64,000 bases of DNA from Micromonospora endophytica (GTDB lineage: Bacteria; Actinomycetota; Actinomycetes; Mycobacteriales; Micromonosporaceae), in assembly GCF_003236305.1 (NCBI RefSeq), contig NZ_POTX01000002.1, forward strand, positions 1-64,000, given 5' to 3'. Positions 1 to 64,000 of the stretch are shown here, in pieces. How positions within the stretch are numbered: position 1 is the first letter of the stretch; each line of letters opens with the position of its first letter. The notes under the pieces were generated by a model. That model was not told the DNA's origin, ran no database searches, and saw only the letters and a program-made list of their open reading frames with translations. Made by a program: the position numbers and the translations under genes.

Positions 1-1083
1 CCCGCTCGACCCCGCCGCATCGCTCGGCCCCGCCGCATCGCTCGGCCCCGCCGCATCGCTCGGCCCCGCCGCATCGCTCGGCCCGCTCGGTGCCGGACCC
101 TGCGGGTCGGTCTGCTGCTGCGGGTAGAAGGTACGGACGTGGTGCTGCGCGGAAACCGGCACCAGCGGCGGCAGTTCATGCTCGCAGCGGGCGTCCCCAC
201 GTACCGGGCAACGCGGCCAGAAGGCGCAGCCGGCGGGCAGCTCCAGCGGGCTGGGCGGCGAACCCGCGATGGTGACCAGGTCACCGCCGCCGGCAGCCGG
301 GTCGGGCCGGGCCGCCAGCAGGGCCACCGTGTACGGGTGCGACGGTGCGCCGAAGACGGCGTCGACGGGGCCCTGTTCGACGATGCGGCCGCCGTACATC
401 ACCGCCACCGTGTCCGCGATGCCGGCGACCACCCCGAGATCGTGGGTGATCCAGACGACCGCGGTGCCCAGCCGCTGTTGCAGGTCGGCGACCAACTCGA
501 CGATCTGGGCCTGGGTGGTGACGTCGAGGGCGGTCGTCGGCTCGTCGGCGATCAGCAGGTCGGGTTCGCAGGCCAACGCCATGGCGATCACCACACGCTG
601 GCGCATGCCGCCGGAGAACTGGTGCGGGTACGCGTCCACCCGCTGCGCGGCCGATGGAATGCCGACCAGTTCGAGCAGCTCGATGGCGCGGGTCCGGGCG
701 GCGCGGCGGGTCAGGCCGAGGTGTTCCTCACCGGCCTCGGTGACCTGCCGGCCCACCGGCAGCACCGGATTGAGCGAGGTCATCGGATCCTGGAAGACGA
801 ACCCCACGTGCCGGCCGCGCATCCGCCGACGGCGTTGCGCCGACAAGTCGGTGAGGTCGGTGCCGAGCAGCCGGACTTTTCCGGTCACCCGGGCCGTACG
901 CGGTGCCAGGCCGGTGGCGGCGAGCACGCTCATGCTCTTGCCGCTGCCCGACTCGCCGACCAGGGCCAGGGTCTCCCCCGCCCGGACCGACCAGTCCACC
1001 CCGGCCACCGCCCGAGCCTGGCCGCTGCGGGTGCCGATGGTGACGGTGAGATCCTCGACGGCCAGTACGACGTCGTCACTCAT
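1..1083 (-). CDS. Dipeptide/oligopeptide ABC transporter ATP-binding protein (DppD-like), 3' end off window
   Basis: This is the cytoplasmic ATPase of a dipeptide-type importer. About 361 residues are visible before the left edge. The translation shows Walker A GESGSGKS at residues 43-50, signature FSGGMRQR, Walker B LLIADEPTTALD, a switch His in WITHDLG, and the C-terminal oligopeptide-transporter segment with the CAFWPRCP cysteines. The ATG overlaps the stop of the upstream permease (ATGA), so it is the last visible gene of a four-gene minus-strand operon. The tail after the Cys segment is a low-complexity PSDAAG hexapeptide repeat that runs to the window edge without a stop. A DppF partner would be expected further downstream or as a fusion. 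The exact peptide substrate cannot be told. Confidence 0.93.
   Translation of the reverse strand, partial: MSDDVVLAVEDLTVTIGTRSGQARAVAGVDWSVRAGETLALVGESGSGKSMSVLAATGLAPRTARVTGKVRLLGTDLTDLSAQRRRRMRGRHVGFVFQDPMTSLNPVLPVGRQVTEAGEEHLGLTRRAARTRAIELLELVGIPSAAQRVDAYPHQFSGGMRQRVVIAMALACEPDLLIADEPTTALDVTTQAQIVELVADLQQRLGTAVVWITHDLGVVAGIADTVAVMYGGRIVEQGPVDAVFGAPSHPYTVALLAARPDPAAGGGDLVTIAGSPPSPLELPAGCAFWPRCPVRGDARCEHELPPLVPVSAQHHVRTFYPQQQTDPQGPAPSGPSDAAGPSDAAGPSDAAGPSDAAGSSG
3..83. repeat. 18-bp tandem repeat coding for PSDAAG units
   Basis: Unit CGCTCGGCCCCGCCGCAT is repeated four times at 3-74 (first copy with one mismatch), followed by a partial copy to 83. The period is a multiple of three and in frame with the ATPase gene. 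It encodes a Ser-Asp-Ala-Ala-Gly-Pro repeat in the C-terminal tail and may extend beyond the window. Confidence 0.9.
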
Positions 1084-2015
1084 CCGGAACTCCTGCGGGA
1101 TTCGCTGACGGTGAGCTGGCGCGGGTCGAGCACGTCCCGCAACGCGTCGCCGACCAGGTTGAACGCCAGAACGGTGAGGAAGATGGCGGCACCGGGGAAC
1201 ACCCCCAGCCACCACGCCTCGGTGACGAAGCCCCGGCCGTCGTAGAGCATCCGGCCCCAGGCCGGCTCCGGCGGCTGCACACCCAGCCCGAGGAAGGAGA
1301 GTGCCGCCTCGGAGAGGATCGCGAAGGCAAGCGACAGCGAGGTCTGCACGATCAGCGGCGCGGCGATGTTCGGCAACACGTGCCGGACGATGATCCGCAG
1401 GTCGGAGGCGCCGATCGAGACGGCCGCCCGGACGAACACCTGCTCCCGGACCGACAGCACACCGGCCCGGGTGACCCGGGCGAAGATCGGGGTGTAGACC
1501 ACCCCGATCGCGATCATCGCGGTGAGCAGTCCCGGCCCCAGCACCGCCACGATGGCCACCGCCAGCAGCAGCACCGGGAACGCGAACAGCACATCCATGC
1601 AGCGCATCAGCACGTTGTCCAGCCAGCCCCGGTAGTAGCCGGCGAACAACCCGAAGGTCACCCCCACCACCAGGGCGATGCCGACGCTGACCAGGCCGAC
1701 CTGGAGCGATACGCGGGCGGCGACCATCACCCGGCTGAGCACGTCCCGGCCCAACTCGTCGGTGCCGAAGGGATGCGACCAGCTGGGCGCCTCCAGCATC
1801 CGGTCGATGTTCACCTCGTTGATGCCCGAAGGCGCCAGCCAGGGACCGGCCACCCCCACCACGACCAGCAGCGCGAGCACTGCGGTGCCGGTCAGGGCCA
1901 GCGGGTCGTGGCGCAGCGCCGACAGGGCCCGACGCAGTTGGCCGTCGCTCCGGCGGCCCGCACCGCCACCGCCGGTTTCCTCGCCGCTGCGGGTGGCTTC
2001 CGTTTCCTCACTCAT
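1080..2015 (-). CDS. Dipeptide ABC transporter permease (DppC-like)
   Basis: This is an inner-membrane permease of 311 residues. After a charged N-terminal segment and a first membrane helix (TGTAVLALLVVVGVAGPWLA) it has the family motif HPFGTDELGRDV and a string of further hydrophobic helices. The EAA loop is seen as AAVSIGASDLRIIVRHVLPN. It overlaps the stop of the DppB-like gene and the start of the ATPase gene by four bases on each side, so translation of the three is probably coupled. The order binding protein, DppB, DppC, DppD is the usual one for peptide, nickel or oligosaccharide uptake of this family. Confidence 0.94.
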   Translation of the reverse strand: MSEETEATRSGEETGGGGAGRRSDGQLRRALSALRHDPLALTGTAVLALLVVVGVAGPWLAPSGINEVNIDRMLEAPSWSHPFGTDELGRDVLSRVMVAARVSLQVGLVSVGIALVVGVTFGLFAGYYRGWLDNVLMRCMDVLFAFPVLLLAVAIVAVLGPGLLTAMIAIGVVYTPIFARVTRAGVLSVREQVFVRAAVSIGASDLRIIVRHVLPNIAAPLIVQTSLSLAFAILSEAALSFLGLGVQPPEPAWGRMLYDGRGFVTEAWWLGVFPGAAIFLTVLAFNLVGDALRDVLDPRQLTVSESRRSSG

Positions 2016-2956
2016 TTGACGGTGATCCTCGGGTCGAGGCGGGCGTAGAGGATGTCCACCAGCAGGTTGACCAGCAGGAACAGCGCCGCCACCAGCAGCA
2101 CGGCACCCTGGAGCACGGGATAGTCACGGGCCTGGACCGCGTCGTAGGTCAGCCGGCCGATGCCGGGCCAGGCGAACAGCACCTCGATCACGATCACGCC
2201 GCCGAGCAGGCTGGCCAACTGCACCGCCACCACCGTCACCACCGGGATCAGCGCGTTGCGCAGCACGTGCCGCAGCACCACCACCCGGGTCCGCAGCCCC
2301 TTCGCCTCGGCGGTGCGGACGTAGTCCTCGGAGAGCACCTCCAGCATCGAGGACCGGATGAACCGGGTCAGGATCGACGCGGTGACCAGCCCGACCGTCG
2401 CCGCCGGCAGCGCCACGTGCGAGGCCCATTTGCCCGGATCCTCGGTGAGCGCCACATAGCCCGACGGCGGCAGCCAGCCGAGCACCCCGGCGAAGAGCAG
2501 GATGCCCATGATGCCCATCCAGAAGTCGGGCACCGAGACGCCGAACTGGCTGAACACCCGCGCCGCGTGGTCGATCAGCGAGCCGCTGCGGATGGCCGAC
2601 AGGATGCCCAGCGGAAAGGCGACGAGCATCGCGAACAGCACCGCGGTGACCGCCAGCGACAGCGTCGCGGGCAGCCGTTCCAGCACGATCTCGGTGACCG
2701 GCCGTCCGCTGCGGAAGCTGACCCCGAGGTCGCCGGTCAGCGCCCGCCGCAGGTAGTCGAAATACTGCACGACCAGCGGCTGGTCCAGCCCGGCGCGGGC
2801 CCGCAGCGCCTCGTACGTCTGCGGGTCGAACCGGGTGCCGAGGGCCACCCGGACCGGATCACCCGGCACCAGTTGCAGCAGCAGGAACACCACGAGGGTC
2901 ACGCCGAGCAGGACGACACCCGACTGCAACAGCCGACGGAGCACGAAGCGGGCCAT
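2012..2956 (-). CDS. Dipeptide ABC transporter permease (DppB-like)
   Basis: This permease of 314 residues starts with the classical DppB opening: an N-terminal helix followed by LVPGDPVRVALG and LGLDQPL-like text (RAGLDQPLVVQYFDYL), then GDLGVSFRSGRPV. Five to six hydrophobic segments and an EAA loop (AEAKGLRTRVVVLRHVLRNAL) are visible. It pairs with the downstream DppC-like permease, which it overlaps by four bases. The gap to the binding-protein gene is 18 bases with no terminator, which supports one transcript. Confidence 0.94.
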   Translation of the reverse strand: MARFVLRRLLQSGVVLLGVTLVVFLLLQLVPGDPVRVALGTRFDPQTYEALRARAGLDQPLVVQYFDYLRRALTGDLGVSFRSGRPVTEIVLERLPATLSLAVTAVLFAMLVAFPLGILSAIRSGSLIDHAARVFSQFGVSVPDFWMGIMGILLFAGVLGWLPPSGYVALTEDPGKWASHVALPAATVGLVTASILTRFIRSSMLEVLSEDYVRTAEAKGLRTRVVVLRHVLRNALIPVVTVVAVQLASLLGGVIVIEVLFAWPGIGRLTYDAVQARDYPVLQGAVLLVAALFLLVNLLVDILYARLDPRITVK

Positions 2957-2974
2957 CTGAGGTCCCCTGCCGAC

Positions 2975-4510
2975 TCACCGGGCGAGTGCCACGTCGCGGA
3001 ACCGGATCGCCCGGTCGGTGCGTACCTCGTAGCCGCTGACCTGCCGCGACCAGCCCTGGGCGACGTCCGGGTTGTAGAGGTAGATGTAGCTGGCGTCGTC
3101 CACGATCTGCTTGGCCACCTGCTCGTACTGCTGCTTGCGCGCGCCCTGGTCGGTCTCGGTGCGGGCCTGGTCGAGCAGCCGGTCCACGGCGGGGTTGGCG
3201 TACTTGTGGAAGTTGAACGTGCCGCCGCTGTGGTGCTGGGCGTAGTAGAACTCGTCGGGGTCGATGTTGCCCAGCCAGCCGAGCATGAACGCGTCGAACT
3301 TGCCGCTGCTCTGCTCGTCGAGCCACTGCGCGAAGTCCAGCGTACGGATCTTGACGGTGACGCCGATGGCCTCCAGTTGCGAGGCGATCACCTGCGCGGC
3401 GGTGACGGTCTCCGGGTACTCGCTGGTGACCATCAGGTCCATGGTCAGGCCGCTGACGCCGGCCTGATCGAGCAGTTGCCGGGCCTGGTTCGGGTCGTGC
3501 CGGTACGGGGCGTACTCGTAGTAGAAGGCGCTGTTCTGCGGGATCGCGGTCTGGTTGACGGTGGCCAGCCCGAACTTGGCGGCCTTGGTGATCGCCTCGC
3601 GGTCCAGCGCGAACGCGACAGCCCGGCGCACGTTCACGTCGTCGTACGGCTTGCGGGCCTGGTTGAGCGCGAGGTACCAGTAGTCGCTCGACGGCACCGA
3701 CTGCACGGTCGGATCGTCGCCGTCCCGCAGCGCGGGGACCTGCTGCGGCGGCAGATTGTCGGTCCACTGCACCTCGCCACCGCGAAGATTCTGCAGGGCC
3801 ACCGTGGGGTCGCTGACGAAGGTGAACCGTACCCCGTCGAGTTTGGGCTGCTCACCCCAGTAGTTGTCGTTGCGGACCAGGCTGATGTTGTCGCCGGAGG
3901 TGTAACTGCCCAGGGCGAAGGGGCCACTGCCGATCGGCTTGGTGGTGATCTCGCCGGACTCCACGTTGGCCTTCTGCACGATCGCCACGCCCTTGAACCC
4001 GCCGAGGTTGGCCAGCAGATTCGGCGTCGGCGCGGAGAGGGTGACGACCACAGTGGTCGGATCGGGCGCGGTCACCGACTTCACGGTGGCGAACCGGTAC
4101 GCGTTGTTCAGCTTCTCGTCGATGATCCGGGTGTAGGAGTAGACCACGTCCTCGGCGGTCAACGGCGAACCGTCGGAGAACTTGAGCCCCTGCCGGAGTG
4201 TGAACGTCCAGGTGAGCTGGTCGTCGCTGGTGCTCCACTCGGTGGCCAGCGCCGGCTTCATCTCCAGGTTGGCGTCCGGCTCGACAAGCGTGTCGTAGAC
4301 GTTCTCCAGCACCTGGAAGCTGTAGTAGGCGGAGGTCTTGTGCGGGTCGAGTTGGTCGGGTTCGCCGCCGATCGCGGCGTTGAGGACCCCGCCGGCGGCC
4401 GCCCCGTCCGCCCCGTCAACGTCGACGCCCTCGCCCGTGCTGCACCCGGCCACCACGGCCAGCGTCAACGCGAGTGTGGCCCCGGCCAACCGGAATCTGG
4501 TGCTGGACAT
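2975..4510 (-). CDS. Extracellular solute-binding lipoprotein, family 5 (DppA/OppA-like)
   Basis: This is the substrate-binding lipoprotein of the importer (511 residues). The signal peptide ends in a lipobox, LAVVAGC, with the lipidated Cys near residue 23. The mature part has family 5 hallmarks: GGEPDQLDPHKT near the N-terminus, LATEWSTSDDQLTWTFTLRQGLKFSDGSPLTAEDV, and NVRRAVAFALDREAI. It is first in the four-gene operon. Nothing in the flanks names the ligand; peptides are the default guess. The C-terminus (YLYNPDVAQGWSRQVSGYEV) is intact. Confidence 0.93.
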   Translation of the reverse strand: MSSTRFRLAGATLALTLAVVAGCSTGEGVDVDGADGAAAGGVLNAAIGGEPDQLDPHKTSAYYSFQVLENVYDTLVEPDANLEMKPALATEWSTSDDQLTWTFTLRQGLKFSDGSPLTAEDVVYSYTRIIDEKLNNAYRFATVKSVTAPDPTTVVVTLSAPTPNLLANLGGFKGVAIVQKANVESGEITTKPIGSGPFALGSYTSGDNISLVRNDNYWGEQPKLDGVRFTFVSDPTVALQNLRGGEVQWTDNLPPQQVPALRDGDDPTVQSVPSSDYWYLALNQARKPYDDVNVRRAVAFALDREAITKAAKFGLATVNQTAIPQNSAFYYEYAPYRHDPNQARQLLDQAGVSGLTMDLMVTSEYPETVTAAQVIASQLEAIGVTVKIRTLDFAQWLDEQSSGKFDAFMLGWLGNIDPDEFYYAQHHSGGTFNFHKYANPAVDRLLDQARTETDQGARKQQYEQVAKQIVDDASYIYLYNPDVAQGWSRQVSGYEVRTDRAIRFRDVALAR

Positions 4511-4586
4511 GGTCCTCCCCCTGGATTCTTGCTGCCTCGTGCCGAACCCACGCTAGTCGCAAACCCGGCGATCGGCAGGACGGCGA

Positions 4587-5222
4587 CTATCCGGCAGGGC
4601 AGTTGTTGCTGGTCAGTCGCAGGGTGTACTCGGCGTCGTCGTGGGTGATGCCGGAGGGCTGACCGTCGAACCAGGTCTGCACCTTCTGCCAGCCCTGGCG
4701 CTGCTCGTAGTGCAGATGCGGCGCGCCAGAGTTGCCGGTGCTGCCGATCCGACCGATCTGCTCGCCCTGGGCGACCCGCTGCCCCTCCGCCACCAGCGGC
4801 GGTTCGAGCAGGTGCAGATACTGGGTCTCCCACTTGCCGCCGTGATCGATCTTGACCCAGTAACCGCCACCGCGACCCCGGGGACCGTCCGGATTCTCCG
4901 GAGTACGACCACCGAGCGAGCCGTTGATCCCGGACACGGTTACCGTGCCCGCGGCCGAGGCGAGCACCGGCTGCCCCCACGGGTCACCGTCGAGGGGGAA
5001 GAAGTCCACGTCGTACTCGCCGTGACCGGGATAGGTGCCGATCTGCCACGTCTCCCCACAGCCGACGGGCATCTGGAACAACGGTCGCGGCCCCGGCGGC
5101 AGGAGCTGCGGCACCACGAACACGGCAGCGGCGGCGAGCACCCCCGCCACACCGACACCGAGCAGCAGGCGCAGGGAACGCGTGCGGCTGCGGCGGTGGG
5201 ATCGGGGGTGGCCGGTCGTCAC
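4587..5222 (-). CDS. Membrane-anchored M23 family metallopeptidase (LytM-like)
   Basis: The product is a predicted secreted or anchored peptidoglycan endopeptidase. From a GTG at 5222 it has 211 residues: a basic N-terminus, one hydrophobic helix at about 17-41, then an M23 domain with zinc ligands in HGEYD (His67, Asp71) and in HLHYE (about 169-171). The frame is open upstream to an ATG at 5315, which would give 242 residues with a Pro/Gly-rich start; the shorter form puts the basic residues right before the membrane helix and is preferred, although neither start has a strong ribosome site. It is on the same strand as the dipeptide operon, 76 bases upstream. Catalytic residues look complete. 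Confidence 0.85.
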   Translation of the reverse strand: MTTGHPRSHRRSRTRSLRLLLGVGVAGVLAAAAVFVVPQLLPPGPRPLFQMPVGCGETWQIGTYPGHGEYDVDFFPLDGDPWGQPVLASAAGTVTVSGINGSLGGRTPENPDGPRGRGGGYWVKIDHGGKWETQYLHLLEPPLVAEGQRVAQGEQIGRIGSTGNSGAPHLHYEQRQGWQKVQTWFDGQPSGITHDDAEYTLRLTSNNCPAG

Positions 5223-5422
5223 GGCCAGAGCATGGCAGATGCCGACAAGTCCTCGACCGCCCGGCCCCCGGGCGGCGGGCGATCGATCGATGACCTTGTG
5301 AAGCGTCACGATCACCTGATAGACATCGGATGTCTTTCCGGTTCATTGCCGTTCGGTGTCTGGGGGCGACGGGTGAAGCTGCGACGAGCGGACACGTCGG
5401 GACATCCCCGGCTGGCACCGAC

Positions 5423-6202
5423 ATGACCGGCGGCTACGCGCCCGAGTTCGCCGGGCTGGCGGCGGTGGTCACCGGCGGCGCGTCCGGCATCGGCCTGGCC
5501 ACGGCCACCCTGCTCGCGGAGCGAGGTGCCCGGGTGGCGTGCCTCGACCTGAACCCGCAGGCCGTACCGGAACCGATGCTCGGCCTGGCCGCCGACGTGA
5601 CCGACGACGATTCGGTACGCGCCGCGATCGCCGCCGCACACCAGGCGCTCGGCGGCATCGACGTGCTCGTCAACAACGCCGCCATCGGCGCGGTGGGCAC
5701 CATCGAGGCCGACTCCGACACCGAGTGGCACCGGGTGCTCGACGTCAACGTGGTGGGCATCGTCCGGGTGACCCGGGCCGCGCTGCCGCACCTGCGCGCC
5801 TCGGCGCACGCCGCGATCGTCAACATCGGCTCCATCGCCGCCTGGCTCGGGCTGCCCCAACGGGCGCTCTACAGCGCCAGCAAGGGCGCGGTCCAGGCGC
5901 TCACCCTGGCGATGGCCGCCGACCACGTCGCCGCCGGCATCCGGGTCAACTGCGTCAACCCGGGCACCGCCGACACCCCGTGGGTGCGCCGCCTGCTCGA
6001 CGCCACCGGCGATCCGGCGGCGGCGCTGGCCGCCCTCCGGGCCCGCCAACCCACCGGCCGCCTGGTCACCCCGCGGGAGGTGGCCGCCGCCGTCGCGTAC
6101 CTGGCCAGCCCACTGGCCGGATCGACCACCGGCACCGTGCTCGCCGTCGACGGCGGGATGCACGGCCTGCGGCTGCCGCAACCGCCAGCGGGCGCGACAT
6201 GA
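5423..6202 (+). CDS. Short-chain dehydrogenase/reductase (L-fucose dehydrogenase-like)
   Basis: This is an NAD(P)-dependent oxidoreductase of the SDR family with 259 residues. It shows the Rossmann motif TGGASGIG at 17-24, NNAA, and the Ser137-Tyr150-Lys154 triad in a YSASK motif, followed by the C-terminal VDGGM typical of classical SDRs. The ATG at 5423 places the Rossmann strand at the normal distance from the start; an upstream in-frame start at 5330 would add a tail unlike the family. It is coupled by an ATGA overlap with the next gene, an aldo-keto reductase related to D-threo-aldose dehydrogenase. The pair suggests oxidation of a deoxy or rare aldose such as L-fucose, which is inference. 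Confidence 0.85.
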   Translation: MTGGYAPEFAGLAAVVTGGASGIGLATATLLAERGARVACLDLNPQAVPEPMLGLAADVTDDDSVRAAIAAAHQALGGIDVLVNNAAIGAVGTIEADSDTEWHRVLDVNVVGIVRVTRAALPHLRASAHAAIVNIGSIAAWLGLPQRALYSASKGAVQALTLAMAADHVAAGIRVNCVNPGTADTPWVRRLLDATGDPAAALAALRARQPTGRLVTPREVAAAVAYLASPLAGSTTGTVLAVDGGMHGLRLPQPPAGAT

Positions 6203-7185
6203 CCTGCGTACGCCTGGGACGGTCGACGGTGGCGGTGAGCCGGCTCGGGCTCGGCTGCGCCCAGCTCGGCAACCTCTACCAGGTCATCGACGACGCCGAG
6301 GCCGACGCCACAGTGGCAGCCGCCTGGGACTGCGGCATCCGGTACTTCGACACCGCGCCGCACTACGGTCTCGGGCTCTCGGAGCGTCGGCTCGGCGCCG
6401 CGCTGCGCAACCGGCCACGGGACGCGTACACCATCAGCACCAAGGTGGGGCGGCTGCTGGTGCCGGACCCGGCCGGGGCCGGTCGCCGCGACCCGGAGGG
6501 CTTCCAGGTGCCCGCCGACCACCGCCGGGTGTGGGACTTCAGCGCCGACGGGGTACGCCGCAGCCTGGAGGCGAGCCTGACCCGGCTCGGCCTGGACCGG
6601 ATCGACCTCGTGCTCGTCCACGACCCGGAGGGCCATCAGTCGGCGGCGCTGACGCAGGCGTACCCGGCCCTGCACGAACTGCGGGCCCAGGGCACGATCG
6701 GCGCGATCGGGGTCGGCTCGAAAGACTGGCCGGTGCTGCACCGCTTCGTCACCGAGACCGACATCGACGCGGTCATGCTCGCCGGTCGGCACACGCTGCT
6801 GGCACAGCCGGCCCTGGCGACGCTGCTGCCCGAGTGCCAGCGTCGTGGCGTGTCAGTGCTCAACGTGGGCGTCTTCAACAGCGGACTGCTCGCCGAGGCG
6901 CGGCCGCACACCGGCCTGCACTACGACTACGCGCAGGTGCCGCCGCCGGTGTGGGACCGCGTACAGGCGATCGTCGCGGTCTGCGACCGGCACGGCACCA
7001 CGCTGCCCGCCGCCGCGCTCGCCTACGCCGCCGCGCATCCCGCGGTCGCCGCCGTGGTGGTCGGCGCCGACCACCCGGATCAGGTACGCCGCAACGCCGC
7101 CCTGCTCGCCGCCCCACCCCCACCAGCGACCTTCTGGTCCGACCTCGTCAGCGCCGGCTTACTGCAAGGAGGGGCCCCCTATTAA
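6199..7185 (+). CDS. Aldo/keto reductase (D-threo-aldose 1-dehydrogenase-like)
   Basis: This 328-residue aldo-keto reductase has the catalytic residues Asp51 and Tyr56 in FDTAPHYG, Lys82 in STKVG and His in VLVHDPEG. The text LGCAQLGNLY and HYGLGLSERRLG is characteristic of the fucose/D-threo-aldose dehydrogenase branch, which oxidises aldoses to lactones. It overlaps the SDR gene by four bases, so the two are co-translated. The last codons, including a rare TTA leucine codon at 7159 and the stop at 7183-7185, run into an intergenic palindromic repeat, so the C-terminal QGGAPY appears to be written by that repeat. The function is probable, the sugar unknown. Confidence 0.85.
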   Translation: MTCVRLGRSTVAVSRLGLGCAQLGNLYQVIDDAEADATVAAAWDCGIRYFDTAPHYGLGLSERRLGAALRNRPRDAYTISTKVGRLLVPDPAGAGRRDPEGFQVPADHRRVWDFSADGVRRSLEASLTRLGLDRIDLVLVHDPEGHQSAALTQAYPALHELRAQGTIGAIGVGSKDWPVLHRFVTETDIDAVMLAGRHTLLAQPALATLLPECQRRGVSVLNVGVFNSGLLAEARPHTGLHYDYAQVPPPVWDRVQAIVAVCDRHGTTLPAAALAYAAAHPAVAAVVVGADHPDQVRRNAALLAAPPPPATFWSDLVSAGLLQGGAPY

Positions 7186-7217
7186 CGCCTCGTGCATATA
7201 AGGGGCCCCCTCCTAAC
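7166..7217. repeat. Paired GGGGCCCC palindromic intergenic repeat; possible terminator
   Basis: Two arms, AGGAGGGGCCCCCT near 7167-7180 and AAGGGGCCCCCTCCT near 7200-7214, are inverted copies of each other, and each is itself near-palindromic. The spacer is TTAACGCCTCGTGCATAT-like. The element lies between the convergent aldo-keto reductase and MerR genes and supplies the stop codon of the former. I recall similar elements scattered through Micromonospora genomes; that part is not shown by this window. Confidence 0.7.
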
Positions 7218-7293
7218 ACCTGCCCCGCGACGGCGCGTACGAAGCGGCGGCGGGTGTGGAACGGCGGGGCGGGTGTGGAGCGGCGGCGGGTGC

Positions 7294-7749
7294 TCAGCGG
7301 GTCGGGCCGAGTGCCGGGCCCGCCTTGCGGACCGCGCGGCGCACCACCGCGCCGCCCGGGTCGCCGGGGTGCCCTGGTCCCACCACGTCACCGCGTACGT
7401 CGGCGACGATGGTGGCGAGCAGATCCGCGCTGTGTCGCAGCGACTCGATTTTCGCGGTGAGCAGGTCCAGCTCGCCCTGAAGGGTGTCGGCGATCCGGGC
7501 CCGGTCGGCCGGTTCGTCGGGGATCGCCGCCCGGCCGTCCAGCAGGAACTTGAGTGCCTGCCCGACCACACCGGAGGGCAGCGCGGCTGACAGCATGCAC
7601 CGGATGCGGGCCACCCGGTCGACGTCTGCCTCCTGGTAGATCCGATATCCCGAGTCGGTGCGTACCGGCGTCAGCAGGCCCTGCTCCTCGTAGTAGCGCA
7701 GCATCCGCACCGAAGCGCCGGTCCGCGCGCTCAACTCTCCGATCCGCAT
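7294..7749 (-). CDS. MerR family transcriptional regulator
   Basis: This is a 151-residue DNA-binding regulator. The first 70 residues are a complete MerR winged helix (IGELSARTGASVRMLRYYEEQGLL, then RTDSGYRIYQEADVDRVARI), followed by a long helix for dimerisation (TLQGELDLLTAKIESLRHSADLL). There is no cysteine cluster for metal sensing, so an organic effector is more likely. It is divergent from the MFS exporter that starts 42 bases away, the usual arrangement for MerR control of a drug or metabolite efflux gene. Confidence 0.92.
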   Translation of the reverse strand: MRIGELSARTGASVRMLRYYEEQGLLTPVRTDSGYRIYQEADVDRVARIRCMLSAALPSGVVGQALKFLLDGRAAIPDEPADRARIADTLQGELDLLTAKIESLRHSADLLATIVADVRGDVVGPGHPGDPGGAVVRRAVRKAGPALGPTR

Positions 7750-7752
7750 CGC

Positions 7753-7784
7753 TTGACTCTAACGTCGATGTCAGGCTTTAGCGT
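7753..7784 (+). promoter_or_regulatory. Candidate MerR-type promoter and operator for the MFS gene
   Basis: A TTGACT box at 7753-7758 and a TAGCGT box at 7779-7784 are separated by 20 bases, longer than the usual 17 and typical of MerR-activated promoters. The spacer holds an imperfect dyad, TAACGTCGATGTCA. The -10 box ends six bases before the GTG of the exporter, so the transcript would be leaderless. Confidence 0.55.
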
Positions 7785-7790
7785 CCGCCT

Positions 7791-8966
7791 GTGATCCTCT
7801 ACGTGCTCTTCGTGTGCTCCTTTGCCGTGGCCACCGCCGAGTTCGTGCTGGTCGGTCTCCTCCCCCAGGTCGCGGCCGACCTGGGCGTGTCGGTGCCGGC
7901 CGCCGGGCAACTGGTCACCGCGTACATGATCGTGGTGACGGTGGGCGGCCCGGTCGCCGCCGTGCTGACCCGCCGGCTGCCGCGCCGGGAACTACTGGCC
8001 GCCACCATGGCGCTGGCCACCGTGTCGGCGGTGGCCAGCGCGATGGCCACGTCGTACCCGATGCTGTTGACGGCCCGGCTGGGTTCGGCGCTGGCGCAGG
8101 CGCTGTTCATGGCGGTGGCGTCCCAGGTCGCCATGGCCGCCGTGCCACCCGAGCGGCAGACCGTGGCGGTGGCCCGGGTGTTCGGCGGTTTCGCCCTGGC
8201 CACCGTGCTCGGTCTGCCGGTCGGCAGCCTGATCGGCGAGGCGTACGGCTGGCCGGTCACCTTCGTGGTGGTGGCCGGCATGGCCGCCGTCGGGCTGCTC
8301 GGCGTGATCGTCTTCTGCCCCCGCATCGCCGCACCGCCACCGGCCGGCGTCCGGGACAGCGTGGGCGCGCTGACCCGGCCCGCGATCCTTGCCGGGCTCG
8401 GCGTCACCCTGCTGGCGCTCACCGGCTTCGTGGCCGCCTTCACCTACGTCGCACCGATGCTGCGCGACGTCACCGGACTCAGTCCCGGCTGGGTCAGCAT
8501 CGGCCTGGTCGGCTACGGTCTCGGCACCATCGCCGGCAACCTGCTCGCCGGCCGGGTACGCCCCGACAGCATCACCCGCCGCCTGCCGCTCGCCGTCGGC
8601 GCCCTCGCCCTGATCCTGCTCGCGCAGCCGCTCCTGCTGCCGGTGGCACCGCTGGCCCTCGTCGGTCTGGCACTGCTCGGCGCGGCGACGTTCGTGGTCG
8701 TACCCCTGGTCCAGACCTGGCTGATGGGCCAGGTCGACGCGGCCACCACCGGCCTGGTCGCGGCGGTGAACATCTCCGTCGCCGGTGCCGCCGGCGCGCT
8801 CGGCGCGGCGCTCGGCGGCGCGGTGCTCACCGTGGGTCTCGGCCCGGCCTGGATCGGCCCGGTCGCCGCCGTCTCGGTCCTGGCCGCGACAGCCGTCGCC
8901 GCCGGCATCGCGCGGGCGTCAGCACCAACAACCGGGCGTACGTCAGCAGCGCTGCTCAGGCAGTGA
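7791..8966 (+). CDS. MFS transporter, probable drug or metabolite efflux
   Basis: This is a 391-residue integral membrane protein with about twelve hydrophobic segments. It belongs to the AraJ/CmlA-like DHA1 branch: the opening FAVATAEFVLVGLLPQVAADLGVS and the loop with RRLPRRELL between helices two and three are typical. The start is a GTG with no Shine-Dalgarno sequence, matching a leaderless transcript from the adjacent promoter. It is divergent from, and probably controlled by, the MerR regulator at 7294-7749. The substrate is not predictable. Confidence 0.9.
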   Translation: MILYVLFVCSFAVATAEFVLVGLLPQVAADLGVSVPAAGQLVTAYMIVVTVGGPVAAVLTRRLPRRELLAATMALATVSAVASAMATSYPMLLTARLGSALAQALFMAVASQVAMAAVPPERQTVAVARVFGGFALATVLGLPVGSLIGEAYGWPVTFVVVAGMAAVGLLGVIVFCPRIAAPPPAGVRDSVGALTRPAILAGLGVTLLALTGFVAAFTYVAPMLRDVTGLSPGWVSIGLVGYGLGTIAGNLLAGRVRPDSITRRLPLAVGALALILLAQPLLLPVAPLALVGLALLGAATFVVVPLVQTWLMGQVDAATTGLVAAVNISVAGAAGALGAALGGAVLTVGLGPAWIGPVAAVSVLAATAVAAGIARASAPTTGRTSAALLRQ

Positions 8967-9058
8967 GGCGGGTGGCAGCCGACCCGGCGACCGGACTCCT
9001 CGCGCGGGTGGCGAGAACCCGGTCGCCGGGCACGCCGCAGACCGCTATCGTCCGCCAG

Positions 9059-9517
9059 ATGCGGCTGGAGCGGATCACCCCGGAGAACTACGAGGCGGCG
9101 CTCGCGCTCTCCGTCCGTCCCGACCAGGAGGATCTGGTCGAGCCGGTGGTCAAATCGCTCGCGGAGGCGTACGTCTATCCGGAGCACGCCTGGCCGCGAC
9201 TGATCTATGACGGTGACGTCCTGGTCGGTTTCCTGATGGCCTTCCTGGACATCCCGTGGGATCCGGACCGTGATCCCGACGACCGACGCTCCGGTCTGTG
9301 GCGGCTGAACATCGCCGCCGACGCCCAGGGACGCGGCTACGGCAGCTTCGCCGTCGACGCCGTCTGCCAGGAGATCCGGGCCCGGGGCGGCACCCGGGCG
9401 TACGTCACCTGGGAGCCCCGGGCCGGCGGACCGGAACCCTTCTATCTCAAGCTTGGTTTCCGACCGACCGGCGAGCAGAGCGGCGGCCAGACGGTCGGCG
9501 TGCTCGACCTGTCATGA
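9059..9517 (+). CDS. GNAT family N-acetyltransferase (diamine/spermidine acetyltransferase-like)
   Basis: This 152-residue protein has a full GNAT fold: the N-terminal RITPENYEAALAL, a central strand, the acetyl-CoA P-loop as AQGRGYGS and the C-terminal FYLKLGFRPTGE. The N-terminus and the SLAEAYVYPEHAWPRLIYDGD stretch resemble BltD/PaiA-type polyamine acetyltransferases. The ATG at 9059 was chosen because it begins the conserved domain; the longer open frame upstream overlaps the MFS gene end and is unlike the family. It is coupled by an ATGA overlap to the following APH-fold gene. Confidence 0.87.
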   Translation: MRLERITPENYEAALALSVRPDQEDLVEPVVKSLAEAYVYPEHAWPRLIYDGDVLVGFLMAFLDIPWDPDRDPDDRRSGLWRLNIAADAQGRGYGSFAVDAVCQEIRARGGTRAYVTWEPRAGGPEPFYLKLGFRPTGEQSGGQTVGVLDLS

Positions 9518-10506
9518 CGCGGACGTTCCTGACGCCGGACGACGTGCGTCACCTGGTCGCGGAGCAGTTCGGCGGTGACCGCCGGGTCCTCGCCCTGGAC
9601 CGGCTGGCCGGCGGCAGCAAGAAGGGCGTCTACCGACTGCGGCTGGACGACCAGACCACGGTGATCCTCTACGTGTGGTCGGCCGAGGAGAACTACTGGC
9701 CGCCGTCGCCGACCGTCCCCGACGACCCGTTCACCGACGCGTCCGGCGCGGAACTCTTCGCCACCAACCACGCGGCCCTGGCCGCCGTCGAGGTGCGGCT
9801 CCCCCAGCTGCTGCTGCTCGACCGGGACCGCCGCCACCTCGATGCCGACGTCGCCCTGCTGGAGGACGTCGGCGCGGTGACGCTCGAAGCGCTGCGGGAA
9901 CGGGATCCGGCCGCCGCGACCGGACCGCTGTCCGCGCTCGGTGCGGCCCTGCGCCGGATGCACACCACGATCGGCCCGAGCTACGGCAAGCTCGCCGCCA
10001 TCGCCAGCGGCGCGGCTACCCAGAGTCGACGCACCGAGGACGTCATCGTGGACCGGGCGCTCCGCCACCTGGACGCTGCCGCCATCCGCGACCCCCGACT
10101 GGCCGACGCGCACGATCGGATCGCCGGACACGTACGCCAACTCCGTGACGCGGTAGCCGAACGCCAGACGTACGGGCTGGTGCACGGCGAACTCGGGCCG
10201 GATCACGTCCTCGTCACACCCGACGGCGAACCCGTCATGATCGATATCGAGGGCCTGACGTACTTCGACGTCGAATGGGAGCACGCCTGGCTCCAGATGC
10301 GCTTCGGCGACGCGTACCCACTGCTGCACCCCGTGGACCTCGACCCGCACCGGCTGGAACTCTACCGATACGCGCAGGTGCTCGCCCTGATCGAAGGCCC
10401 GCTGCGGATCGCGGACACCGACTTCCCCGACCGCCAATGGATGCGGGACCTGGCCGAGTGGAACATCACGAAGGCACTCGCCGTCCTTGCGACTCCCGGC
10501 TCATGA
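9514..10506 (+). CDS. APH-fold phosphotransferase family protein with altered catalytic motif
   Basis: This is a 330-residue protein of the aminoglycoside phosphotransferase/choline kinase fold. The N-lobe has GGSKKGVYRLRLDD. The catalytic loop reads HGELGPDHV where active members have HGDLxxxN, so the catalytic Asp is Glu and the metal-binding Asn is His; the second metal motif is IDIEG. The rest of the C-lobe (FFDVEWEHA-like) is intact. It may be a conserved subfamily with a different activity or a pseudokinase. It is translationally coupled to the GNAT gene before it. No resistance role can be claimed. Confidence 0.8.
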   Translation: MTRTFLTPDDVRHLVAEQFGGDRRVLALDRLAGGSKKGVYRLRLDDQTTVILYVWSAEENYWPPSPTVPDDPFTDASGAELFATNHAALAAVEVRLPQLLLLDRDRRHLDADVALLEDVGAVTLEALRERDPAAATGPLSALGAALRRMHTTIGPSYGKLAAIASGAATQSRRTEDVIVDRALRHLDAAAIRDPRLADAHDRIAGHVRQLRDAVAERQTYGLVHGELGPDHVLVTPDGEPVMIDIEGLTYFDVEWEHAWLQMRFGDAYPLLHPVDLDPHRLELYRYAQVLALIEGPLRIADTDFPDRQWMRDLAEWNITKALAVLATPGS

Positions 10507-10554
10507 CCTCGGCGGACGACGCCACTCTCCCCAAGCCGATCTTGTTGCAAAAGT

Positions 10555-10568
10555 GCCCCTATAGGGGC
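10555..10568. promoter_or_regulatory. 14-bp perfect palindrome
   Basis: GCCCCTATAGGGGC lies 49 bases after the APH-fold gene and before the regulator remnant. It could be an operator or a weak terminator. No T-run follows. Confidence 0.4.
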
Positions 10569-10624
10569 CGAAATCGTCCAAGATTCCCTTGACGAGGGCC
10601 TTGGCGGCGACGTTTACCAGATGA

Positions 10625-11053
10625 AGCAGTTGGGAACGCAGCACCATCGCCCTGCGCGAGGCGGCCGTGTCACGGTCACTTCTCTTGGCCATCAGCTTTC
10701 AGCATGCGCGCTATCCGGCCCTGATCGAGCTGCTGCCCGGCCTGCTGGCCGACGCGCAGCGCGGCCACGCGCACGATCCGCGAGCGGGACGGGTGCCGCT
10801 TGTGGAGGCGTACCGGGTGACGGCGTCCCTGCTGGTGAAGCTCGGCGAGACGGAACTGGCCGCCCGCGCCTACCTCCAGCTCGACGACCCGGCCAACGCC
10901 GCGCGGAGGTTGCTCGACGCCGACCTCATCGCACCCGCCGAGGTACGCCATCGGCCGGCCGCCCGGGACGTGCTCGCTCACGCCGCGGACCATCCGGAGG
11001 CACCCAGAGCGCTGGTCGCGCTCGCCGCCATCGTCGAGGTGAGCCGGACATGA
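10625..11053 (+). pseudogene. Remnant of an XRE-type regulator (TPR-like C-terminal part)
   Basis: An open frame from just after a stop at 10622 (first possible GTG at 10667) gives helical text such as LLLAISFQHARYPALIELLPGLLADAQRG and SLLVKLGETELAARAYLQLDDP. I recognise this as the C-terminal ligand-binding half of actinobacterial helix-turn-helix regulators, which are normally about 400 residues. No N-terminal DNA-binding domain is present in any frame upstream, and the middle seems deleted. It ends in an ATGA overlap with a small gene that looks intact. It may be a decayed gene or, less likely, a stand-alone small protein of 128 residues. The assignment rests on recall of the family. Confidence 0.5.
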
Positions 11054-11244
11054 CCGCGCCGTTTCTCACCCTGGCGCAGATCCTCAACCGGCTCACCCTG
11101 ACCGCAGGGCGGACGTTGCGTGAGCATCATCCCGACCCGGAGGGCTGCTGCCCGCTCTGCCGTGCCCCTGACTGTGCGGTGGCGAGCGCCGCCCGTGAGG
11201 TGCTTGCCACCATCAGGCTGATCCGTTGGCGTCCGGGCCGTTGA
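11050..11244 (+). CDS. Small Cys-containing protein of unknown function
   Basis: This frame encodes 64 residues starting MTAPFLTLAQILNRLTL. The middle holds a cysteine cluster, CCPLCRAPDC, which could bind zinc. It overlaps the regulator remnant by four bases. Its intact frame and strong codon bias suggest that it is expressed. I do not recognise a function. Confidence 0.55.
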   Translation: MTAPFLTLAQILNRLTLTAGRTLREHHPDPEGCCPLCRAPDCAVASAAREVLATIRLIRWRPGR

Positions 11245-11288
11245 AGCTCCGGCGGATCCGCTGACCACGATGAGGCGACAATGGTCGG

Positions 11289-13925
11289 TCACGTGGACAG
11301 GCGTTGGCGCTCGGCGGCCAGCACCTCACGGACGAGTTCGGCCTCCGACAGGTCCACGGCCTCCGGGCTTGAGTCGGCCGTGTCGCTGACCCGGGCGAAG
11401 TCGTCGAAGATGCGCCGCTTGCCGGCCAGCAGTTCGGTGATGCGTTTGTCGACGCCGTCCTCGGAGAGCAGCCGGTGCACCTGCACCGACTGCACCTGGC
11501 CCATCCGGTGGGCGCGGGCGATGGCCTGGGCCTCGGTCGTCGGCTTGAGCTGCGGTTCGCAGATGACCACGACGGACGCCGACTGGATGTTGAGTCCGAC
11601 GCCACCGGCGACGATCTGGGCCACCAACACGGCACCGTGTTCGGCGGCGGAGAACTGATCCACCATCTGTTGGCGGTGGTTCGCCGGCACCGACCCGGTC
11701 AGCGGCCCGAACACGGGCTCGGGCAGGGCTTGGGCAACCAGGTCGAGCACCTGCCTGAAGTGGGAGAAGACGATGACGCGGCGGCCGTTGTCGGCCGCCT
11801 CGCGAACGATCTCGATCAGGCGCTGGACCTTCGTGGACCGGGCGCCCTGAAGCATGGCCGCCTGGCGCATCTCCATGAAGTTGCCGCGTACGACCGCCTC
11901 CCGATAGCCGGTGGTGTCCGCCGCCGACATCGGCAGCCACTCCTCGACCTCGATGAGTTCGGGAAGCTCGGTGAGCACGTCCTCCTGGTTGCGGCGCAGG
12001 TACGCCGGTGCGATCTGCCGACGGAACCGCTGGGGCGACAGGTCGGTGACGTCGACGGTGAGATCGGGGCGTACGTAGGAGGCAAGGTTGCCGAACTCCT
12101 CGACCCGGTTCTCCAGCGGCGTACCGGTCAGCAGGATCGCCCGGTCGGCGCGCGCGACGATCTCCTTCGTCCTGGCCGTCCGCTGGGCCTGCGGGTTCTT
12201 GATGTAGTGGGCCTCGTCGACCACGACGCACGCCAGATCGTGGTGGTCCCGCAGCGTCGACTCCCACCAGGCCAGCGTTTCGTACGTGGTGACAGCCACT
12301 CCCCCGTCACGCAGCCAGGCGCGGGCGGCGCGGTCGCGTTCCGGGCCGTGCACCCGGTGCGGGCGCAACCTCGACTTGGCGGTGATCTCGCGGACCCAGT
12401 TGGTCACCACGGCGGCCGGGCACACCACCAGGAAATGCGTGCTGCCCCGACTGCGCAGGTGCGCCAGGACGGCGATCGCCTCGACGGTCTTGCCGAGGCC
12501 CATCTCGTCGCCGATGATCACCTTGCGTTGGACGAGGGCGAAGCGGGCCGCGAAGCTCTGATAGCCGCGCAGCGACGCGGTCAGGTGGGCGCCGTCGAGC
12601 GCCTGGTCGCGTACGGCTTGGATGATCTCCTCGGGGAGATCGCCGTGCACCGCGTCCGCGTCGTCGGTGACGAACCCCAGCTCGGCGAGCATGGCGAAGT
12701 AGTCGGCGGGGCGGGCCAGGAAGTCGTCCCACGGGTCCGCCGGCACGCTGCGGCGACCGGATCCGGACGACATGCCGAGCAGTTCGGCGCGCCGGATGAC
12801 CATCCGGATGCTCTCGCCCAGCCCGGCGGCGGCCAGCCCTCGGGTCGGGATCACCAGCAGGTGACTCGTCCTGCGGCTGATGGTTGCGCCCAGCGGGGCA
12901 AGCTCGGCGGCACGTTCGAGATCGGCGGCGGCACCACGGGTCTGCCGGTACGCGTCCCACTCGGCGAGGCAGCGCAGCAGGTGGGTGGCCTCCGGGTGGC
13001 GGTGGTCGATGTCGATGCGGATCGGCATCTCGTCGTACGTGTTCTGCCAGAGGGTTCGGGCCGCGCCGATCATGCGGCGGGCGGAGGTCTCCCCCACCCC
13101 CGGCAGCGCTTGCAGGGACGCGCCCGCGTGCAGCACCTCCTGCACCGTGCCGATCCGTGCCTCGGCGAGGGGCCCGAGCCGGAGTCGGTCGCGGGTGGCG
13201 GTCTTCAACACGTCCACCGGCATGTCCCGCAGGATGCGGTGCACCTCGGCCCGTCTGACCTGTTCACCCGCGTCGCGTGCCGCCGAGCGGTAGGAGGCTT
13301 CGCCGGCCACCACCTTGTCGATTGCGGCCAACGCCTCCGGCAGCCCCTCGAAGACCGATCGGTCCATCAGCTCGGGCGCGGGGCTGGTCCGTTCGGCGAG
13401 CAGGTCGAATCGGAGCATCGGGTCGAGCAGGTCCTCGACTTTGGGCGGCCCCAGGGGGTTGGTGGGGGCGCCGAGCTGCGTCAGGCGCTCAGGCACCCCG
13501 GCCGCGATCAGCTCCCCGTGGTGACCACGTAGGAAGTCGGACGCGGTGACCGCCGACTGTTTCCGGGCCGCCCCGGCGAAGAACCGACGCACGCCGAGCA
13601 GGGGGGCCACGTCGGCGACGGCGCGGGGCACCTCGCCGGTGAGCAGGCGCAGCAGCGCACGGTCGTCGGCGGTCGGCACGGGCAGCAGGGCCCGCTCCCA
13701 CAGTCGCCGCACGACGTCCCGATCACTCGCCCCGAGGGCCAGCACCCGCCACGCGGCCCGGCCGGACCGAGCGACCACGACGCTGCGCGTACGCATGGCC
13801 CGTTCGTCGCTGCCAGCCGCGTCCTGCACCGTCTGATGCCAGACTCGTACGCCCTCAGCGAGGCGACTCCACTGCCGGAAGTCCGCAGCGAGGCGCCGCA
13901 TCTCGTCGCGTTCAGTCCTGTCCAT
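11289..13925 (-). CDS. SNF2 family DEAD/DEAH-box helicase with N-terminal helix-hairpin-helix region
   Basis: This is an 878-residue Swi2/Snf2 ATPase that probably remodels DNA-protein complexes. The N-terminal half includes a helix-hairpin-helix-like LQALPGVGETSARRMIGAA. The helicase core starts with GDEMGLGKT (about residue 472), then VVDEAHYIKNPQ (about 566), LLTGTPLENRVEEF, and the second RecA lobe with VIVFSHFRQVLDLV and motif VI QAIARAHRMGQ. An ATG at 13925 is preferred; the frame stays open to 14033, but that would run deep into the TetR gene. With the ATG at 13925 it overlaps the end of the TetR gene by 14 bases. A role in repair or transcription recycling (HepA-like) is possible. Confidence 0.88.
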   Translation of the reverse strand: MDRTERDEMRRLAADFRQWSRLAEGVRVWHQTVQDAAGSDERAMRTRSVVVARSGRAAWRVLALGASDRDVVRRLWERALLPVPTADDRALLRLLTGEVPRAVADVAPLLGVRRFFAGAARKQSAVTASDFLRGHHGELIAAGVPERLTQLGAPTNPLGPPKVEDLLDPMLRFDLLAERTSPAPELMDRSVFEGLPEALAAIDKVVAGEASYRSAARDAGEQVRRAEVHRILRDMPVDVLKTATRDRLRLGPLAEARIGTVQEVLHAGASLQALPGVGETSARRMIGAARTLWQNTYDEMPIRIDIDHRHPEATHLLRCLAEWDAYRQTRGAAADLERAAELAPLGATISRRTSHLLVIPTRGLAAAGLGESIRMVIRRAELLGMSSGSGRRSVPADPWDDFLARPADYFAMLAELGFVTDDADAVHGDLPEEIIQAVRDQALDGAHLTASLRGYQSFAARFALVQRKVIIGDEMGLGKTVEAIAVLAHLRSRGSTHFLVVCPAAVVTNWVREITAKSRLRPHRVHGPERDRAARAWLRDGGVAVTTYETLAWWESTLRDHHDLACVVVDEAHYIKNPQAQRTARTKEIVARADRAILLTGTPLENRVEEFGNLASYVRPDLTVDVTDLSPQRFRRQIAPAYLRRNQEDVLTELPELIEVEEWLPMSAADTTGYREAVVRGNFMEMRQAAMLQGARSTKVQRLIEIVREAADNGRRVIVFSHFRQVLDLVAQALPEPVFGPLTGSVPANHRQQMVDQFSAAEHGAVLVAQIVAGGVGLNIQSASVVVICEPQLKPTTEAQAIARAHRMGQVQSVQVHRLLSEDGVDKRITELLAGKRRIFDDFARVSDTADSSPEAVDLSEAELVREVLAAERQRLST

Positions 13926-14655
13926 GCCCACCCTCAGCGTCGATGACCGGCTGTCTGAGAGCGGTGCGGTGGGTGGTGATCGTTGACGTTCTGGCTGCTG
14001 GTTTCTCGGCGTGTCGAGTCGCTCCGACGTCAACGATCATGTGGGTGGGTGCCGGCCGGCGGAGGCCGGCGAGGACGAGGGTGATGACGCCGTCCGCGTC
14101 GGTTCGGTGGGTCGGGTGGCCATAGGTCGCGCAGATGCCCTGGAGTGCCATCAGGACCGCGCCGGCGCCGACGTCGCCGCGGATGCGTCCGGTCTCGACG
14201 GCGGCGGCCAGGAGGTCGGTGACGGCCTGGCCGATGGCTTGCACGCCGTCGGCCAGTGCGCCCGAGCGGGTGGCCATGAGCGAGGCGAAGGTGCGGGCGA
14301 TGCCCTCGTTGGCGTGTAGGTAGTCGACCAGCCCGCGCAGGAATGACTCCAGCGCCTCGTCGGCGGGGAGGGTGGCCCGCAGCTCGCGGGCGCGGTCGCA
14401 CATCGCGGTGATTTCGTCCCGGTAGACCGCCTCGGCCAGGGCCTCCCGGGTGGGAAAGTGGCGGTAGAGCGTGCCGGTGCCCACACCGGCCAGCTTGGCG
14501 AAGTCGTCGAAGCGCAGGTTGAAGCAGCCGCCGGCGAAGAGTTCGCGGGCCTTGGCGATCAGGGCGTCGCGGTTGCGGCGGGCGTCGGCGCGCAACGGCT
14601 TGGCCTCGGCACGCAACGGCTTGGCCTCGGCACGCAACGGCTTGGCGTCGGTCAC
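13912..14655 (-). CDS. TetR family transcriptional regulator with repeated N-terminal AKPLRAE units
   Basis: This is a 247-residue TetR repressor. Its helix-turn-helix is RFDDFAKLAGVGTGTLYRHFPTREALAEAVY. The normal family opening PLRADARRNRD is preceded by two extra seven-residue AKPLRAE copies. The GTG at 14655 is preceded by AAAGGAGG and is a better start than the upstream ATG at 14733, which lies beyond the operators. The gene is divergent from the ketopantoate-reductase-like gene at 14742, and two near-identical palindromes lie between them, so it probably represses that gene and itself. The C-terminal part has no recognised ligand motif. Confidence 0.88.
   Translation of the reverse strand: MTDAKPLRAEAKPLRAEAKPLRADARRNRDALIAKARELFAGGCFNLRFDDFAKLAGVGTGTLYRHFPTREALAEAVYRDEITAMCDRARELRATLPADEALESFLRGLVDYLHANEGIARTFASLMATRSGALADGVQAIGQAVTDLLAAAVETGRIRGDVGAGAVLMALQGICATYGHPTHRTDADGVITLVLAGLRRPAPTHMIVDVGATRHAEKPAARTSTITTHRTALRQPVIDAEGGHGQD
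14586..14649. repeat. 21-bp tandem repeat (three copies) in TetR gene
   Basis: The 21-base unit CGCAACGGCTTGGCCTCGGC(A) occurs three times in frame and codes for AKPLRA(E/D). The last copy differs by one base. It lengthens the flexible arm in front of the DNA-binding domain. Confidence 0.85.
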
Positions 14656-14668
14656 ACGGCCTCCTTTG

Positions 14669-14697
14669 TTGACAAGTGGAGACTGTCTCCATATCTT
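14669..14697 (+). promoter_or_regulatory. Consensus promoter with TetR operator in the spacer
   Basis: A perfect -35 TTGACA at 14669-14674 and a -10 TATCTT at 14692-14697 are 17 bases apart. The spacer contains TGGAGACTGTCTCCA (14677-14691), so repressor binding would block RNA polymerase directly. Confidence 0.7.
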
Positions 14698-14719
14698 TCC
14701 GAAGTGGAGACAGTCTCCG
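14677..14719. promoter_or_regulatory. Twin TetR operators
   Basis: Palindrome TGGAGACTGTCTCCA at 14677-14691 and a second copy TGGAGACAGTCTCC at 14705-14718 have centres 28 bases apart. Both lie between the divergent TetR and ketopantoate-reductase-like genes and are the only dyads there. Confidence 0.75.
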
Positions 14720-14741
14720 ATTGTAGCGTGCAAGGAGCCGC

Positions 14742-15689
14742 GTGAAGATCTTGATGTTCGGCCGAGGCGTGATCAGCACCGCATACGGGTGGGCCCTGGA
14801 ACGGGCTGGGCACCAGGTCGAGTTCTACGTCCGGCCGGGGCGAGCGGCGGCGTACGGGGAAGCTATCGACCTTGACCTGCTCGACGCCCGGCGGCGGCCG
14901 TGGGGAAAGCGGATCGCCGAGAAGTGGCCGGTGCGCTACCGCGAGACGCTGGAGCCGGACCATGACTTCGACCTGATCGTGCTCAGCGTGCAGCACTACA
15001 GCTTCGCCGAGGCGGCGGCCTACCTGGGGCCGCGCGTGGGTGGAGCCACGGTGCTCGTCTTCAACAACCTCTGGGTCGACCCGCTGACCGCGACAGCAGA
15101 CCTCCCCACCGATCAGCTGGCCTGGGGCTTTCCCGGGGCCGGCGGCGGCTTCGGCGACGACGGTGTGCTGCGGGCGGCTCTGCTGCCCATGGTCTTCTTC
15201 GGCACCCTCGACCAGCCGGCGAACGAGCGCGAACGGGCCGTACGCCAGGTGTTCCGCGAAGCCGGGTTCAGAATCCAGGAAAACTCCGACTTCCGTGGCT
15301 GGCTGGCGATCCATTTCGTCCAGAACGCCGGTCTGCACACGCAGACCCTGCGGAGGGGCACCCTGGCCAAGCCGTCGACCGGCGACATGCGCGAGATGAT
15401 CCTCGCCACCCGCGAGCTACTGCCGCTGGTCGAGGCGCGCGGCGTCGATCTGCGGCGGCACCGGACCGAACTGCTGCCCCTCAACGCACTCGCCTGGCTG
15501 ACTGCACCGGCACTGTCCTGGCTGTTCAATCACTTTCCGCCGATGCGTACGGTGGCGGAGGCCCACGCCAACCCCGAGGAGCCGCGCGCGGTCTGCCGCG
15601 ACACCCTGGCGGAAGCACGCAGGCTCGGCGTGCCGGCACCCCGGCTGGAGGCAGCCGCGCCCCACTTCACCGGCGCAAGAACGGCCTGA
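14742..15689 (+). CDS. Ketopantoate reductase (ApbA/PanE) family protein
   Basis: This is a 315-residue NADP-binding protein. The N-terminus MKILMFGRGVISTAYGWALERAGHQVEFYVRPGR is the Rossmann domain of the family, and the C-terminal helical domain carries HFVQNAGLHTQTL. It lacks a convincing pantothenate context and is more like the ketopantoate-reductase relatives found next to TetR regulators, often acting on other 2-oxo compounds. The start is GTG with AAGGAG six bases before. It is the only gene downstream of the TetR-controlled promoter, followed by about 180 bases without a clear gene. Confidence 0.85.
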   Translation: MKILMFGRGVISTAYGWALERAGHQVEFYVRPGRAAAYGEAIDLDLLDARRRPWGKRIAEKWPVRYRETLEPDHDFDLIVLSVQHYSFAEAAAYLGPRVGGATVLVFNNLWVDPLTATADLPTDQLAWGFPGAGGGFGDDGVLRAALLPMVFFGTLDQPANERERAVRQVFREAGFRIQENSDFRGWLAIHFVQNAGLHTQTLRRGTLAKPSTGDMREMILATRELLPLVEARGVDLRRHRTELLPLNALAWLTAPALSWLFNHFPPMRTVAEAHANPEEPRAVCRDTLAEARRLGVPAPRLEAAAPHFTGARTA

Positions 15690-15870
15690 CACCCCGCGGC
15701 GGCCGCAATGATCACCTTGCGCGATACCGTTCACCGAGCTGATCGCGACCATGCTGCCGCGAGAACTCGACTGCGTCCGGGACACCGCCGGCCTGGCCGC
15801 AGTGACGTGGCACCCCGACCGAATCGGTCACCCTATCCGCCCTCTTACCGGTGGTGGATACCGTGCGGGC

Positions 15871-16293
15871 ATGGATCGCCGACCTGCGGCACCATGGGCG
15901 CCAGCCATCGTCGCGCTGCTGACGGTGGCATGGCTCGGCGGCGCGCTGCTGCTGATCGGGGGGCTGTTCGCCGTCGGCATCGAGGGCTGGGCACACCAAA
16001 CCAGCAACAGCGACGGCGCCGCTGCCGCTCTGACGCGTAAGGGAAACCTGGTGATGCTGGCCCTGGCCACCGAGGTGGTGGCCGGCCCGATGGCGATCGC
16101 CGTCGTGGCCGTCAGCGGCCTGTTACGCCGGACCGCCGTCGTCTACCTGATCATCGCGCTCGGTCTCGGCATACTCGTAGCGCCGTTCGCCGTCGCCGTG
16201 CTTCGGGACGTCGTCCCGTCCCCGCCTCCTTCACCAGCACCGACGCGCTGCCAGGAGTACAGCGGCGGCGATAACCGCTGCCCCGGCGGGTAG
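15871..16293 (+). CDS. Small membrane protein of unknown function
   Basis: The product has 140 residues with three hydrophobic segments (APAIVALLTVAWLGGALLLIGG, an internal one near residue 60-80, and VVYLIIALGLGILVAPFAVAV), then a Pro-rich tail with two cysteines (CQEY, CPGG). The ATG at 15871 is preferred over one at 15751 because it begins right before the first helix; a TACCGT box ends six bases upstream, consistent with a leaderless transcript. It contains a rare TTA codon at 16123. No family is recognised. Confidence 0.6.
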   Translation: MDRRPAAPWAPAIVALLTVAWLGGALLLIGGLFAVGIEGWAHQTSNSDGAAAALTRKGNLVMLALATEVVAGPMAIAVVAVSGLLRRTAVVYLIIALGLGILVAPFAVAVLRDVVPSPPPSPAPTRCQEYSGGDNRCPGG

Positions 16294-16319
16294 CCCGGGT
16301 TTCAGGGTTCGCTGCCCTG

Positions 16320-16399
16320 CTCGTCGATCATGGAGTTTCCGTCGGGACAAAGGTGGCTTTCCACCTCATTACGGCGACCAAAACTCCATGATCGACGAG
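16320..16399. repeat. Inverted-repeat element with 19-bp perfect arms and nested hairpin
   Basis: CTCGTCGATCATGGAGTTT at 16320-16338 is exactly inverted at 16381-16399. The 42-base interior holds a second hairpin, AGGTGG-CTTT-CCACCT at 16351-16366. It sits between the convergent small membrane protein and the alcohol dehydrogenase. It codes for nothing. It may terminate transcription from both sides or be a copy of a dispersed non-autonomous element. Confidence 0.8.
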
Positions 16400-16407
16400 A
16401 GTTCGGG

Positions 16408-17394
16408 CTAGGTGATGAGGAGTTTGCGGCCTATGCCGGCGCGGAATTGGGACATGGCGTCGGCGTACGACGCCAGCGGGAAGCGGTGGCTGATGAACAC
16501 CTCCGGGTCGAGGACGCCGGCGGCGAAGAGTTCGGCGGCGCGTTCGAAGCTGTGCAGGACCGCCATCGAGCCGGTGATGGTGACCTCCTGGTTGTAGACG
16601 CGATACGGCTCGATGGGGACCCGGGTGGCGTATTCGGAGACACCGAACTGGAGGAAGGTGCCGGCGGGGGCGACCCGGCGCAGGCCGTCGGAGATGGCGG
16701 CTTCGACGCCGGTGCAGTCGATGACCACGTCCCAGCCGCGCGGGCGGTCCAACTCGTCGGCGTTGGCGGCGCTCGCCGAGCAGCCGAGCCGGACGGCGGT
16801 GGCGAGCCGGTCGGAGTTCGGGTCGACCACGCTGACGGTGGCCGCGCCGCAGCGTTTGGCCAGTTCCAGCATCATCAGGCCCATGGTGCCGGCACCGTAG
16901 ATCAGGTAGTGGTCGGCCAGTCGCCGGGGCAGCACGTCGAAGCCGCGTACCGCGCAGGAGAGCGGTTCGATCAGCGCGGCGTCGGCCGGGGCGACGCCCT
17001 CGGGGAGGACGACGCAGTTTCGGACCGGGGCGAGGGCGTACTCGGCGGCGCCGCCGGGGACGGTGACGCCGATGGCGTTCCACCGTTCGCAGAGGTTTCC
17101 TCGGGCGCGCCGGCACTGGTAGCACTCGCCGCAGTGCAGCGACGGGTCGACCGCGACCGGGTCACCGACCCGCAGTTCGGTGACGTCCGCGCCGACCTCG
17201 ACGACCGTGCCGGCGAACTCGTGGCCCGGCACGATCGGGTACGCGGGCGCGAACTCGCCGTCCATGATGTGCAGGTCGGTGCCGCAGATGCCGCACCCGG
17301 CCACGTCGACGACCACGTCCCGGGGGCCGGGCGTGGGATCCGGCACGGACTCCACGCTGATCTGACCCGGCGTGACGATGACTGCTGCTTTCAC
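16408..17394 (-). CDS. Zinc-dependent polyol/alcohol dehydrogenase (sorbitol dehydrogenase-like)
   Basis: This 328-residue medium-chain dehydrogenase carries catalytic zinc ligands in CGICGTD and GHEF and a structural zinc site CGECYQCRRARGNLC. The NAD-binding motif is GAGTMGLMMLELAKRCGA, followed by VVDPNSDR, which favours NAD. The GTG at 17394 overlaps the permease stop (GTGA). As the last gene of an operon with SmoE/F/G-like transport genes, it most likely oxidises the imported polyol (sorbitol, mannitol or similar) to a ketose. A kinase for the ketose is not in the operon. Confidence 0.9.
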   Translation of the reverse strand: MKAAVIVTPGQISVESVPDPTPGPRDVVVDVAGCGICGTDLHIMDGEFAPAYPIVPGHEFAGTVVEVGADVTELRVGDPVAVDPSLHCGECYQCRRARGNLCERWNAIGVTVPGGAAEYALAPVRNCVVLPEGVAPADAALIEPLSCAVRGFDVLPRRLADHYLIYGAGTMGLMMLELAKRCGAATVSVVDPNSDRLATAVRLGCSASAANADELDRPRGWDVVIDCTGVEAAISDGLRRVAPAGTFLQFGVSEYATRVPIEPYRVYNQEVTITGSMAVLHSFERAAELFAAGVLDPEVFISHRFPLASYADAMSQFRAGIGRKLLIT

Positions 17395-18233
17395 TTGACC
17401 GCCCCCATGGAGAGTCCTCGGACGAGTTGTTTCTGGGCGATCCAGCCGGCCAGCACGACCGGCAGCGACACGATCGTCGCTGCCGCGCAGAGCCGGGCCA
17501 GGAAGAGCCCTTCGGAGGTGATGAAGCCGACCAGGAAGATCGGCGAGGTGCCGGCCCGGGTGGCGGTCAGGTTGACCGCGAGGAAGAACTCGTTCCAGCT
17601 GAAGATGAAACAGATCAGCGCGGTGGCGGCCAGGCCGGGCGCGATGATCGGCAGCAGGATCCGCCGGATGGTGACCAGCAGGTTGGCGCCGTCCATCGCC
17701 GCCGCCTCGATCAGCGCGGTCGGCACCTCCAGCAGGAAGGAGCGCATCATCCAGACCGCGATCGGCAGGTTCATCGCCGTGTAGAGCACGATCAGGGTCC
17801 AGACGTTGTCCAGCATGCCGAGGTTCTGCACCAGCAGGTAGATCGGCAGCAGGGCGGCGACGACCGGCAGCATCTTGGTGCTGATGAAGAAGAACAGCAC
17901 GTCGCGCCACTTGGCGACGGGCCGGATGGAGAGCGCGTACGCCGCCGGGGTGGCCAGCACCAGCACCAGCAGGGTGGAGACCAGGCTGGCCATCAGCGAG
18001 TTGAGCAGGTAGGGCGTGAGGTCCCGGTCGAAGACCTGCCGGTAGCCGTCAAGGACCGGGGTGAAGAACCAGGACGGCGGGTTGCTGGCGGCGTCGACCT
18101 CCCGTTTAAAGCCGGTCAGCATCATCCAGAGCACGGGCAGGAAGAACAGCAGGCCGGCGAGCCAGGCCAGCACGGTCCAGACCGCCCCGGTGAGGCCCGC
18201 GCTCCGCCGGGCCGGGTTCGACGTACGGGTCAT
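17391..18233 (-). CDS. Carbohydrate (CUT1) ABC permease, MalG/SmoG-like
   Basis: This is a 280-residue permease with about six membrane helices. The EAA loop reads EAAAMDGANLLVTIRRILLPIIAPG, standard for the second CUT1 permease. The ATG at 18233 overlaps the stop of the MalF-like partner, and its own stop overlaps the dehydrogenase start. It forms the channel with the next gene upstream. No ATPase gene is in the operon. Confidence 0.92.
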   Translation of the reverse strand: MTRTSNPARRSAGLTGAVWTVLAWLAGLLFFLPVLWMMLTGFKREVDAASNPPSWFFTPVLDGYRQVFDRDLTPYLLNSLMASLVSTLLVLVLATPAAYALSIRPVAKWRDVLFFFISTKMLPVVAALLPIYLLVQNLGMLDNVWTLIVLYTAMNLPIAVWMMRSFLLEVPTALIEAAAMDGANLLVTIRRILLPIIAPGLAATALICFIFSWNEFFLAVNLTATRAGTSPIFLVGFITSEGLFLARLCAAATIVSLPVVLAGWIAQKQLVRGLSMGAVK

Positions 18234-19162
18234 CGGGGGTCCTCCATCCGGAACAGGCTGGAGATCAGCCGCAGCGCGAAGGTGGCGACCAGGATGGTGC
18301 CGATCACCACCACGACGCCGGCCGCGGCGGCCTCGCCGTACTCGAACTTGCGGAAGGTGGTCAGGTAGATCTCGTACGGCAGGTTGGTGGTGGCCCGGCC
18401 GGGACCACCCTGGGTGATGGTGAAGACCGCGTCGAAGGTCTGCACCAGGTAGATCGAGCCGAGCAGCGCACCGAGTTCCAGGTAGGGCCGCAGGTAGGGC
18501 AGGGTGACCCGGGTGAAGGTCTGCCACGGTCCGGCGCCGTCGACCCGGGCCGCCTCCAGCGTCTCCAGGGACTGACCCTGCAAGCCGGCCAGGATGATCA
18601 ACATCATGAACGGGGTCCACTGCCAGACCAGCGCGGCCACCACGGAGACCATCGGGTACTGCGACACCCAGTCGGTGTTGCCGCCGAAGATGCCGTTGAT
18701 CAGCCCGTACGACGGGTTGTAGATGGCGTGTTTCCAGAGCAGCGCCGCCGCCATCGGCATCACCAGGAACGGGGTGATCAGCAGGGTACGCACGATGCCC
18801 CGGCCCGGGAACCTGCGGTCCAGCAGGAGGGCCAGACCGAGCCCGAGCAGCACCGAGACCAGCACCGACGAGGCGGTCAGCACCACCGTGTTGACCAGGG
18901 CGGCGCGCAACCGGTCGTCACTGAGCACCGTCGCGTAGTTGGCCAGCCCGATGAACTCGCGGCTGCCGGGCCGCAGCGCGTTCCAGCTCTGGGTGGACAG
19001 GTAGAGGGTGAACAGGAACGGCAGTTGGGTCACCACGATGGCGAAGAGCAGGGCGGGCAGCAGCGGGGCGCGGCGGGCCCAGCGTTGCTTCCGGTCCGGC
19101 CGGGTGGGACGTACGGTGCGGCGCGGTGTCGCGTCCGCACCGGTGGTGATGGTCGTGGTCAT
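18230..19162 (-). CDS. Carbohydrate (CUT1) ABC permease, MalF/SmoF-like
   Basis: This 310-residue permease has a long basic N-terminus followed by six hydrophobic segments. EAARVDGAGPWQTFTRVTLPYLRPYLELG is the EAA loop, and TITQGGPGRATTNLPYEIY is a classical MalF-type signature. The ATG at 19162 is the first good start after the binding-protein gene stop at 19215. It is coupled to the MalG-like gene by a four-base overlap. Confidence 0.92.
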   Translation of the reverse strand: MTTTITTGADATPRRTVRPTRPDRKQRWARRAPLLPALLFAIVVTQLPFLFTLYLSTQSWNALRPGSREFIGLANYATVLSDDRLRAALVNTVVLTASSVLVSVLLGLGLALLLDRRFPGRGIVRTLLITPFLVMPMAAALLWKHAIYNPSYGLINGIFGGNTDWVSQYPMVSVVAALVWQWTPFMMLIILAGLQGQSLETLEAARVDGAGPWQTFTRVTLPYLRPYLELGALLGSIYLVQTFDAVFTITQGGPGRATTNLPYEIYLTTFRKFEYGEAAAAGVVVVIGTILVATFALRLISSLFRMEDPR

Positions 19163-19214
19163 CGGTCCACCTCGGGGCAGGGTCGGGGCCGGACGAGCCG
19201 GCCCCGACACGCGA

Positions 19215-20576
19215 CTACCGGTGTTTGCTCGCGGCTTCCTCGGCCAGGCGTTGGCCGTCGGCGAGCGCCTCCTCGACTGTCGACTGGCCGGCGATGGCGG
19301 CCGACACCTCCTGGGAGACCTTGGTGCCGAGGTCGGCGAACTCGGGGATGCCGACGAACTGCACACCGAGCGCGGGTCGCGGCTGCACACCGGGGTTGAC
19401 CGGGTCGGCTTCCTGGATGGACTTGAGGGTGATGTCGGCGAAGGCGGCGGCGGACTCGCGGTACTCCGGGATCTCGTACGTGGACTGGCGTTTGCCGGCC
19501 GGCACCCGGGACCAGCCGAGCGAGGAGCCGACAAGCTTCTCGTACTCCTTGCCGGTGGCCCAGGAGATGAACTTCCACGCGGCGTCGGCGTTCTTCGTGG
19601 TCTTCGGCATGGCCAGGGCCCACACCCAGAGCCAGCCCGACGAGTCGGTCTTGCTGACCGGGGCGTACGCGTAGCCGACCTTGCCGGCGACGGTGCTGGA
19701 GTTGGGGTCCTCCAGGGTGCCGGCGGCGGAGGTGGCGTCGTACCACATGGCGGCCTTGCCCTGGCCGAAGGTGTTGAGGCACTCGGTGAAGCCGGACTGC
19801 GGCGCACCCGGCTGGCCGTGGGCGCGCAGCAGGTCGACGTAGAACTTGGTGGCCTCGGTGAACTCGGGCGCGTTCACCTTCGGCGTCCAGTCCTGCTCGA
19901 ACCAGGTGCCGCCGAAGGTGTTCACCACGGTGGTCAGCGGGGCGAAGAGTTCACCCCAGCCGGGCAGGCCGCGCAGGCAGATGCCGGCGACCCCGGCGTC
20001 CTTGTCGTCCAACTCGGCGGCGAACTGGGCGACCTGCTGCCAGGTGGGCCGCTCCGGCATGGTCAGGCCGGCGGCGTCGAAGAGTTCCTTGTTGTACATC
20101 AGGAACGACGACTCGCCGTAGAACGGCGCGGCATAGAGCTTGCCGTCCGCCCCGGAGAGCGAGGCGACGGCCGGGCCGAGCAGGTCACCCTTGTCGTAGG
20201 CGCTGTCGGCGTCGGCGTACGAACTGAGTTCGTGCAGCCAGTCGTTCTGCGCCCAGATCGGTGCCTCGTACGCCCCGATGGTGGCCACGTCGTACTGGCC
20301 GCCCTGGGTGGCGACGTCCTGGGTGACCCGGTCACGTAGTTCGTTCTCCGGCAGGATGGTGAACCGCACGGTGATGCCGGTGTCGGCGGTGAACTTGTCG
20401 GCGGTGATCCGGGCCAGGTCCTCCATCTGCGGGTTGCCGACCATCAGGACGGTGATGGCGGTGCCGTCGCCGGAGGAGCCGCCGCCGGCTCCGGAGCAGG
20501 CGGTGGCGGTCAGCCCGACCGCCAGCGCGGCGGCGAGCGCCCCGCGCCATCGGCGAGGAGATCGTGTTCTGGGCAC
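19215..20576 (-). CDS. Polyol-type extracellular solute-binding lipoprotein (SmoE/MtlE-like)
   Basis: This is a 453-residue binding lipoprotein of family 1. The signal peptide ends in LTATAC with the lipidated Cys near residue 27. The mature protein opens with ITVLMVGNPQMEDLARI, and YDVATIGAYEAPIWAQNDWL and YAAPFYGESSFLMYNKELFDAAGL are diagnostic of the sorbitol/mannitol branch. It lies between the DeoR regulator and the permeases. Together with the zinc dehydrogenase it indicates polyol uptake and oxidation. Confidence 0.9.
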   Translation of the reverse strand: MPRTRSPRRWRGALAAALAVGLTATACSGAGGGSSGDGTAITVLMVGNPQMEDLARITADKFTADTGITVRFTILPENELRDRVTQDVATQGGQYDVATIGAYEAPIWAQNDWLHELSSYADADSAYDKGDLLGPAVASLSGADGKLYAAPFYGESSFLMYNKELFDAAGLTMPERPTWQQVAQFAAELDDKDAGVAGICLRGLPGWGELFAPLTTVVNTFGGTWFEQDWTPKVNAPEFTEATKFYVDLLRAHGQPGAPQSGFTECLNTFGQGKAAMWYDATSAAGTLEDPNSSTVAGKVGYAYAPVSKTDSSGWLWVWALAMPKTTKNADAAWKFISWATGKEYEKLVGSSLGWSRVPAGKRQSTYEIPEYRESAAAFADITLKSIQEADPVNPGVQPRPALGVQFVGIPEFADLGTKVSQEVSAAIAGQSTVEEALADGQRLAEEAASKHR

Positions 20577-20630
20577 AGCGAACCTCCGTGGTGGTGTCGT
20601 GGTGAGGTGAGAAGTGGTCGGTGGCGGCGG

Positions 20631-21392
20631 TCAGACCCGCAGCACCACCGGTCCGAGAAGTGAGTACCGGTGTGCTTCGGACGCCGGCAGCGCGGCGTCG
20701 GTGACGATGGTGTCGACGTCCGCGACGTCGGCGAAGCGGCAGAAGCTGTGACTGCCGAACTTGGTGTGCACGCCGCAGAAGACCACCCGCCGCGACACCT
20801 GCATCACCTTGGCCTTGACCGCCGCCACGGCGGGGTCGGGTGTGGTCAGTCCGTGCTCGCGGGAGATGCCGTTGGCGCCGACGTAGGCCAGGTCGATGAC
20901 GAAGCCGGCCAGCATGCCGGTGGCCCAGTGGTCGACGGTGGCCAGGGTGCGTCCCCGGACCCGGCCGCCGAGCAACAGCACCGTGACGCTGGGGTACGCG
21001 GCCATGGCCGCCGCGGTGTGCAGGGAGGCGGTCACCATTGTCAGGGGCCGGTGGGTGGGCAACGCCTCGGCGATCAGTTGCGGGGTGTAACCCTCGTCGA
21101 TGAAGATCGACTCGGCGTCGCCGAGGTGTTCGACGGCGGCGGCGGCGATCCGCCGCTTCTCCACCACCATCCGGGTGGCCCGGGTCTCCAGCGTCGTCTC
21201 GAAGCGGGCGGTCTCCACCGGGTACGCGCCGCCGTGGGTGCGGCGGACCAGCCCCTGCTGGGCGAGCAGGCTCAGGTCGCGCCGGATGGTCTCCGGTGCG
21301 GTCCCGAGGTCGGCGGCGAGGGTACGCACGTCGACGTCGCCCTGGCGGCGAGCCAGCGTGAGGATGTGGTGTCGGCGCTGGTTCGCGTCCAC
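20631..21392 (-). CDS. DeoR family transcriptional regulator of the polyol operon
   Basis: This 253-residue regulator has an N-terminal helix-turn-helix (RRHHILTLARRQGDVDVRTLAADLG, then ETIRRDLSLLAQQGLVRRTHGG), the DeoR signature, and a C-terminal sugar-phosphate sensor domain with IDEGYTPQLIAEAL, VGANGIS and KAKVMQVSRRVVF. The GTG at 21392 with GGGAGG six bases before is preferred; the frame runs open further upstream through a region without coding character. It is the first gene of the minus-strand operon and is expected to be a repressor released by a phosphorylated sugar. Confidence 0.9.
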   Translation of the reverse strand: MDANQRRHHILTLARRQGDVDVRTLAADLGTAPETIRRDLSLLAQQGLVRRTHGGAYPVETARFETTLETRATRMVVEKRRIAAAAVEHLGDAESIFIDEGYTPQLIAEALPTHRPLTMVTASLHTAAAMAAYPSVTVLLLGGRVRGRTLATVDHWATGMLAGFVIDLAYVGANGISREHGLTTPDPAVAAVKAKVMQVSRRVVFCGVHTKFGSHSFCRFADVADVDTIVTDAALPASEAHRYSLLGPVVLRV

Positions 21393-21505
21393 TGTGCACC
21401 TCCCGTCGGCTCGTGTGTCTTTTTGTAACACTGTCGCCGGGGCGGTGACTGCTGTCACATCTCGGTCAATCGGGTGGTTTTGCTGCCCGCTTCCCACCGC
21501 CGAAT

Positions 21506-21554
21506 GGGCAGTCGACAACGGGCAAATGACGTGTTGCCCACATATCGACTGCCC
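21506..21554. promoter_or_regulatory. Nested inverted repeat upstream of DeoR operon
   Basis: Outer arms GGGCAGTCGA (21506-21515) and TCGACTGCCC (21545-21554) enclose inner arms GGGCAA (21520-21525) and TTGCCC (21534-21539), almost on the same centre. The element is in the 220-base gap between the stop of the membrane protein at 21613 and the DeoR start, so it may be the operator of the polyol operon or a terminator of the sigma-factor operon. More TGCCCG/CGGGCA half-sites surround it. Confidence 0.6.
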
Positions 21555-21612
21555 GATTCGCGCTGCGACTCGCCCGTTTTCCACCCGGGACGCCCGGTCG
21601 GGCACTCGGCGG

Positions 21613-22389
21613 TCACTCCGGGGCGGCTCCGTTGTCGACAAGCCGGAACGTCTCCGTCACGGGCACGTCGCCAGTCTCCTCGAGGATCAGTCCCCGGGTC
21701 GGCGAATTCTGCAGATAGGCCGAGTTGTTGCTGATCACGTACACGTCACCATCGCCGTCGTCGTCGGGGGCCACTGTGAACTGCTGTCGCGGTTCGTCCG
21801 GCGCGCAAGGGGCCCCCTCGATCCGCAGCGGCTCGCTGCCCGAAGAACGCACCTCCCAGCAGGTGTCGGTCAGGTCGGTGCCGGGCTCGGCGGTGCGGAT
21901 CTGGTATGTGCCGGGCCCCTGCGGCGAGAACACGAACAGTTGGCGTCCCTCGTCGCCGTCGACCTCACCCAGTTGGCCGTCGTCGAGCAGCGACAGCCCG
22001 CCCTCGAAGGCAGCCACCCGCACGATGGCGACCTTACGTTTCCCGGACAACAGCGGATCGTCGCTCTTCGCAATGGTGGGCTGGCTGGCGGACGGGCTGG
22101 CCGGCGGACTGGAGCTGCCGCCGGGTGACGGGCTCGCCTGTGCGGATGTGACGGTCGGGCCCGCCGGCCCGACCGGGTTGGTGTGCGGCGTCGCGTCGGG
22201 GCGGGTCAATGCGACACCGGTGCCGATCGCCACGACAGCGACGGCGGCCAGCGCCACCGACGCCGCCCGGCGACGGCTCCGGCGAGTGTCGCCGCGTCGC
22301 CGGATGTCGGCCACGGCCGGGACTCTCCCCTGCCCGCCGTGGCCCGCCAGCGCCCGTAGGGCGTCGTCGAGCTGGTGGTCAGAACTCAT
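21613..22389 (-). CDS. Membrane-anchored protein co-encoded with ECF sigma factor (possible anti-sigma)
   Basis: This 258-residue protein has a cytoplasmic N-terminus of about 40 residues, a membrane helix (SVALAAVAVVAIGTGVAL), a Ser/Pro linker and an extracellular domain from about residue 110. The domain contains LLSGKRKVAIVRVAAFEGGL, EVDGDEGRQLFVF, two cysteines, and ends in FRLVDNG. The same domain occurs in the protein at 22988-23623. It starts in an ATGA overlap with the sigma factor gene, the position of an anti-sigma factor. There is no zinc-binding HxxxCxxC motif, so the role is inferred from position only. Confidence 0.7.
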   Translation of the reverse strand: MSSDHQLDDALRALAGHGGQGRVPAVADIRRRGDTRRSRRRAASVALAAVAVVAIGTGVALTRPDATPHTNPVGPAGPTVTSAQASPSPGGSSSPPASPSASQPTIAKSDDPLLSGKRKVAIVRVAAFEGGLSLLDDGQLGEVDGDEGRQLFVFSPQGPGTYQIRTAEPGTDLTDTCWEVRSSGSEPLRIEGAPCAPDEPRQQFTVAPDDDGDGDVYVISNNSAYLQNSPTRGLILEETGDVPVTETFRLVDNGAAPE

Positions 22390-22892
22390 GGCTGCCCTCC
22401 TTCCACGCTCGCGTACCCCGGTTCGGCAAGCTTCGCGGCGAGCGCCCGGCGGCCCCGGGCCAGCCGCGTCTTGACGGTGTTCTCACTGGTGCCGATCTCG
22501 GCCGCGATCTCGGCCACGCTCAGCCCGACCAGGTGGTGCAGCACCACGGCCCGACGCTGCTCGGCCGAGATGTGCCGCAGCGCCGTCACGACTGCGACGT
22601 GGTCGACCGAGGTGGCCTCCACCCGCTGCTCGGACGCCTCCCGGCGATGGGCGCGCAGCCGGTTCACCGCCTTGCGCCACGCACTCACCGCCACCCGGTA
22701 CGCCACCCGACGTACCCACGCCTCCGGGCTGTCGCACTGCCGCACGGCAGTCCAGCGGTCCCAGGCCCGGGCGTACGCCTCCGCCACCGCGTCCTCCGCC
22801 TCGGCCCGGTTGCCGATCATGGCGTACAGATGTCCCAACACCCGTTGCACGGACGCGGAGTAGAAAGCGTCGAACTCCGCAGCGTCACGCAT
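22386..22892 (-). CDS. ECF (SigE-type) RNA polymerase sigma factor
   Basis: This is a 168-residue group IV sigma factor. Region 2 is FDAFYSASVQRVLGHLYAMIGNRAEAEDAVAEAYARAWDRW, and region 4 is ISAEQRRAVVLHHLVGLSVAEIAAEIGTSENTVKTRLARGRRAL; there is no region 1 or 3. It heads a two-gene unit with the membrane-anchored protein that follows. A GGAACC box on the minus strand at 22925-22920, about 30 bases upstream of the ATG, fits an ECF -35 element and hints at autoregulation. Confidence 0.9.
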   Translation of the reverse strand: MRDAAEFDAFYSASVQRVLGHLYAMIGNRAEAEDAVAEAYARAWDRWTAVRQCDSPEAWVRRVAYRVAVSAWRKAVNRLRAHRREASEQRVEATSVDHVAVVTALRHISAEQRRAVVLHHLVGLSVAEIAAEIGTSENTVKTRLARGRRALAAKLAEPGYASVEGGQP

Positions 22893-22943
22893 CGGTCAAA
22901 TTCTCCGCCCGACCTGGTTGGTTCCGGAAATCGGCACTCTACC

Positions 22944-22978
22944 GGCGGCCCGGCCGAAATCTTGCCAGCCGGGCCGCC
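22944..22978 (-). terminator. Hairpin downstream of the paralogous membrane protein
   Basis: GGCGGCCCGGC (22944-22954) and GCCGGGCCGCC (22968-22978) form a perfect 11-bp stem with a 13-base loop. It begins ten bases after the stop of the 22988-23623 gene and separates it from the sigma factor gene. Confidence 0.7.
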
Positions 22979-22987
22979 ATCGGGTCA

Positions 22988-23623
22988 CTACTGGCGCGGT
23001 GCCGGTCCGTTGTCGTTGAACCGGAAGCTGTCGAACGGCGTGGCGTCGCCCAACTCCTCCATGGTCAGGCCGTTGCGCGCGGTGGTCCGCAGGAACGCCG
23101 ATCGGTTGCTGATCACGTATTCGCGGGGGCCTGCCTCATCGGCCGGGGAGATCTCGAACCGCTGCGCCGGGTCGTTCGTCCGGCAGGTGGCGCCCCGCAC
23201 GAACAGCGGATTCGTGTCACCTGGGTTGTGCACCTGCCAGCAGACCGGCTTTCCGGTGCCGCCGCTCTGGTATGCCTTGATCAGGTACTGTCCCGAGCCG
23301 ATCGGAGTCGGTACGAACACCTGCCGTCCCTCGTCGCCGTCGACCTCGGCGAGCCGCCCGCCGTCGAACAGGGACAGCCCGGATTCGAACGCACCCACCC
23401 GGACGATCGTGATCCGACGCTTGCCGGAGAGCACCGGATCCACCGCGGCTGCCGGCGCCACTTCGGCCGCGGGTCCACCTTTGGCCACCGGCACCAGTTC
23501 GGCCGCCGGTCCCGCCCTGTCGGCCGGGGCGTCGTCTGCGGATGCCAGCGTCACGCCAAACGCCGCTGCGCCGCCGATCAATGCCACCAGGCCCGCACCG
23601 GCGAGCCACCTACGCACCAACAC
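22988..23623 (-). CDS. Secreted/anchored protein paralogous to the sigma-linked membrane protein
   Basis: The product (211 residues from a GTG at 23623) has an N-terminal hydrophobic segment ending in ASADDAPADR, an Ala/Pro linker and then a domain strongly like that of the neighbour at 21613-22389: LSGKRRITIVRVGAFESGL, EVDGDEGRQVFV, and the end FRFNDNGPAP. Two Cys are at matching places. GGGAGG lies four bases before the GTG; TTG and a second GTG just downstream are alternatives, and the frame is open to 23716. It is separated from the sigma gene by a hairpin and may be a target of that sigma factor. No known function. Confidence 0.75.
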   Translation of the reverse strand: MLVRRWLAGAGLVALIGGAAAFGVTLASADDAPADRAGPAAELVPVAKGGPAAEVAPAAAVDPVLSGKRRITIVRVGAFESGLSLFDGGRLAEVDGDEGRQVFVPTPIGSGQYLIKAYQSGGTGKPVCWQVHNPGDTNPLFVRGATCRTNDPAQRFEISPADEAGPREYVISNRSAFLRTTARNGLTMEELGDATPFDSFRFNDNGPAPRQ

Positions 23624-23786
23624 AATTCCTCCCGGCTGTCTCGACGCCGAGGCCCGCAGCCGCGCCGGCTGGCGGTCCTCGGTGTGTTCAGCCTGGTTGA
23701 CGCCGGAGAACAGCACCGGGTTTCACCGATCCGCCAGATTTCCGGGAAGGCGCGCACAGGCAGCGCTGCGGCGGTACGCAGTGGAG

Positions 23787-24200
23787 TCAGCGCAGCGAGA
23801 GCAGACGTATCCCGGTGCGGATCAGGACGACCGCGCCACCGGCGGCCATGACCATGCCGATGCCGGGCATCAACTGTCCCCAGCTGCCGGTGCTGGCGCT
23901 CAGGCTGATCAGGCGGGCGGCCTGCCAGCCGACGATGAGGGCCACTGTCGCCCCGGGGATCAGGCTGTGCGCGATGGCCACCTTGCGGTGCGGCAACAGG
24001 GCGCCGGCGATGGCGAGGAACGCCACGCTGAGTGTCCACAGGCCGGGTCCGGCCATGCCGTTCAGCGTGCCGAACGGAGTGATCACCCACGGCAGCAGCG
24101 AGCCGACGAGCGCGAGCAGGCCACCGACGATCATGCCGAGACTGCCGGCGTGCAGGATGCGTCGGCGGCTCGGGACGGCGGTGGTTGCGGTGTCAGCCAT
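23787..24200 (-). CDS. Four-helix membrane protein of unknown function
   Basis: This 137-residue protein has four hydrophobic segments (LGMIVGGLLALVGSLLPWVI, LWTLSVAFLAIAGALL, ATVALIVGWQAARLI, and MPGIGMVMAAGGAVVLI). The text after helix one, LPWVITPFGTLNGMAGPG, resembles actinobacterial small membrane proteins seen near sensory genes, but I cannot assign a family. It is transcribed on its own or upstream of the 22988 gene. Confidence 0.7.
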   Translation of the reverse strand: MADTATTAVPSRRRILHAGSLGMIVGGLLALVGSLLPWVITPFGTLNGMAGPGLWTLSVAFLAIAGALLPHRKVAIAHSLIPGATVALIVGWQAARLISLSASTGSWGQLMPGIGMVMAAGGAVVLIRTGIRLLSLR

Positions 24201-24585
24201 GTCCGGATGCTAGGGGGCTGGCGGCCCACGACCAGCCGGCAATCGGTGAACGGTCATTCGGCATCGGTGAGCGGACCGCGACCCCTCCCGGGACCATCCC
24301 AAACCGGACGTGAATGCCGCTCGTAAGGCGCGATCGACCGCTCGTGGACGCTGCGGTACCGCTTACCGACCAGTAGCCGCGCTCCACAGATCAACACTTG
24401 CCCGACCAGGCCGGTTCACGTTCGCTGTCTGCACACCAAGGGTGTGATCGACCGCACATCCGTCGGGCAGGACCGCCGACGGATGTGCAGCTCGAACCGC
24501 GGCACCACCACCACGACCACCTGGTCGTCGTGTCGCAGCCCCTCGCCGGATCTACCGATTTCGCACCGACCAGGAGGCTTCAGAC
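24201..24585. promoter_or_regulatory. 385-base regulatory region upstream of the symporter
   Basis: No gene is seen here. It holds a hairpin CACACC-AAG-GGTGTG (24432-24446), a CRP/GlxR-like site, and a perfect 13-bp inverted repeat, GCACATCCGTCGG with its complement, at 24454-24466 and 24476-24488 (loop of nine). The last could be an attenuator in the leader of the symporter transcript. Confidence 0.5.
24443..24458. promoter_or_regulatory. Candidate CRP/GlxR-family operator
   Basis: TGTGATCGACCGCACA matches the consensus TGTGA-N6-TCACA at nine of ten informative positions. It lies 128 bases before the symporter start. Acetate and other symporter genes are known targets of this family in actinobacteria; binding here is inference. 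Confidence 0.4.
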
Positions 24586-24939
24586 ATGACCGAAGTTACC
24601 CCGGATAACGAAGCGCGTGGGGGCGCACCGCCACCGTCGTCACCACCGCCGGCGTCGCCGCCGGACAACGGCTGGCGCAAGGAGTACTGGAGCCGGAACC
24701 TGCGGCTCATGGTGATCCTGCTGGCCATCTGGTTCATCGTCTCGTTCGGCTTCGGCGTCCTGCTCGTCGAACCGTTGAACAACATCGTCATCGCCGGCTT
24801 CCCGCTCGGCTTCTGGTTCGCCCAGCAGGGGTCGATCTACGTCTTCGTGATCCTGATCCTGGTGTACGCCAAGATGATGGACCGCCTGGACAGCCAGTTC
24901 GGTGTCGACGAGCCGGAGACTGAGGGGGCGGCCAAGTGA
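24586..24939 (+). CDS. DUF4212 protein, small subunit of sodium:solute symporter
   Basis: This 117-residue protein has a Pro-rich N-terminus and two membrane helices (LMVILLAIWFIVSFGFGVLLV and FWFAQQGSIYVFVILILVYAKMMD). The pattern EYWSRNLRLM...FPLGFWFAQQGSI is the DUF4212 signature, a family that always precedes SSF-type symporters. AGGAGG is present before the ATG. Its stop overlaps the start of the large subunit by four bases. Confidence 0.9.
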   Translation: MTEVTPDNEARGGAPPPSSPPPASPPDNGWRKEYWSRNLRLMVILLAIWFIVSFGFGVLLVEPLNNIVIAGFPLGFWFAQQGSIYVFVILILVYAKMMDRLDSQFGVDEPETEGAAK

Positions 24940-26615
24940 CCGACATCCAGCTCTGGACCCTGATCTTCATCGGTGCGTCCTTCGCCGTCTACCTCTACAT
25001 CGCCTGGCGCAGCCGGGTGAAGGAGACCGCCGGCTTCTACGTGGCCGGCCAGGGCATCCCCACCATCGCCAACGGCGCCGCCGTGGCCGCCGACTGGATG
25101 TCCGCGGCGTCGTTCATCTCGATGGCGGGCCTGATCGCCTTCCTCGGCTCGGACGGCTCCATCTACCTGATGGGTTGGACCGGCGGCTATGTGCTGCTGG
25201 CCCTGCTGATCGCGCCGTACCTGCGCAAGTGGGGCAAGTTCACGGTGCCCGAGTTCGTCGGTGACCGGTACTCGGAGATGGTCCGCACCATCGCCGCCGT
25301 CGCCGCGATCATCATCTCCTTCACCTACGTGGTCGGGCAGATGCGTGGAGGCGGCATCGTCTTCAGCCGCTTCCTGGGCCTGGACGTCACCGGCGGCGTC
25401 ATCGTCGCCGCGGTGATCATCGGCCTGTACGCGGTGCTCGGCGGCATGAAGGGCATCACCTGGACCCAGGTCGCCCAGTACACGGTGTTGATCGTCGCCT
25501 ACCTGATCCCCGCGGTGGCGGTGGCTCAGCAGATGACCGGCATCCCGATCCCGCAGGTGTCGTTCGGGCAGATCCTCGACGAACTCAACGCGATAAGCGC
25601 CCAGATGGGGCTGGCCCAGTTCACCGACGCGTTCGCGGCCCGACCGCAGATCGACGTCTTCCTGGTCACCATGTCGCTGATGATCGGCACCGCCGGTCTG
25701 CCGCACGTGATCGTCCGGTTCTACACCACGAAGAGCGTGCGGGGCGCCCGCTACTCGGCGTTCTGGGCGCTGTTCTTCATCGCCCTGCTCTACACCACCG
25801 CCCCGGCGGTGGGCGCCTTCACCAAGCTCAACCTGCTCCAGGGGGTCAACGGCGTCTCGGCCGACGCGCTGCCCGCCTGGGTCAACAACTGGGCGGCCAC
25901 CGGTCTGGTCACCGTCGGCGACGGGGTGACGACCATCAGTTCGGTGAGCAACAGCCCGGCCTCCGGCGCCGACCTGGTCGTCAACAACGACATCCTGGTG
26001 CTGGCCAGTCCCGAGATCGCCGGCCTGCCGGCGCCGATCGTGGGTCTGGTGGCCGCCGGCGGCCTGGCCGCCGCGATGTCCACCGCGGCCGGTCTGCTGC
26101 TGGTCATCTCGTCGTCCTTCTCGCACGACCTGTACTTCCGCCGGGTCAAGCGGGACTCGACCGACGCGCAGCGGCTGCTCGCCGGCCGGATCGCGATGGG
26201 CCTGGCGGTACTGATCGCGATCTACGCCGGCATCAACCCGCCCGCGTTCGTGGCCCAGGTGGTGGCGTTCGCCTTCGGACTGGCTGCGGCGAGCTTCTTC
26301 CCGGTCATCGTGCTCGGCATCTTCTGGAAGAGATGCAACGCGACGGGCGCGGCGGCCGGCATGATCACCGGCATGCTCTTCACCGCCAGCTACATGATCT
26401 ACACGCTGCCGGTGTTCGGCACCGAGGCCAACCCGCACATCCTCGACATCAGCCCGGAGGGCATCGGCACCATCGGCGCCATCGTCAACTTCGTCGTCAC
26501 GATCGTGGTGTCGAAGATGACGGCACCGCCGCCGGCCGAGATCTCCGAGATGGTGGAGAACATCCGCTACCCGTCCGAGCGGCGCGCCGTGACGGCCGGC
26601 AACACCCCGGCCTGA
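24936..26615 (+). CDS. Sodium:solute symporter (SSF family, ActP/acetate-like large subunit)
   Basis: This 559-residue integral membrane protein has about thirteen hydrophobic segments. AGFYVAGQGIPTIANGAAVAADWMSAASFISMAGL and ITWTQVAQYTVLIVAYLIPA are hallmarks of the VC2705/ActP group, which takes up acetate, propionate or related monocarboxylates with sodium. The start is a GTG overlapping the DUF4212 stop. It has no adjacent catabolic gene, so the substrate is a family-based guess. A hairpin follows the stop. Confidence 0.9.
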   Translation: MTDIQLWTLIFIGASFAVYLYIAWRSRVKETAGFYVAGQGIPTIANGAAVAADWMSAASFISMAGLIAFLGSDGSIYLMGWTGGYVLLALLIAPYLRKWGKFTVPEFVGDRYSEMVRTIAAVAAIIISFTYVVGQMRGGGIVFSRFLGLDVTGGVIVAAVIIGLYAVLGGMKGITWTQVAQYTVLIVAYLIPAVAVAQQMTGIPIPQVSFGQILDELNAISAQMGLAQFTDAFAARPQIDVFLVTMSLMIGTAGLPHVIVRFYTTKSVRGARYSAFWALFFIALLYTTAPAVGAFTKLNLLQGVNGVSADALPAWVNNWAATGLVTVGDGVTTISSVSNSPASGADLVVNNDILVLASPEIAGLPAPIVGLVAAGGLAAAMSTAAGLLLVISSSFSHDLYFRRVKRDSTDAQRLLAGRIAMGLAVLIAIYAGINPPAFVAQVVAFAFGLAAASFFPVIVLGIFWKRCNATGAAAGMITGMLFTASYMIYTLPVFGTEANPHILDISPEGIGTIGAIVNFVVTIVVSKMTAPPPAEISEMVENIRYPSERRAVTAGNTPA

Positions 26616-26641
26616 GCCGAACCGTCCACACCACCACCGGT

Positions 26642-26673
26642 CGCCGGTCCCACCATCGACGTTGGGGCCGGCG
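26642..26673 (+). terminator. Hairpin terminator after symporter operon
   Basis: CGCCGGTCCCA at 26642-26652 pairs with TGGGGCCGGCG at 26663-26673 (11 bp with one G-U, loop of ten). It lies 27 bases past the symporter stop. No T-run is present, as usual in this kind of genome. Confidence 0.6.
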
Positions 26674-26852
26674 ATCCGGCTCGCCCGTCAGTGTTCCCGA
26701 TGGGCGCAGACCTGATCGGTCGCTAGGCGAAGATCCTCGCTGGGCTCCGTCACCACGCTGCGCGGGTCATTGAGCGCGTCGGCATGCCACATCAGCACGG
26801 GAATGGTGTGGTTCGCCAGCGCCCTACGGTGATCAGGGACGCACCGCGGGCG

Positions 26853-27917
26853 TCACTCGCGCAGCAGCGGCAGCAACTGGTCGCCCTGCCGCCTTATCTC
26901 GGGCAGGTACGGCGTGTCGGAGAGCACGAAGTGGGTGACGCCGAGACTCTGATATCTGCGCAGGGACTTCGCCACGTCCTGGGCGGAACCGACCAGCCAG
27001 GTGGTGCCCGCACCACCACCGCCGAACCGGCCCGGCGTGGTGTAGAGGTTGTCGTCGAGCACCTCACCCCGGGCGGCGAGGTCGAGCAGCCGTTGCTGAC
27101 CGACGGCGGCATGCCGGTTCGGGTCGCGCGCCAGGATGCCAGTGCCCTTCGCCATCTGCGCGACCTTCGCCTCGGCGTCAGCCCAGGCCTGTTCGGTGGT
27201 GTCCCGCACCAGGGTGGTGATGCGCAGCCCGAACTCCAGCGGCGGGTGCTCCCGACCGAGTCGCTCGCTGAGCTGCCGCAGCCGGTCGATCCGCTCGGCG
27301 ACACCGTCGAGCGGTTCACCCCAGAACAACTGCACGTCGGCCTCGGTGGCCGCGACCTGCTCGGCCGCTGCCGAGGCACCGCCGAAATAGAGCCGGGGAT
27401 GCCGGCGGCCGGCCCGGACGACGGGCCGGGGCACCACCGTGGAATCGGTGACGCGGAAGTGCTCGCCGTGGTGCGTCACCCGTTCCTCGGTCCACAGTCG
27501 GCGGACGATCCGGATGAACTCCCGGGTGCGCGCGTAGCGATGCGCCTGGTCACCTTCTTCGTCGCCGTACGCGGCCAGGTTGTCCTTGCCGGACACGATG
27601 TTGACCAGCACCCGCCCCCCGGTCAGGTGGTCCAGAGTGGCGGCGGCCGAGGCGAAGTTGGCCGGCCGCCAGTAGCCGGGACGGATCGCGATCAGCGGCT
27701 GGAACGTGGTCGTCCGGGCGGCCAACGCGGCGGCGACGGTGAAGGTGTCCGGCCGCCCCCAGCCGGTGCCGAGCAGCGCTCCGCCCCAACCGTGGTCCTC
27801 CAGGGCCTTGGCCTGAGCGCTGAGCGTCTCCAGGCTGTTGTGCTTGTCGATGACGTCGTCGCCCCGGTGGCCGGGTTGCACCTGGTTGGGGATGTACCAG
27901 AGGAGTTCGAGAGTCAT
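26853..27917 (-). CDS. LLM class flavin-dependent monooxygenase (SsuD-like)
   Basis: This 354-residue TIM-barrel enzyme resembles alkanesulfonate monooxygenase: ELLWYIPNQ at the N-terminus, AAALAARTTTFQPLIAIRPGYWRPANFASAAATLDHLTGGRVLVNIVSG, and YARTREFIRIVRRLW. It would use FMNH2 from a separate reductase and release sulfite from a sulfonate or oxidise a related sulfur compound. The ATG at 27917 overlaps the stop of the acyl-CoA-dehydrogenase-fold gene, so the two are a unit. It is the outermost gene of the putative organosulfur cluster. Confidence 0.88.
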   Translation of the reverse strand: MTLELLWYIPNQVQPGHRGDDVIDKHNSLETLSAQAKALEDHGWGGALLGTGWGRPDTFTVAAALAARTTTFQPLIAIRPGYWRPANFASAAATLDHLTGGRVLVNIVSGKDNLAAYGDEEGDQAHRYARTREFIRIVRRLWTEERVTHHGEHFRVTDSTVVPRPVVRAGRRHPRLYFGGASAAAEQVAATEADVQLFWGEPLDGVAERIDRLRQLSERLGREHPPLEFGLRITTLVRDTTEQAWADAEAKVAQMAKGTGILARDPNRHAAVGQQRLLDLAARGEVLDDNLYTTPGRFGGGGAGTTWLVGSAQDVAKSLRRYQSLGVTHFVLSDTPYLPEIRRQGDQLLPLLRE

Positions 27918-29047
27918 GTCAGTTCTTCCTGTGCGGGAACGGCGCGGGTGAGGTGGGCGAGTTGGGCCTCGCGTACGGTCGACGACTGTCCCTGGAGCAG
28001 GAAGAACAGCGCTGACCGGGCATGTAGTTGGGCGGTGTCGTCGGCGCCGAGGCCGTGCCCGGAGCGGGCCACGAGCAGAGCCCGGGTGAGGGTGCCGAGC
28101 GCCTCCAAGGTGACGACCTTGAGGGCGAGGCGCTGGTCGAGCCGGTACGAGGCGTCGGCGGCGGCGGTTGCCTCGTCGGTGAGGCCGTAGGCGTCCGCGC
28201 GCCACTGCGCGATCCGTGGCGCCCAGGTCGCGGCCAACTGCCGCGCCAGCGGGTCCGGCGCTTCGTCCAGTTCCCGCAGTACGGTCTGCGCCAGCCCGAA
28301 GTGGTACGGCCGGGCATCGCTGGCGATGGCGAGGTCGGTATGTCGCCACTGCGCGATCGGCTGGGTGCCCAGGACGTACTCCGTAGGCACGACGACCTGA
28401 TCCAGCCGTACCCGTTGGGTGCGGCTGCCACTGACGGCGGCCAGGCGCAGCGGCGTGGCCCGGATGCCGTCGCCGACCGGCACCAGCGCGGTCACCACCG
28501 TGCCGGTGGCCGCCTCCACCCCGGCGACCGTGAGCACCTCGTTGAGCCCCCAGCCGCTGACCCAGGAGATCGTGCCGTCGAAGACCCAGCCAGCCGCTGT
28601 GGGTGTGGCCGAGACGTAGCGGTCCGGGAAGCGCCGTACGTCGCTGATGCCAGCGCCGACGAACAGTTCGCCCCGCAGCAGCTTCTCGGCCAGCGCAGTG
28701 GGTGGCTGCCCGCTGGCGAGACCGGCCGCGACCCGGCTGACTATCGGCGCATGCTGCGCCCAGACCAGCCAGGTGTTGACGCACGCTCCGGCGAGCAGTT
28801 CGTGCAGTCGCCGGTCGGCGGCGCGGTCGAGCCCGGCGCCGCCGTAGCTGACGGGTGCCAGATGGTTCAGCGCACCCAGTTCGGCGAGGCGGCCGATGGT
28901 CGCCTCGGGTACCTCGGTCCGGTCGGTCGCCAGCGCGGTGGGTCGCAACTCCTGCTCGGCATATCGCTGGAACCGGGCGACGAAGGGATGCCGGTCAGCC
29001 GCTGTCACGGCCTCGGCCGCGCCGGTCCGCGCCGCGCTTGCTGTCAT
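27914..29047 (-). CDS. Acyl-CoA dehydrogenase-fold flavoprotein (SfnB/DszC-like)
   Basis: This is a 377-residue flavoprotein. The fold is that of acyl-CoA dehydrogenases, but text such as LAPVSYGGAGLDRAADRRLHELLAGACVNTWLVWAQH and RTQRVRLDQVVVPTEYVLG fits the sulfur-assimilation group used with LLM enzymes. The ATG at 29047 has GAGGAG four bases upstream; the frame is open to 29128 but that part is not conserved. It is divergent from the leader peptide and the ABC transporter, sharing the promoter region that carries the CCTATAGG element. Confidence 0.83.
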   Translation of the reverse strand: MTASAARTGAAEAVTAADRHPFVARFQRYAEQELRPTALATDRTEVPEATIGRLAELGALNHLAPVSYGGAGLDRAADRRLHELLAGACVNTWLVWAQHAPIVSRVAAGLASGQPPTALAEKLLRGELFVGAGISDVRRFPDRYVSATPTAAGWVFDGTISWVSGWGLNEVLTVAGVEAATGTVVTALVPVGDGIRATPLRLAAVSGSRTQRVRLDQVVVPTEYVLGTQPIAQWRHTDLAIASDARPYHFGLAQTVLRELDEAPDPLARQLAATWAPRIAQWRADAYGLTDEATAAADASYRLDQRLALKVVTLEALGTLTRALLVARSGHGLGADDTAQLHARSALFFLLQGQSSTVREAQLAHLTRAVPAQEELT

Positions 29048-29131
29048 GGTGCTCCTCGTTCCGACCCGTGATGGGTCCGCTTCGTCCGCTCGATCACCGG
29101 ATGGCGCTCGACCTATGGCCGAGATCACGGT

Positions 29132-29162
29132 TATTTCCTATCGAGCCTATAGGTATTATAGG
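29132..29162 (+). promoter_or_regulatory. Shared TATTTCCTAT/CCTATAGG promoter element, copy 1
   Basis: TATTTCCTAT (29132-29141) is followed by CCTATAGG (29146-29153) and a -10-like TATTAT (29154-29159), seven bases before the leader ATG. A second copy, with CCTATAGG next to GATACT, precedes the amino acid ABC operon at 46 kb. It could be an operator of a sulfur-responsive regulator. Confidence 0.6.
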
Positions 29163-29166
29163 GCTT

Positions 29167-29241
29167 ATGGCTGGGACGCACCTCTACTCCCGGCGCGAGA
29201 TCGACTTCGCGCTCTTCGCCAGCGCGCTCTGTCTGCGCTGA
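29167..29241 (+). CDS. Putative 24-residue leader peptide (sulfur-type, ends SALCLR)
   Basis: A 24-codon frame starts with ATG seven bases after the -10 box, so the mRNA would be leaderless. The peptide ends RREIDFALFASALCLR. This is the shape of the short actinobacterial leader peptides upstream of sulfur-assimilation genes, where a Cys codon near the end senses charged tRNA-Cys. It precedes the dipeptide-type binding protein by 211 bases with hairpins in between. The match is by recall of the pattern. Confidence 0.6.
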   Translation: MAGTHLYSRREIDFALFASALCLR

Positions 29242-29452
29242 GCGACCGCTACACCGCCGCCCTCCCCTGGCGGCCCACCCGCCGTTGCGGGCGACGTCGT
29301 CGTCGCCACCGGCTCCTACCGCTCGCCCACTCACTGCCGCCGTCCGGCACGCCTCGCCCCACCTGGGACGACGCGCCGGGTCGGCGGCGTACGCGCATTC
29401 CCCCCACCGGCAGCCGGGCTGCCGCAGCCCCCCTTGACCATGAAAGAAGCCG

Positions 29453-31168
29453 ATGTCTGACCTTCGAAGTTCCATCGAGAACGCCACACCGGGCCGCCGC
29501 ATCTGGCCCTGGATCGCTGGACTCGCCGTACTGGTGCTCATCGCCGGGATCGGATTCGCCGCCACTCGCGGCAGCGACTCCGCCGACCAGGCCGCCGGCG
29601 ACGGCGACCCGGTGCGCGGCGGCACCCTGGAGTTCGCGCTCATCGACTACCAGCGCAGCCCGGACCCGCACTGGGGCACCAACTACGCCGAATCGTTGAT
29701 CGGCAACAACGTCACCGACAAGCTGACCTGGCAGGACCCGGACACCGGTGAGATCACCCCGTGGCTCGCGGAGTCCTGGGAGTACAACGCCGACCTGACC
29801 GAGTTCACCTTCCGGCTGCGCAAGGACGTCACCTTCAGCGACGGCAGTCCGTTCAACGCCGCGGTGGTCAAGGCCAACTTCGATCAGTACGTGCGCGGCG
29901 ACGAGAAGCTCGGCATCAACCCCAACGGCGCCGTTCTGCTGCCCGGCTACCTGGAGACCCAGACGCCGGACGGGTACACCGCGGTGGTGCGCTTCGCCAA
30001 GCCGCTGGCCAGCTTCCTACAGGCGTCCGCGTTCACCGCCAACGCCCAACCCGGCTTCCTGTCGCTCGCCACGCTGAAGCTCAGCGCCGAGGAACGGACC
30101 GACCCGACGAAGATCATCGGCACCGGCCCCTTCGTCTACGAGTCGTGGGAGGAGCAGGTCAAGACGGTCCTCGTCAAGCGCAAGGACTACCGCTGGTCAC
30201 CACCGGCGATCGGCCACGACGGCGAGGCGTACCTGGACCGGATCGTCTTCAACACCATCCCCGAGGCCAGCGTCCGCACCGGCTCCCTGGCCTCCGGCGC
30301 CATCGACGCCACCCTCGACGTCGGCACCACCGACGAGGCGCCCCTGACCGCCCAGGGCTTCAAGATCATTCATCGCGGGGTCTCCGGCACCGCCATCTTC
30401 TTCAACCTCAACTCCCAACTGTTCCCGACCAACGGCATCGCGGTACGCAAGGCGATCCAGCTCGGCTGGAACCGCGAGGCCGTCAAGCAGACGGTGCTCA
30501 CCGACTCGTACTCCGTCGCGACGTCGGTGCTCGCCCCCTCGGTGCCCGGTTACGCCGACTACAGCGGCTCGGTGCTGCGCTACGACGCGGCGGCGGCCAG
30601 CCGGCTGCTCGACGAGGCCGGCTGGACGCCGGGGCCGGACGGCATCCGGGTCAAGGACGGCAAGAAGCTGGTAGTCAAGCTGCTCGGCATCAGCAACCTG
30701 GTGGTGAACAAGCCGGCCTACGAGTCGGTCCAGCAGGACCTGAAGAAGATCGGCATCGACCTGCAACTCACCGTCGTACCCATCCCCGACTACGCGGCCC
30801 ACGCGGGCAACGCGAAGGCCGAATGGCACATCACCGCCGCCAACCGGTCCCGCAACGACCCGGCCGTGCTCAATCTGCAGTACAGCCCGCTGCTCGGCAA
30901 CGGCGCGTACGTCACCGAGGACTCCACCGGGGTGGACGTCGCCGAGGTCACGGAAACCCTGGGCAAGCTCGAACTCACCCTCGACCCGGCCCAGCGCAAC
31001 CAGTACGCCAAGGCCGCCCAGGACCTCCTGCTGGAGAAGTACGCCCTGGTCAACCCGATCTACAACCCGTCGCAGGTGATCGCGCACGCGGACTACGTGC
31101 ACGGAATCATCTTCGACGCCCAGTCCCGCAACCACTTCGTCGATGCCTGGAAGAGCAACGGCAAGTGA
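29453..31168 (+). CDS. Family 5 extracellular solute-binding protein of the organosulfur cluster
   Basis: This 571-residue binding protein has an uncleaved-looking N-terminal helix (IWPWIAGLAVLVLIAGIGFAA) and no lipobox cysteine, so it is probably held by a signal anchor, unlike the lipoprotein at 2975. The mature part shows RGGTLEFALIDYQRSPDPHW, LAESWEYNADLTEFTFRLRKDVTFSDGSPFNAAVV and KAIQLGWNREAV. It is followed by its two permeases and a fused ATPase, and then by the oxidoreductases, which suggests uptake of a sulfur-containing small molecule rather than peptides. AAGAAG precedes the ATG. Confidence 0.9.
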   Translation: MSDLRSSIENATPGRRIWPWIAGLAVLVLIAGIGFAATRGSDSADQAAGDGDPVRGGTLEFALIDYQRSPDPHWGTNYAESLIGNNVTDKLTWQDPDTGEITPWLAESWEYNADLTEFTFRLRKDVTFSDGSPFNAAVVKANFDQYVRGDEKLGINPNGAVLLPGYLETQTPDGYTAVVRFAKPLASFLQASAFTANAQPGFLSLATLKLSAEERTDPTKIIGTGPFVYESWEEQVKTVLVKRKDYRWSPPAIGHDGEAYLDRIVFNTIPEASVRTGSLASGAIDATLDVGTTDEAPLTAQGFKIIHRGVSGTAIFFNLNSQLFPTNGIAVRKAIQLGWNREAVKQTVLTDSYSVATSVLAPSVPGYADYSGSVLRYDAAAASRLLDEAGWTPGPDGIRVKDGKKLVVKLLGISNLVVNKPAYESVQQDLKKIGIDLQLTVVPIPDYAAHAGNAKAEWHITAANRSRNDPAVLNLQYSPLLGNGAYVTEDSTGVDVAEVTETLGKLELTLDPAQRNQYAKAAQDLLLEKYALVNPIYNPSQVIAHADYVHGIIFDAQSRNHFVDAWKSNGK

Positions 31169-31173
31169 CGGTC

Positions 31174-31210
31174 GGTGGTCGCCGGGAGCTTCCCGTTCCC
31201 GGCGACCACC
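31174..31210 (+). terminator. Intra-operon hairpin after binding-protein gene
   Basis: GGTGGTCGCCGGGA (31174-31187) and its exact complement at 31197-31210 form a 14-bp stem with a nine-base loop. It lies between binding protein and permease genes and probably stabilises the upstream mRNA or partly terminates, giving more binding protein than permease. Confidence 0.7.
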
Positions 31211-31233
31211 CCGACGCCCTGGGAAGGAAGATC

Positions 31234-32193
31234 GTGCTCCGCTACATCGCGCTGAAGGTCGGCCGGGCCCTGTTCGTGGTCTGGGCCGCGTTCACGTTGA
31301 CCTTCGTTCTGCTGTTCGTGCTGCCGGCGAACCCGGTGGATCTGCTCTTCGACCCAGCCGAGATCAACACCGTGCCGCCCGAGGTCCGCGAGCAGGTGGC
31401 GGCGAACTACGGCTTCAACAAACCGGTCTCGTTGCAGTACCTCGACCGGCTCGGCCACGCCCTCGTCGGTGACTTCGGCAACTCGGTGCAGTCCGGCCGG
31501 CCGGTGACGACCGCGATCCTCGGCGTGCTGCCGAGCACCCTGGTACTGGCTGCCGGCGCGCTGGTGCTGGCCCTGCTCATCGCCTTCGTGATCGCGCTCG
31601 TCGCCACCGCGACCCGGCACACCTGGGTACGCAACCTGGTCGAGGCGCTGCCCTCGGCGGCGGTGTCGGTGCCGGTCTTCCTCTCCGGGATCCTGATCCT
31701 GCAGGTCTTCTCGTTCCGGCTGGGCTGGTTTCCGGCCTTCGGCGACGACGGCCTCGCAAGTCTCGTGCTGCCGCTGATCACATTGGCGATCCCGGTGGCG
31801 GGACCGATCGCCCAGTTGCTCGTCCGCAGCTTCGGCACCGAGTTCCACTCCGGCTACGTCACGACGAGTTGGGCCAAGGGTGCCACCCGTGGCCGGATCA
31901 TCATCGGCGACGTCTTCCGCAACGCCAGCCTGCCGGCGCTCACCATCGCCGGCATCACCTTCGGCAACCTGATCGCCGGCTCCGTCATCACCGAAACCGT
32001 CTTCGCCCGCCGAGGCATCGGCCGGATGACGCAGAACGCGATAAACACCCTGGACGTCCCGCTGGTCCAGGGAATCGTCGTGCTGGTGGCGGTCAGCTTC
32101 GCGTTGATCAACCTGATCGTCGACCTGATCTATCCACTGCTGGACCCGCGGCTGCGGGCCACACTCGCCGCGCCCGGCGCCCCGGCGGCGTGA
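31234..32193 (+). CDS. Dipeptide-type ABC permease (DppB-like) of the organosulfur cluster
   Basis: This is a 319-residue permease. The N-terminus RYIALKVGRALFVVWAAFTLTFVLLFVLPANPVD and the later GDFGNSVQSGRPV are DppB features; the EAA-like loop is AKGATRGRIIIGDVFRNASLPAL. The GTG at 31234 has GGAAGGAAG just upstream. The hydrophobic segments are complete. It pairs with the next gene. Confidence 0.9.
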   Translation: MLRYIALKVGRALFVVWAAFTLTFVLLFVLPANPVDLLFDPAEINTVPPEVREQVAANYGFNKPVSLQYLDRLGHALVGDFGNSVQSGRPVTTAILGVLPSTLVLAAGALVLALLIAFVIALVATATRHTWVRNLVEALPSAAVSVPVFLSGILILQVFSFRLGWFPAFGDDGLASLVLPLITLAIPVAGPIAQLLVRSFGTEFHSGYVTTSWAKGATRGRIIIGDVFRNASLPALTIAGITFGNLIAGSVITETVFARRGIGRMTQNAINTLDVPLVQGIVVLVAVSFALINLIVDLIYPLLDPRLRATLAAPGAPAA

Positions 32194-32203
32194 GGAGACC
32201 GCG

Positions 32204-33115
32204 ATGACCACCGAACTGGACACGCTCGCCCCGCCACGCCCGTCGGCCACGATCCGGAGCGCGACGGCAACCGGCCGGCGGGTCACCGCCCGCGCGGCGC
32301 TGCGGAGAGTCGGAGAACTCGCCCAGCAACCGACCCTCGTGATCGCCTGGGCGATCGTACTGGTGGTGATCGGCTGGGCGATCGCGCCGTCGTTGTTCAC
32401 CTCGTACGGCCCGTACGACGGCGACCCCGCCGCGAGCTTCGCCCCGCCCAGCGCCGAACACTGGTTCGGCACCGACCGACTGGGCCGGGACCTCTTCGCC
32501 CGCAGCGTCTACGGTGCCCGCACCACCCTGACCGCGACGCTGCTGGCCATCCTGATCGCCTTCGGGGTCGGCACGCTGATCGGTCTGATCGCCGGCTTCG
32601 CCAAGGGCACCGTGGACACCGCGATCATGCGGGTGATCGACGTCTTCCTGGCCATCCCCGGCCTGCTGCTGGCCATGGTGGTGGTGTCGGTGCTCGGCTA
32701 CTCCACGCACAACATCGCGCTGGCCGTCGGCATCTCCTCGATCGCCTCGTTCGCCCGGGTGATGCGGGCCGAGGTGTTCACCGTGCTGACCCAGGACTAC
32801 GTCAAGGCGGCCTACGGTCTCGGGGTCAGCCGGCTGGGGGTGCTGGCCCGGCACGTCGTACCCAACTCGCTCAGCTCGGTGATCGCGCTGGCCGCCCTCG
32901 AGGTCGGTGCGGCGGTACTCGCCGTGGCCTCGCTCGGCTTCCTCGGCTACGGCGCGCCACCTCCACAACCGGAGTGGGGCCTGCTGGTCGCCGAGGGCCG
33001 GGACTACGTCGCGGTCCACCCGTGGACCTCCATCCTGCCCGGTGCGGCACTCGCCGTCGTCGTCATCGCCGCGCACCGCATCAGCACCTCGTTCCGGAAG
33101 GGCCAGCGCCGATGA
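32204..33115 (+). CDS. Dipeptide-type ABC permease (DppC-like) of the organosulfur cluster
   Basis: This 303-residue permease has the DppC sequence HWFGTDRLGRDLFARSVYGAR after its first helix and the EAA loop AAYGLGVSRLGVLARHVVPNS. A GAGGAGA site precedes the ATG ten bases after the DppB-like stop. The stop overlaps the ATPase start. The N-terminal 45 residues are charged and probably cytoplasmic. Confidence 0.91.
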   Translation: MTTELDTLAPPRPSATIRSATATGRRVTARAALRRVGELAQQPTLVIAWAIVLVVIGWAIAPSLFTSYGPYDGDPAASFAPPSAEHWFGTDRLGRDLFARSVYGARTTLTATLLAILIAFGVGTLIGLIAGFAKGTVDTAIMRVIDVFLAIPGLLLAMVVVSVLGYSTHNIALAVGISSIASFARVMRAEVFTVLTQDYVKAAYGLGVSRLGVLARHVVPNSLSSVIALAALEVGAAVLAVASLGFLGYGAPPPQPEWGLLVAEGRDYVAVHPWTSILPGAALAVVVIAAHRISTSFRKGQRR

Positions 33116-34791
33116 CCGAGACCGCGCCCGACGACAGCACCGCAGCGGCTGATCCGCTGCTGCGGATCAGCGACATCACCATCGAGTACCGGACCGGCCG
33201 CCGCCGGTGGACCCCCGCGGTGCGGGGCGTCAGCCTGCACGTCGAGCCGGGCGAGTTCGTCTCGCTGGTCGGCGAGTCCGGCTCGGGCAAGACCACCCTG
33301 GTGCAGGGCGCGCTGGGCCTGCTGCCGGCGGCGGCCCGGATCCGGGCCGGCACGATCGCGTACTCCGGGGTCGACGTCACCGGCTGGAACGACAGGCGGT
33401 TGGCGCTGGTCCGCGGCAACTACGTCGGTTTCATTCCGCAGGACCCGAACACCGCGCTCAACCCGGTCAAGAAGATCGGTCAACAGGTGATCGAAGCGGT
33501 CCGGTTCAACCAACCCCGCTCGAACAAGGCGGCACAGTATCGCGAGGCGGCGCTGAGCAGTCTGCGCACCGCCGGGCTGACCGACCCCGAGCGGGTGTTC
33601 CAGCAGTACCCGCACGAACTCAGCGGCGGCATGAAACAACGGGCGCTCATCGCGATCGCGCTCGCCGGCCAACCGAAAATCATCATCGCTGACGAGCCCA
33701 CCAGCGCCCTCGACGTCACCGTGCAGAAGGTCATCCTCGACCACCTGATCCGGTTGCAGGACGACCTCGGCATCGGCATCCTGCTGGTCACCCACGACCT
33801 CGGGGTGGCGTTGGATCGCTCCGACCGGCTCCTGGTCATGCGCGACGGCGAGGTCGTCGAGCAGGGCCCGGTACGCCAGGTGCTCACCCAACCGGCGAAC
33901 GACTACACCCGTCGGCTGCTCGACGCCGCCCCGGCCCGGCACCACGGCCGCCTCGAACCAGCCACAGGCGTACGCACGGTGGCCGCCGACGCGCCGGTGG
34001 CGCTGCGGGCCCACGCCCTGACCAAGACCTACCAGTTGCGGGGTCGGCGCCCACACCGTGAGCTGCGCGCCCTGGACGCCGCCGACCTGCTCGTCCGCGC
34101 CGGCACCACACATGCCATCGTCGGCGAGTCCGGGGCGGGAAAATCCACCCTGGCCAGCATTCTGGTCGGCTTCACCACCGCCGACCACGGCACCGTCCAG
34201 GTCGGTGACCGGGAGTTGACCAGCCTGCGGCACACCCAACTGCGGGAGCTGCGCCGCGACCTGCAGTTCGTGTTCCAGAACCCGTTCACCTCGCTCGACC
34301 CCCGGTTCCCGGTCAGCCGGATCATCGCCGAGCCGCTGCACGCCTTCCGGCTGCTGCCGGGCAAGCAGCAACGGCGGGCCCGGGTGGTCGAGCTGCTCAG
34401 GTCGGTGGCGCTGGACGAGAGCTACCTGGACCGGCTGCCCAGCCAGCTCTCCGGGGGGCAGCGGCAGCGGGTCGCCATCGCGCGGGCGCTCGCCCTCAAC
34501 CCCCGGATCCTGGTGCTCGACGAGGCGGTCAGCGCGCTCGACGTGTCGGTGCAGGCACAGATCCTGCAACTGCTCGTCGACCTGCAGGCCGAACTCGGGC
34601 TCAGCTACGTGTTCGTCACCCACGACCTCGGTGTGGTCCGGCTCATCGCCGATGACGTCACGGTGATGCAGGACGGCGTCGTGGTCGAGACCGGCGAGGT
34701 CGAGCAGGTGTTCCACGCCCCACAGCACGCGTACACCCGGCAGCTGCTGGCGGCGATGCCGGGCACCCGGCTCGCCGCCGACGCCCGTTAA
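33112..34791 (+). CDS. Fused double ABC ATPase (DppD-DppF-like)
   Basis: This 559-residue protein has two complete ABC domains. The first has GESGSGKT, signature LSGGMKQRALIAIALA and Walker B IIIADEPTSALD; the second has GESGAGKS, LSGGQRQRVAIARALA and LVLDEAVSALD, with Ala in place of Pro in the second Walker B neighbourhood. Both have a switch His in VTHDLG. One polypeptide thus replaces the two ATPase subunits of the transporter. It follows the permeases by a four-base overlap and precedes the first LLM gene by 11 bases. Confidence 0.92.
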   Translation: MTETAPDDSTAAADPLLRISDITIEYRTGRRRWTPAVRGVSLHVEPGEFVSLVGESGSGKTTLVQGALGLLPAAARIRAGTIAYSGVDVTGWNDRRLALVRGNYVGFIPQDPNTALNPVKKIGQQVIEAVRFNQPRSNKAAQYREAALSSLRTAGLTDPERVFQQYPHELSGGMKQRALIAIALAGQPKIIIADEPTSALDVTVQKVILDHLIRLQDDLGIGILLVTHDLGVALDRSDRLLVMRDGEVVEQGPVRQVLTQPANDYTRRLLDAAPARHHGRLEPATGVRTVAADAPVALRAHALTKTYQLRGRRPHRELRALDAADLLVRAGTTHAIVGESGAGKSTLASILVGFTTADHGTVQVGDRELTSLRHTQLRELRRDLQFVFQNPFTSLDPRFPVSRIIAEPLHAFRLLPGKQQRRARVVELLRSVALDESYLDRLPSQLSGGQRQRVAIARALALNPRILVLDEAVSALDVSVQAQILQLLVDLQAELGLSYVFVTHDLGVVRLIADDVTVMQDGVVVETGEVEQVFHAPQHAYTRQLLAAMPGTRLAADAR

Positions 34792-34802
34792 GGAGTGAGG
34801 CC

Positions 34803-36026
34803 ATGTCCCGTCAGCTGCACCTGAACGTCAACATCCTCAACGCGGGGGTTTTCGGTGGCTCGTGGCGCTTCCCGGGCACCGACGCCACCGCCAGCTACAC
34901 CATCGCGCACTACACCTCGATCGCCAAGAAGGCCGAGCAGGCCAAGCTGGACGCCGTCTTCCTGGCCGACGGCCCCGCCCTCGACCCGAGCATCGCGCAC
35001 CGTACCGGCAACAACCTGGAACCCAGCACCGTGTTGGCGCGCATCGCCGCGCAGACCGAACGGATCGGCCTGATCGCGACGCTGTCCTCGTCGTACAACG
35101 ATCCGGTCGAGGTGGCCCGCCGGCTCGGCGACCTCGACCACGTCAGCGGTGGCCGGTTCGGCTGGAACGTGGTGACCACCGCCGGCTCGGTGGCGGCGCG
35201 CAACTTCGGCCGCGCCAGCGAGCCGGAGCACGCCCAGCGGTACCGACGCGCCGCCGAGTTCGCCACCCACGTGGTGGCAAGTTGGGCGGCCCGGACCGAC
35301 CTCGTCTCACCGCAGGGCCGACCGGTGGTGGTCCAGGCCGGCGGCTCCCGGGACGGCCGCCGGCTGGCCGCCCAGGTCGGCGAGGTCATCTTCTCCGCCG
35401 ACCAGGATCTTGCGCACGCCCGGGCGTTCCGCGCCGAGATCCGCGCCGGTGCCGCCGAGTTCGGCCGGCGACCCGAGGAGGTGGTGATCCTGCCCGGGAT
35501 CTCCACGGTGGTGGGCAGCACCGAGGCCGAGGCCCGGGCCCGTCGGGCACTGCTCGACGACCTGCTGCCCGACGCGTACGCCCGCGCCCGGCTCGCCGGC
35601 CAGCTCGGCTTCTCCCTCGACGGGCTCTCCGACGACGAGCCGATCCCGGCCGAGCTGCTGGTGGAACCCGACGCGGCCGGTGGCTCGCAGACCTTCTTCC
35701 GGATCGTCAAGACGATCATCGACACCGAGAATCCGACGCTCGGTCAGCTGCTGAAGAAGCTCTCCGGAGGTGCCGGTCACCGCATCGTCGTCGGCACCCC
35801 GGAGCAGATCGCCGACGACATCGAGACCTGGTTCCGGGCCGGCGCGGCGGACGGCTTCAACGTGATGCCCGATGTCCTGCCGTCGGGCTTCGACGACTTC
35901 GCCGACCACGTCGTGCCCGAGCTGCAGCGGCGCGGCCTGTTCCGGACCGAGTACGACGGGCGGACCCTGCGCGAGCACCTCGGGCTGCCCCTGCCATCCG
36001 CACATCTGGAGGTCACTGCTTCATGA
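34803..36026 (+). CDS. LLM class flavin monooxygenase (NtaA/SnaA/DszA/DmoA family)
   Basis: This 407-residue enzyme opens HLNVNILNAGVFGGSWRFPGT and has LIATLSSSYNDPVEVARRLGDLDHVSGGRFGWNVVTTAG, the hallmark of the NtaA/DszA monooxygenases that act on sulfur or chelate substrates with FMNH2. The later segments GRPVVVQAGGSRDGRRLAAQ and GTPEQIADDIETWF are also typical. The length is somewhat below the usual 440-460 residues. It is fifth in the transport-oxidation operon and overlaps the next gene by four bases. Confidence 0.88.
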   Translation: MSRQLHLNVNILNAGVFGGSWRFPGTDATASYTIAHYTSIAKKAEQAKLDAVFLADGPALDPSIAHRTGNNLEPSTVLARIAAQTERIGLIATLSSSYNDPVEVARRLGDLDHVSGGRFGWNVVTTAGSVAARNFGRASEPEHAQRYRRAAEFATHVVASWAARTDLVSPQGRPVVVQAGGSRDGRRLAAQVGEVIFSADQDLAHARAFRAEIRAGAAEFGRRPEEVVILPGISTVVGSTEAEARARRALLDDLLPDAYARARLAGQLGFSLDGLSDDEPIPAELLVEPDAAGGSQTFFRIVKTIIDTENPTLGQLLKKLSGGAGHRIVVGTPEQIADDIETWFRAGAADGFNVMPDVLPSGFDDFADHVVPELQRRGLFRTEYDGRTLREHLGLPLPSAHLEVTAS

Positions 36027-36994
36027 GTACCGCTGTTCAACTCGCGCTCGGGGTCGGCGTGCCCGATCCACACCGGTCCGACGGTCCGACGGTGGTGTCC
36101 CTCGCCGCGGCCCGCACCATCGCGGCAGTGGCCGAGCAGGTCGGGCTCGCGGCGATCCGACTCGTCGACGGCGGACCGTCCGGGCGTACCCTCGACCCGA
36201 CGGTGGTCGCCGGCTACCTCGCCGGTGTGCACGGCGGCGTCGGATACGTCACCGAGATCCCGACCACCCGGCATGCGCCCTACAACGTCGCCCGCCGGGT
36301 GCTCTCCCTCGACCGGGCCACCGCCGGCCGCGTCGGCATCGCGTTGCAGGCGGGCCAGGGCGACGAGGTGAGCGCGGTGACCGCGCCGGTTCCCGACGCG
36401 ACCGACCCGACCCGACGGTGGACCGAGTACGCCCGGGTGCTGACCCGGCTGTGGGAATCGTTCCCACAATCCGCGCTGATCGGCGACCAGCAGGCCGGGG
36501 TCGTCGTCGACACGGCACGCGTCACGCCGATCAACCACGAGGGCGTGTTCTACCGGGTCGCCGGCCCGTTGGACGGCCCGTCGTCCCGGCAGGGACGTCC
36601 GGTCATCGTCGCCGACCTCGGCGCCCTCGACGCGACGGCGGTCGCCGAATCCGTAGACGTCGTCGTGGTGGACCGGTCGTCCGCCGCCGACGCGGACGCC
36701 ACGGTGACCGAGGCTCTGGGCCGCGTCGGCCGGTCCCGCCACGACGTCGCGCTGCTCGGCCGCGCCGACCTCGCCGGGTACACCCCGGCAACCGCCGGCA
36801 CCTACGGCGACGAACTGCGCGACTGGGCCGCCGAGCATCGGCTCGACGGCGTCGAACTGGTCGCCAAGGGCGGCAGCGACGCGATAGTCACCGCGCTGCG
36901 CACGGTGGTGCCGCGGCTGACCGATCCGGCCAGCACGCCGGCCACGCTGCGCGCCGCGCTGGGCCTGTCCGAGGTCGCGGCGGTACTGGCATGA
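36023..36994 (+). CDS. Short, divergent LLM-like protein
   Basis: This 323-residue protein is a luciferase-like TIM barrel by pattern: IRLVDGGPSGRTLDPTVVAGYLAGVHGGVGYVTEIPTTRHAPYNVARRVLSLDRATAGRVGIAL and RRWTEYARVLTRLWESFP, then EGVFYRVAGPLDGPSSRQGRPVIVADLG. It is missing the usual C-terminal insertion and much of the conserved flavin pocket text, so it may be a partner subunit or have a different substrate. It sits between a full LLM enzyme and the acyl-CoA-dehydrogenase-fold gene with four-base overlaps on both sides. Confidence 0.75.
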   Translation: MSTAVQLALGVGVPDPHRSDGPTVVSLAAARTIAAVAEQVGLAAIRLVDGGPSGRTLDPTVVAGYLAGVHGGVGYVTEIPTTRHAPYNVARRVLSLDRATAGRVGIALQAGQGDEVSAVTAPVPDATDPTRRWTEYARVLTRLWESFPQSALIGDQQAGVVVDTARVTPINHEGVFYRVAGPLDGPSSRQGRPVIVADLGALDATAVAESVDVVVVDRSSAADADATVTEALGRVGRSRHDVALLGRADLAGYTPATAGTYGDELRDWAAEHRLDGVELVAKGGSDAIVTALRTVVPRLTDPASTPATLRAALGLSEVAAVLA

Positions 36995-38190
36995 GCGCCG
37001 TCGCCGCCGCCGTCGAGTACACAGTGGCCGGGATCCGGGCCGGCAGCGCGCCGATCCTGGCCCGGCTGGCCGCCACTGCCGCCCGCCGCGAACAGGGCCG
37101 CGACTACGCCTTCGACGACGTGCGGGCCCTGGCCGAGCAGCGGATCACGCTGACCGGGATAGCCACCGCCGACGGCGGCGCGGGCGGCGCGGTGCGGGAC
37201 GTGGCCGATCTGATCATCGCCATCGCCCGCGCCGACTCCAACGTCGCCCAGGCGCTGCGGGGCAGCTTCCTCACCGCCAATCAGGTAGCCACCCGCGCCG
37301 ACCTGCCGAACCGGGCCACGACCCTGCGCCGACTGCGCAACGGCGACCTCTTCGCCGGCACCGGCAACGAACGCACCGGCGGGGCCAGTGGATCGGTGCA
37401 CACCACCATCCGGCCCGACGGCGACGGGCACGTGATCAACGGCGAGAAGTACTACTCGACCGGCGGTCTCTACGCCTCCTGGTTCTCCGGCTCGGCAAAG
37501 GACGCCGAGGGCAAGGTGTACGGGTTCACCGTGCCGGTGGACCGTCCGGGCGTGCAGCGCCTCGACGACTTCGACGCGGTCGGCCAGCGCCTCACCGCCA
37601 GCGGCACCACCCGGCTGGTGAACGTACGGGTCTCCGCCGACGAGGTGGTGCTCCGCGACACCACTCGGCTGGACAACCCGTGGCTGGGTTCCTTCGCCCA
37701 GCTGTACCTGGCCGCGATCGAGGCGGGCATCGCCGCCGCCGCACTCGACGACGCGGTGCGGTTCGTCCGCGAGCGAGCGCGGCCGATCAAACACAGCACA
37801 GCGACCAACAGCAGCGACGACCCGTACGTGCGGCAGACCGTCGGCGAGATCGCCGCCCGGGCCCAGGCCGCCCGATCGGTGGTGTTGTTCGCCGCCGAGG
37901 CCCTGGACGGCCTGTCCGCCGTACGTGGTCCGGCGGCGCGGGCCGCGGGCGCCGAGGTGGCGGTGACCGTGGCGCAGAGCGGGGTGGTCGCCATCGAGTC
38001 GGCGTTGCGCGCCGCCGAGTTGCTCTTCGACGTCGCGGGCGGGTCGATCACCGGCCGCCAGTTCGGTCTCGACCGGCACTGGCGCAACGCCCGCACGGTC
38101 GCCAATCACAACCCACGGCAATGGAAGGCGGCCGTGTCCGGCGCGTACCACCTGGTCGGCGAGGAGCCGCCGACCACAGGTCTGTTCTGA
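36991..38190 (+). CDS. Acyl-CoA dehydrogenase-fold monooxygenase (SfnB/DszC-like)
   Basis: This 399-residue flavoprotein has the DszC/SfnB pattern: DSNVAQALRGSFLT in the first half, GEKYYSTGGLYASWFSGSAKDAEGK, and the C-terminal HWRNARTVANHNPRQWK. Members oxidise organosulfur substrates with reduced flavin instead of dehydrogenating acyl-CoA. It is a second copy of the type at 27914. The ATG at 36991 overlaps the previous stop, and a short gap with GAAGGGA leads to the aldo-keto reductases. Confidence 0.86.
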   Translation: MSAVAAAVEYTVAGIRAGSAPILARLAATAARREQGRDYAFDDVRALAEQRITLTGIATADGGAGGAVRDVADLIIAIARADSNVAQALRGSFLTANQVATRADLPNRATTLRRLRNGDLFAGTGNERTGGASGSVHTTIRPDGDGHVINGEKYYSTGGLYASWFSGSAKDAEGKVYGFTVPVDRPGVQRLDDFDAVGQRLTASGTTRLVNVRVSADEVVLRDTTRLDNPWLGSFAQLYLAAIEAGIAAAALDDAVRFVRERARPIKHSTATNSSDDPYVRQTVGEIAARAQAARSVVLFAAEALDGLSAVRGPAARAAGAEVAVTVAQSGVVAIESALRAAELLFDVAGGSITGRQFGLDRHWRNARTVANHNPRQWKAAVSGAYHLVGEEPPTTGLF

Positions 38191-38207
38191 GCAGCGAAGG
38201 GAAAACC

Positions 38208-39248
38208 ATGACCATCAAGGTGAACCGTGTCCTGGGACGCAGCGGCGTGCCGGTCAGTCCGTTGGCGCTGGGCGCGATGAACTTCGGCCGGTGGCAGGAG
38301 GAGGCGGAGAGCATCCGGATCATCCAGGCCGCGCTCGACGCCGGCATCACCGTCGTCGACACCGCCGACGTGTACGCCCAGGGCACCTCGGAGGAGATCG
38401 TCGGCAGGGCGTTGCAGGGACGCCGCGACGATGTCTTCCTGGCCACCAAGTTCCACGGCCAGATCGGCGACAATCCGCAGCACGCGGGGAACTCGCGCCG
38501 CTGGATCGTGCGCGCCGTGGAGGACAGCCTGCGCCGGCTCGGCACCGACTATCTGGACCTGTATCAGGCGCACCGGCCGGATCCCCACACCGACCTGCTG
38601 GAGACGTTGCAGACCCTCACCGACCTGATCCGACAGGGCAAGATCCGCTACTACGGCACCTCGGTGTTCCCCGCCCATCAGCTTGTCGAGGCGCAATGGC
38701 TGGCCGACAAGCACGGCCTCATCGCACCGCACACCGAGCAGCTGCCGTACTCCCTACTCGTGCGCAGCGCCGAGCGGGAGGTCTTCCCGGTCACCCGCAA
38801 GTACGGCGTCGGGGTGCTCAGCTACGGCCCGCTGGCCGCCGGCTGGTTGTCCGGCGGCTACCGGGTCGGTGGCGAGCAGCCGCAGTCGGCCCGCGCCGAC
38901 CACATCCCCGGTCGGTTCGACATCGGCCTGCCCCGCAACCAGCGCAAGTTGGCGGCCGCGGACGCCCTGGCGCAACTGGCCGAGGCCAACGGCCTGACGC
39001 TTATCGACCTGGCGTTGGCGTTCGCGCTGAACCATCCGGCGGTCAGCACCGTCATCGTCGGCCCGCGGACCCTCGATCACCTCGACAGCTACCTCAAGGC
39101 CGCCACTGTCGAACTCGACGGGCAGATCCTCGACCGGATCGACGAGATCGTCGAACCGGGTACGCATTTCATCGAACGCGACACCGGCCGGGACACCCCG
39201 TCCCTGGCCCCGACCGCGCTACGGCGCAACCAGGGAGCGACCGCATGA
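38208..39248 (+). CDS. Aldo/keto reductase
   Basis: This 346-residue protein has a standard aldo-keto reductase frame: LGRSGVPVSPLALGAMNFG, VVDTADVYAQGTSEEIVGRAL with catalytic Asp and Tyr, LATKFHG with Lys, and LYQAHRPDP with His. It resembles the MocA/YajO-like group. It is embedded in the flavoprotein operon, overlaps the next aldo-keto reductase by four bases, and may reduce the aldehyde left after C-S cleavage. The substrate is unknown. Confidence 0.87.
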   Translation: MTIKVNRVLGRSGVPVSPLALGAMNFGRWQEEAESIRIIQAALDAGITVVDTADVYAQGTSEEIVGRALQGRRDDVFLATKFHGQIGDNPQHAGNSRRWIVRAVEDSLRRLGTDYLDLYQAHRPDPHTDLLETLQTLTDLIRQGKIRYYGTSVFPAHQLVEAQWLADKHGLIAPHTEQLPYSLLVRSAEREVFPVTRKYGVGVLSYGPLAAGWLSGGYRVGGEQPQSARADHIPGRFDIGLPRNQRKLAAADALAQLAEANGLTLIDLALAFALNHPAVSTVIVGPRTLDHLDSYLKAATVELDGQILDRIDEIVEPGTHFIERDTGRDTPSLAPTALRRNQGATA

Positions 39249-40276
39249 GCTATGGCACCTTCGAACAGACGTACGCGGCGGCCGAGGACCGCTACCAGCA
39301 GGTGGCGTACCGCCGCACCGGCAACTCCGGTCTCGACCTGCCCGCGTTCTCCTTCGGGCTGTGGCAGAAGTTCGGCACCGACCACCCGTTCGACACCCAA
39401 CGCGAGATCGTGTTGCGCGCCTTCGACCTGGGCATCACCCACTTCGACAACGCCGACCGGTACGGCCCGCCGCACCGCGCCGCGCAACAGTTCTTCGGCA
39501 AGGTGCTCAAGCGGGACCTGGCTCCGTACCGGGACGAGTTGATCCTGTCCACCAAGGCCGGCAACCCGATTGGTCCCAGCCCGTACCTCAGGGGCGGCTC
39601 CCGCAAGTCGCTGCTCACCTCGCTGGAGCACAGCCTGCGCGACCTCGGCACCGACCGCGTCGACATCTTCTACAGCCACAGCCCCGATCTGAGCACTCCG
39701 CTGGAGGAGACGGTCGGTGCGCTGGTCAGCGCCGTGCAGCAGGGCAAGGCGCTCTACGTCGGCATCTCCAACTATCCGACGGAACGGGCGCAGGAGGTCG
39801 TCGCGCTGTTGCGCCAGGCCGGCGTCCCGCTGCTGCTGCACCAGCCGCGATACTCGATCTTCGATCGGCGTCCCGAACAGAACGGTCTGCTCAAGCTGGC
39901 CGCCGAGGAGGGCTTCGGGCTGGTCGTCTACTCGCCACTGGCCCAGGGTCTGCTCACCGACAAGTACCTCACCGGCATCCCGGAGGGTGCCCGGGCCAGC
40001 AACAGCGCCTTCCTGAAGCCCGACGTCATCGACGACACCTACCGGCAGCGGGCTGCCGCGCTCAACCGGATCGCCGAGGAGCGGGGCCAGTCACTGGCCC
40101 AGTTGGCGTTGCAGTGGGTGCTGCGGCAGCCGCAGGTCACCTCGGCGCTGCTCGGCGCCAGCTCGACCTGGCAGTTGGAGCACAACATCCGGGCGCTGGA
40201 CTTCCCGCCGCTGACCGAGCAGGAACTGGCGCTGATCGACGAGCACGGCGTACACGGGACGGGACTGAAGCTCTGA
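39245..40276 (+). CDS. Aldo/keto reductase (YghZ-like)
   Basis: This 343-residue aldo-keto reductase opens YRRTGNSGLDLPAFSFGLWQKFG and contains FDNADRYGPPHRAAQQFFGKVLKRDLAPYRDEL, LSTKAG, FYSHSPD and QGKALYVGISNY. This matches the YghZ/GpR branch, which reduces glyceraldehyde derivatives or methylglyoxal; Asn replaces Thr in the FDTA motif. Two tandem aldo-keto reductases in this cluster suggest aldehyde products. Confidence 0.87.
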   Translation: MSYGTFEQTYAAAEDRYQQVAYRRTGNSGLDLPAFSFGLWQKFGTDHPFDTQREIVLRAFDLGITHFDNADRYGPPHRAAQQFFGKVLKRDLAPYRDELILSTKAGNPIGPSPYLRGGSRKSLLTSLEHSLRDLGTDRVDIFYSHSPDLSTPLEETVGALVSAVQQGKALYVGISNYPTERAQEVVALLRQAGVPLLLHQPRYSIFDRRPEQNGLLKLAAEEGFGLVVYSPLAQGLLTDKYLTGIPEGARASNSAFLKPDVIDDTYRQRAAALNRIAEERGQSLAQLALQWVLRQPQVTSALLGASSTWQLEHNIRALDFPPLTEQELALIDEHGVHGTGLKL

Positions 40277-40277
40277 G

Positions 40278-42422
40278 ATGGCCGGCTTCCACCTCAACGT
40301 GTCCCTGATGACCCCCGGTCATTTCCGGCACGCCTGGCGACTACCGCACGTCGACCCGCTGGCCTATCTGGACATCGATCACTTCCGGCGGTTGGCCCGG
40401 ATCGCCGAGGACGCGAAGATCGACGCGGTCTTCCTGGGCGACGGGCCGGCGCTGGGCGCAGAGGTCGGCCAGGCACCCGGCACCGGACTCGATCCGCTCG
40501 TCCTGCTCGGCCACCTGGCGGCCGTCACCACCCACCTCGGCGTGGTGATCACCTGCTCGACGACATACAACTCGCCCTACAACCTGGCCCGCCGCTTCCA
40601 GGCGCTCGACCACGTCACACGGGGTCGGGCAGCCGTCAACATCGTCACCACCGGCACGCCGGCCGCCGCCGCCAACTTCGGCCTGACCGCACACCCCGAC
40701 AAGCAGACCCGCTACCGCCGGGCGTACGAGTTCCTGGACGTGGTCACCCGGCTCTGGGACGCCTGGGAACCCGAGGCGGTGGTCGCCGACAAGGCCAGCG
40801 GCCGCTACGCCGACCCGAGCCGCATCCATCGGCTCGACCATGTCGGTGAGTTCTTCTCGGTGGCCGGACCGCTGCCGGTGCCGGCCGGTCCGCAGGGCCG
40901 GCCAGTCATCGTCCAGGCCGGTGGCTCCCCCGGTGGGCTGGCGCTGGCCGGTGCCTTCGCCGACGTCGTGTTCACCGTGGCGCAGACCCAGGCCACCGCT
41001 GTCGCGTTCCGTGACGAGGTGCGTCGGCACGCGGTGGCGGCCGGGCGGCAACCCGACGACGTGCAGGTCTCCCTCGGCGTGGTGGTGCTGGTGGCGGCGA
41101 CCGAGGAGGAGGCCCGACGCCGGGAACGGGAACTCTACGACACCCTCCCGGTCGAGCAGTTGACCGTCGGCCTCACCCGCAACCTGGGGCTACCCGATGG
41201 CGTGTTCGGCCCGGACGACCCGATCACCGTCGACGACCTGCCCGACCTGATTCCCGGCGACGCGTTCTCCACCGGGTTCAGCACCGCCGTCCGGGCGCTG
41301 ATCGCGGCCGGTCCGCGTACCCCGCGCGAGCTGATCCAGCGGGGTGCCGGCGGGGCCGGGCACCGGCTGCTGGTGGGCACGCCAGAGCAGGTCGCCGACG
41401 ACCTGGAGTCGTGGTACGCGGCCGGCACCGCCGACGGCTTCACCGTGATGCCGGCGGACACCGCCGTCGATCTGGAGAACTTCGCCCGGTTGGTGGTGCC
41501 GATCCTGCAACGGCGGGGCCTGTTCCAGCGCGAGTACCACCATCCCACGCTGCGGGGTCGGCTCGGCCTGCTCGGGCCCCGCCCGACGTCCCCGCGCCCG
41601 GGGATCGACGGCACCGGGGAGCTGTTCTCCGCCGCCGCGCGCTACGGCGATCCGTCGGTGGCGCTCGGCGTGGCCACCGACGTCATCCGGCTGCAACTGG
41701 CGCACCGCTCGGTCCGCAGGTTCGGCCCTCGCGACGTCACCGACGACGAGCTGACCGCGCTGATCGCGGCGGCGCAGTCGGCTGCCACCTCCTCCAATCT
41801 TCAGCCGTGGAGCGTGGTGGCGGTACGCGACCCGGACCGCCGGGCACGTCTCTCGGCACTCGCCGGTGGCCAGGAGTTCATCGCCCAGGCCCCGCTGTTC
41901 CTGGTCTGGATCGCCGACCTCGGTCGGGCCCGCCGGCTGGCCGACCACGCCGGGACGCCGCTGGCTGCCACGGACTACCTGGAGAGCACCCTCATCGGTT
42001 TCGTCGACACCGCGCTGGCGGCGCAGAACGCCGTGCTGGCGGCGGAGTCACTCGGTCTGGGCACCGTCTTCGTCGGGGCGATCCGCAACCATCCTGAACG
42101 GGTCGCCGCCGAGCTGGGCCTGCCCCGTCACGCGGTGGCCACGTTCGGGCTGGCCATCGGCGCGCCGGACCCCTCCGAACCGGCCGGCGTCAAACCACGG
42201 CTGCCCCTCGACGCGGTCCTGCACCGGGAACGCTACGACGTCGACGCCGCCGACGCGCACCACGCGACGTACGACGAGCGGCTGGGCGCATACCAGAGCC
42301 GGTACGGGCTGTCGGGCACGTGGACCGAGCGGGTGCTCGCCCGACTCAGCGGACCGGAGTCCATGGCCGGACGACACCGCCTCCGGGAGGCGCTGGAAGG
42401 CTTGGGACTACCGTCCCGCTGA
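40278..42422 (+). CDS. Fusion of NtaA/DszA-type LLM monooxygenase with nitroreductase-type flavin domain
   Basis: This is a 714-residue two-domain protein. Residues 1 to about 435 form a full NtaA/SnaA-type LLM monooxygenase (FHLNVSLMTPGHFRHAWRLP, LDHVTRGRAAVNIVTTGTP, GTPEQVADDLESWYAAG). After a Pro-rich linker, residues of about 465-714 are a nitroreductase of the NfsA/FRP type: RSVRRFGPRDVTDDELTALIAAAQSAATSSNLQPWSVVAV and LGTVFVGAIRNHPERVAAELGLP. The C-terminal part could supply reduced FMN to the oxygenase in one chain. It is the last plus-strand gene, one base after the aldo-keto reductase. Confidence 0.88.
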   Translation: MAGFHLNVSLMTPGHFRHAWRLPHVDPLAYLDIDHFRRLARIAEDAKIDAVFLGDGPALGAEVGQAPGTGLDPLVLLGHLAAVTTHLGVVITCSTTYNSPYNLARRFQALDHVTRGRAAVNIVTTGTPAAAANFGLTAHPDKQTRYRRAYEFLDVVTRLWDAWEPEAVVADKASGRYADPSRIHRLDHVGEFFSVAGPLPVPAGPQGRPVIVQAGGSPGGLALAGAFADVVFTVAQTQATAVAFRDEVRRHAVAAGRQPDDVQVSLGVVVLVAATEEEARRRERELYDTLPVEQLTVGLTRNLGLPDGVFGPDDPITVDDLPDLIPGDAFSTGFSTAVRALIAAGPRTPRELIQRGAGGAGHRLLVGTPEQVADDLESWYAAGTADGFTVMPADTAVDLENFARLVVPILQRRGLFQREYHHPTLRGRLGLLGPRPTSPRPGIDGTGELFSAAARYGDPSVALGVATDVIRLQLAHRSVRRFGPRDVTDDELTALIAAAQSAATSSNLQPWSVVAVRDPDRRARLSALAGGQEFIAQAPLFLVWIADLGRARRLADHAGTPLAATDYLESTLIGFVDTALAAQNAVLAAESLGLGTVFVGAIRNHPERVAAELGLPRHAVATFGLAIGAPDPSEPAGVKPRLPLDAVLHRERYDVDAADAHHATYDERLGAYQSRYGLSGTWTERVLARLSGPESMAGRHRLREALEGLGLPSR

Positions 42423-42511
42423 CGCTGCCGGGGCCGACCTGATCCGGGCCGCACAGCGGGCCAGGCGTTGAGTGCCAGCTCCGCGGTCCCGGTCAGTTCG
42501 GCCACCGTGGC

Positions 42512-42549
42512 CCCGTCCCGGGCGGCGGCGGTGGCCGCCCCGGGACGGG
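42512..42549. terminator. Bidirectional hairpin between convergent genes
   Basis: CCCGTCCCGGGCGGC near 42512-42526 pairs with GCCGCCCCGGGACGGG at 42534-42549 with one bulged base. It lies between the convergent fusion gene and the acetyltransferase gene. Confidence 0.7.
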
Positions 42550-42557
42550 TCGGGATG

Positions 42558-43271
42558 TCACGGTGCGGCGGCGGAGTCGGTAAGCAGCGGCGCCGGGTCG
42601 GGGGTGCGGTAGGCGCTGAACATGGTGTGCTGCCGTAACGCGAAACCGAGTGACAGGTACAGCCGGATGGCCCGGGTGTTGGCGGCCGACGTGTGCAGGA
42701 ACGGCGTCTCCCCCCGGGCCACGATGCCGGCGGCCACCGCCCGCACCAGCCGGGACGCCAACCCCATCCCCCGGTACGCCGGATCGGTGCAGACCGCACT
42801 GATCTCCGTCCAGCCCTTCGGGTGCAGGCGTTCACCGGCCATCGCCACCAACTTGCCGCCGATCCGGATCCCCAGGTAGGTACCGAGTTCGATGGTTCGC
42901 GTCTTGAACGGTCCCGGCTCGGTACGGGCCACCAGGTCCAGCATCTCCGGCACGTTGCCCGCACGCAGCCGCACCGCCTCCTGGTCGGGCGCGGCGCGCA
43001 GGTTGGTGGCAACCATCTGCACACCCGGAATCTGCGCCACCGTGTCCCACCCGGCCGGCGGGGTGCTGATCACTCCGGCCACCACGACCTCGGTCCCCGG
43101 GCCGATCAGCGCGGCGAGGTCGGCCCAGGCCCGTTCGTCGTAGTCGGCGGCCAGGGTGGCGAAGGGTGCGACGTCCGGGTGGTAGCGAGCCGCCTGGCCG
43201 TTGACCTCGGCCAGGTGGGCGTGTGGGCCGGTCAACGCCGCCCACACCGGGCTGTCCAGAATGTGCGTCAC
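42558..43271 (-). CDS. GNAT family N-acetyltransferase (FR47-like) at the end of the amino acid ABC operon
   Basis: This 237-residue protein has an unmatched N-terminal half and a C-terminal GNAT domain: GRIGGKLVAMAGERLHPKGW-like text, EISAVCTDPAYRGMGLASRLVRAV with the acetyl-CoA loop, and HTSAANTRAIRLYLSLGF. The GTG at 43271 is 13 bases after the binding protein stop; an ATG at 43343 would overlap that gene. Being the fourth gene of an amino acid import operon, it may acetylate the imported amino acid, as SnaA does in the Bacillus S-alkylcysteine pathway. That is inference. Confidence 0.82.
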   Translation of the reverse strand: MTHILDSPVWAALTGPHAHLAEVNGQAARYHPDVAPFATLAADYDERAWADLAALIGPGTEVVVAGVISTPPAGWDTVAQIPGVQMVATNLRAAPDQEAVRLRAGNVPEMLDLVARTEPGPFKTRTIELGTYLGIRIGGKLVAMAGERLHPKGWTEISAVCTDPAYRGMGLASRLVRAVAAGIVARGETPFLHTSAANTRAIRLYLSLGFALRQHTMFSAYRTPDPAPLLTDSAAAP

Positions 43272-43284
43272 AGTGCCCCCATGT

Positions 43285-44253
43285 TCAGGATCGCGGGAGA
43301 CCCGGCGGGTTGACCTCGGAGGTCGGGATGGCCTCGTCGCCAAGCCCCCACCGGTTCAACACCTCCTGATATTTACCGTTCTTGATTACCACGTTCAGCG
43401 CCTCACTGAGCGCCGGCACCAGGTTGTTGCCCTTCTGGGTCATCGCGGCGATCTGGGCCGGCACCTCGCCGCCGCCCGGCACCACCCCAACGATCTTGGT
43501 CTCGCCGCTGACGGTGGCGTGGTAGACCAACGCCGGGTTGGGCCCGAAGTACGCGTCGATCCGCCCGGAACGCAACGCCAACTGGTACTCCGTCGGACGC
43601 TGGCAATAGACGATCTTCGCCTCCGCCAGGCCGGCGGCCTTGTTCTGCTTGTTCCAGTTGAGCAGCACCTGCTCCTGGTTGGTGCCGGAGCCGACGGAGA
43701 CGGTGAGCCCGGCGATGTCCGCCGGCTTCTCGATCTTCTCGATCTTGCCGTCCTTCTTCACCTCCCAGCCGAGCGAGTCCACCCGGTACGAGGCGAAGTC
43801 GTAGATGTCCTTGCGCTCCTCGGTGACGGTGATGTTGGAGAACCCGACCTCGTTCTGCCCGGAGCGGATGACCAGGAAGAGGTTCTCCCAGGAGGTGGGG
43901 TTCAGCTCCAGTTCCAGGCCGAGCACGTCGGCGACCAACTGGGCGATGTCCGGTTCGACGCCGATCAGGGTGCGGTCGTCGTCGGCGCGGAACGCCAGCG
44001 GCGGGGCACCCTCACCGCTGACACCGACCGCGAGTTTGCCGTCGGCGCGGATCGGCTCGGGCACCTTGGCGGCGATCTCGTCGACCTTGTCAGCCCGGAT
44101 CCGCTGCTGGTCCGGACTGGTGTTGATCACCTGGCTGCCGGTTCCGGCGGAGGGGTCGGCGACCACCTCCCGTTCGGCGTCCGGCGTACCGCAGGCGGCC
44201 AACGCCAACACACCGGCCAGGGTGAACACGACAGCATGGTGCCATCGAGGCAT
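43285..44253 (-). CDS. Polar amino acid (cystine-type) ABC binding lipoprotein, family 3
   Basis: This is a 322-residue binding lipoprotein. The lipobox is LALAAC with Cys at about residue 21. The mature domain shows GKLAVGVSGEGAPPLAFRADDDRTLIGVEPDIAQLVADVLGLEL, VGFSNITVTEERKDIYDFASY and DAYFGPNPALVYH, typical of family 3 binding proteins for amino acids. It lies 14 bases after the ATPase gene. The ligand may be cystine or an S-substituted cysteine, judged from context. Confidence 0.9.
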   Translation of the reverse strand: MPRWHHAVVFTLAGVLALAACGTPDAEREVVADPSAGTGSQVINTSPDQQRIRADKVDEIAAKVPEPIRADGKLAVGVSGEGAPPLAFRADDDRTLIGVEPDIAQLVADVLGLELELNPTSWENLFLVIRSGQNEVGFSNITVTEERKDIYDFASYRVDSLGWEVKKDGKIEKIEKPADIAGLTVSVGSGTNQEQVLLNWNKQNKAAGLAEAKIVYCQRPTEYQLALRSGRIDAYFGPNPALVYHATVSGETKIVGVVPGGGEVPAQIAAMTQKGNNLVPALSEALNVVIKNGKYQEVLNRWGLGDEAIPTSEVNPPGLPRS

Positions 44254-44267
44254 GAAGACTCCTTAAC

Positions 44268-45032
44268 TCAGAGGACTTTTGCGAGGAAAGCGCGAGTGCG
44301 TTCGTGCTGCGGGTCGTCCAGGACCTGGCCGGGTGGGCCCTGCTCGACGATCCGGCCGTCGTCCATGAAGACCACGGTGTCGGCGGCCTCGCGGGCGAAG
44401 CCGACCTCGTGCGTGACAACGATCATGGTGGTGCCGCCCCGGGCAAGGTCCCGCATGACGTCGAGGACCTCGCCCACCAGCTCCGGATCCAGGGCCGAGG
44501 TCGGCTCGTCGAAGAGCACCACCTTCGGTTCCAACGCGAGCGCCCGGGCGATGGCGACGCGCTGCTGCTGGCCGCCGGAGAGCTGGCGCGGATAGCTGCG
44601 CGACTTCTCGGCCAGGCCGACCCGGTCCAGCAGGCGGACAGCCTGCTCGGTGACCTCGCGTCGCGGCCGGCCCTGCGCCGACACCGGCGCCTCCACGACG
44701 TTCTCCAGCACGGTCAGATGCGGGAACAGGTTGAAGTTCTGGAAGACGAAACCGATGTGCGTACGCTGCCGCAGCACCTCGCGTTCCTTGAGCTCGCGTA
44801 GCCGCCCGCCGACCTGCCGGTAGCCGACGAGTTCACCGTCGATGCGGACGTACCCCCGGTTCACCTTCTCCAGGTGGTTGATGCTGCGCAGCAGCGTCGA
44901 CTTGCCCGAGCCCGACGGGCCGAGGATGACCACCACCTGGCCGGCCAGCACCGTCAGGTCGATCCCGCGCAGCACCTCCAGCGGACCGAAACTCTTGTGG
45001 ATGCCGCGCAGTTCCACCATCGGCCGGCTCAT
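44268..45032 (-). CDS. Polar amino acid ABC ATP-binding protein (GlnQ/TcyN-like)
   Basis: This 254-residue ATPase has Walker A GPSGSGKS, the Q-loop in FVFQNFNLFPHLTVLENV, signature LSGGQQQRVAIARALA, and Walker B VVLFDEPTSALDPEL. It opens with VELRGIHKSFGPLEVLRGIDL. The ATG at 45032 overlaps the permease stop by four bases. It energises uptake through the adjacent permease. Confidence 0.93.
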   Translation of the reverse strand: MSRPMVELRGIHKSFGPLEVLRGIDLTVLAGQVVVILGPSGSGKSTLLRSINHLEKVNRGYVRIDGELVGYRQVGGRLRELKEREVLRQRTHIGFVFQNFNLFPHLTVLENVVEAPVSAQGRPRREVTEQAVRLLDRVGLAEKSRSYPRQLSGGQQQRVAIARALALEPKVVLFDEPTSALDPELVGEVLDVMRDLARGGTTMIVVTHEVGFAREAADTVVFMDDGRIVEQGPPGQVLDDPQHERTRAFLAKVL

Positions 45033-46033
45033 CGGGGGGCCTCCTGGTCGAGCGCGGCGGCGAGCCGGGCATGGTCCTCGCGTCGCTGGCGGCGGGCCTC
45101 GGCGAGGGTGGTCAGCGCCCGGCGGATGCGCTGCCAGGGCGTCGGTGCCAGGACACGCACGGCACCACGGGCGTAGTAGCGCTCCACGTAGTACTGGACG
45201 ATGGAGAGCACGGTGGTCAGGGCCAGATACCAGATCGCCGCCACCAGCAGCAGGGCGATCACCCGCCCGTTGCGGGCGTAGATGATCTGGACCTGGTAGA
45301 ACAGCTCCGGGATGGCCATGATGTAGACCACCGAGGTGCCCTTGACCAGGCCGATGATCTCGTTGCCGGCGGTCGGGATGATGGTGCGCATCGCCTGCGG
45401 CAGCAGAATGCGCCGGATCTGGCGGCGGCGCGGAATGCCCAGCGCGGTCGCCGCCTCCAGTTGCCCCTGGTCGACGGAGAGGAATCCGGAGCGCACGATC
45501 TCCGCGCAGTACGCCGCCTGGTGCAACGCCAGGCCCAGCGCCGCCGCGGTCAGCGGCCCGATCAGATCCTGGGTGCCGATGTCGAAGAACGCCGGCCCGA
45601 ACGGGATGCCGAACGAGATCCGGTCGTAGAGCAGGGCGAGGTTGAACCAGAAGAGCAGCTGCAGGATCAGCGGCACCGAGCGGAACAGCCAGACGTAGCC
45701 CCAGGAGACCGCCTGCAGCAGTGGGCTGCGGGACAGCCGCATCAGCGCGAGCACCGTGCCGAGCGCGAAGCCGAGCACGATACCCAGCACGGTCAGTTGC
45801 AGGGTCACCCCGACCGCGCGCAGCACCGTCTCGTAGAAGAGGTACTGGCTGACCACGTGCCATTCCCAGGCCGGGTTGGTGATCAACGCGTTCAGCGCCA
45901 TCGCCAGCAGCACCGCGACCACCGCGCTGGCCGCCCACCGCCACGGATGCCGGGCCGGCACCACCGTGAGCGACCGCAGTTCATCCTGGGCGGGACGCGT
46001 CCCACTGGCCGGCGCGTCAGAGACCGCCGTCAT
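45029..46033 (-). CDS. Polar amino acid ABC permease (HisM/TcyL-like)
   Basis: This is a 334-residue permease with an N-terminal helix, the family motif VGVTLQLTVLGIVLGFALGTVLALMRLS, and the EAA loop EAATALGIPRRRQIRRILLPQAM. The last 35 residues are a charged tail. The ATG at 46033 has GGAGAG before it; the open frame continues upstream through the promoter. Only one permease gene is present, so it probably works as a homodimer. It is the first gene of the operon behind the second copy of the CCTATAGG element. Confidence 0.91.
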   Translation of the reverse strand: MTAVSDAPASGTRPAQDELRSLTVVPARHPWRWAASAVVAVLLAMALNALITNPAWEWHVVSQYLFYETVLRAVGVTLQLTVLGIVLGFALGTVLALMRLSRSPLLQAVSWGYVWLFRSVPLILQLLFWFNLALLYDRISFGIPFGPAFFDIGTQDLIGPLTAAALGLALHQAAYCAEIVRSGFLSVDQGQLEAATALGIPRRRQIRRILLPQAMRTIIPTAGNEIIGLVKGTSVVYIMAIPELFYQVQIIYARNGRVIALLLVAAIWYLALTTVLSIVQYYVERYYARGAVRVLAPTPWQRIRRALTTLAEARRQRREDHARLAAALDQEAPR

Positions 46034-46051
46034 TCCCGACTCTCCACATTG

Positions 46052-46077
46052 CCTAGTATCCCTATAGGAAATACAGG
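46052..46077 (-). promoter_or_regulatory. Shared TATTTCCTAT/CCTATAGG promoter element, copy 2
   Basis: On the minus strand TATTTCCTATAGGG is followed by GATACT and AGG, then the operon start. CCTATAGG at 46061-46068 directly abuts the -10-like hexamer, just as in the copy at 29 kb. The aligned 17 bases agree at 14 positions. Confidence 0.6.
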
Positions 46078-46131
46078 AAGCAAGGGAATGTGCGGTCGGA
46101 CCCCGGCGACTTGGTCTGAGCTGTGGTGGGT

Positions 46132-49086
<2,955 letters not shown>

Positions 49087-49154
49087 TCAAGGGTCACTGC
49101 GGCGGCCAGGCTGGGCCGGGTGCGTCCGGTCGCCGGCTACCGCGCCCGGGATGT

Positions 49155-50099
49155 TCACCCGGCGGCAGCAAGGACAAGCGCGCCCTCGACCGGGGCTGCG
49201 GTGAGCACCTGGAGGGTCAGCTGCGGCGCGTGCACCCGCAGGCGTTCCCGCAACCGGTCCTGTAGTTCTGGCTGTGCCGTGAGCACTCCCCCGGCGCCGA
49301 CGACCACTGATCCCAGTGCACCGCGGCGACCCAGAGCCGCCAGGTTGCGCGCCAGGATGTCCGCGGCCTCGTCGACGACCGCGCCGGCGGCCGGGGAGCC
49401 CTGCCGCAACGCGTCGAACACCAGTGGCGCGTGCCGCCCCCACGCGTAGGCGCTCTCTGCGCAGACGGCAAGCGCCAGGTCCGCCGGGGTCCGTACGTCG
49501 TACGCCGCACAGAACAGCGCCATCGCCGGGTCGGCGACGGCCGCCTCCGGGCCCTCCTCGTCGGCGTACCGCAGGCACCTGCGGATGGTGTCGCGCACCA
49601 GGGCGGGGGCGCTGCCGTAATCGGCGATCAGGGCACCGTACCCGTCAGCGGACAGGCCCCTTCCCTGCTCGTCGCGGCCTAAAGCGATCGCGCCGGTGCC
49701 GACGATGAGTTGCAGGCAGCGTTCCAGCCCGGCAGCCGGTCCGAGCAGTTCCGCGTCGTTGACCACGCGCACCACACCCGGTAGGTGGCGGCTCAGCTCG
49801 GCGGCAGCCACCGCCCGCTGTTCGGGCGTGTCCAAGTCGTGCAGGCCGATGACGATCCGACCGTAGGCCGGGGACAACTCGCCCACGAGGGCGGCGAGGC
49901 GTTCGAAGTTCGCCAGGTCGGAGAACATCGCTCCGCGGCGCCAATCGGCGGAGGGAACCACGACATCCCGGCGGTTGCCGTCGGCACCCACCACGGCCAC
50001 ATGGGTCTTGGTCCCGCCGACGTCGACACCGACGATCGCGGTGCGGGTGGGGGCACCGTGCGGCGGGCGGGGCCCGGACCTGGTGTCGTGCTCAGACAA
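49155..50099 (-). CDS. BadF/BadG/BcrA/BcrD-type ATPase, sugar kinase-like
   Basis: This 314-residue protein of the ASKHA fold has the phosphate-1 loop GVDVGGTKTHVAVVGADG, a central VNDAELLGPAAG, the phosphate-2 motif IVGTGAIALG and the adenosine motif GSVVVGAGGVL. It resembles N-acetylglucosamine kinase and its bacterial relatives. It overlaps the ROK gene by eight bases and precedes lacZ. It may phosphorylate the sugar released by the hydrolase, but the substrate is not shown. Confidence 0.86.
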   Translation of the reverse strand: MSEHDTRSGPRPPHGAPTRTAIVGVDVGGTKTHVAVVGADGNRRDVVVPSADWRRGAMFSDLANFERLAALVGELSPAYGRIVIGLHDLDTPEQRAVAAAELSRHLPGVVRVVNDAELLGPAAGLERCLQLIVGTGAIALGRDEQGRGLSADGYGALIADYGSAPALVRDTIRRCLRYADEEGPEAAVADPAMALFCAAYDVRTPADLALAVCAESAYAWGRHAPLVFDALRQGSPAAGAVVDEAADILARNLAALGRRGALGSVVVGAGGVLTAQPELQDRLRERLRVHAPQLTLQVLTAAPVEGALVLAAAG

Positions 50100-51252
50100 G
50101 GTAGACCGATCCCTTGGTCCGGCGGGCCATCAGTTCGCCGACACCGACCAGCGGGGCATCGTCGCCCAGTTGGCCGCAGACGACGCGCGGAGGCAGCGGG
50201 ATACGCCCGGTCAGCCGGTGTTCCAACGCGCGTACGACACCGGCCGGGTCGCGCGGAAGTTTCCCGGACAGCACGACGATCTCCGGATCGAAGACCGTGG
50301 CCAACGCGGCGACGGCCAGGGCGAGGTAGTCCAGCAGCACCTCGGCGAGTTCACCGGCCTGTGGGTCGCCGGTGGCAACGGCGTCGAGCAGCCCGGCCGC
50401 GCCGGATGTGCGCTGGTCTGGCCGATAGCGGGCGGCCGTGTCGTTGATGCGCGATTCCAGATCACCGTGCTGGGCGAAGAGCGTGCCGAGGGAGTCCCGC
50501 CCGGTGAGCAGATAGCCGATCTCGCCGGCACCGGCCCGGGCACCCCGGATCAGTCGCCCCCCGGCGACCAGTCCGGCGCCGACACCGATGCCGAGAACCA
50601 GGGACGCCAGGCTCTCGGCGCCGATGCCGGCACCCTGCGTCCATTCGCCGAGGGCGATCGCGTTCGCGTCGTTCTCCACCAGGCATGGCAGCTCGAAGCG
50701 GCGCTCGACGATGGCGCCGACGGCGAGACGCTGCCAGCCCAACTCCGCGGAGTTGGACACCTGGCCCTCGTCGTCCACGACGCCCGGCACGGAAAGTGCC
50801 ACCCCGAGTGCGACTCGCTGGTCGGCGCGGGCCCGGTCGAGTAGCTCGCCGATGAGTTCGAGCGTCGCCTGCAGCCGGGCATCGGGGCCGGTACCGGGCT
50901 CGACCGGGCGGCTCGTCCGGTCGAGGTGGGAGCCGTCGACCCCGACGAGTACGCCGCGCAGGCTGTCGGCGCTGACGCTGGCCGCCACGACGACCCGCCG
51001 TTCGCCGGCGAACCGGAACAGCGTCGACGGACGTCCGCCCCGGGACTTTTCGGTCCCGCAGCGTTCGATGATCCCCGCGTCGGCGAGCGCCGAGCACAGC
51101 CGTTCGACGGTGGCCGGGCTCAGCCCGGTGTGCTCCCGTAACGCGCTGCGGGTCAGCGGACCCCGCTGGGCGAGGGTGTCGAGGATGGCCGTGCGGTTGA
51201 TCTCCGTGACGTCCCTCGTCGTCGCCGTCCGCGCGGTCGTTCTGCTGGTCAT
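50092..51252 (-). CDS. ROK family transcriptional regulator
   Basis: This 386-residue regulator has an N-terminal winged helix (NRTAILDTLAQRGPLTRSALREHTGLSPATVERLCSALADAGII) and a ROK sugar-binding domain with VENDANAIALGEW, LGIGVGAGLVAGG and GARAGAGEIGYLL. The usual zinc-site CxCGxxGC cluster of ROK kinases is absent, as in many repressors. It starts the minus-strand operon with the kinase and lacZ and is divergent from the heparinase-like gene. A dyad lies between. Confidence 0.9.
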   Translation of the reverse strand: MTSRTTARTATTRDVTEINRTAILDTLAQRGPLTRSALREHTGLSPATVERLCSALADAGIIERCGTEKSRGGRPSTLFRFAGERRVVVAASVSADSLRGVLVGVDGSHLDRTSRPVEPGTGPDARLQATLELIGELLDRARADQRVALGVALSVPGVVDDEGQVSNSAELGWQRLAVGAIVERRFELPCLVENDANAIALGEWTQGAGIGAESLASLVLGIGVGAGLVAGGRLIRGARAGAGEIGYLLTGRDSLGTLFAQHGDLESRINDTAARYRPDQRTSGAAGLLDAVATGDPQAGELAEVLLDYLALAVAALATVFDPEIVVLSGKLPRDPAGVVRALEHRLTGRIPLPPRVVCGQLGDDAPLVGVGELMARRTKGSVYLV

Positions 51253-51265
51253 CCGCCCCTCGCTA

Positions 51266-51290
51266 CTTTTCGCTTAGTACGAGATGAAAG
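51266..51290. promoter_or_regulatory. Candidate ROK operator
   Basis: An imperfect 25-base dyad is centred on GTAC: CTTTTCGCTTAG at 51266-51277 and ACGAGATGAAAG at 51279-51290, with CTTT/AAAG ends. It lies 13 bases upstream of the ROK gene and 127 bases before the divergent gene. Confidence 0.55.
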
Positions 51291-51373
51291 CATGCCGTGA
51301 CCGACCGATCAAGGCCACGCTTCGGTAGCTTCACCCCTACCGCAGCTATGAAGATCATCCAGAGGAGGCGACC

Positions 51374-51421
51374 ATGACAACGCGGACGACAGTCCGGCCC
51401 GGCCCGAGGTGGCCCCGATGA
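51374..51421 (+). other. 15-codon upstream mini-ORF with strong ribosome site
   Basis: GAGGAGG is followed by an ATG at 51374 and a frame of 15 codons (MTTRTTVRPGPRWPR) that ends in TGA overlapping the ATG of the next gene at 51418. It could couple translation, act as a leader peptide, or mark a frameshift of the true N-terminus. Confidence 0.5.
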
Positions 51422-53193
51422 CCACGCACCAGGACGCCCTGTTCGTCGCCGAAGTGCGCGCCGCCCTGGCCGAACGGATCCGGTCGATCGACCGCGAAGC
51501 AACGGCCGGGCCGGACGCGTGGCGGGAACTCCAGCATCGCGCGCTGGCTGAACGGATCAAGGCACTGGCGGCGGCGACGCACCGCGTTAACGATCCCACC
51601 GGCGCCCTCGACGGTGTCGACCTACTCGGCCACGCGACTCGACTCGCGGTCCGGCTGACCGAGTTGCAGGGCCCGAGCGGACTGTTCACCGGCGGGGACA
51701 ACGTCGACTCACCACCCGACTCCGCCTTCAGCATCAACGACCTCGCCGACGCGCTCCTGCTGCTGCGGCACGCGGAGAACCCGGTGCCCGGCGAGCCGCC
51801 CCTCACGCAGCTTCTGCAACGCCTGCTGCTGGCCGCCAGCCCGGCGTTGACCGAGGGCGGCGTGCACACACCGAACCACCGCTGGGAGATCGCGGCGGCC
51901 CTCGCCCGGCTGTTCCTGGTCACCCCGCAGCCGGCGCAGGCCGACCGGGTCGACCAGTGGCTGGCCGAGGGGATCGACATCGACGACGACGGGCTCTACT
52001 CCGAACGCAGCGCCAACTACGCGGCACACGTGTCCAACCCGTCGTTGCTCACCGTCGCCTCGGTCTTCGATCGGCCGGACCTGGTCGACGCCGTCGAACG
52101 GAATCTGGACGCCACCCTCGACCTGCTCCTGCCGGACGGGACGGTGGAGACGGTGCTGTCCCGACGGCAGGATCAGAATCGACCGATTCCACTGGCCGAC
52201 TATCTGCTTCCGCTGCGCCGCGTGGCATTGCTGCGCGGGCGCGGCGACCTGGCCTGGGCCGCCGGGCTCGCGCTGGAGCAGGGGATCAACGCACCGACGG
52301 ACGCCGCCGCCCGGCTGGTGCTGGACCCCGACATCGCGGACACGCTGCCCGCGCCAGTGCGGCCGCAGCGACCACGCCGCCGCGTTTTCGGGGCTGCCGG
52401 GCTGCTGATGGTGCACCAGCCGAGCACGACGACGGTGATCTTCGGCGGTTCGGACTATCCACGCCATGGGCGGATCCGGTCCGGGTTGGCCAACTCGCCG
52501 ACGTTCCTGCGACTGTTTGCCGGAGCGGCGGTGCTGGACAGCGTACGCCTGTCGCGGGTCTTCTTCGGGAAGGGCCCGTTCCGTCCCGAGGGACTGACGG
52601 TCGAGTGGGACGCAACGGCAGAGCCAGCCGTGCTCCTGGCCGAAACCGTGTCGGCGTCCTACTACCAACCCCTGAACACCGCCGACTGCGACCCGCGCGG
52701 GGACTACCGGCTCGGCGACGAGGGCCGGTTCAGCGCAGCCATGGACTTCGACCGGCGGACCCGGGACGACCGGGTGCTGAACACCGCGATTCGGGCCCAA
52801 CCCACCGCCACGGGTGTGGAGTTGACGGTCGACCTGACCGGAGCGGTGGTCGACTGGACGCTCGAGTGGGCGTTCCGTCCCGGAGGCGTTCTCACCGGCG
52901 CACGCCCGATCGGGGTCGACCGGTGGCAACTCGACCTGCCGGCGGCGGCCGAGGCGGGGCCGGTCAACGCCAGCTACCAGTTCGGTCGCGACAGCATCAC
53001 GGTTTCGGTCCTCGAGGCGTCGGGCGGGCAGGATCTCCCCTGGTCAGAAGCGTTTTCACCACCGGCGTACGAGCCCGGCGAGGAGTACCGGTTCCTCGGC
53101 GGCACGGACGCCGCGGCGGGACCACGGCTGTACCTCTCGGGACGGGTCCCCGCCCGCGTCCGGGTGCACATCAGCGCGGAGAGCGCCGGCTAG
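51418..53193 (+). CDS. Heparinase II/III-like or polysaccharide lyase-like protein
   Basis: This 591-residue protein has an N-terminal all-alpha toroid (FSINDLADALLLLRHAEN, GGVHTPNHRWEIAAALARLFL, SERSANYAAHVSNPSLL) and a C-terminal part rich in beta strands (VTVSVLEASGGQD-like text). The NHRWE and YSERSANY stretches recall catalytic regions of alpha/alpha-barrel lyases and hydrolases. No signal peptide is visible, so it would act on an imported oligosaccharide. It is divergent from the ROK operon and upstream of the CUT1 transporter. I cannot name the substrate. Confidence 0.65.
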   Translation: MTTHQDALFVAEVRAALAERIRSIDREATAGPDAWRELQHRALAERIKALAAATHRVNDPTGALDGVDLLGHATRLAVRLTELQGPSGLFTGGDNVDSPPDSAFSINDLADALLLLRHAENPVPGEPPLTQLLQRLLLAASPALTEGGVHTPNHRWEIAAALARLFLVTPQPAQADRVDQWLAEGIDIDDDGLYSERSANYAAHVSNPSLLTVASVFDRPDLVDAVERNLDATLDLLLPDGTVETVLSRRQDQNRPIPLADYLLPLRRVALLRGRGDLAWAAGLALEQGINAPTDAAARLVLDPDIADTLPAPVRPQRPRRRVFGAAGLLMVHQPSTTTVIFGGSDYPRHGRIRSGLANSPTFLRLFAGAAVLDSVRLSRVFFGKGPFRPEGLTVEWDATAEPAVLLAETVSASYYQPLNTADCDPRGDYRLGDEGRFSAAMDFDRRTRDDRVLNTAIRAQPTATGVELTVDLTGAVVDWTLEWAFRPGGVLTGARPIGVDRWQLDLPAAAEAGPVNASYQFGRDSITVSVLEASGGQDLPWSEAFSPPAYEPGEEYRFLGGTDAAAGPRLYLSGRVPARVRVHISAESAG

Positions 53194-53246
53194 GCGCCCG
53201 CCGCGGTGGCTGGCCCCACCCATTGGCACCCCGATAGGACATTCGT

Positions 53247-53266
53247 TTGTCAGGACAACAGGACAA
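53247..53266. promoter_or_regulatory. GntR-type operator, copy near CUT1 transporter
   Basis: TTGTCAGGACAA (53247-53258) is a perfect TTGTC-N2-GACAA dyad followed by an extra GGACAA half-site. A related dyad, TGTCAAGACA, sits in front of the GntR gene at 57436. Confidence 0.6.
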
Positions 53267-53290
53267 CCGATGCGAGCTGTACGTCTGACC

Positions 53291-53319
53291 GTTGACCGGA
53301 AAGCGCTTACCCGTTAACG
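53291..53319 (+). promoter_or_regulatory. Promoter of CUT1 operon with LacI-type operator in the spacer
   Basis: TTGACC (53291-53296) and TAACGT (53314-53319) are 17 bases apart. The spacer holds GGAAAGCGCTTACC, with the palindromic AAGCGCTT core typical of LacI-family operators. No LacI-family gene is in the window. Confidence 0.65.
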
Positions 53320-53358
53320 TCCCTCGCCACTAGGACGCAGATCACCAAGGAGACGGTC

Positions 53359-54660
53359 ATGAATGCTTCCATAACGGGCCGGAGAGGACTACGACGTTGG
53401 CAGTGGCTGCCGATCGCGGTCGCCACGGCGGTGGCCGTCACGGCCTGCGGTTCGGACTCGGGCTCTGGCGACGAGGACGCGAAGGTCGATAAGATCACGT
53501 TCTGGCTCTCCACCTCGGCCCAGCTGGACGGTTACACCGACCTGGCCAAGGCGTTCGAGGCCAAGGAGGGCGTCTCCGTCGAAATCGTGAACCTGCCCTA
53601 CGACGGCTACCAGGACAAGCTGCGGCAGTCCGCGCAGGCCAACTCCCTACCCGACGCGGCCAGCGTGCCATCGCTGGACCCGATCTGGATGAACCAGCTC
53701 CAGGACCTGAGCCAGACGGCGAAGAACCCCGACTACAAGATCATTGAGAGCCTGGTCGCCGAGTTGGACGGCAAGGTTCTCGCCATCCCGTCCGACGTCA
53801 CCGCGGCCGGTCTGTTCATCAACAAGAGCCTGTTCGACGAGGCCAAGGTCAGCTACCCGACCGATCCGTCCAGCACCTGGACCTGGGACGAGTTCCTCGC
53901 CGCGGCGACGCAGGTCCGCACCGCGACGAAGGCCAAGTACGATCTGGTCTACGACAACTCACCAGCGCGGATCCGGGCCTTCATCTACGGCCACGGCGGC
54001 AAGGGCTTCCAGCTCGGTGACGATCTCAAGTACACGATGCCCGACGCCGCCACCGTGGAGGCGTTGAGCAAGTTCAAGTCGCTCAACAACGACCAGGTCA
54101 TGCCGAAGTCGGTCTGGACCTCCGGCGCCGACCCGAACGCCCTGTTCAAGAGCGGCCAGGTGGTCGCCTACTTCTCCGGGGTCTGGCAGGTCGCCGACTT
54201 CGCCGAGAGCATCACCAACTTCGAGTGGGTCAGCGCGCCGACGCCAGCCCAGCCGGTGCACGCGACCGACATCAACACCGGCGGCAAGATGGTCGCGTTC
54301 AACAACGGCGCCACGGCGGAGGCAGCCAAGAAGTGGATCGACTTCATCTTCCAGCGGGACAACTACACCAAGCTGTCCGAGGTCAACGGGTACCTGCCCG
54401 TCGAGACCGGCCTGGCCCTGAACTACCCGTTCGAGCAGAAGGCCGCGCTGGACGCGTTCGCGCTCTACAACAAGGAGATCGAACTCGCTGACCCGATCTC
54501 CTCCTCCGGTCAGGCGAACGGCACCAAGCTCAATCTTGCCGGCAAGGCGATCCAGGACGACCCCACCAAGGCCGAGATGGCCAAGTTCATCAACGGTGAG
54601 CAGGACGTCCAGAAGACCGTCGAGAACATCGTCAACGGCCTCAATTCACAGGTGAGCTGA
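53359..54660 (+). CDS. CUT1 sugar-binding lipoprotein
   Basis: This 433-residue family 1 binding lipoprotein has a signal peptide ending AVAVTAC with Cys near residue 31. The mature part has DKITFWLSTSAQLDGYTDLAKAFEAKEGVSVEIVNLPYDGYQDKL, SVPSLDPIWMNQLQDL, and GAFSGVWQVADF-like text. It heads a three-gene transport operon. Its upstream region carries GntR-type and LacI-type operators. The ligand may be an inositol or galactoside, judged from neighbours. Confidence 0.9.
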   Translation: MNASITGRRGLRRWQWLPIAVATAVAVTACGSDSGSGDEDAKVDKITFWLSTSAQLDGYTDLAKAFEAKEGVSVEIVNLPYDGYQDKLRQSAQANSLPDAASVPSLDPIWMNQLQDLSQTAKNPDYKIIESLVAELDGKVLAIPSDVTAAGLFINKSLFDEAKVSYPTDPSSTWTWDEFLAAATQVRTATKAKYDLVYDNSPARIRAFIYGHGGKGFQLGDDLKYTMPDAATVEALSKFKSLNNDQVMPKSVWTSGADPNALFKSGQVVAYFSGVWQVADFAESITNFEWVSAPTPAQPVHATDINTGGKMVAFNNGATAEAAKKWIDFIFQRDNYTKLSEVNGYLPVETGLALNYPFEQKAALDAFALYNKEIELADPISSSGQANGTKLNLAGKAIQDDPTKAEMAKFINGEQDVQKTVENIVNGLNSQVS

Positions 54661-54672
54661 CGCCGCGACGCA

Positions 54673-54706
54673 GGTCCCGCTGGCATCGAGCGATGCCAGC
54701 GGGACC
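54673..54706 (+). terminator. Intra-operon hairpin after CUT1 binding-protein gene
   Basis: GGTCCCGCTGGCATCG (54673-54688) and its exact complement (54691-54706) form a long stem with a very short loop. It separates the binding-protein gene from the permease genes and probably favours the upstream message. Confidence 0.75.
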
Positions 54707-54765
54707 CGTACGTCAGTCGAGCCAGGCGACTTCGCGCGAGCGCTGGAGTTCAAAGGAGAGCACCA

Positions 54766-55734
54766 ATGGTGGACAGCATCCGCCCGCCGGCCAAGGCACC
54801 GCGCACCGGCGACGTACCGCGCGGACCGGAGCCGGCGCGACCACGCCAGCGCAACTGGCGCCGGCGACGGCTCAACAGGTACACCGGCGCACCCCTGGTG
54901 CTGATCTCGGTCAACCTACTGCTGTTCGGCACGTTCTTCGTCTGGCCGGCGATCACCGGCCTGATGTATTCGTTCACCAGCTACACCGGCGTGGGCCCGG
55001 CACCCTTCGTCGGCCTGGACAACTACCAGCGGCTGCTACAGGACGAGGCGTTCTACTCGGCGCTGATCCGCACGTTGATCTTCACGGCGGGCGTGGTGCC
55101 GCTGACCATCGTGCTCTCCCTGGCCACAGCCGTTCTGCTGGTCACCCCGTACACCAAGGGCAAGGCGGTGGCCCGGGTGGTCTTCTTCCTGCCATGGCTG
55201 ATCTCGCCGATCATCGCCGGTGTCATCTGGCGCTGGCTGTTCGGCGAGAACTTCGGGTTCGTCAACTACATCATCATCTCGCTGGGTGGCAGCGAGTTGC
55301 CGTGGCAGTCCAACGCCAACCTGTCGCTGATCGTCGTCATCATCGCCGGGGCGTGGGCCAACACGGCGTTCAACATGCTGCTGTTCGTCGCCGCGCTGAA
55401 GAACGTGCCGACCGTGTACTACGAGGCGGCGTCGCTGGACGGGGCGGGTTCCTGGGCCAAGTTCCGTCGCATCACGCTGCCCGCGATCGCGCCGACGACC
55501 TTCATCGTGGTGCTGCTGACAATCCTGAACTCGATGAAGGAATACGCGCTGTTCAAGACGCTCAACGACGGCGGCCCCGGCACCGCCAACAACCTGCTCG
55601 TCCAATACATCTACACGAAAGGCTTCGAGCGGGCCCAGATCGGCTACGCGAGCGCGGCGTCGTTCGTGCTCATGTTGATTCTCATGATCGTCGCGATCGT
55701 GCAGCTCGTCATGAACCGCCGGAAGGAGTCCTGA
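54766..55734 (+). CDS. CUT1 ABC permease (MalF/UgpA-like)
   Basis: This is a 322-residue permease. A basic N-terminal tail is followed by six helices; YTGVGPAPFVGLDNYQRLL, EAASLDGAGSWAKFRRITLPAIAPT and LNDGGPGTANNLLVQYIY are classical for the first CUT1 permease. AAAGGAGAG precedes the ATG. It ends one base before the partner permease. Confidence 0.92.
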   Translation: MVDSIRPPAKAPRTGDVPRGPEPARPRQRNWRRRRLNRYTGAPLVLISVNLLLFGTFFVWPAITGLMYSFTSYTGVGPAPFVGLDNYQRLLQDEAFYSALIRTLIFTAGVVPLTIVLSLATAVLLVTPYTKGKAVARVVFFLPWLISPIIAGVIWRWLFGENFGFVNYIIISLGGSELPWQSNANLSLIVVIIAGAWANTAFNMLLFVAALKNVPTVYYEAASLDGAGSWAKFRRITLPAIAPTTFIVVLLTILNSMKEYALFKTLNDGGPGTANNLLVQYIYTKGFERAQIGYASAASFVLMLILMIVAIVQLVMNRRKES

Positions 55735-55735
55735 C

Positions 55736-56617
55736 ATGGCCGCCACCACCACGACACCCCGCTTCTCGGCGCTGCGGCGCAAGCGGCCGAACGCACCCGG
55801 TGAACTGTCCAAGAAGTTCTGGGCGAGCGCCGTCATGTGGCTGCTGGTCGTCGTGTACGGCTTCCCCGTCCTGTGGTTCCTGCTGAGTTCGGTCAAACCC
55901 GCCGGCGAGTTGTTCTCGTACCCGCTCACGTTCTTTCCCGAGGACGTGACGTTCAAGGGGTACACCGAGGCGTGGACGAGCTTCGACGTCGGGACGTACT
56001 TCGTCAACACCATGATCGTTGCGGTGTCGGCCACGCTCCTCACCATCGCGGTCAGCGCAGCATGCGGCTACGCGCTGGCCAAGTACAACAACTGGTGGGT
56101 GAAGGCGTTCACCATCTGCATCCTGGCCACCACGATGCTGCCGGGGGAGGTCCTGCTGTCCCCGCTGTTCGTCGTCGTACGCGACCTGGGCCTGTACAAC
56201 AACCTCGCCGCTGTCGTGGTGCCGGCGGTGATCACCGCGACCGGCACGTTCATGTTCCGGCAGTTCTTCCTCACCGTGCCGAGCGACCTGCTGGAGGCGG
56301 CCCGTATCGATGGATCGGGCGAGTTGTCCACGTTCATCAGGATCATGCTGCCGCTGTCGCGGCCGATCATGCTGACCCTGGCGATCTTCTCGTTCCAGTG
56401 GCGTTGGAACGACTTCCTCTGGCCGTTGGTGGTGCTCAACGACCCGAACAAGTTCACCATCCAGATCGGTGTCTCGTCCATCGTGGGCGCCCAGAACGTC
56501 AACTGGTCCGTCCTACTCGGCGCCTCGGTCCTGTCGATGATCCCGCTCGTCGCCATCTACCTGCTCCTGCAGCGGTACGTGATGAACGCTGACATCAACG
56601 CCGGCCTGAAGGACTGA
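55736..56617 (+). CDS. CUT1 ABC permease (MalG/UgpE-like)
   Basis: This 293-residue permease contains LYGFPVLWFLLSSVKPAGELF-like text, NTMIVAVSATLLTIAVSAACGYALAKY and the EAA loop EAARIDGSGELSTFIRIMLPLSRP. AAGGAG precedes the ATG. No ATPase gene follows; it is convergent with the GntR gene. The transporter presumably uses a shared ATPase such as MsiK encoded elsewhere. Confidence 0.92.
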   Translation: MAATTTTPRFSALRRKRPNAPGELSKKFWASAVMWLLVVVYGFPVLWFLLSSVKPAGELFSYPLTFFPEDVTFKGYTEAWTSFDVGTYFVNTMIVAVSATLLTIAVSAACGYALAKYNNWWVKAFTICILATTMLPGEVLLSPLFVVVRDLGLYNNLAAVVVPAVITATGTFMFRQFFLTVPSDLLEAARIDGSGELSTFIRIMLPLSRPIMLTLAIFSFQWRWNDFLWPLVVLNDPNKFTIQIGVSSIVGAQNVNWSVLLGASVLSMIPLVAIYLLLQRYVMNADINAGLKD

Positions 56618-56637
56618 GTCCACTGCGTCCGCCCCGG

Positions 56638-57375
56638 TCAACGGTTGTAGACGGTGACCTCGATCGCGTAGTGGTCGGCGCGGTACAGGTTGTCGGCGTA
56701 CTCGACCGCACGCCCCTCGGCGTCGAACGCGGTGCGCTGCATGCTGATCAGAGGCGCGTTGTGACCGATCTCCAGCAGCCGGGACTGGGCGCTGGTCGCC
56801 GGCCGCGCGGTGATCCTCTGGCGGGCTATCGTCGGCCGGCCGTTGCGCTCGCCGAGCAGCCGGTAGAGGCCCTGCTCGGCGAGATCGTCGGCGGTGATGT
56901 CGTCGAACCGGGCGGGCAGCCAGTTGCGGAGGATGGCCAGCGGCAGTCCGTCGGCCGACCGCAACCGCTCGCAGTACAGCAGCCGTTCGCTGGCGGGCAG
57001 GCCGAGTTCCCGGGCGGCATGCCGGTCCACGCAGTCGAGCACGAAGCGCAGCACCTGGGTCCGGGGTTGCCGGCCGGCGGCGGTCAGGTCGTCGTGCAGG
57101 CTGGTCAGCGCCACCCGGCGGCGCACCAGCGTGTCGTTGACCCGGGTGCCCACCCCCCGCTTGCGGGTGAGCATCCCGTTCTCGACCAACTCTTCGATCG
57201 CCCGGCGCATGGTCGGCCGGGACACGTTCAGCGAGGCGGCCAGATCGATCTCGTTGGGCAGCAGTTCGCCCGGCACGAGCTCGCCGTTCTCCACCGCCTC
57301 GGTGAGGCGGCGGGCGATCTGGAAGTACAGCGGGATCGGACTGTGTCGGTCGATGGGGATGCGGGGAACGGGCAT
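56638..57375 (-). CDS. GntR family regulator (HutC subfamily), probable control of inositol genes
   Basis: This 245-residue regulator has a GntR winged helix (PLYFQIARRLTEAVENGELVPGELLPNEIDLAASLNVSRPTMRRAIEELVENGMLTRKRGVGTRV) and a C-terminal UTRA domain with ERLLYCERLRSADGLPLAILRNWLP and VEYADNLYRADHYAIEV. The ATG at 57375 is preferred over 57384, which lacks spacing from GGGAAG. It is divergent from iolC. A TGTCAAGACA dyad overlaps its own -35 box, so autoregulation is likely. Confidence 0.9.
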   Translation of the reverse strand: MPVPRIPIDRHSPIPLYFQIARRLTEAVENGELVPGELLPNEIDLAASLNVSRPTMRRAIEELVENGMLTRKRGVGTRVNDTLVRRRVALTSLHDDLTAAGRQPRTQVLRFVLDCVDRHAARELGLPASERLLYCERLRSADGLPLAILRNWLPARFDDITADDLAEQGLYRLLGERNGRPTIARQRITARPATSAQSRLLEIGHNAPLISMQRTAFDAEGRAVEYADNLYRADHYAIEVTVYNR

Positions 57376-57412
57376 GGGCGGCATCTTCCCGGCCGGAGTG
57401 ACAATCCCCGCA

Positions 57413-57456
57413 CTTTGTCACCCCGTTCGAAAGAATGTCAAGACAAAGCCTTGACG
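57413..57456. promoter_or_regulatory. Divergent GntR/iolC promoter region with GntR dyads
   Basis: TGTCAAGACA at 57436-57445 covers a perfect minus-strand -35 TTGACA of the GntR gene. Flanking half-sites CTTTGTC (57413-57419) and GACAAAG (57442-57448) form a wider inverted repeat. A plus-strand TTGACG (57451-57456) may be the -35 box of the iol operon. Confidence 0.6.
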
Positions 57457-57576
57457 TGCCTCGTTGGCAGGCCCGAAGCTTGCTCGCACACCCCGCCAGC
57501 CCCGCCACCACACCGTCTTCGAGATCGGGCGCACCAGCGCGTGAACTGCGACAGAAACCTCGTGGAGGAAAGTCCG

Positions 57577-58524
57577 ATGGAACATTTCGACGTCATCTCG
57601 ATGGGTCGGATCGGGGTGGATATCTACCCCCTCCAGGTGGGCGTCGGCTTGGCGGATGTGTCGACCTTCGGCAAGTTTCTCGGTGGCAGCGCGACGAACG
57701 TCGCGGTGGCGGCGGCGCGGCACGGCCGGCGGGTGGCGATGATCAGCAGGACCGGTCATGACCCGTTCGGCGAGTTCGTCACGCGCGCCCTGACCGAACT
57801 GGGCGTCGAGAACCGGTACGTCTCCACGGTTGCCGGACTGCCCACCCCGGTCACCTTCTGCGAGATCTTCCCCCCGGACAGCTTCCCGCTCTACTTCTAC
57901 CGGGAACCGAAGGCACCGGATCTGGCCATCGAACCCGACGAACTGGATACCGCGTCGATCGCTGCGGCCGGCGTGTTCTGGTGCACCGTGACGGGTCTGT
58001 CGCAGGAACCCAGCCGGAGCGCGCACCACACCGCCTGGGCCGCCCGCAACAGGCGTCCGTGGACCGTGCTCGACCTGGACTACCGGCCGATGTTCTGGCC
58101 GTCGGCGCAGGCCGCAACCGACCAGATCAGGCAGGCGCTGCCGCACGTCACCGTGGCCGTGGGCAACCAGGAGGAGTGCGCGGTCGCGGTGGGCGAGACA
58201 GACCCGGACGCCGCCGCCGCCGCGCTGCTCGACTTCGGCGTGGAACTGGCGGTGGTGAAACAGGGCCCCAAGGGCGTGCTGGCCCGCACCCGGCAGGAGC
58301 GGGTCGAGGTGCCCCCCACTCCGGTCGACGTGGTCAACGGGCTGGGCGCCGGCGACGGTTTCGGCGGTGCCCTCTGCCACGGCCTGCTCGCCGGCTGGCC
58401 GCTGGAGCGGATCCTGCGCTTCGCCAACGCGGCCGGCGCCATCGTCGCCTCCCGACTGGAGTGCTCGACCGCCATGCCGTACACCGCCGAGGTCGAGGAG
58501 CTGCTAGGAGTCCGGCATGGCTGA
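57577..58524 (+). CDS. iolC: 5-dehydro-2-deoxygluconokinase
   Basis: This 315-residue PfkB-type kinase phosphorylates 5-dehydro-2-deoxygluconate in myo-inositol breakdown. It opens FDVISMGRIGVDIYPLQVGVGLADVSTFGKFLGGSATNVAVAAARHG, as IolC does, has YFYREPKAPDLAI, and the catalytic Asp in VVNGLGAGDGFGG. GGAGGAAAG precedes the ATG. It is first of at least six plus-strand iol genes and is divergent from the GntR regulator. Confidence 0.93.
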   Translation: MEHFDVISMGRIGVDIYPLQVGVGLADVSTFGKFLGGSATNVAVAAARHGRRVAMISRTGHDPFGEFVTRALTELGVENRYVSTVAGLPTPVTFCEIFPPDSFPLYFYREPKAPDLAIEPDELDTASIAAAGVFWCTVTGLSQEPSRSAHHTAWAARNRRPWTVLDLDYRPMFWPSAQAATDQIRQALPHVTVAVGNQEECAVAVGETDPDAAAAALLDFGVELAVVKQGPKGVLARTRQERVEVPPTPVDVVNGLGAGDGFGGALCHGLLAGWPLERILRFANAAGAIVASRLECSTAMPYTAEVEELLGVRHG

Positions 58525-59419
58525 CGATCTGAACTTCACCGAGTTGCGTCGGCTGCGGGCCACCCGACCGCAGGCCGTCCAGGAGGCCGCCGCCAGGCGG
58601 GTCCGGCGCCCGCTGCTGCGCCCGGACGGCCGGCTGATGCTGGTCGCCGCGGACCACCCCGCCCGTGGCGCGCTCGGCGTACGCGGCGACGGCACCGCCA
58701 TGGCCGACCGGTACGAGTTGCTCCGGCGGCTGTCGACCGCGCTGCGCCGGCCGGGCGTCGACGGGGTGGTGGCCACCGCCGACGTCCTGGAGGACCTGCT
58801 GCTCCTCGGCGAACTGGACGACAAGGTGGTCATCGGCTCGATGAACCGCGGCGGGCTACAGGGCTCGGTTTTCGAGTTGGATGACCGGTTCACCGGATAC
58901 GACGCCGCCGGGGTGGCGGCGATGAGATTCGACGGCGGCAAGATGCTCACCCGCATCGACCTCGCCGACAGCAGCACCGTCAGCACCCTGGAGGCCAGCG
59001 CGAGCGCGGTCTCTGAACTGGCCGCGTACCAGCTGCTGGCCATGGTCGAGCCCTTCCTGTCCCGGCGCGACGCCAACGGACGGGTGGTCAACGACCTGAG
59101 CGCCACGGCGGTGGCCCGTTCGGTCGCGATCGCCAGTGGCCTCGGCGGCACCAGCGCGTACACCTGGTTGAAGCTGCCGGTGGTGGACGACATGGCTGCG
59201 GTGATGGCGGCGACCACCCTGCCCGCGCTGCTACTCGGCGGCGACCCGGTGGGCCACCCGGAGGAGACCTACGCCAGCTGGGGCCGGGCCCTGGCGGTGC
59301 CCGGGGTACGCGGCCTGGTGGTCGGTCGGGCCCTGCTCTACCCGCCCGACGGTGACGTGGCCGCCGCGGTCGACGCTGCGGCTGCCCTGGTGCGGGCCGG
59401 CTCGGAGGTCGCGCCATGA
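58517..59419 (+). CDS. Class I aldolase-like (beta/alpha)8 protein of inositol operon (Cgl0158-like)
   Basis: This 300-residue TIM barrel contains LMLVAADHPARGALGVRGD, GVDGVVATADVLEDLLLLGEL, MRFDGGKMLTRID and GLVVGRALLYPPDGDV. The pattern fits the Cgl0158/DeoC-LacD family seen in actinobacterial inositol clusters, where it may take the place of IolJ and cleave 2-deoxy-5-keto-gluconate 6-phosphate. It overlaps iolC by eight bases and iolB by four. The aldolase role is inferred from position. Confidence 0.8.
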   Translation: MADDLNFTELRRLRATRPQAVQEAAARRVRRPLLRPDGRLMLVAADHPARGALGVRGDGTAMADRYELLRRLSTALRRPGVDGVVATADVLEDLLLLGELDDKVVIGSMNRGGLQGSVFELDDRFTGYDAAGVAAMRFDGGKMLTRIDLADSSTVSTLEASASAVSELAAYQLLAMVEPFLSRRDANGRVVNDLSATAVARSVAIASGLGGTSAYTWLKLPVVDDMAAVMAATTLPALLLGGDPVGHPEETYASWGRALAVPGVRGLVVGRALLYPPDGDVAAAVDAAAALVRAGSEVAP

Positions 59420-60252
59420 CCGCCGACGTCACGCCGGAGAGCGCCGGCTGGGACTACTCCGGCCTGCGCATCGTCGACCTGCCACCGGAGGGCACGTTCT
59501 GCTGGGACACCGGCGCCGATGAAGTGGTGGTGGTGCCGCTGGTCGGCTCCGTCACCGTGGACGCCGACGGCGAGCGGGCGGACCTCGCCGGCCGGACCAG
59601 CGTTTTCGCCGGTCCCACCGACGTCGCCTACGTTCCCCGGGACAGCACGCTCACCCTGACCAGCACGCCCGGCGGACGGTTCGCGTTGGCGACCGCCCGG
59701 GCCCGTCGCCGGCTACCGTTTTGCCATGTGCCCGTGGCGCAGGTGCAGGTGGAGCTGCGCGGCGCGGGCGCCTGCTCCCGTCAGGTGAACAACTTCGCCA
59801 CCCCGGACGTGCTGGAGGCCGACCGGATCATCGCCTGCGAGGTGCTCACCCCCGGTGGCAACTGGTCGTCGTACCCGCCGCACAAGCACGACGAGCAACG
59901 GCCGGGCGAGTCGGTGCTCGAAGAGATCTACTACTACGAGGTGGCCCGGGGCGGCCCGGCCTACCAACGCGTGTACGGCACCGACGCCCGACCTATCGAC
60001 GTGCTGCGCGAGGTGCGCAGCGGCGACGTGGTGCTGATCCCGTACGGCTGGCACGGACCGTCGATCGCGGCGCCCGGCTACGACCTCTACTACCTCAACG
60101 TGATGGCCGGACCCGGTGCCCGCTCCTGGCTGATCTGCGACGACCCGGCCCATGCCTGGATCCGGGGCACCTGGGCCGATCAGCCCGTCGACCCGAGGCT
60201 TCCCTTCACCCCCGACGATCCGGCACCGGCAGTGGACGGAGAACGACGATGA
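59416..60252 (+). CDS. iolB: 5-deoxy-glucuronate isomerase
   Basis: This 278-residue bicupin converts 5-deoxy-glucuronate to 5-dehydro-2-deoxygluconate. The metal site is seen as SSYPPHKHDE and SVLEEIYYYE with the later YGWHGP, and the text LTPGGNWSSYPPHKHD is diagnostic. The length is usual. It overlaps its neighbours by four bases on each side, within the iol operon. Confidence 0.93.
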   Translation: MTADVTPESAGWDYSGLRIVDLPPEGTFCWDTGADEVVVVPLVGSVTVDADGERADLAGRTSVFAGPTDVAYVPRDSTLTLTSTPGGRFALATARARRRLPFCHVPVAQVQVELRGAGACSRQVNNFATPDVLEADRIIACEVLTPGGNWSSYPPHKHDEQRPGESVLEEIYYYEVARGGPAYQRVYGTDARPIDVLREVRSGDVVLIPYGWHGPSIAAPGYDLYYLNVMAGPGARSWLICDDPAHAWIRGTWADQPVDPRLPFTPDDPAPAVDGERR

Positions 60253-62114
60253 GGCTCACCGTGGGCCAGGCGGTCGTGCGCTTCCTGGCCGCCCAACGCA
60301 GCGAGCGCGACGGCGTCGAGCACCGCCTCTTCGAGGGCTGCTTCGGCATCTTCGGGCACGGCAACGTGGCCGGTCTGGGGCAGGCGCTGCTGGAGGCGGA
60401 ACTCGCCACGCCCGGCGCGCTGCCGTACCGGCAGGCGCGCAACGAGCAGGGCATGGTGCACGCCGCCGTGGGCTTCGCCCGGATGCGGAACCGACTGTCC
60501 ACCCTGGCCTGCACCACGTCGATCGGGCCAGGCGCGACGAACATGGTCACCGGGGCGGCCCTGGCCACGGTGAACCGGCTGCCCGTGCTGCTGCTGCCCG
60601 GTGACGTCTTCACCACCCGGGTCGCCGATCCGGTGCTCCAGCAGCTGGAGGTCCCGTACGCCGGTGACGTCAGCGTCAACGACACGTTCCGTCCGGTGTC
60701 GCGCTTCTTCGACCGGGTGTCGCGGCCCGAGCAGCTGCCCGCGGCCCTGCTCGGCGCCGTACGGGTGCTCACCGATCCGGCCGAGACCGGGGCGGCCACC
60801 ATCGCCCTGCCGCAGGACGTCCAAGCCGAGGCGTACGACTGGCCGGCGGAGCTGTTCGCCACGCGGACCTGGCACGTGCCCCGCCCGGTGCCCGAGCCGG
60901 CGGCGCTGGCCCGCGCCGTCGAGGTGCTGCGGGCCGCCCGGCGGCCGTTGATCGTCGCCGGTGGCGGGGTGAGCTACGCGGAGGCCACCGAGGCGCTGCG
61001 CCGCTTCGCCGAGGCGACCGGGATCCCGGTGGCGGAGACCCAGGCGGGCAAGGGTTCGCTGCGCCACGACCATCCGCTGGCGGTCGGGGCGATCGGTGCC
61101 ACCGGCAGCACCGCGGCCAACGCGTTGGCCCGCGAGGCGGACGTGGTGCTCGGCATCGGCACCCGCTACAGCGACTTCACCACCGCTTCGCGCAGCATCT
61201 TCGCCGCCGCCGACGTGCGCTTCGTCAATGTCAACATCGCCGCCTTCGACGCCGCCAAGCACGCCGGGGTGGCGCTGGTGGCCGACGCCCGCGCCGCGTT
61301 GGACGCGCTGACCGAGGCGCTGGCCGGACACCGCACGGACGACGCGTACCAGCAGACTGCCCGCCGCCTGGCCGCGCAGTGGGACGCCGACGTGCAGCGG
61401 GCCTACCACCTCGGGCACGGGCCGCTGCCGGCCCAGTCGGAGATCATCGGCGCGGTCAACGACTGCGCCGATCCCCGCGACGTGATGGTCTGCGCCGCCG
61501 GGTCGCTCCCCGGCGACCTGCACAAGCTGTGGCGCTCGGCGGACCCGAAGAGCTACCACGTCGAGTACGGCTACTCCTGCATGGGCTACGAGATCGCCGG
61601 TGGTCTCGGGGTACGGCTGGCCGCCCCGGACCGGGACGTGTTCGTGCTGGTCGGCGACGGCTCGTACCTGATGATGGCGCAGGAACTGGTCACCGCCGTG
61701 CAGGAACGGATGAAGCTGATCGTGGTGCTGGTGCAGAACCACGGCTTCGCCTCCATCGGCCGGCTGTCGGAGTCGGTGGGCGCCCAACGCTTCGGCACCG
61801 CCTACCGCTATCGCGGCGGCGAGGGCCGGCTCGACGGCGACGTCCTCCCGGTCGATCTGGCCGCCAACGCGGCCAGCCTCGGTGCCGACGTGCTGCGCGT
61901 CGCCACCATCGCCGAGCTGCGGGACGCGCTGGTGAAGGCGAAGTCGACCGACCGGGTGACGGTGATCCACATCGACGCCGACCCGAGCGTGGACGCGCCG
62001 TCGAGCGGCGCCTGGTGGGACGTGCCGGTCGCCGAACTGTCCGATCTGGATTCCGCGCGCTCCGCCCGGGCCGCGTACGTCGAGGCCAAGAAGGCACAGA
62101 GGAGCTACCTGTGA
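60249..62114 (+). CDS. iolD: 3D-(3,5/4)-trihydroxycyclohexane-1,2-dione hydrolase (ThDP-dependent)
   Basis: This 621-residue ThDP enzyme opens the inositol ring by hydrolysing the diketone. It starts [20 protein letters not shown] and has [35 protein letters not shown] with the catalytic Glu, central [32 protein letters not shown] and the ThDP-binding [19 protein letters not shown]...[10 protein letters not shown]. All three domains are complete. The ATG overlaps the iolB stop. Confidence 0.95.
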
Positions 62115-63607
62115 GGACCATCCCGCACTGGATCAACGGCGAACCGACAGCTGGGGTGTCGCAGCGCACCGCACCGGTGTTCAACCCGGCGACCGGCGTG
62201 CCCCAGGCCGAGGTTCTGCTCGCCGAGGCAGCCGACGTGCAGGCCGCGGTGGAGGCGGCGGCCACCGCGTTCGACACCTGGCAGGACGCCTCGCTGTCGC
62301 GGCGCACCAGCGTCCTGTTCGCCTTCCGGCAGCTGATGTACGACCACCTCGACGAGCTGGCCGGCATCATCTCCGACGAGCACGGCAAGGTGCTGGCCGA
62401 CGCCCGGGGCGAGGTGCAGCGCGGCCTGGAGGTGGTGGAGTTCGCCTGCGGCATCCCGCAGCTGCTCAAGGGCGACTATTCCGACCAGGTCTCCGGCGGG
62501 GTGGACTCGTACACCTTCCGGCAACCCCTGGGGGTGGTCGCCGGGATCACGCCGTTCAACTTTCCGGTGATGGTGCCGAGTTGGATGCATCCGGTGGCCA
62601 TCGCCTGCGGCAACACCTTCGTGCTCAAGCCCAGCGAACGGGACCCGTCCGCGTCGCTGCTGATCGCCCGGCTCTGGGCGGCGGCCGGCCTGCCCGAGGG
62701 CGTTTTCAACGTCGTACACGGCGACCGGGTGGCGGTGGACGCGTTGCTCGACTCGCCGCAGGTGGCGGCCGTGTCGTTCGTCGGCTCCACGCCCATCGCC
62801 CGGTACATCCACGGCCGCGCGTCGGCGGCCGGCAAGCGGGTGCAGGCGCTCGGTGGCGCGAAGAACCACGCCGTCGTGCTGCCCGACGCCGATCTGGAAT
62901 TCGCCGCCGACCACCTGACCGCGGCGGCCTTCGGGTCCGCGGGTCAGCGGTGCATGGCCATCTCCGCGGCGATCGCGGTCGGCGACGTCGGGGATCGCCT
63001 CGTCGAGGTGCTGCGCCGCCGGGCCGCCGAGGTCCGGGTCGGTCCCGGCCGGGACGCCGCCAGCGAGATGGGTCCGGTGGTGACCCGCGAGGCGCGCGAG
63101 CGGATCATCGGCTACATCGACTCCGGCGAGCAGCAGGGCGCCACGCTGGTGGTGGACGGCCGCGCGCTGACCGTCGCCGGACACGAGGACGGCTTCTTCG
63201 TCGGCCCCACCGTGCTGGATCACGTCACCGCCGAGATGGACGCCTACCGGGAGGAGATCTTCGGCCCGGTCGTCGTGGTGGTCCGCGTCGACACCCTCGA
63301 CGAGGCGATCGCGTTGATCAACGCCAACCCGTACGGCAACGGCACGGCCGTCTTCACGGCCAGCGGTGCGGCGGCCCGGCGATTCCAGCGAGCGGTAACC
63401 GTCGGCATGATCGGCATCAACGTGCCGATCCCGGTGCCGATGGCGTATCACTCCTTCGGCGGGTGGAAGGACTCGCTCTTCGGCGAGTCGCACATCCACG
63501 GCCCGGAAGGCGTGCGGTTCTACACCCGCGCCAAGGTGGTCACCTCCCGGTGGCCACAGGTGACCCAGCCGGTCGCGGCGAGTCTCCAGTTTCCGACCGC
63601 GACCTGA
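62111..63607 (+). CDS. mmsA: CoA-acylating methylmalonate-semialdehyde dehydrogenase
   Basis: This 498-residue aldehyde dehydrogenase (also called IolA) converts malonate semialdehyde or methylmalonate semialdehyde to acetyl-CoA or propionyl-CoA, the last step of the pathway. It has the MmsA signature [35 protein letters not shown] and catalytic Cys in [14 protein letters not shown], and [36 protein letters not shown] near the C-terminus. The GTG at 62111 overlaps the iolD stop (GTGA). Confidence 0.94.
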
Positions 63608-63677
63608 CCCGCGCGGCCACCCCACCACTGCCACCACCGCGGCTTCGGCACGCGCAGTCCTCAAAGGAGACGACGGT

Positions 63678-64000
63678 ATGACGAACTTCGCCGATCGGAT
63701 CGGCGGCGCGCCCATCTCGTGGGGCGTGTGTGAGGCACCGGACTGGGGTGTCGAGCTACCGGCGCAGCGGGTGCTCGCCGAAATGGCCCAGCTCGGGATC
63801 CGGGCCACCGAACTCGGGCCGACCGGTTACCTCGGCACCTCCCCGGCCGACGTAAGCGCCGTGCTACAGGGCAACGGTCTGCGCCTGATCGGCGGCTTCC
63901 TGCCCGTACCGATGCACATCGCCACCGACGCCGACCTCGCCGAGGCGGCAGCGGCCATGGACACCCTGGCCGCCGCCGGGTCCGAGGTCGTCGTGCTCGC
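63678..64000 (+). CDS. Sugar phosphate isomerase/epimerase (IolE/IolI-like), cut by window end
   Basis: The first 107 residues of a xylose-isomerase-fold protein are visible: IGGAPISWGVCEAPDWGVELPAQRVLAEMAQLGIRATELGPTGYL, then LRLIGGFLPVPMHIATDAD. This matches inosose dehydratase or inosose isomerase relatives in iol clusters. AAAGGAGA precedes the ATG, 70 bases after mmsA. Which of the two activities it has cannot be told from the part present. Confidence 0.82.
   Translation, partial: MTNFADRIGGAPISWGVCEAPDWGVELPAQRVLAEMAQLGIRATELGPTGYLGTSPADVSAVLQGNGLRLIGGFLPVPMHIATDADLAEAAAAMDTLAAAGSEVVVL

Follow-up and report, generated by a model that had tools for sequence, protein, structure and literature searches.

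A luciferase-like monooxygenase gene fused to an NfsA/FRP/NfrA-type flavoprotein domain in Micromonospora endophytica: probably a natural, self-contained form of a two-part enzyme

Introduction

Whether reduced flavin reaches luciferase-like monooxygenases (LLM) by free diffusion or through contact with a partner protein is a long-standing question. Artificial fusions between the reductase FRP and luciferase have reportedly been studied. Free diffusion of reduced flavin from LuxG to luciferase has been reported, according to the title of a reference listed in PMC10696468, and assays of the LLM enzyme BdsA were supplemented with the E. coli reductase Fre (PMC5819316).

Natural fusions of a monooxygenase with its reductase have been described in group E. 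StyA2B and IndA2B carry the monooxygenase at the N terminus and a flavin reductase at the C terminus, and they are described as acting mainly as reductases for StyA1 and IndA1 (PMC6165268, PMC6017014). A precedent for a monooxygenase–reductase fusion is thus known in group E, from which the pairing of an LLM with an NfsA-type domain differs in fold group. Among the titles and abstract openings listed from open-licence PubMed Central, we found no natural fusion that joins an LLM (group C) monooxygenase to a flavin reductase or a reductase of the nitroreductase type; this absence is weak evidence.

Here we describe such a pairing in a 64,000-nucleotide stretch of the Micromonospora endophytica genome (positions 1 to 64,000 of contig NZ_POTX01000002.1, assembly GCF_003236305.1; hereafter the window). 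The locus shares with StyA2B and IndA2B, as these are described, the order of the domains, a linker between them, and the presence in the cluster of another monooxygenase that could share reduced flavin. It differs from them in that they join an FAD-dependent group E monooxygenase to a StyB-type reductase, whereas here an FMN-type LLM barrel is joined to an NfsA-type domain. The fusion gene is probably a natural, self-contained form of an enzyme usually made of two parts. As judged from its sequence, the product may be a single-chain, self-sufficient group C monooxygenase in which a tethered reductase feeds the LLM barrel, a reading to which we assign a probability of about 0.68.

Results

A single reading frame encodes both domains

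The fusion gene is one uninterrupted ORF with an ATG start and no internal stop codon (Table 1). In Pfam, residues 29–384 matched PF00296 (149 bits against a cut-off of 27.9) and residues 476–628 matched PF00881 (80 bits against 23.5), and no other Pfam domain was detected in the protein at E 0.001. Since these were the only two matches, we rejected assignment to the StyA2B type, which the protein resembles only in how it may work. Among the NCBIfam models, the NtaA/DmoA model TIGR03860 matched residues 6–427 with 448 bits (cut-off 280) and was covered from position 1 to 421 of 422. The NfsA model NF008033 matched residues 467–691 with 187 bits, under its equivalog cut-off of 223, and the domain is not filed as NfsA itself. 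The earlier note on this DNA had described a full LLM domain, a proline-rich linker and an NfsA/FRP-type domain, and the Pfam and NCBIfam matches bear out both its coordinates and its domain calls.

Table 1. Features of the fusion gene and its neighborhood in the window
Feature	Coordinates	Strand	Basis
Fusion gene, 714 aa, LLM monooxygenase + NfsA/FRP/NfrA-type flavoprotein	40278..42422	+	ORF, Pfam, NCBIfam, second fused copy in G301
LLM domain, residues 1–431, NtaA/DmoA/DszA type	40278..41570	+	TIGR03860, nearest structures, AlphaFold half, Foldseek
Linker, ~20 aa with 4 Pro, carrying the junction scar CTGTTC	41571..41630	+	Alignment to relatives, dN/dS
NfsA/FRP/NfrA-type nitroreductase-fold domain	41631..42422	+	PF00881, phmmer, Foldseek, cofactor residues
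Substrate-binding protein, peptide/nickel type (SBP_bac_5)	29453..31168	+	Family match
ABC permease 1, start approximate	31240..32193	+	Family match
ABC permease 2	32204..33115	+	ORF; named by its place in the ABC set; relatives also have it next to permease 1
ABC ATPase, two ATP-binding domains on one chain	33112..34791	+	Family match
LLM_A, NtaA/DmoA-type monooxygenase without reductase domain	34803..36026	+	TIGR03860, 407 bits
LLM_B, short divergent LLM protein, 323 aa	36023..36994	+	TIGR03860, 117 bits, below cut-off 280
Acyl-CoA-dehydrogenase-fold flavoprotein, SfnB/DszC-like	36991..38190	+	TIGR04022, 268 bits (cut-off 431); DszC model, 121 bits
Aldo/keto reductase 1	38208..39248	+	PF00248
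Aldo/keto reductase 2	39245..40276	+	PF00248
SsuD-like LLM monooxygenase, oriented away from the operon, start not exact; orthologues flank many standalone NfsA-type genes	26853..27923	-	TIGR03565, 237 bits (cut-off 518)
Second acyl-CoA-dehydrogenase-like protein	27914..29128	-	PF02771

The LLM domain belongs with the NtaA/DmoA family

By sequence, the solved structures nearest to the LLM half were YtnJ/CmoJ, NTA monooxygenase, and BdsA. These are solved members of the NtaA/DmoA family (NtaA, DszA/BdsA, CmoJ/YtnJ, EmoA, LadA, DmoA, HcbA1, and RcaE), with which the domain shares the LLM TIM barrel at a score above the family cut-off. In the full-length AlphaFold model the LLM half was mostly confident, and the top Foldseek matches were to BdsA (5xkc and 5xkd). 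When 54 distinct solved sequences were compared with the fusion protein, every best match fell within one domain and no listed solved chain spanned both.

The FMN-binding residues of BdsA include V137, S139, H156, R159, and Y160 (PMC5819316). In our alignment, V137, R159, and Y160 of this flavin pocket are kept as V123, R145, and Y146 of the fusion LLM, whereas S139 and H156 are replaced by T125 and K142, respectively; in BdsA, the S139A mutation abolished activity and H156A left about half of it (PMC5819316). L230 of BdsA, which contacts FMN through its backbone, corresponds to G216. The residue H316, which serves DBT-sulfone in BdsA, is replaced by N302, suggesting that the fusion LLM likely acts on a substrate other than DBT-sulfone. 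The fusion protein thus differs from BdsA in the replacement of S139, H156, and H316, and from the solved members of this family listed in having a reductase on the same chain.

The C-terminal domain retains most cofactor residues of the NfsA/FRP/NfrA group

The solved structures nearest to the reductase half were NfrA1, NfrA2, YcnD, and FRP; phmmer matched these and NfsA with E values down to 1.8e-43. Residues of NfsA/FRP that serve FMN, NADPH, or the active site include R15, S41, Q67, E99, R133, N134, K167, and R203 (PMC8286842, PMC9912195). The first seven are all kept in the fusion protein (R480, S506, Q532, E569, R603, N604, and K639, respectively), and R203 aligns with R675. R225 of NfsA falls outside the aligned region; by eye, we take it to match R699. 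The domain therefore shares with this group the fold, as judged by sequence, and most of the residues that contact FMN and NAD(P)H. The earlier note had named a C-terminal domain unable to bind FMN as one of two findings that would speak against its proposal; most of the residues that contact FMN are retained.

The domain differs from the rest of the group in its position at the C terminus of a monooxygenase, in the loss of its own start codon, and in a shorter NADPH loop. Behind R203, this phosphate loop (203–211) falls two residues short of its FRP counterpart, and Leu takes the place of R/K208 of NfsA and FRP; the short form is common to the actinomycete relatives aligned. A shorter loop without R/K208 makes the preference for NADPH less certain and maybe weaker than that of NfsA. 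As it bears on the choice between NADPH and NADH and not on the proposed supply of FMNH2 to the LLM barrel, it does not alter the odds of the latter.

E. coli NfsA binds free FMN but does not turn it over unless E99 is changed, whereas FRP, a flavin reductase of a bioluminescent Vibrio, reduces FMN with the same glutamate (PMC8286842, PMC9912195). Given the behavior of E. coli NfsA, family likeness alone is no proof of flavin reductase activity. From the likeness to FRP and NfrA together with the gene context, we infer that the domain is an NAD(P)H:FMN reductase.

Structure prediction of both domains and of their relative orientation had been suggested as a check. It gave a mostly confident LLM half, as described above, but the reductase half, and with it the placement of the two domains, was modeled with low confidence. 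The full-length model had a mean pLDDT of 65.2 and a pTM of 0.58, with a poor reductase half, and the reductase modeled alone reached a mean pLDDT of 54.7. The rows of the reductase alignment were nearly all more than 70% identical, too alike to help AlphaFold, and a search for more diverse rows returned only close ones (in 4 of 118 genomes, including that of the window). Foldseek ranked NfrA1, NfrA2, YcnD, and FRP first for the weak reductase model, with 33–38% identity; because the rmsd was ~17–18 Å, we used this result only as agreement with the sequence comparison.

The fusion is present in a second genome and arose from overlapping genes

The search for the same domain order, also suggested earlier, was successful: a genome of the same genus (G301; 2 contigs) carries the same fusion, with 86% identity over residues 1–714 and no stop codon. 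The G301 protein has 726 residues, and its 12 extra codons all lie in the linker, which comprises 32 residues with 7 Pro in place of the 20 found at about residues 432–451 of the M. endophytica protein.

The junction points to the origin of the fusion. In all six family genomes in which the LLM and reductase genes stand side by side (found at E 1e-150), it reads CTGATG: the LLM gene stops at TGA, and the reductase gene, in a different frame, starts at an ATG that overlaps this stop. At this position the fused genes have CTGTTC in the window and CTGTCG in G301; both the ancestral stop and the ancestral start are lost, and the LLM frame runs directly into the reductase frame. In the window, no in-frame ATG, GTG, or TTG follows until the GTG of codon 461, past the RYGDP residues common to the relatives. 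In a tree of 43 rows, the fused reductase domains of the window and G301 were sisters in one clade (support 99/91), which indicates, on this phylogeny, that the fusion is a single event. The fusion would have arisen once, from neighboring genes whose stop and start overlapped in TGATG; a frame change in the LLM tail would have merged the two frames, and the internal reductase start would have decayed afterwards.

Between the two fused genes, dN/dS was 0.18 for the LLM domain, 0.19 for the reductase domain, and ~1.0 over the 21 codons of the linker, as obtained by simple Nei-Gojobori counts on GC-rich genes. Both halves are thus under purifying selection as protein, whereas the linker is free to drift. 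Unfused orthologues showed 73–84% identity per domain to the fused gene.

These observations bear on the possibility that a sequencing or assembly error makes two adjacent genes read as one, the other finding that the earlier note had named as speaking against its proposal. The window genome is a draft of 561 contigs, the two genes of its nearest relatives overlap and are read in different frames, and in G301 a further gene of this operon is frameshifted, so that the G301 sequence may contain indel errors. However, the fused frame is shared by two genomes whose linkers differ in length by exactly 12 codons, neither retains the reductase ATG (TTC and TCG stand in its place), and the next in-frame start in the window lies beyond RYGDP. 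With the stop/start overlap erased in both genomes and selection acting on both domains, we reject a joining error as extremely improbable.

The fusion is rare within the genomes searched

We searched for the fusion at several taxonomic levels, whose genome sets overlap. At E 1e-150, 2 of 160 genomes of the genus matched (including that of the window), namely, the window genome and G301, both with the fused gene. At the same threshold, matches were found in 9 of 354 genomes of the family: two fused, six with separate genes side by side, and one (G717) in which no reductase was found within the 17 kb fetched around the LLM gene. In the order, 4 of 397 genomes matched at E 1e-150, comprising the window genome (fused) and three unfused genomes, two of which have a separate reductase behind a SsuD-like gene; the third showed no reductase in the LLM flank examined. 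In the class, 14 of 394 genomes matched at E 1e-118, and in the 13 besides the window genome the listed match covered essentially one domain. A scan of the contigs of named genomes yielded 15 LLM loci, none of them fused. Among plasmids, 21 records contained at least 80% of the fusion query in one place; the genes were separate, and the fusion absent, in all 10 records examined. Within these searches, which reach to the E limits given and outside Actinomycetota cover the plasmids and the 15-locus scan, the fusion was seen in two genomes only.

Partnership of the reductase with LLM genes is common but not obligatory

The family search listed 27 matches to the reductase only, of which we fetched the best 16. 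A SsuD-like LLM gene lay within 1.5 kb in 9 of these best 16 of 27, and 2 more had only a C-terminal LLM_F stub directly upstream; within ~7 kb, a SsuD-like match was present in 11 of the 16, one of which (in G106) is a truncated remnant. In two genomes of another family of the same order, LLM_F, the SsuD-like gene, and the reductase gene stand in a row. On rhizobial (including Rhizobium), Paracoccus, Priestia, and Paenibacillus plasmids, LLM genes and genes for NADPH-dependent oxidoreductases adjoin or lie near each other. These two-gene units, like those of Actinoplanes-type actinomycetes, combine the same families as the fusion, mostly in the same order (reversed in the Paenibacillus plasmid unit), either adjoining or with one gene between; unlike in the fusion, the proteins are separate. 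Conversely, in a further actinomycete family, an orthologous LLM was found within 1.5 kb of a close reductase orthologue in 0 of 11 cases and a SsuD-like match (28% identical) in 2 of 11, and for 11 of the 15 LLM loci of named genomes the fetched flanks yielded no reductase match (E 1e-20). Together, these results show that the partnership is common but not obligatory.

They also bear on a second possibility, that the C-terminal domain processes the product, reducing an electrophile, such as a quinone, nitro, or azo compound, that the LLM reaction yields or uses as a co-substrate, while a general flavin reductase supplies FMNH2. Enzymes of the NfsA family act on nitroaromatics and quinones, and E. 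coli NfsA does not accept FMN as a substrate (PMC8286842, PMC9912195); the presence of aldo/keto reductases in the operon hints at carbonyl products that may have to be reduced, the window genome contains other flavin reductases, and many LLM orthologues lack a reductase partner. Conversely, the nearest solved relatives of the domain include the flavin reductase FRP beside NfrA1, NfrA2, and YcnD, and the reductase accompanies at least two LLM lineages (LLM_F and SsuD-like), a pattern easier to reconcile with a shared flavin supply than with a single product. We regard a product reductase as possible but rather unlikely, at lower odds than a reductase that feeds the LLM barrel.

The fusion closes a putative organosulfur operon

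In the window, a tightly spaced row of genes ends with the fusion, after those for the binding protein, the permeases, the ATPase, LLM_A, LLM_B, the SfnB/DszC-like flavoprotein, and the two aldo/keto reductases (Table 1); the spacing suggests that the row (29453–42422) is one operon. The SsuD-like LLM gene and the second acyl-CoA-dehydrogenase-like gene precede it. The likeness to SfnB, SsuD, and DszC makes it probable that the operon scavenges organosulfur compounds. As the SfnB, SsuD, and DszC matches all fell short of their equivalog cut-offs, these assignments stand for likeness only and the sulfur role is put forward on that basis. For Rhodococcus qingshengii IGTS8, a biodesulfurization proteomics study tabulates proteins named NTA monooxygenase component A, SsuD, and SfnG among those with a proven or probable part in sulfur acquisition (PMC8557817).

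No PF01613 or PF03358 flavin reductase was matched on the 87.5-kb contig of the fusion, and at E 1e-10 the NfsA model matched only the fused domain in the whole window genome. Given that contig, the neighboring LLM enzymes could share the fused reductase, in agreement with the earlier suggestion that the other LLM genes of the cluster, having no reductase nearby, might do so. Elsewhere in the genome, all on other contigs, there are 6 PF01613 and 9 PF03358 proteins. These could feed the LLM domain in trans, an observation that runs against self-sufficiency of the single chain.

The gene context also raises the possibility of a division of labor like that of StyA2B, in which the fused LLM domain would be weak or auxiliary and the chain would act mainly as an FMN reductase for LLM_A, LLM_B, the SfnB-like protein, and the SsuD-like enzyme. 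The behavior of StyA2B and IndA2B, the several LLM-type genes of the cluster without a reductase found nearby, and the closeness of SsuD-like LLM genes to standalone reductases in other genomes are in line with it. The fused LLM domain is, however, constrained as strongly as the reductase, keeps the V/R/Y residues of the flavin pocket, and shows no sign of decay, so that we consider an auxiliary LLM domain unlikely, if less so than a product reductase.

Discussion

We favor a single chain whose reductase domain feeds its own LLM barrel. NAD(P)H, most likely NADPH, would reduce the FMN bound in the C-terminal NfsA/FRP/NfrA-type domain, at which a second, exchangeable FMN would then be reduced. 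The resulting FMNH2 would pass to the tethered LLM barrel, where a flavin peroxide would form and O2 would be activated, and the barrel would oxygenate an organic substrate, probably a sulfur compound imported by the ABC transporter of the operon. The linker would act as a tether that fixes a 1:1 ratio of the two domains and raises the local supply of FMNH2, and FMNH2 that is released may serve LLM_A, LLM_B, the SfnB-like protein, and the divergent SsuD-like enzyme.

The neutral sequence of the linker and its 12-codon length difference between the two genomes suggest a loose tether rather than a built channel, and we disfavor rigid channeling through the linker on the same grounds. Strict channeling of FMNH2 within the chain, as the earlier note had envisaged, is thus the weaker version of the proposal. 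A wider reading, which we hold tentatively and at somewhat less than even odds, is that the one-chain LLM and NfsA/FRP-type reductase supplies FMNH2 to the whole oxygenase set of an organosulfur operon and that the gene fusion has been caught soon after the event, with the unfused ancestral state persisting in sister genera.

The fusion could provide a DszA/NtaA-class biocatalyst in a single chain. As a naturally joined pair whose linker drifts, and with unfused orthologues as controls, it allows the same domains to be compared joined and apart, which makes the question of diffusion versus contact in the delivery of reduced flavin directly testable.

Neighboring LLM genes in the window and in relatives

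In many relatives, aldo/keto reductase 2 and the LLM_F gene, the unfused counterpart of the LLM half of the fusion, are separated by an additional LLM gene coding for about 353 aa. This gene is missing from the window, in which the fusion begins directly behind aldo/keto reductase 2 (40276–40278), and it is broken by a frameshift in G301, a genome of the same genus with the same fusion. In G301, the same short repeat, ATGACCG, occurs at the starts of both the ~353-aa gene and LLM_F and could account for a clean deletion.

In two genomes of the family with a standalone reductase gene, G068 and G106, the LLM_F gene was reduced to a C-terminal stub immediately upstream of the NfsA-type gene; the LLM was probably lost and the reductase retained. 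An SsuD-like gene near the G106 reductase is likewise a remnant; its match, in a single frame, is limited to two segments, indicating that it lacks an internal portion as well as its end.

Features in the window and in relatives' stretches (L handles, own coordinates)
Feature	Coordinates	Strand	Extent
~353-aa LLM gene, relative	L048:12993-14029		
LLM_F stub, G068	L012:2343-2492		domain residues 382-431
LLM_F stub, G106	L013:1400-1516		domain residues 393-431
SsuD-like remnant, G106	L074:5351-5860		residues 3-64 and 137-246 of ~356
LLM_A and LLM_B, window	34803-36994		407 aa and 323 aa
Putative LacZ-type frame, window	46132-49062	-	976 aa

The LacZ-type glycoside hydrolase likeness was judged by eye.

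Reductase NADPH loop and the LLM_A–LLM_B pair

In every actinomycete row aligned, the reductase domain has a short NADPH loop (residues 675–682 of the fusion protein). Rhizobial orthologues (L028 and L029) have Glu-Gln at the place of the Arg that aligns with R203 of NfsA/FRP in the actinomycete rows. Cofactor preference may differ across this reductase branch.

LLM_A, whose family-model match falls into two stretches, overlaps the short and divergent LLM_B by 4 bases, and the two genes also adjoin in several relatives. Together, LLM_A and LLM_B may constitute a two-subunit monooxygenase.
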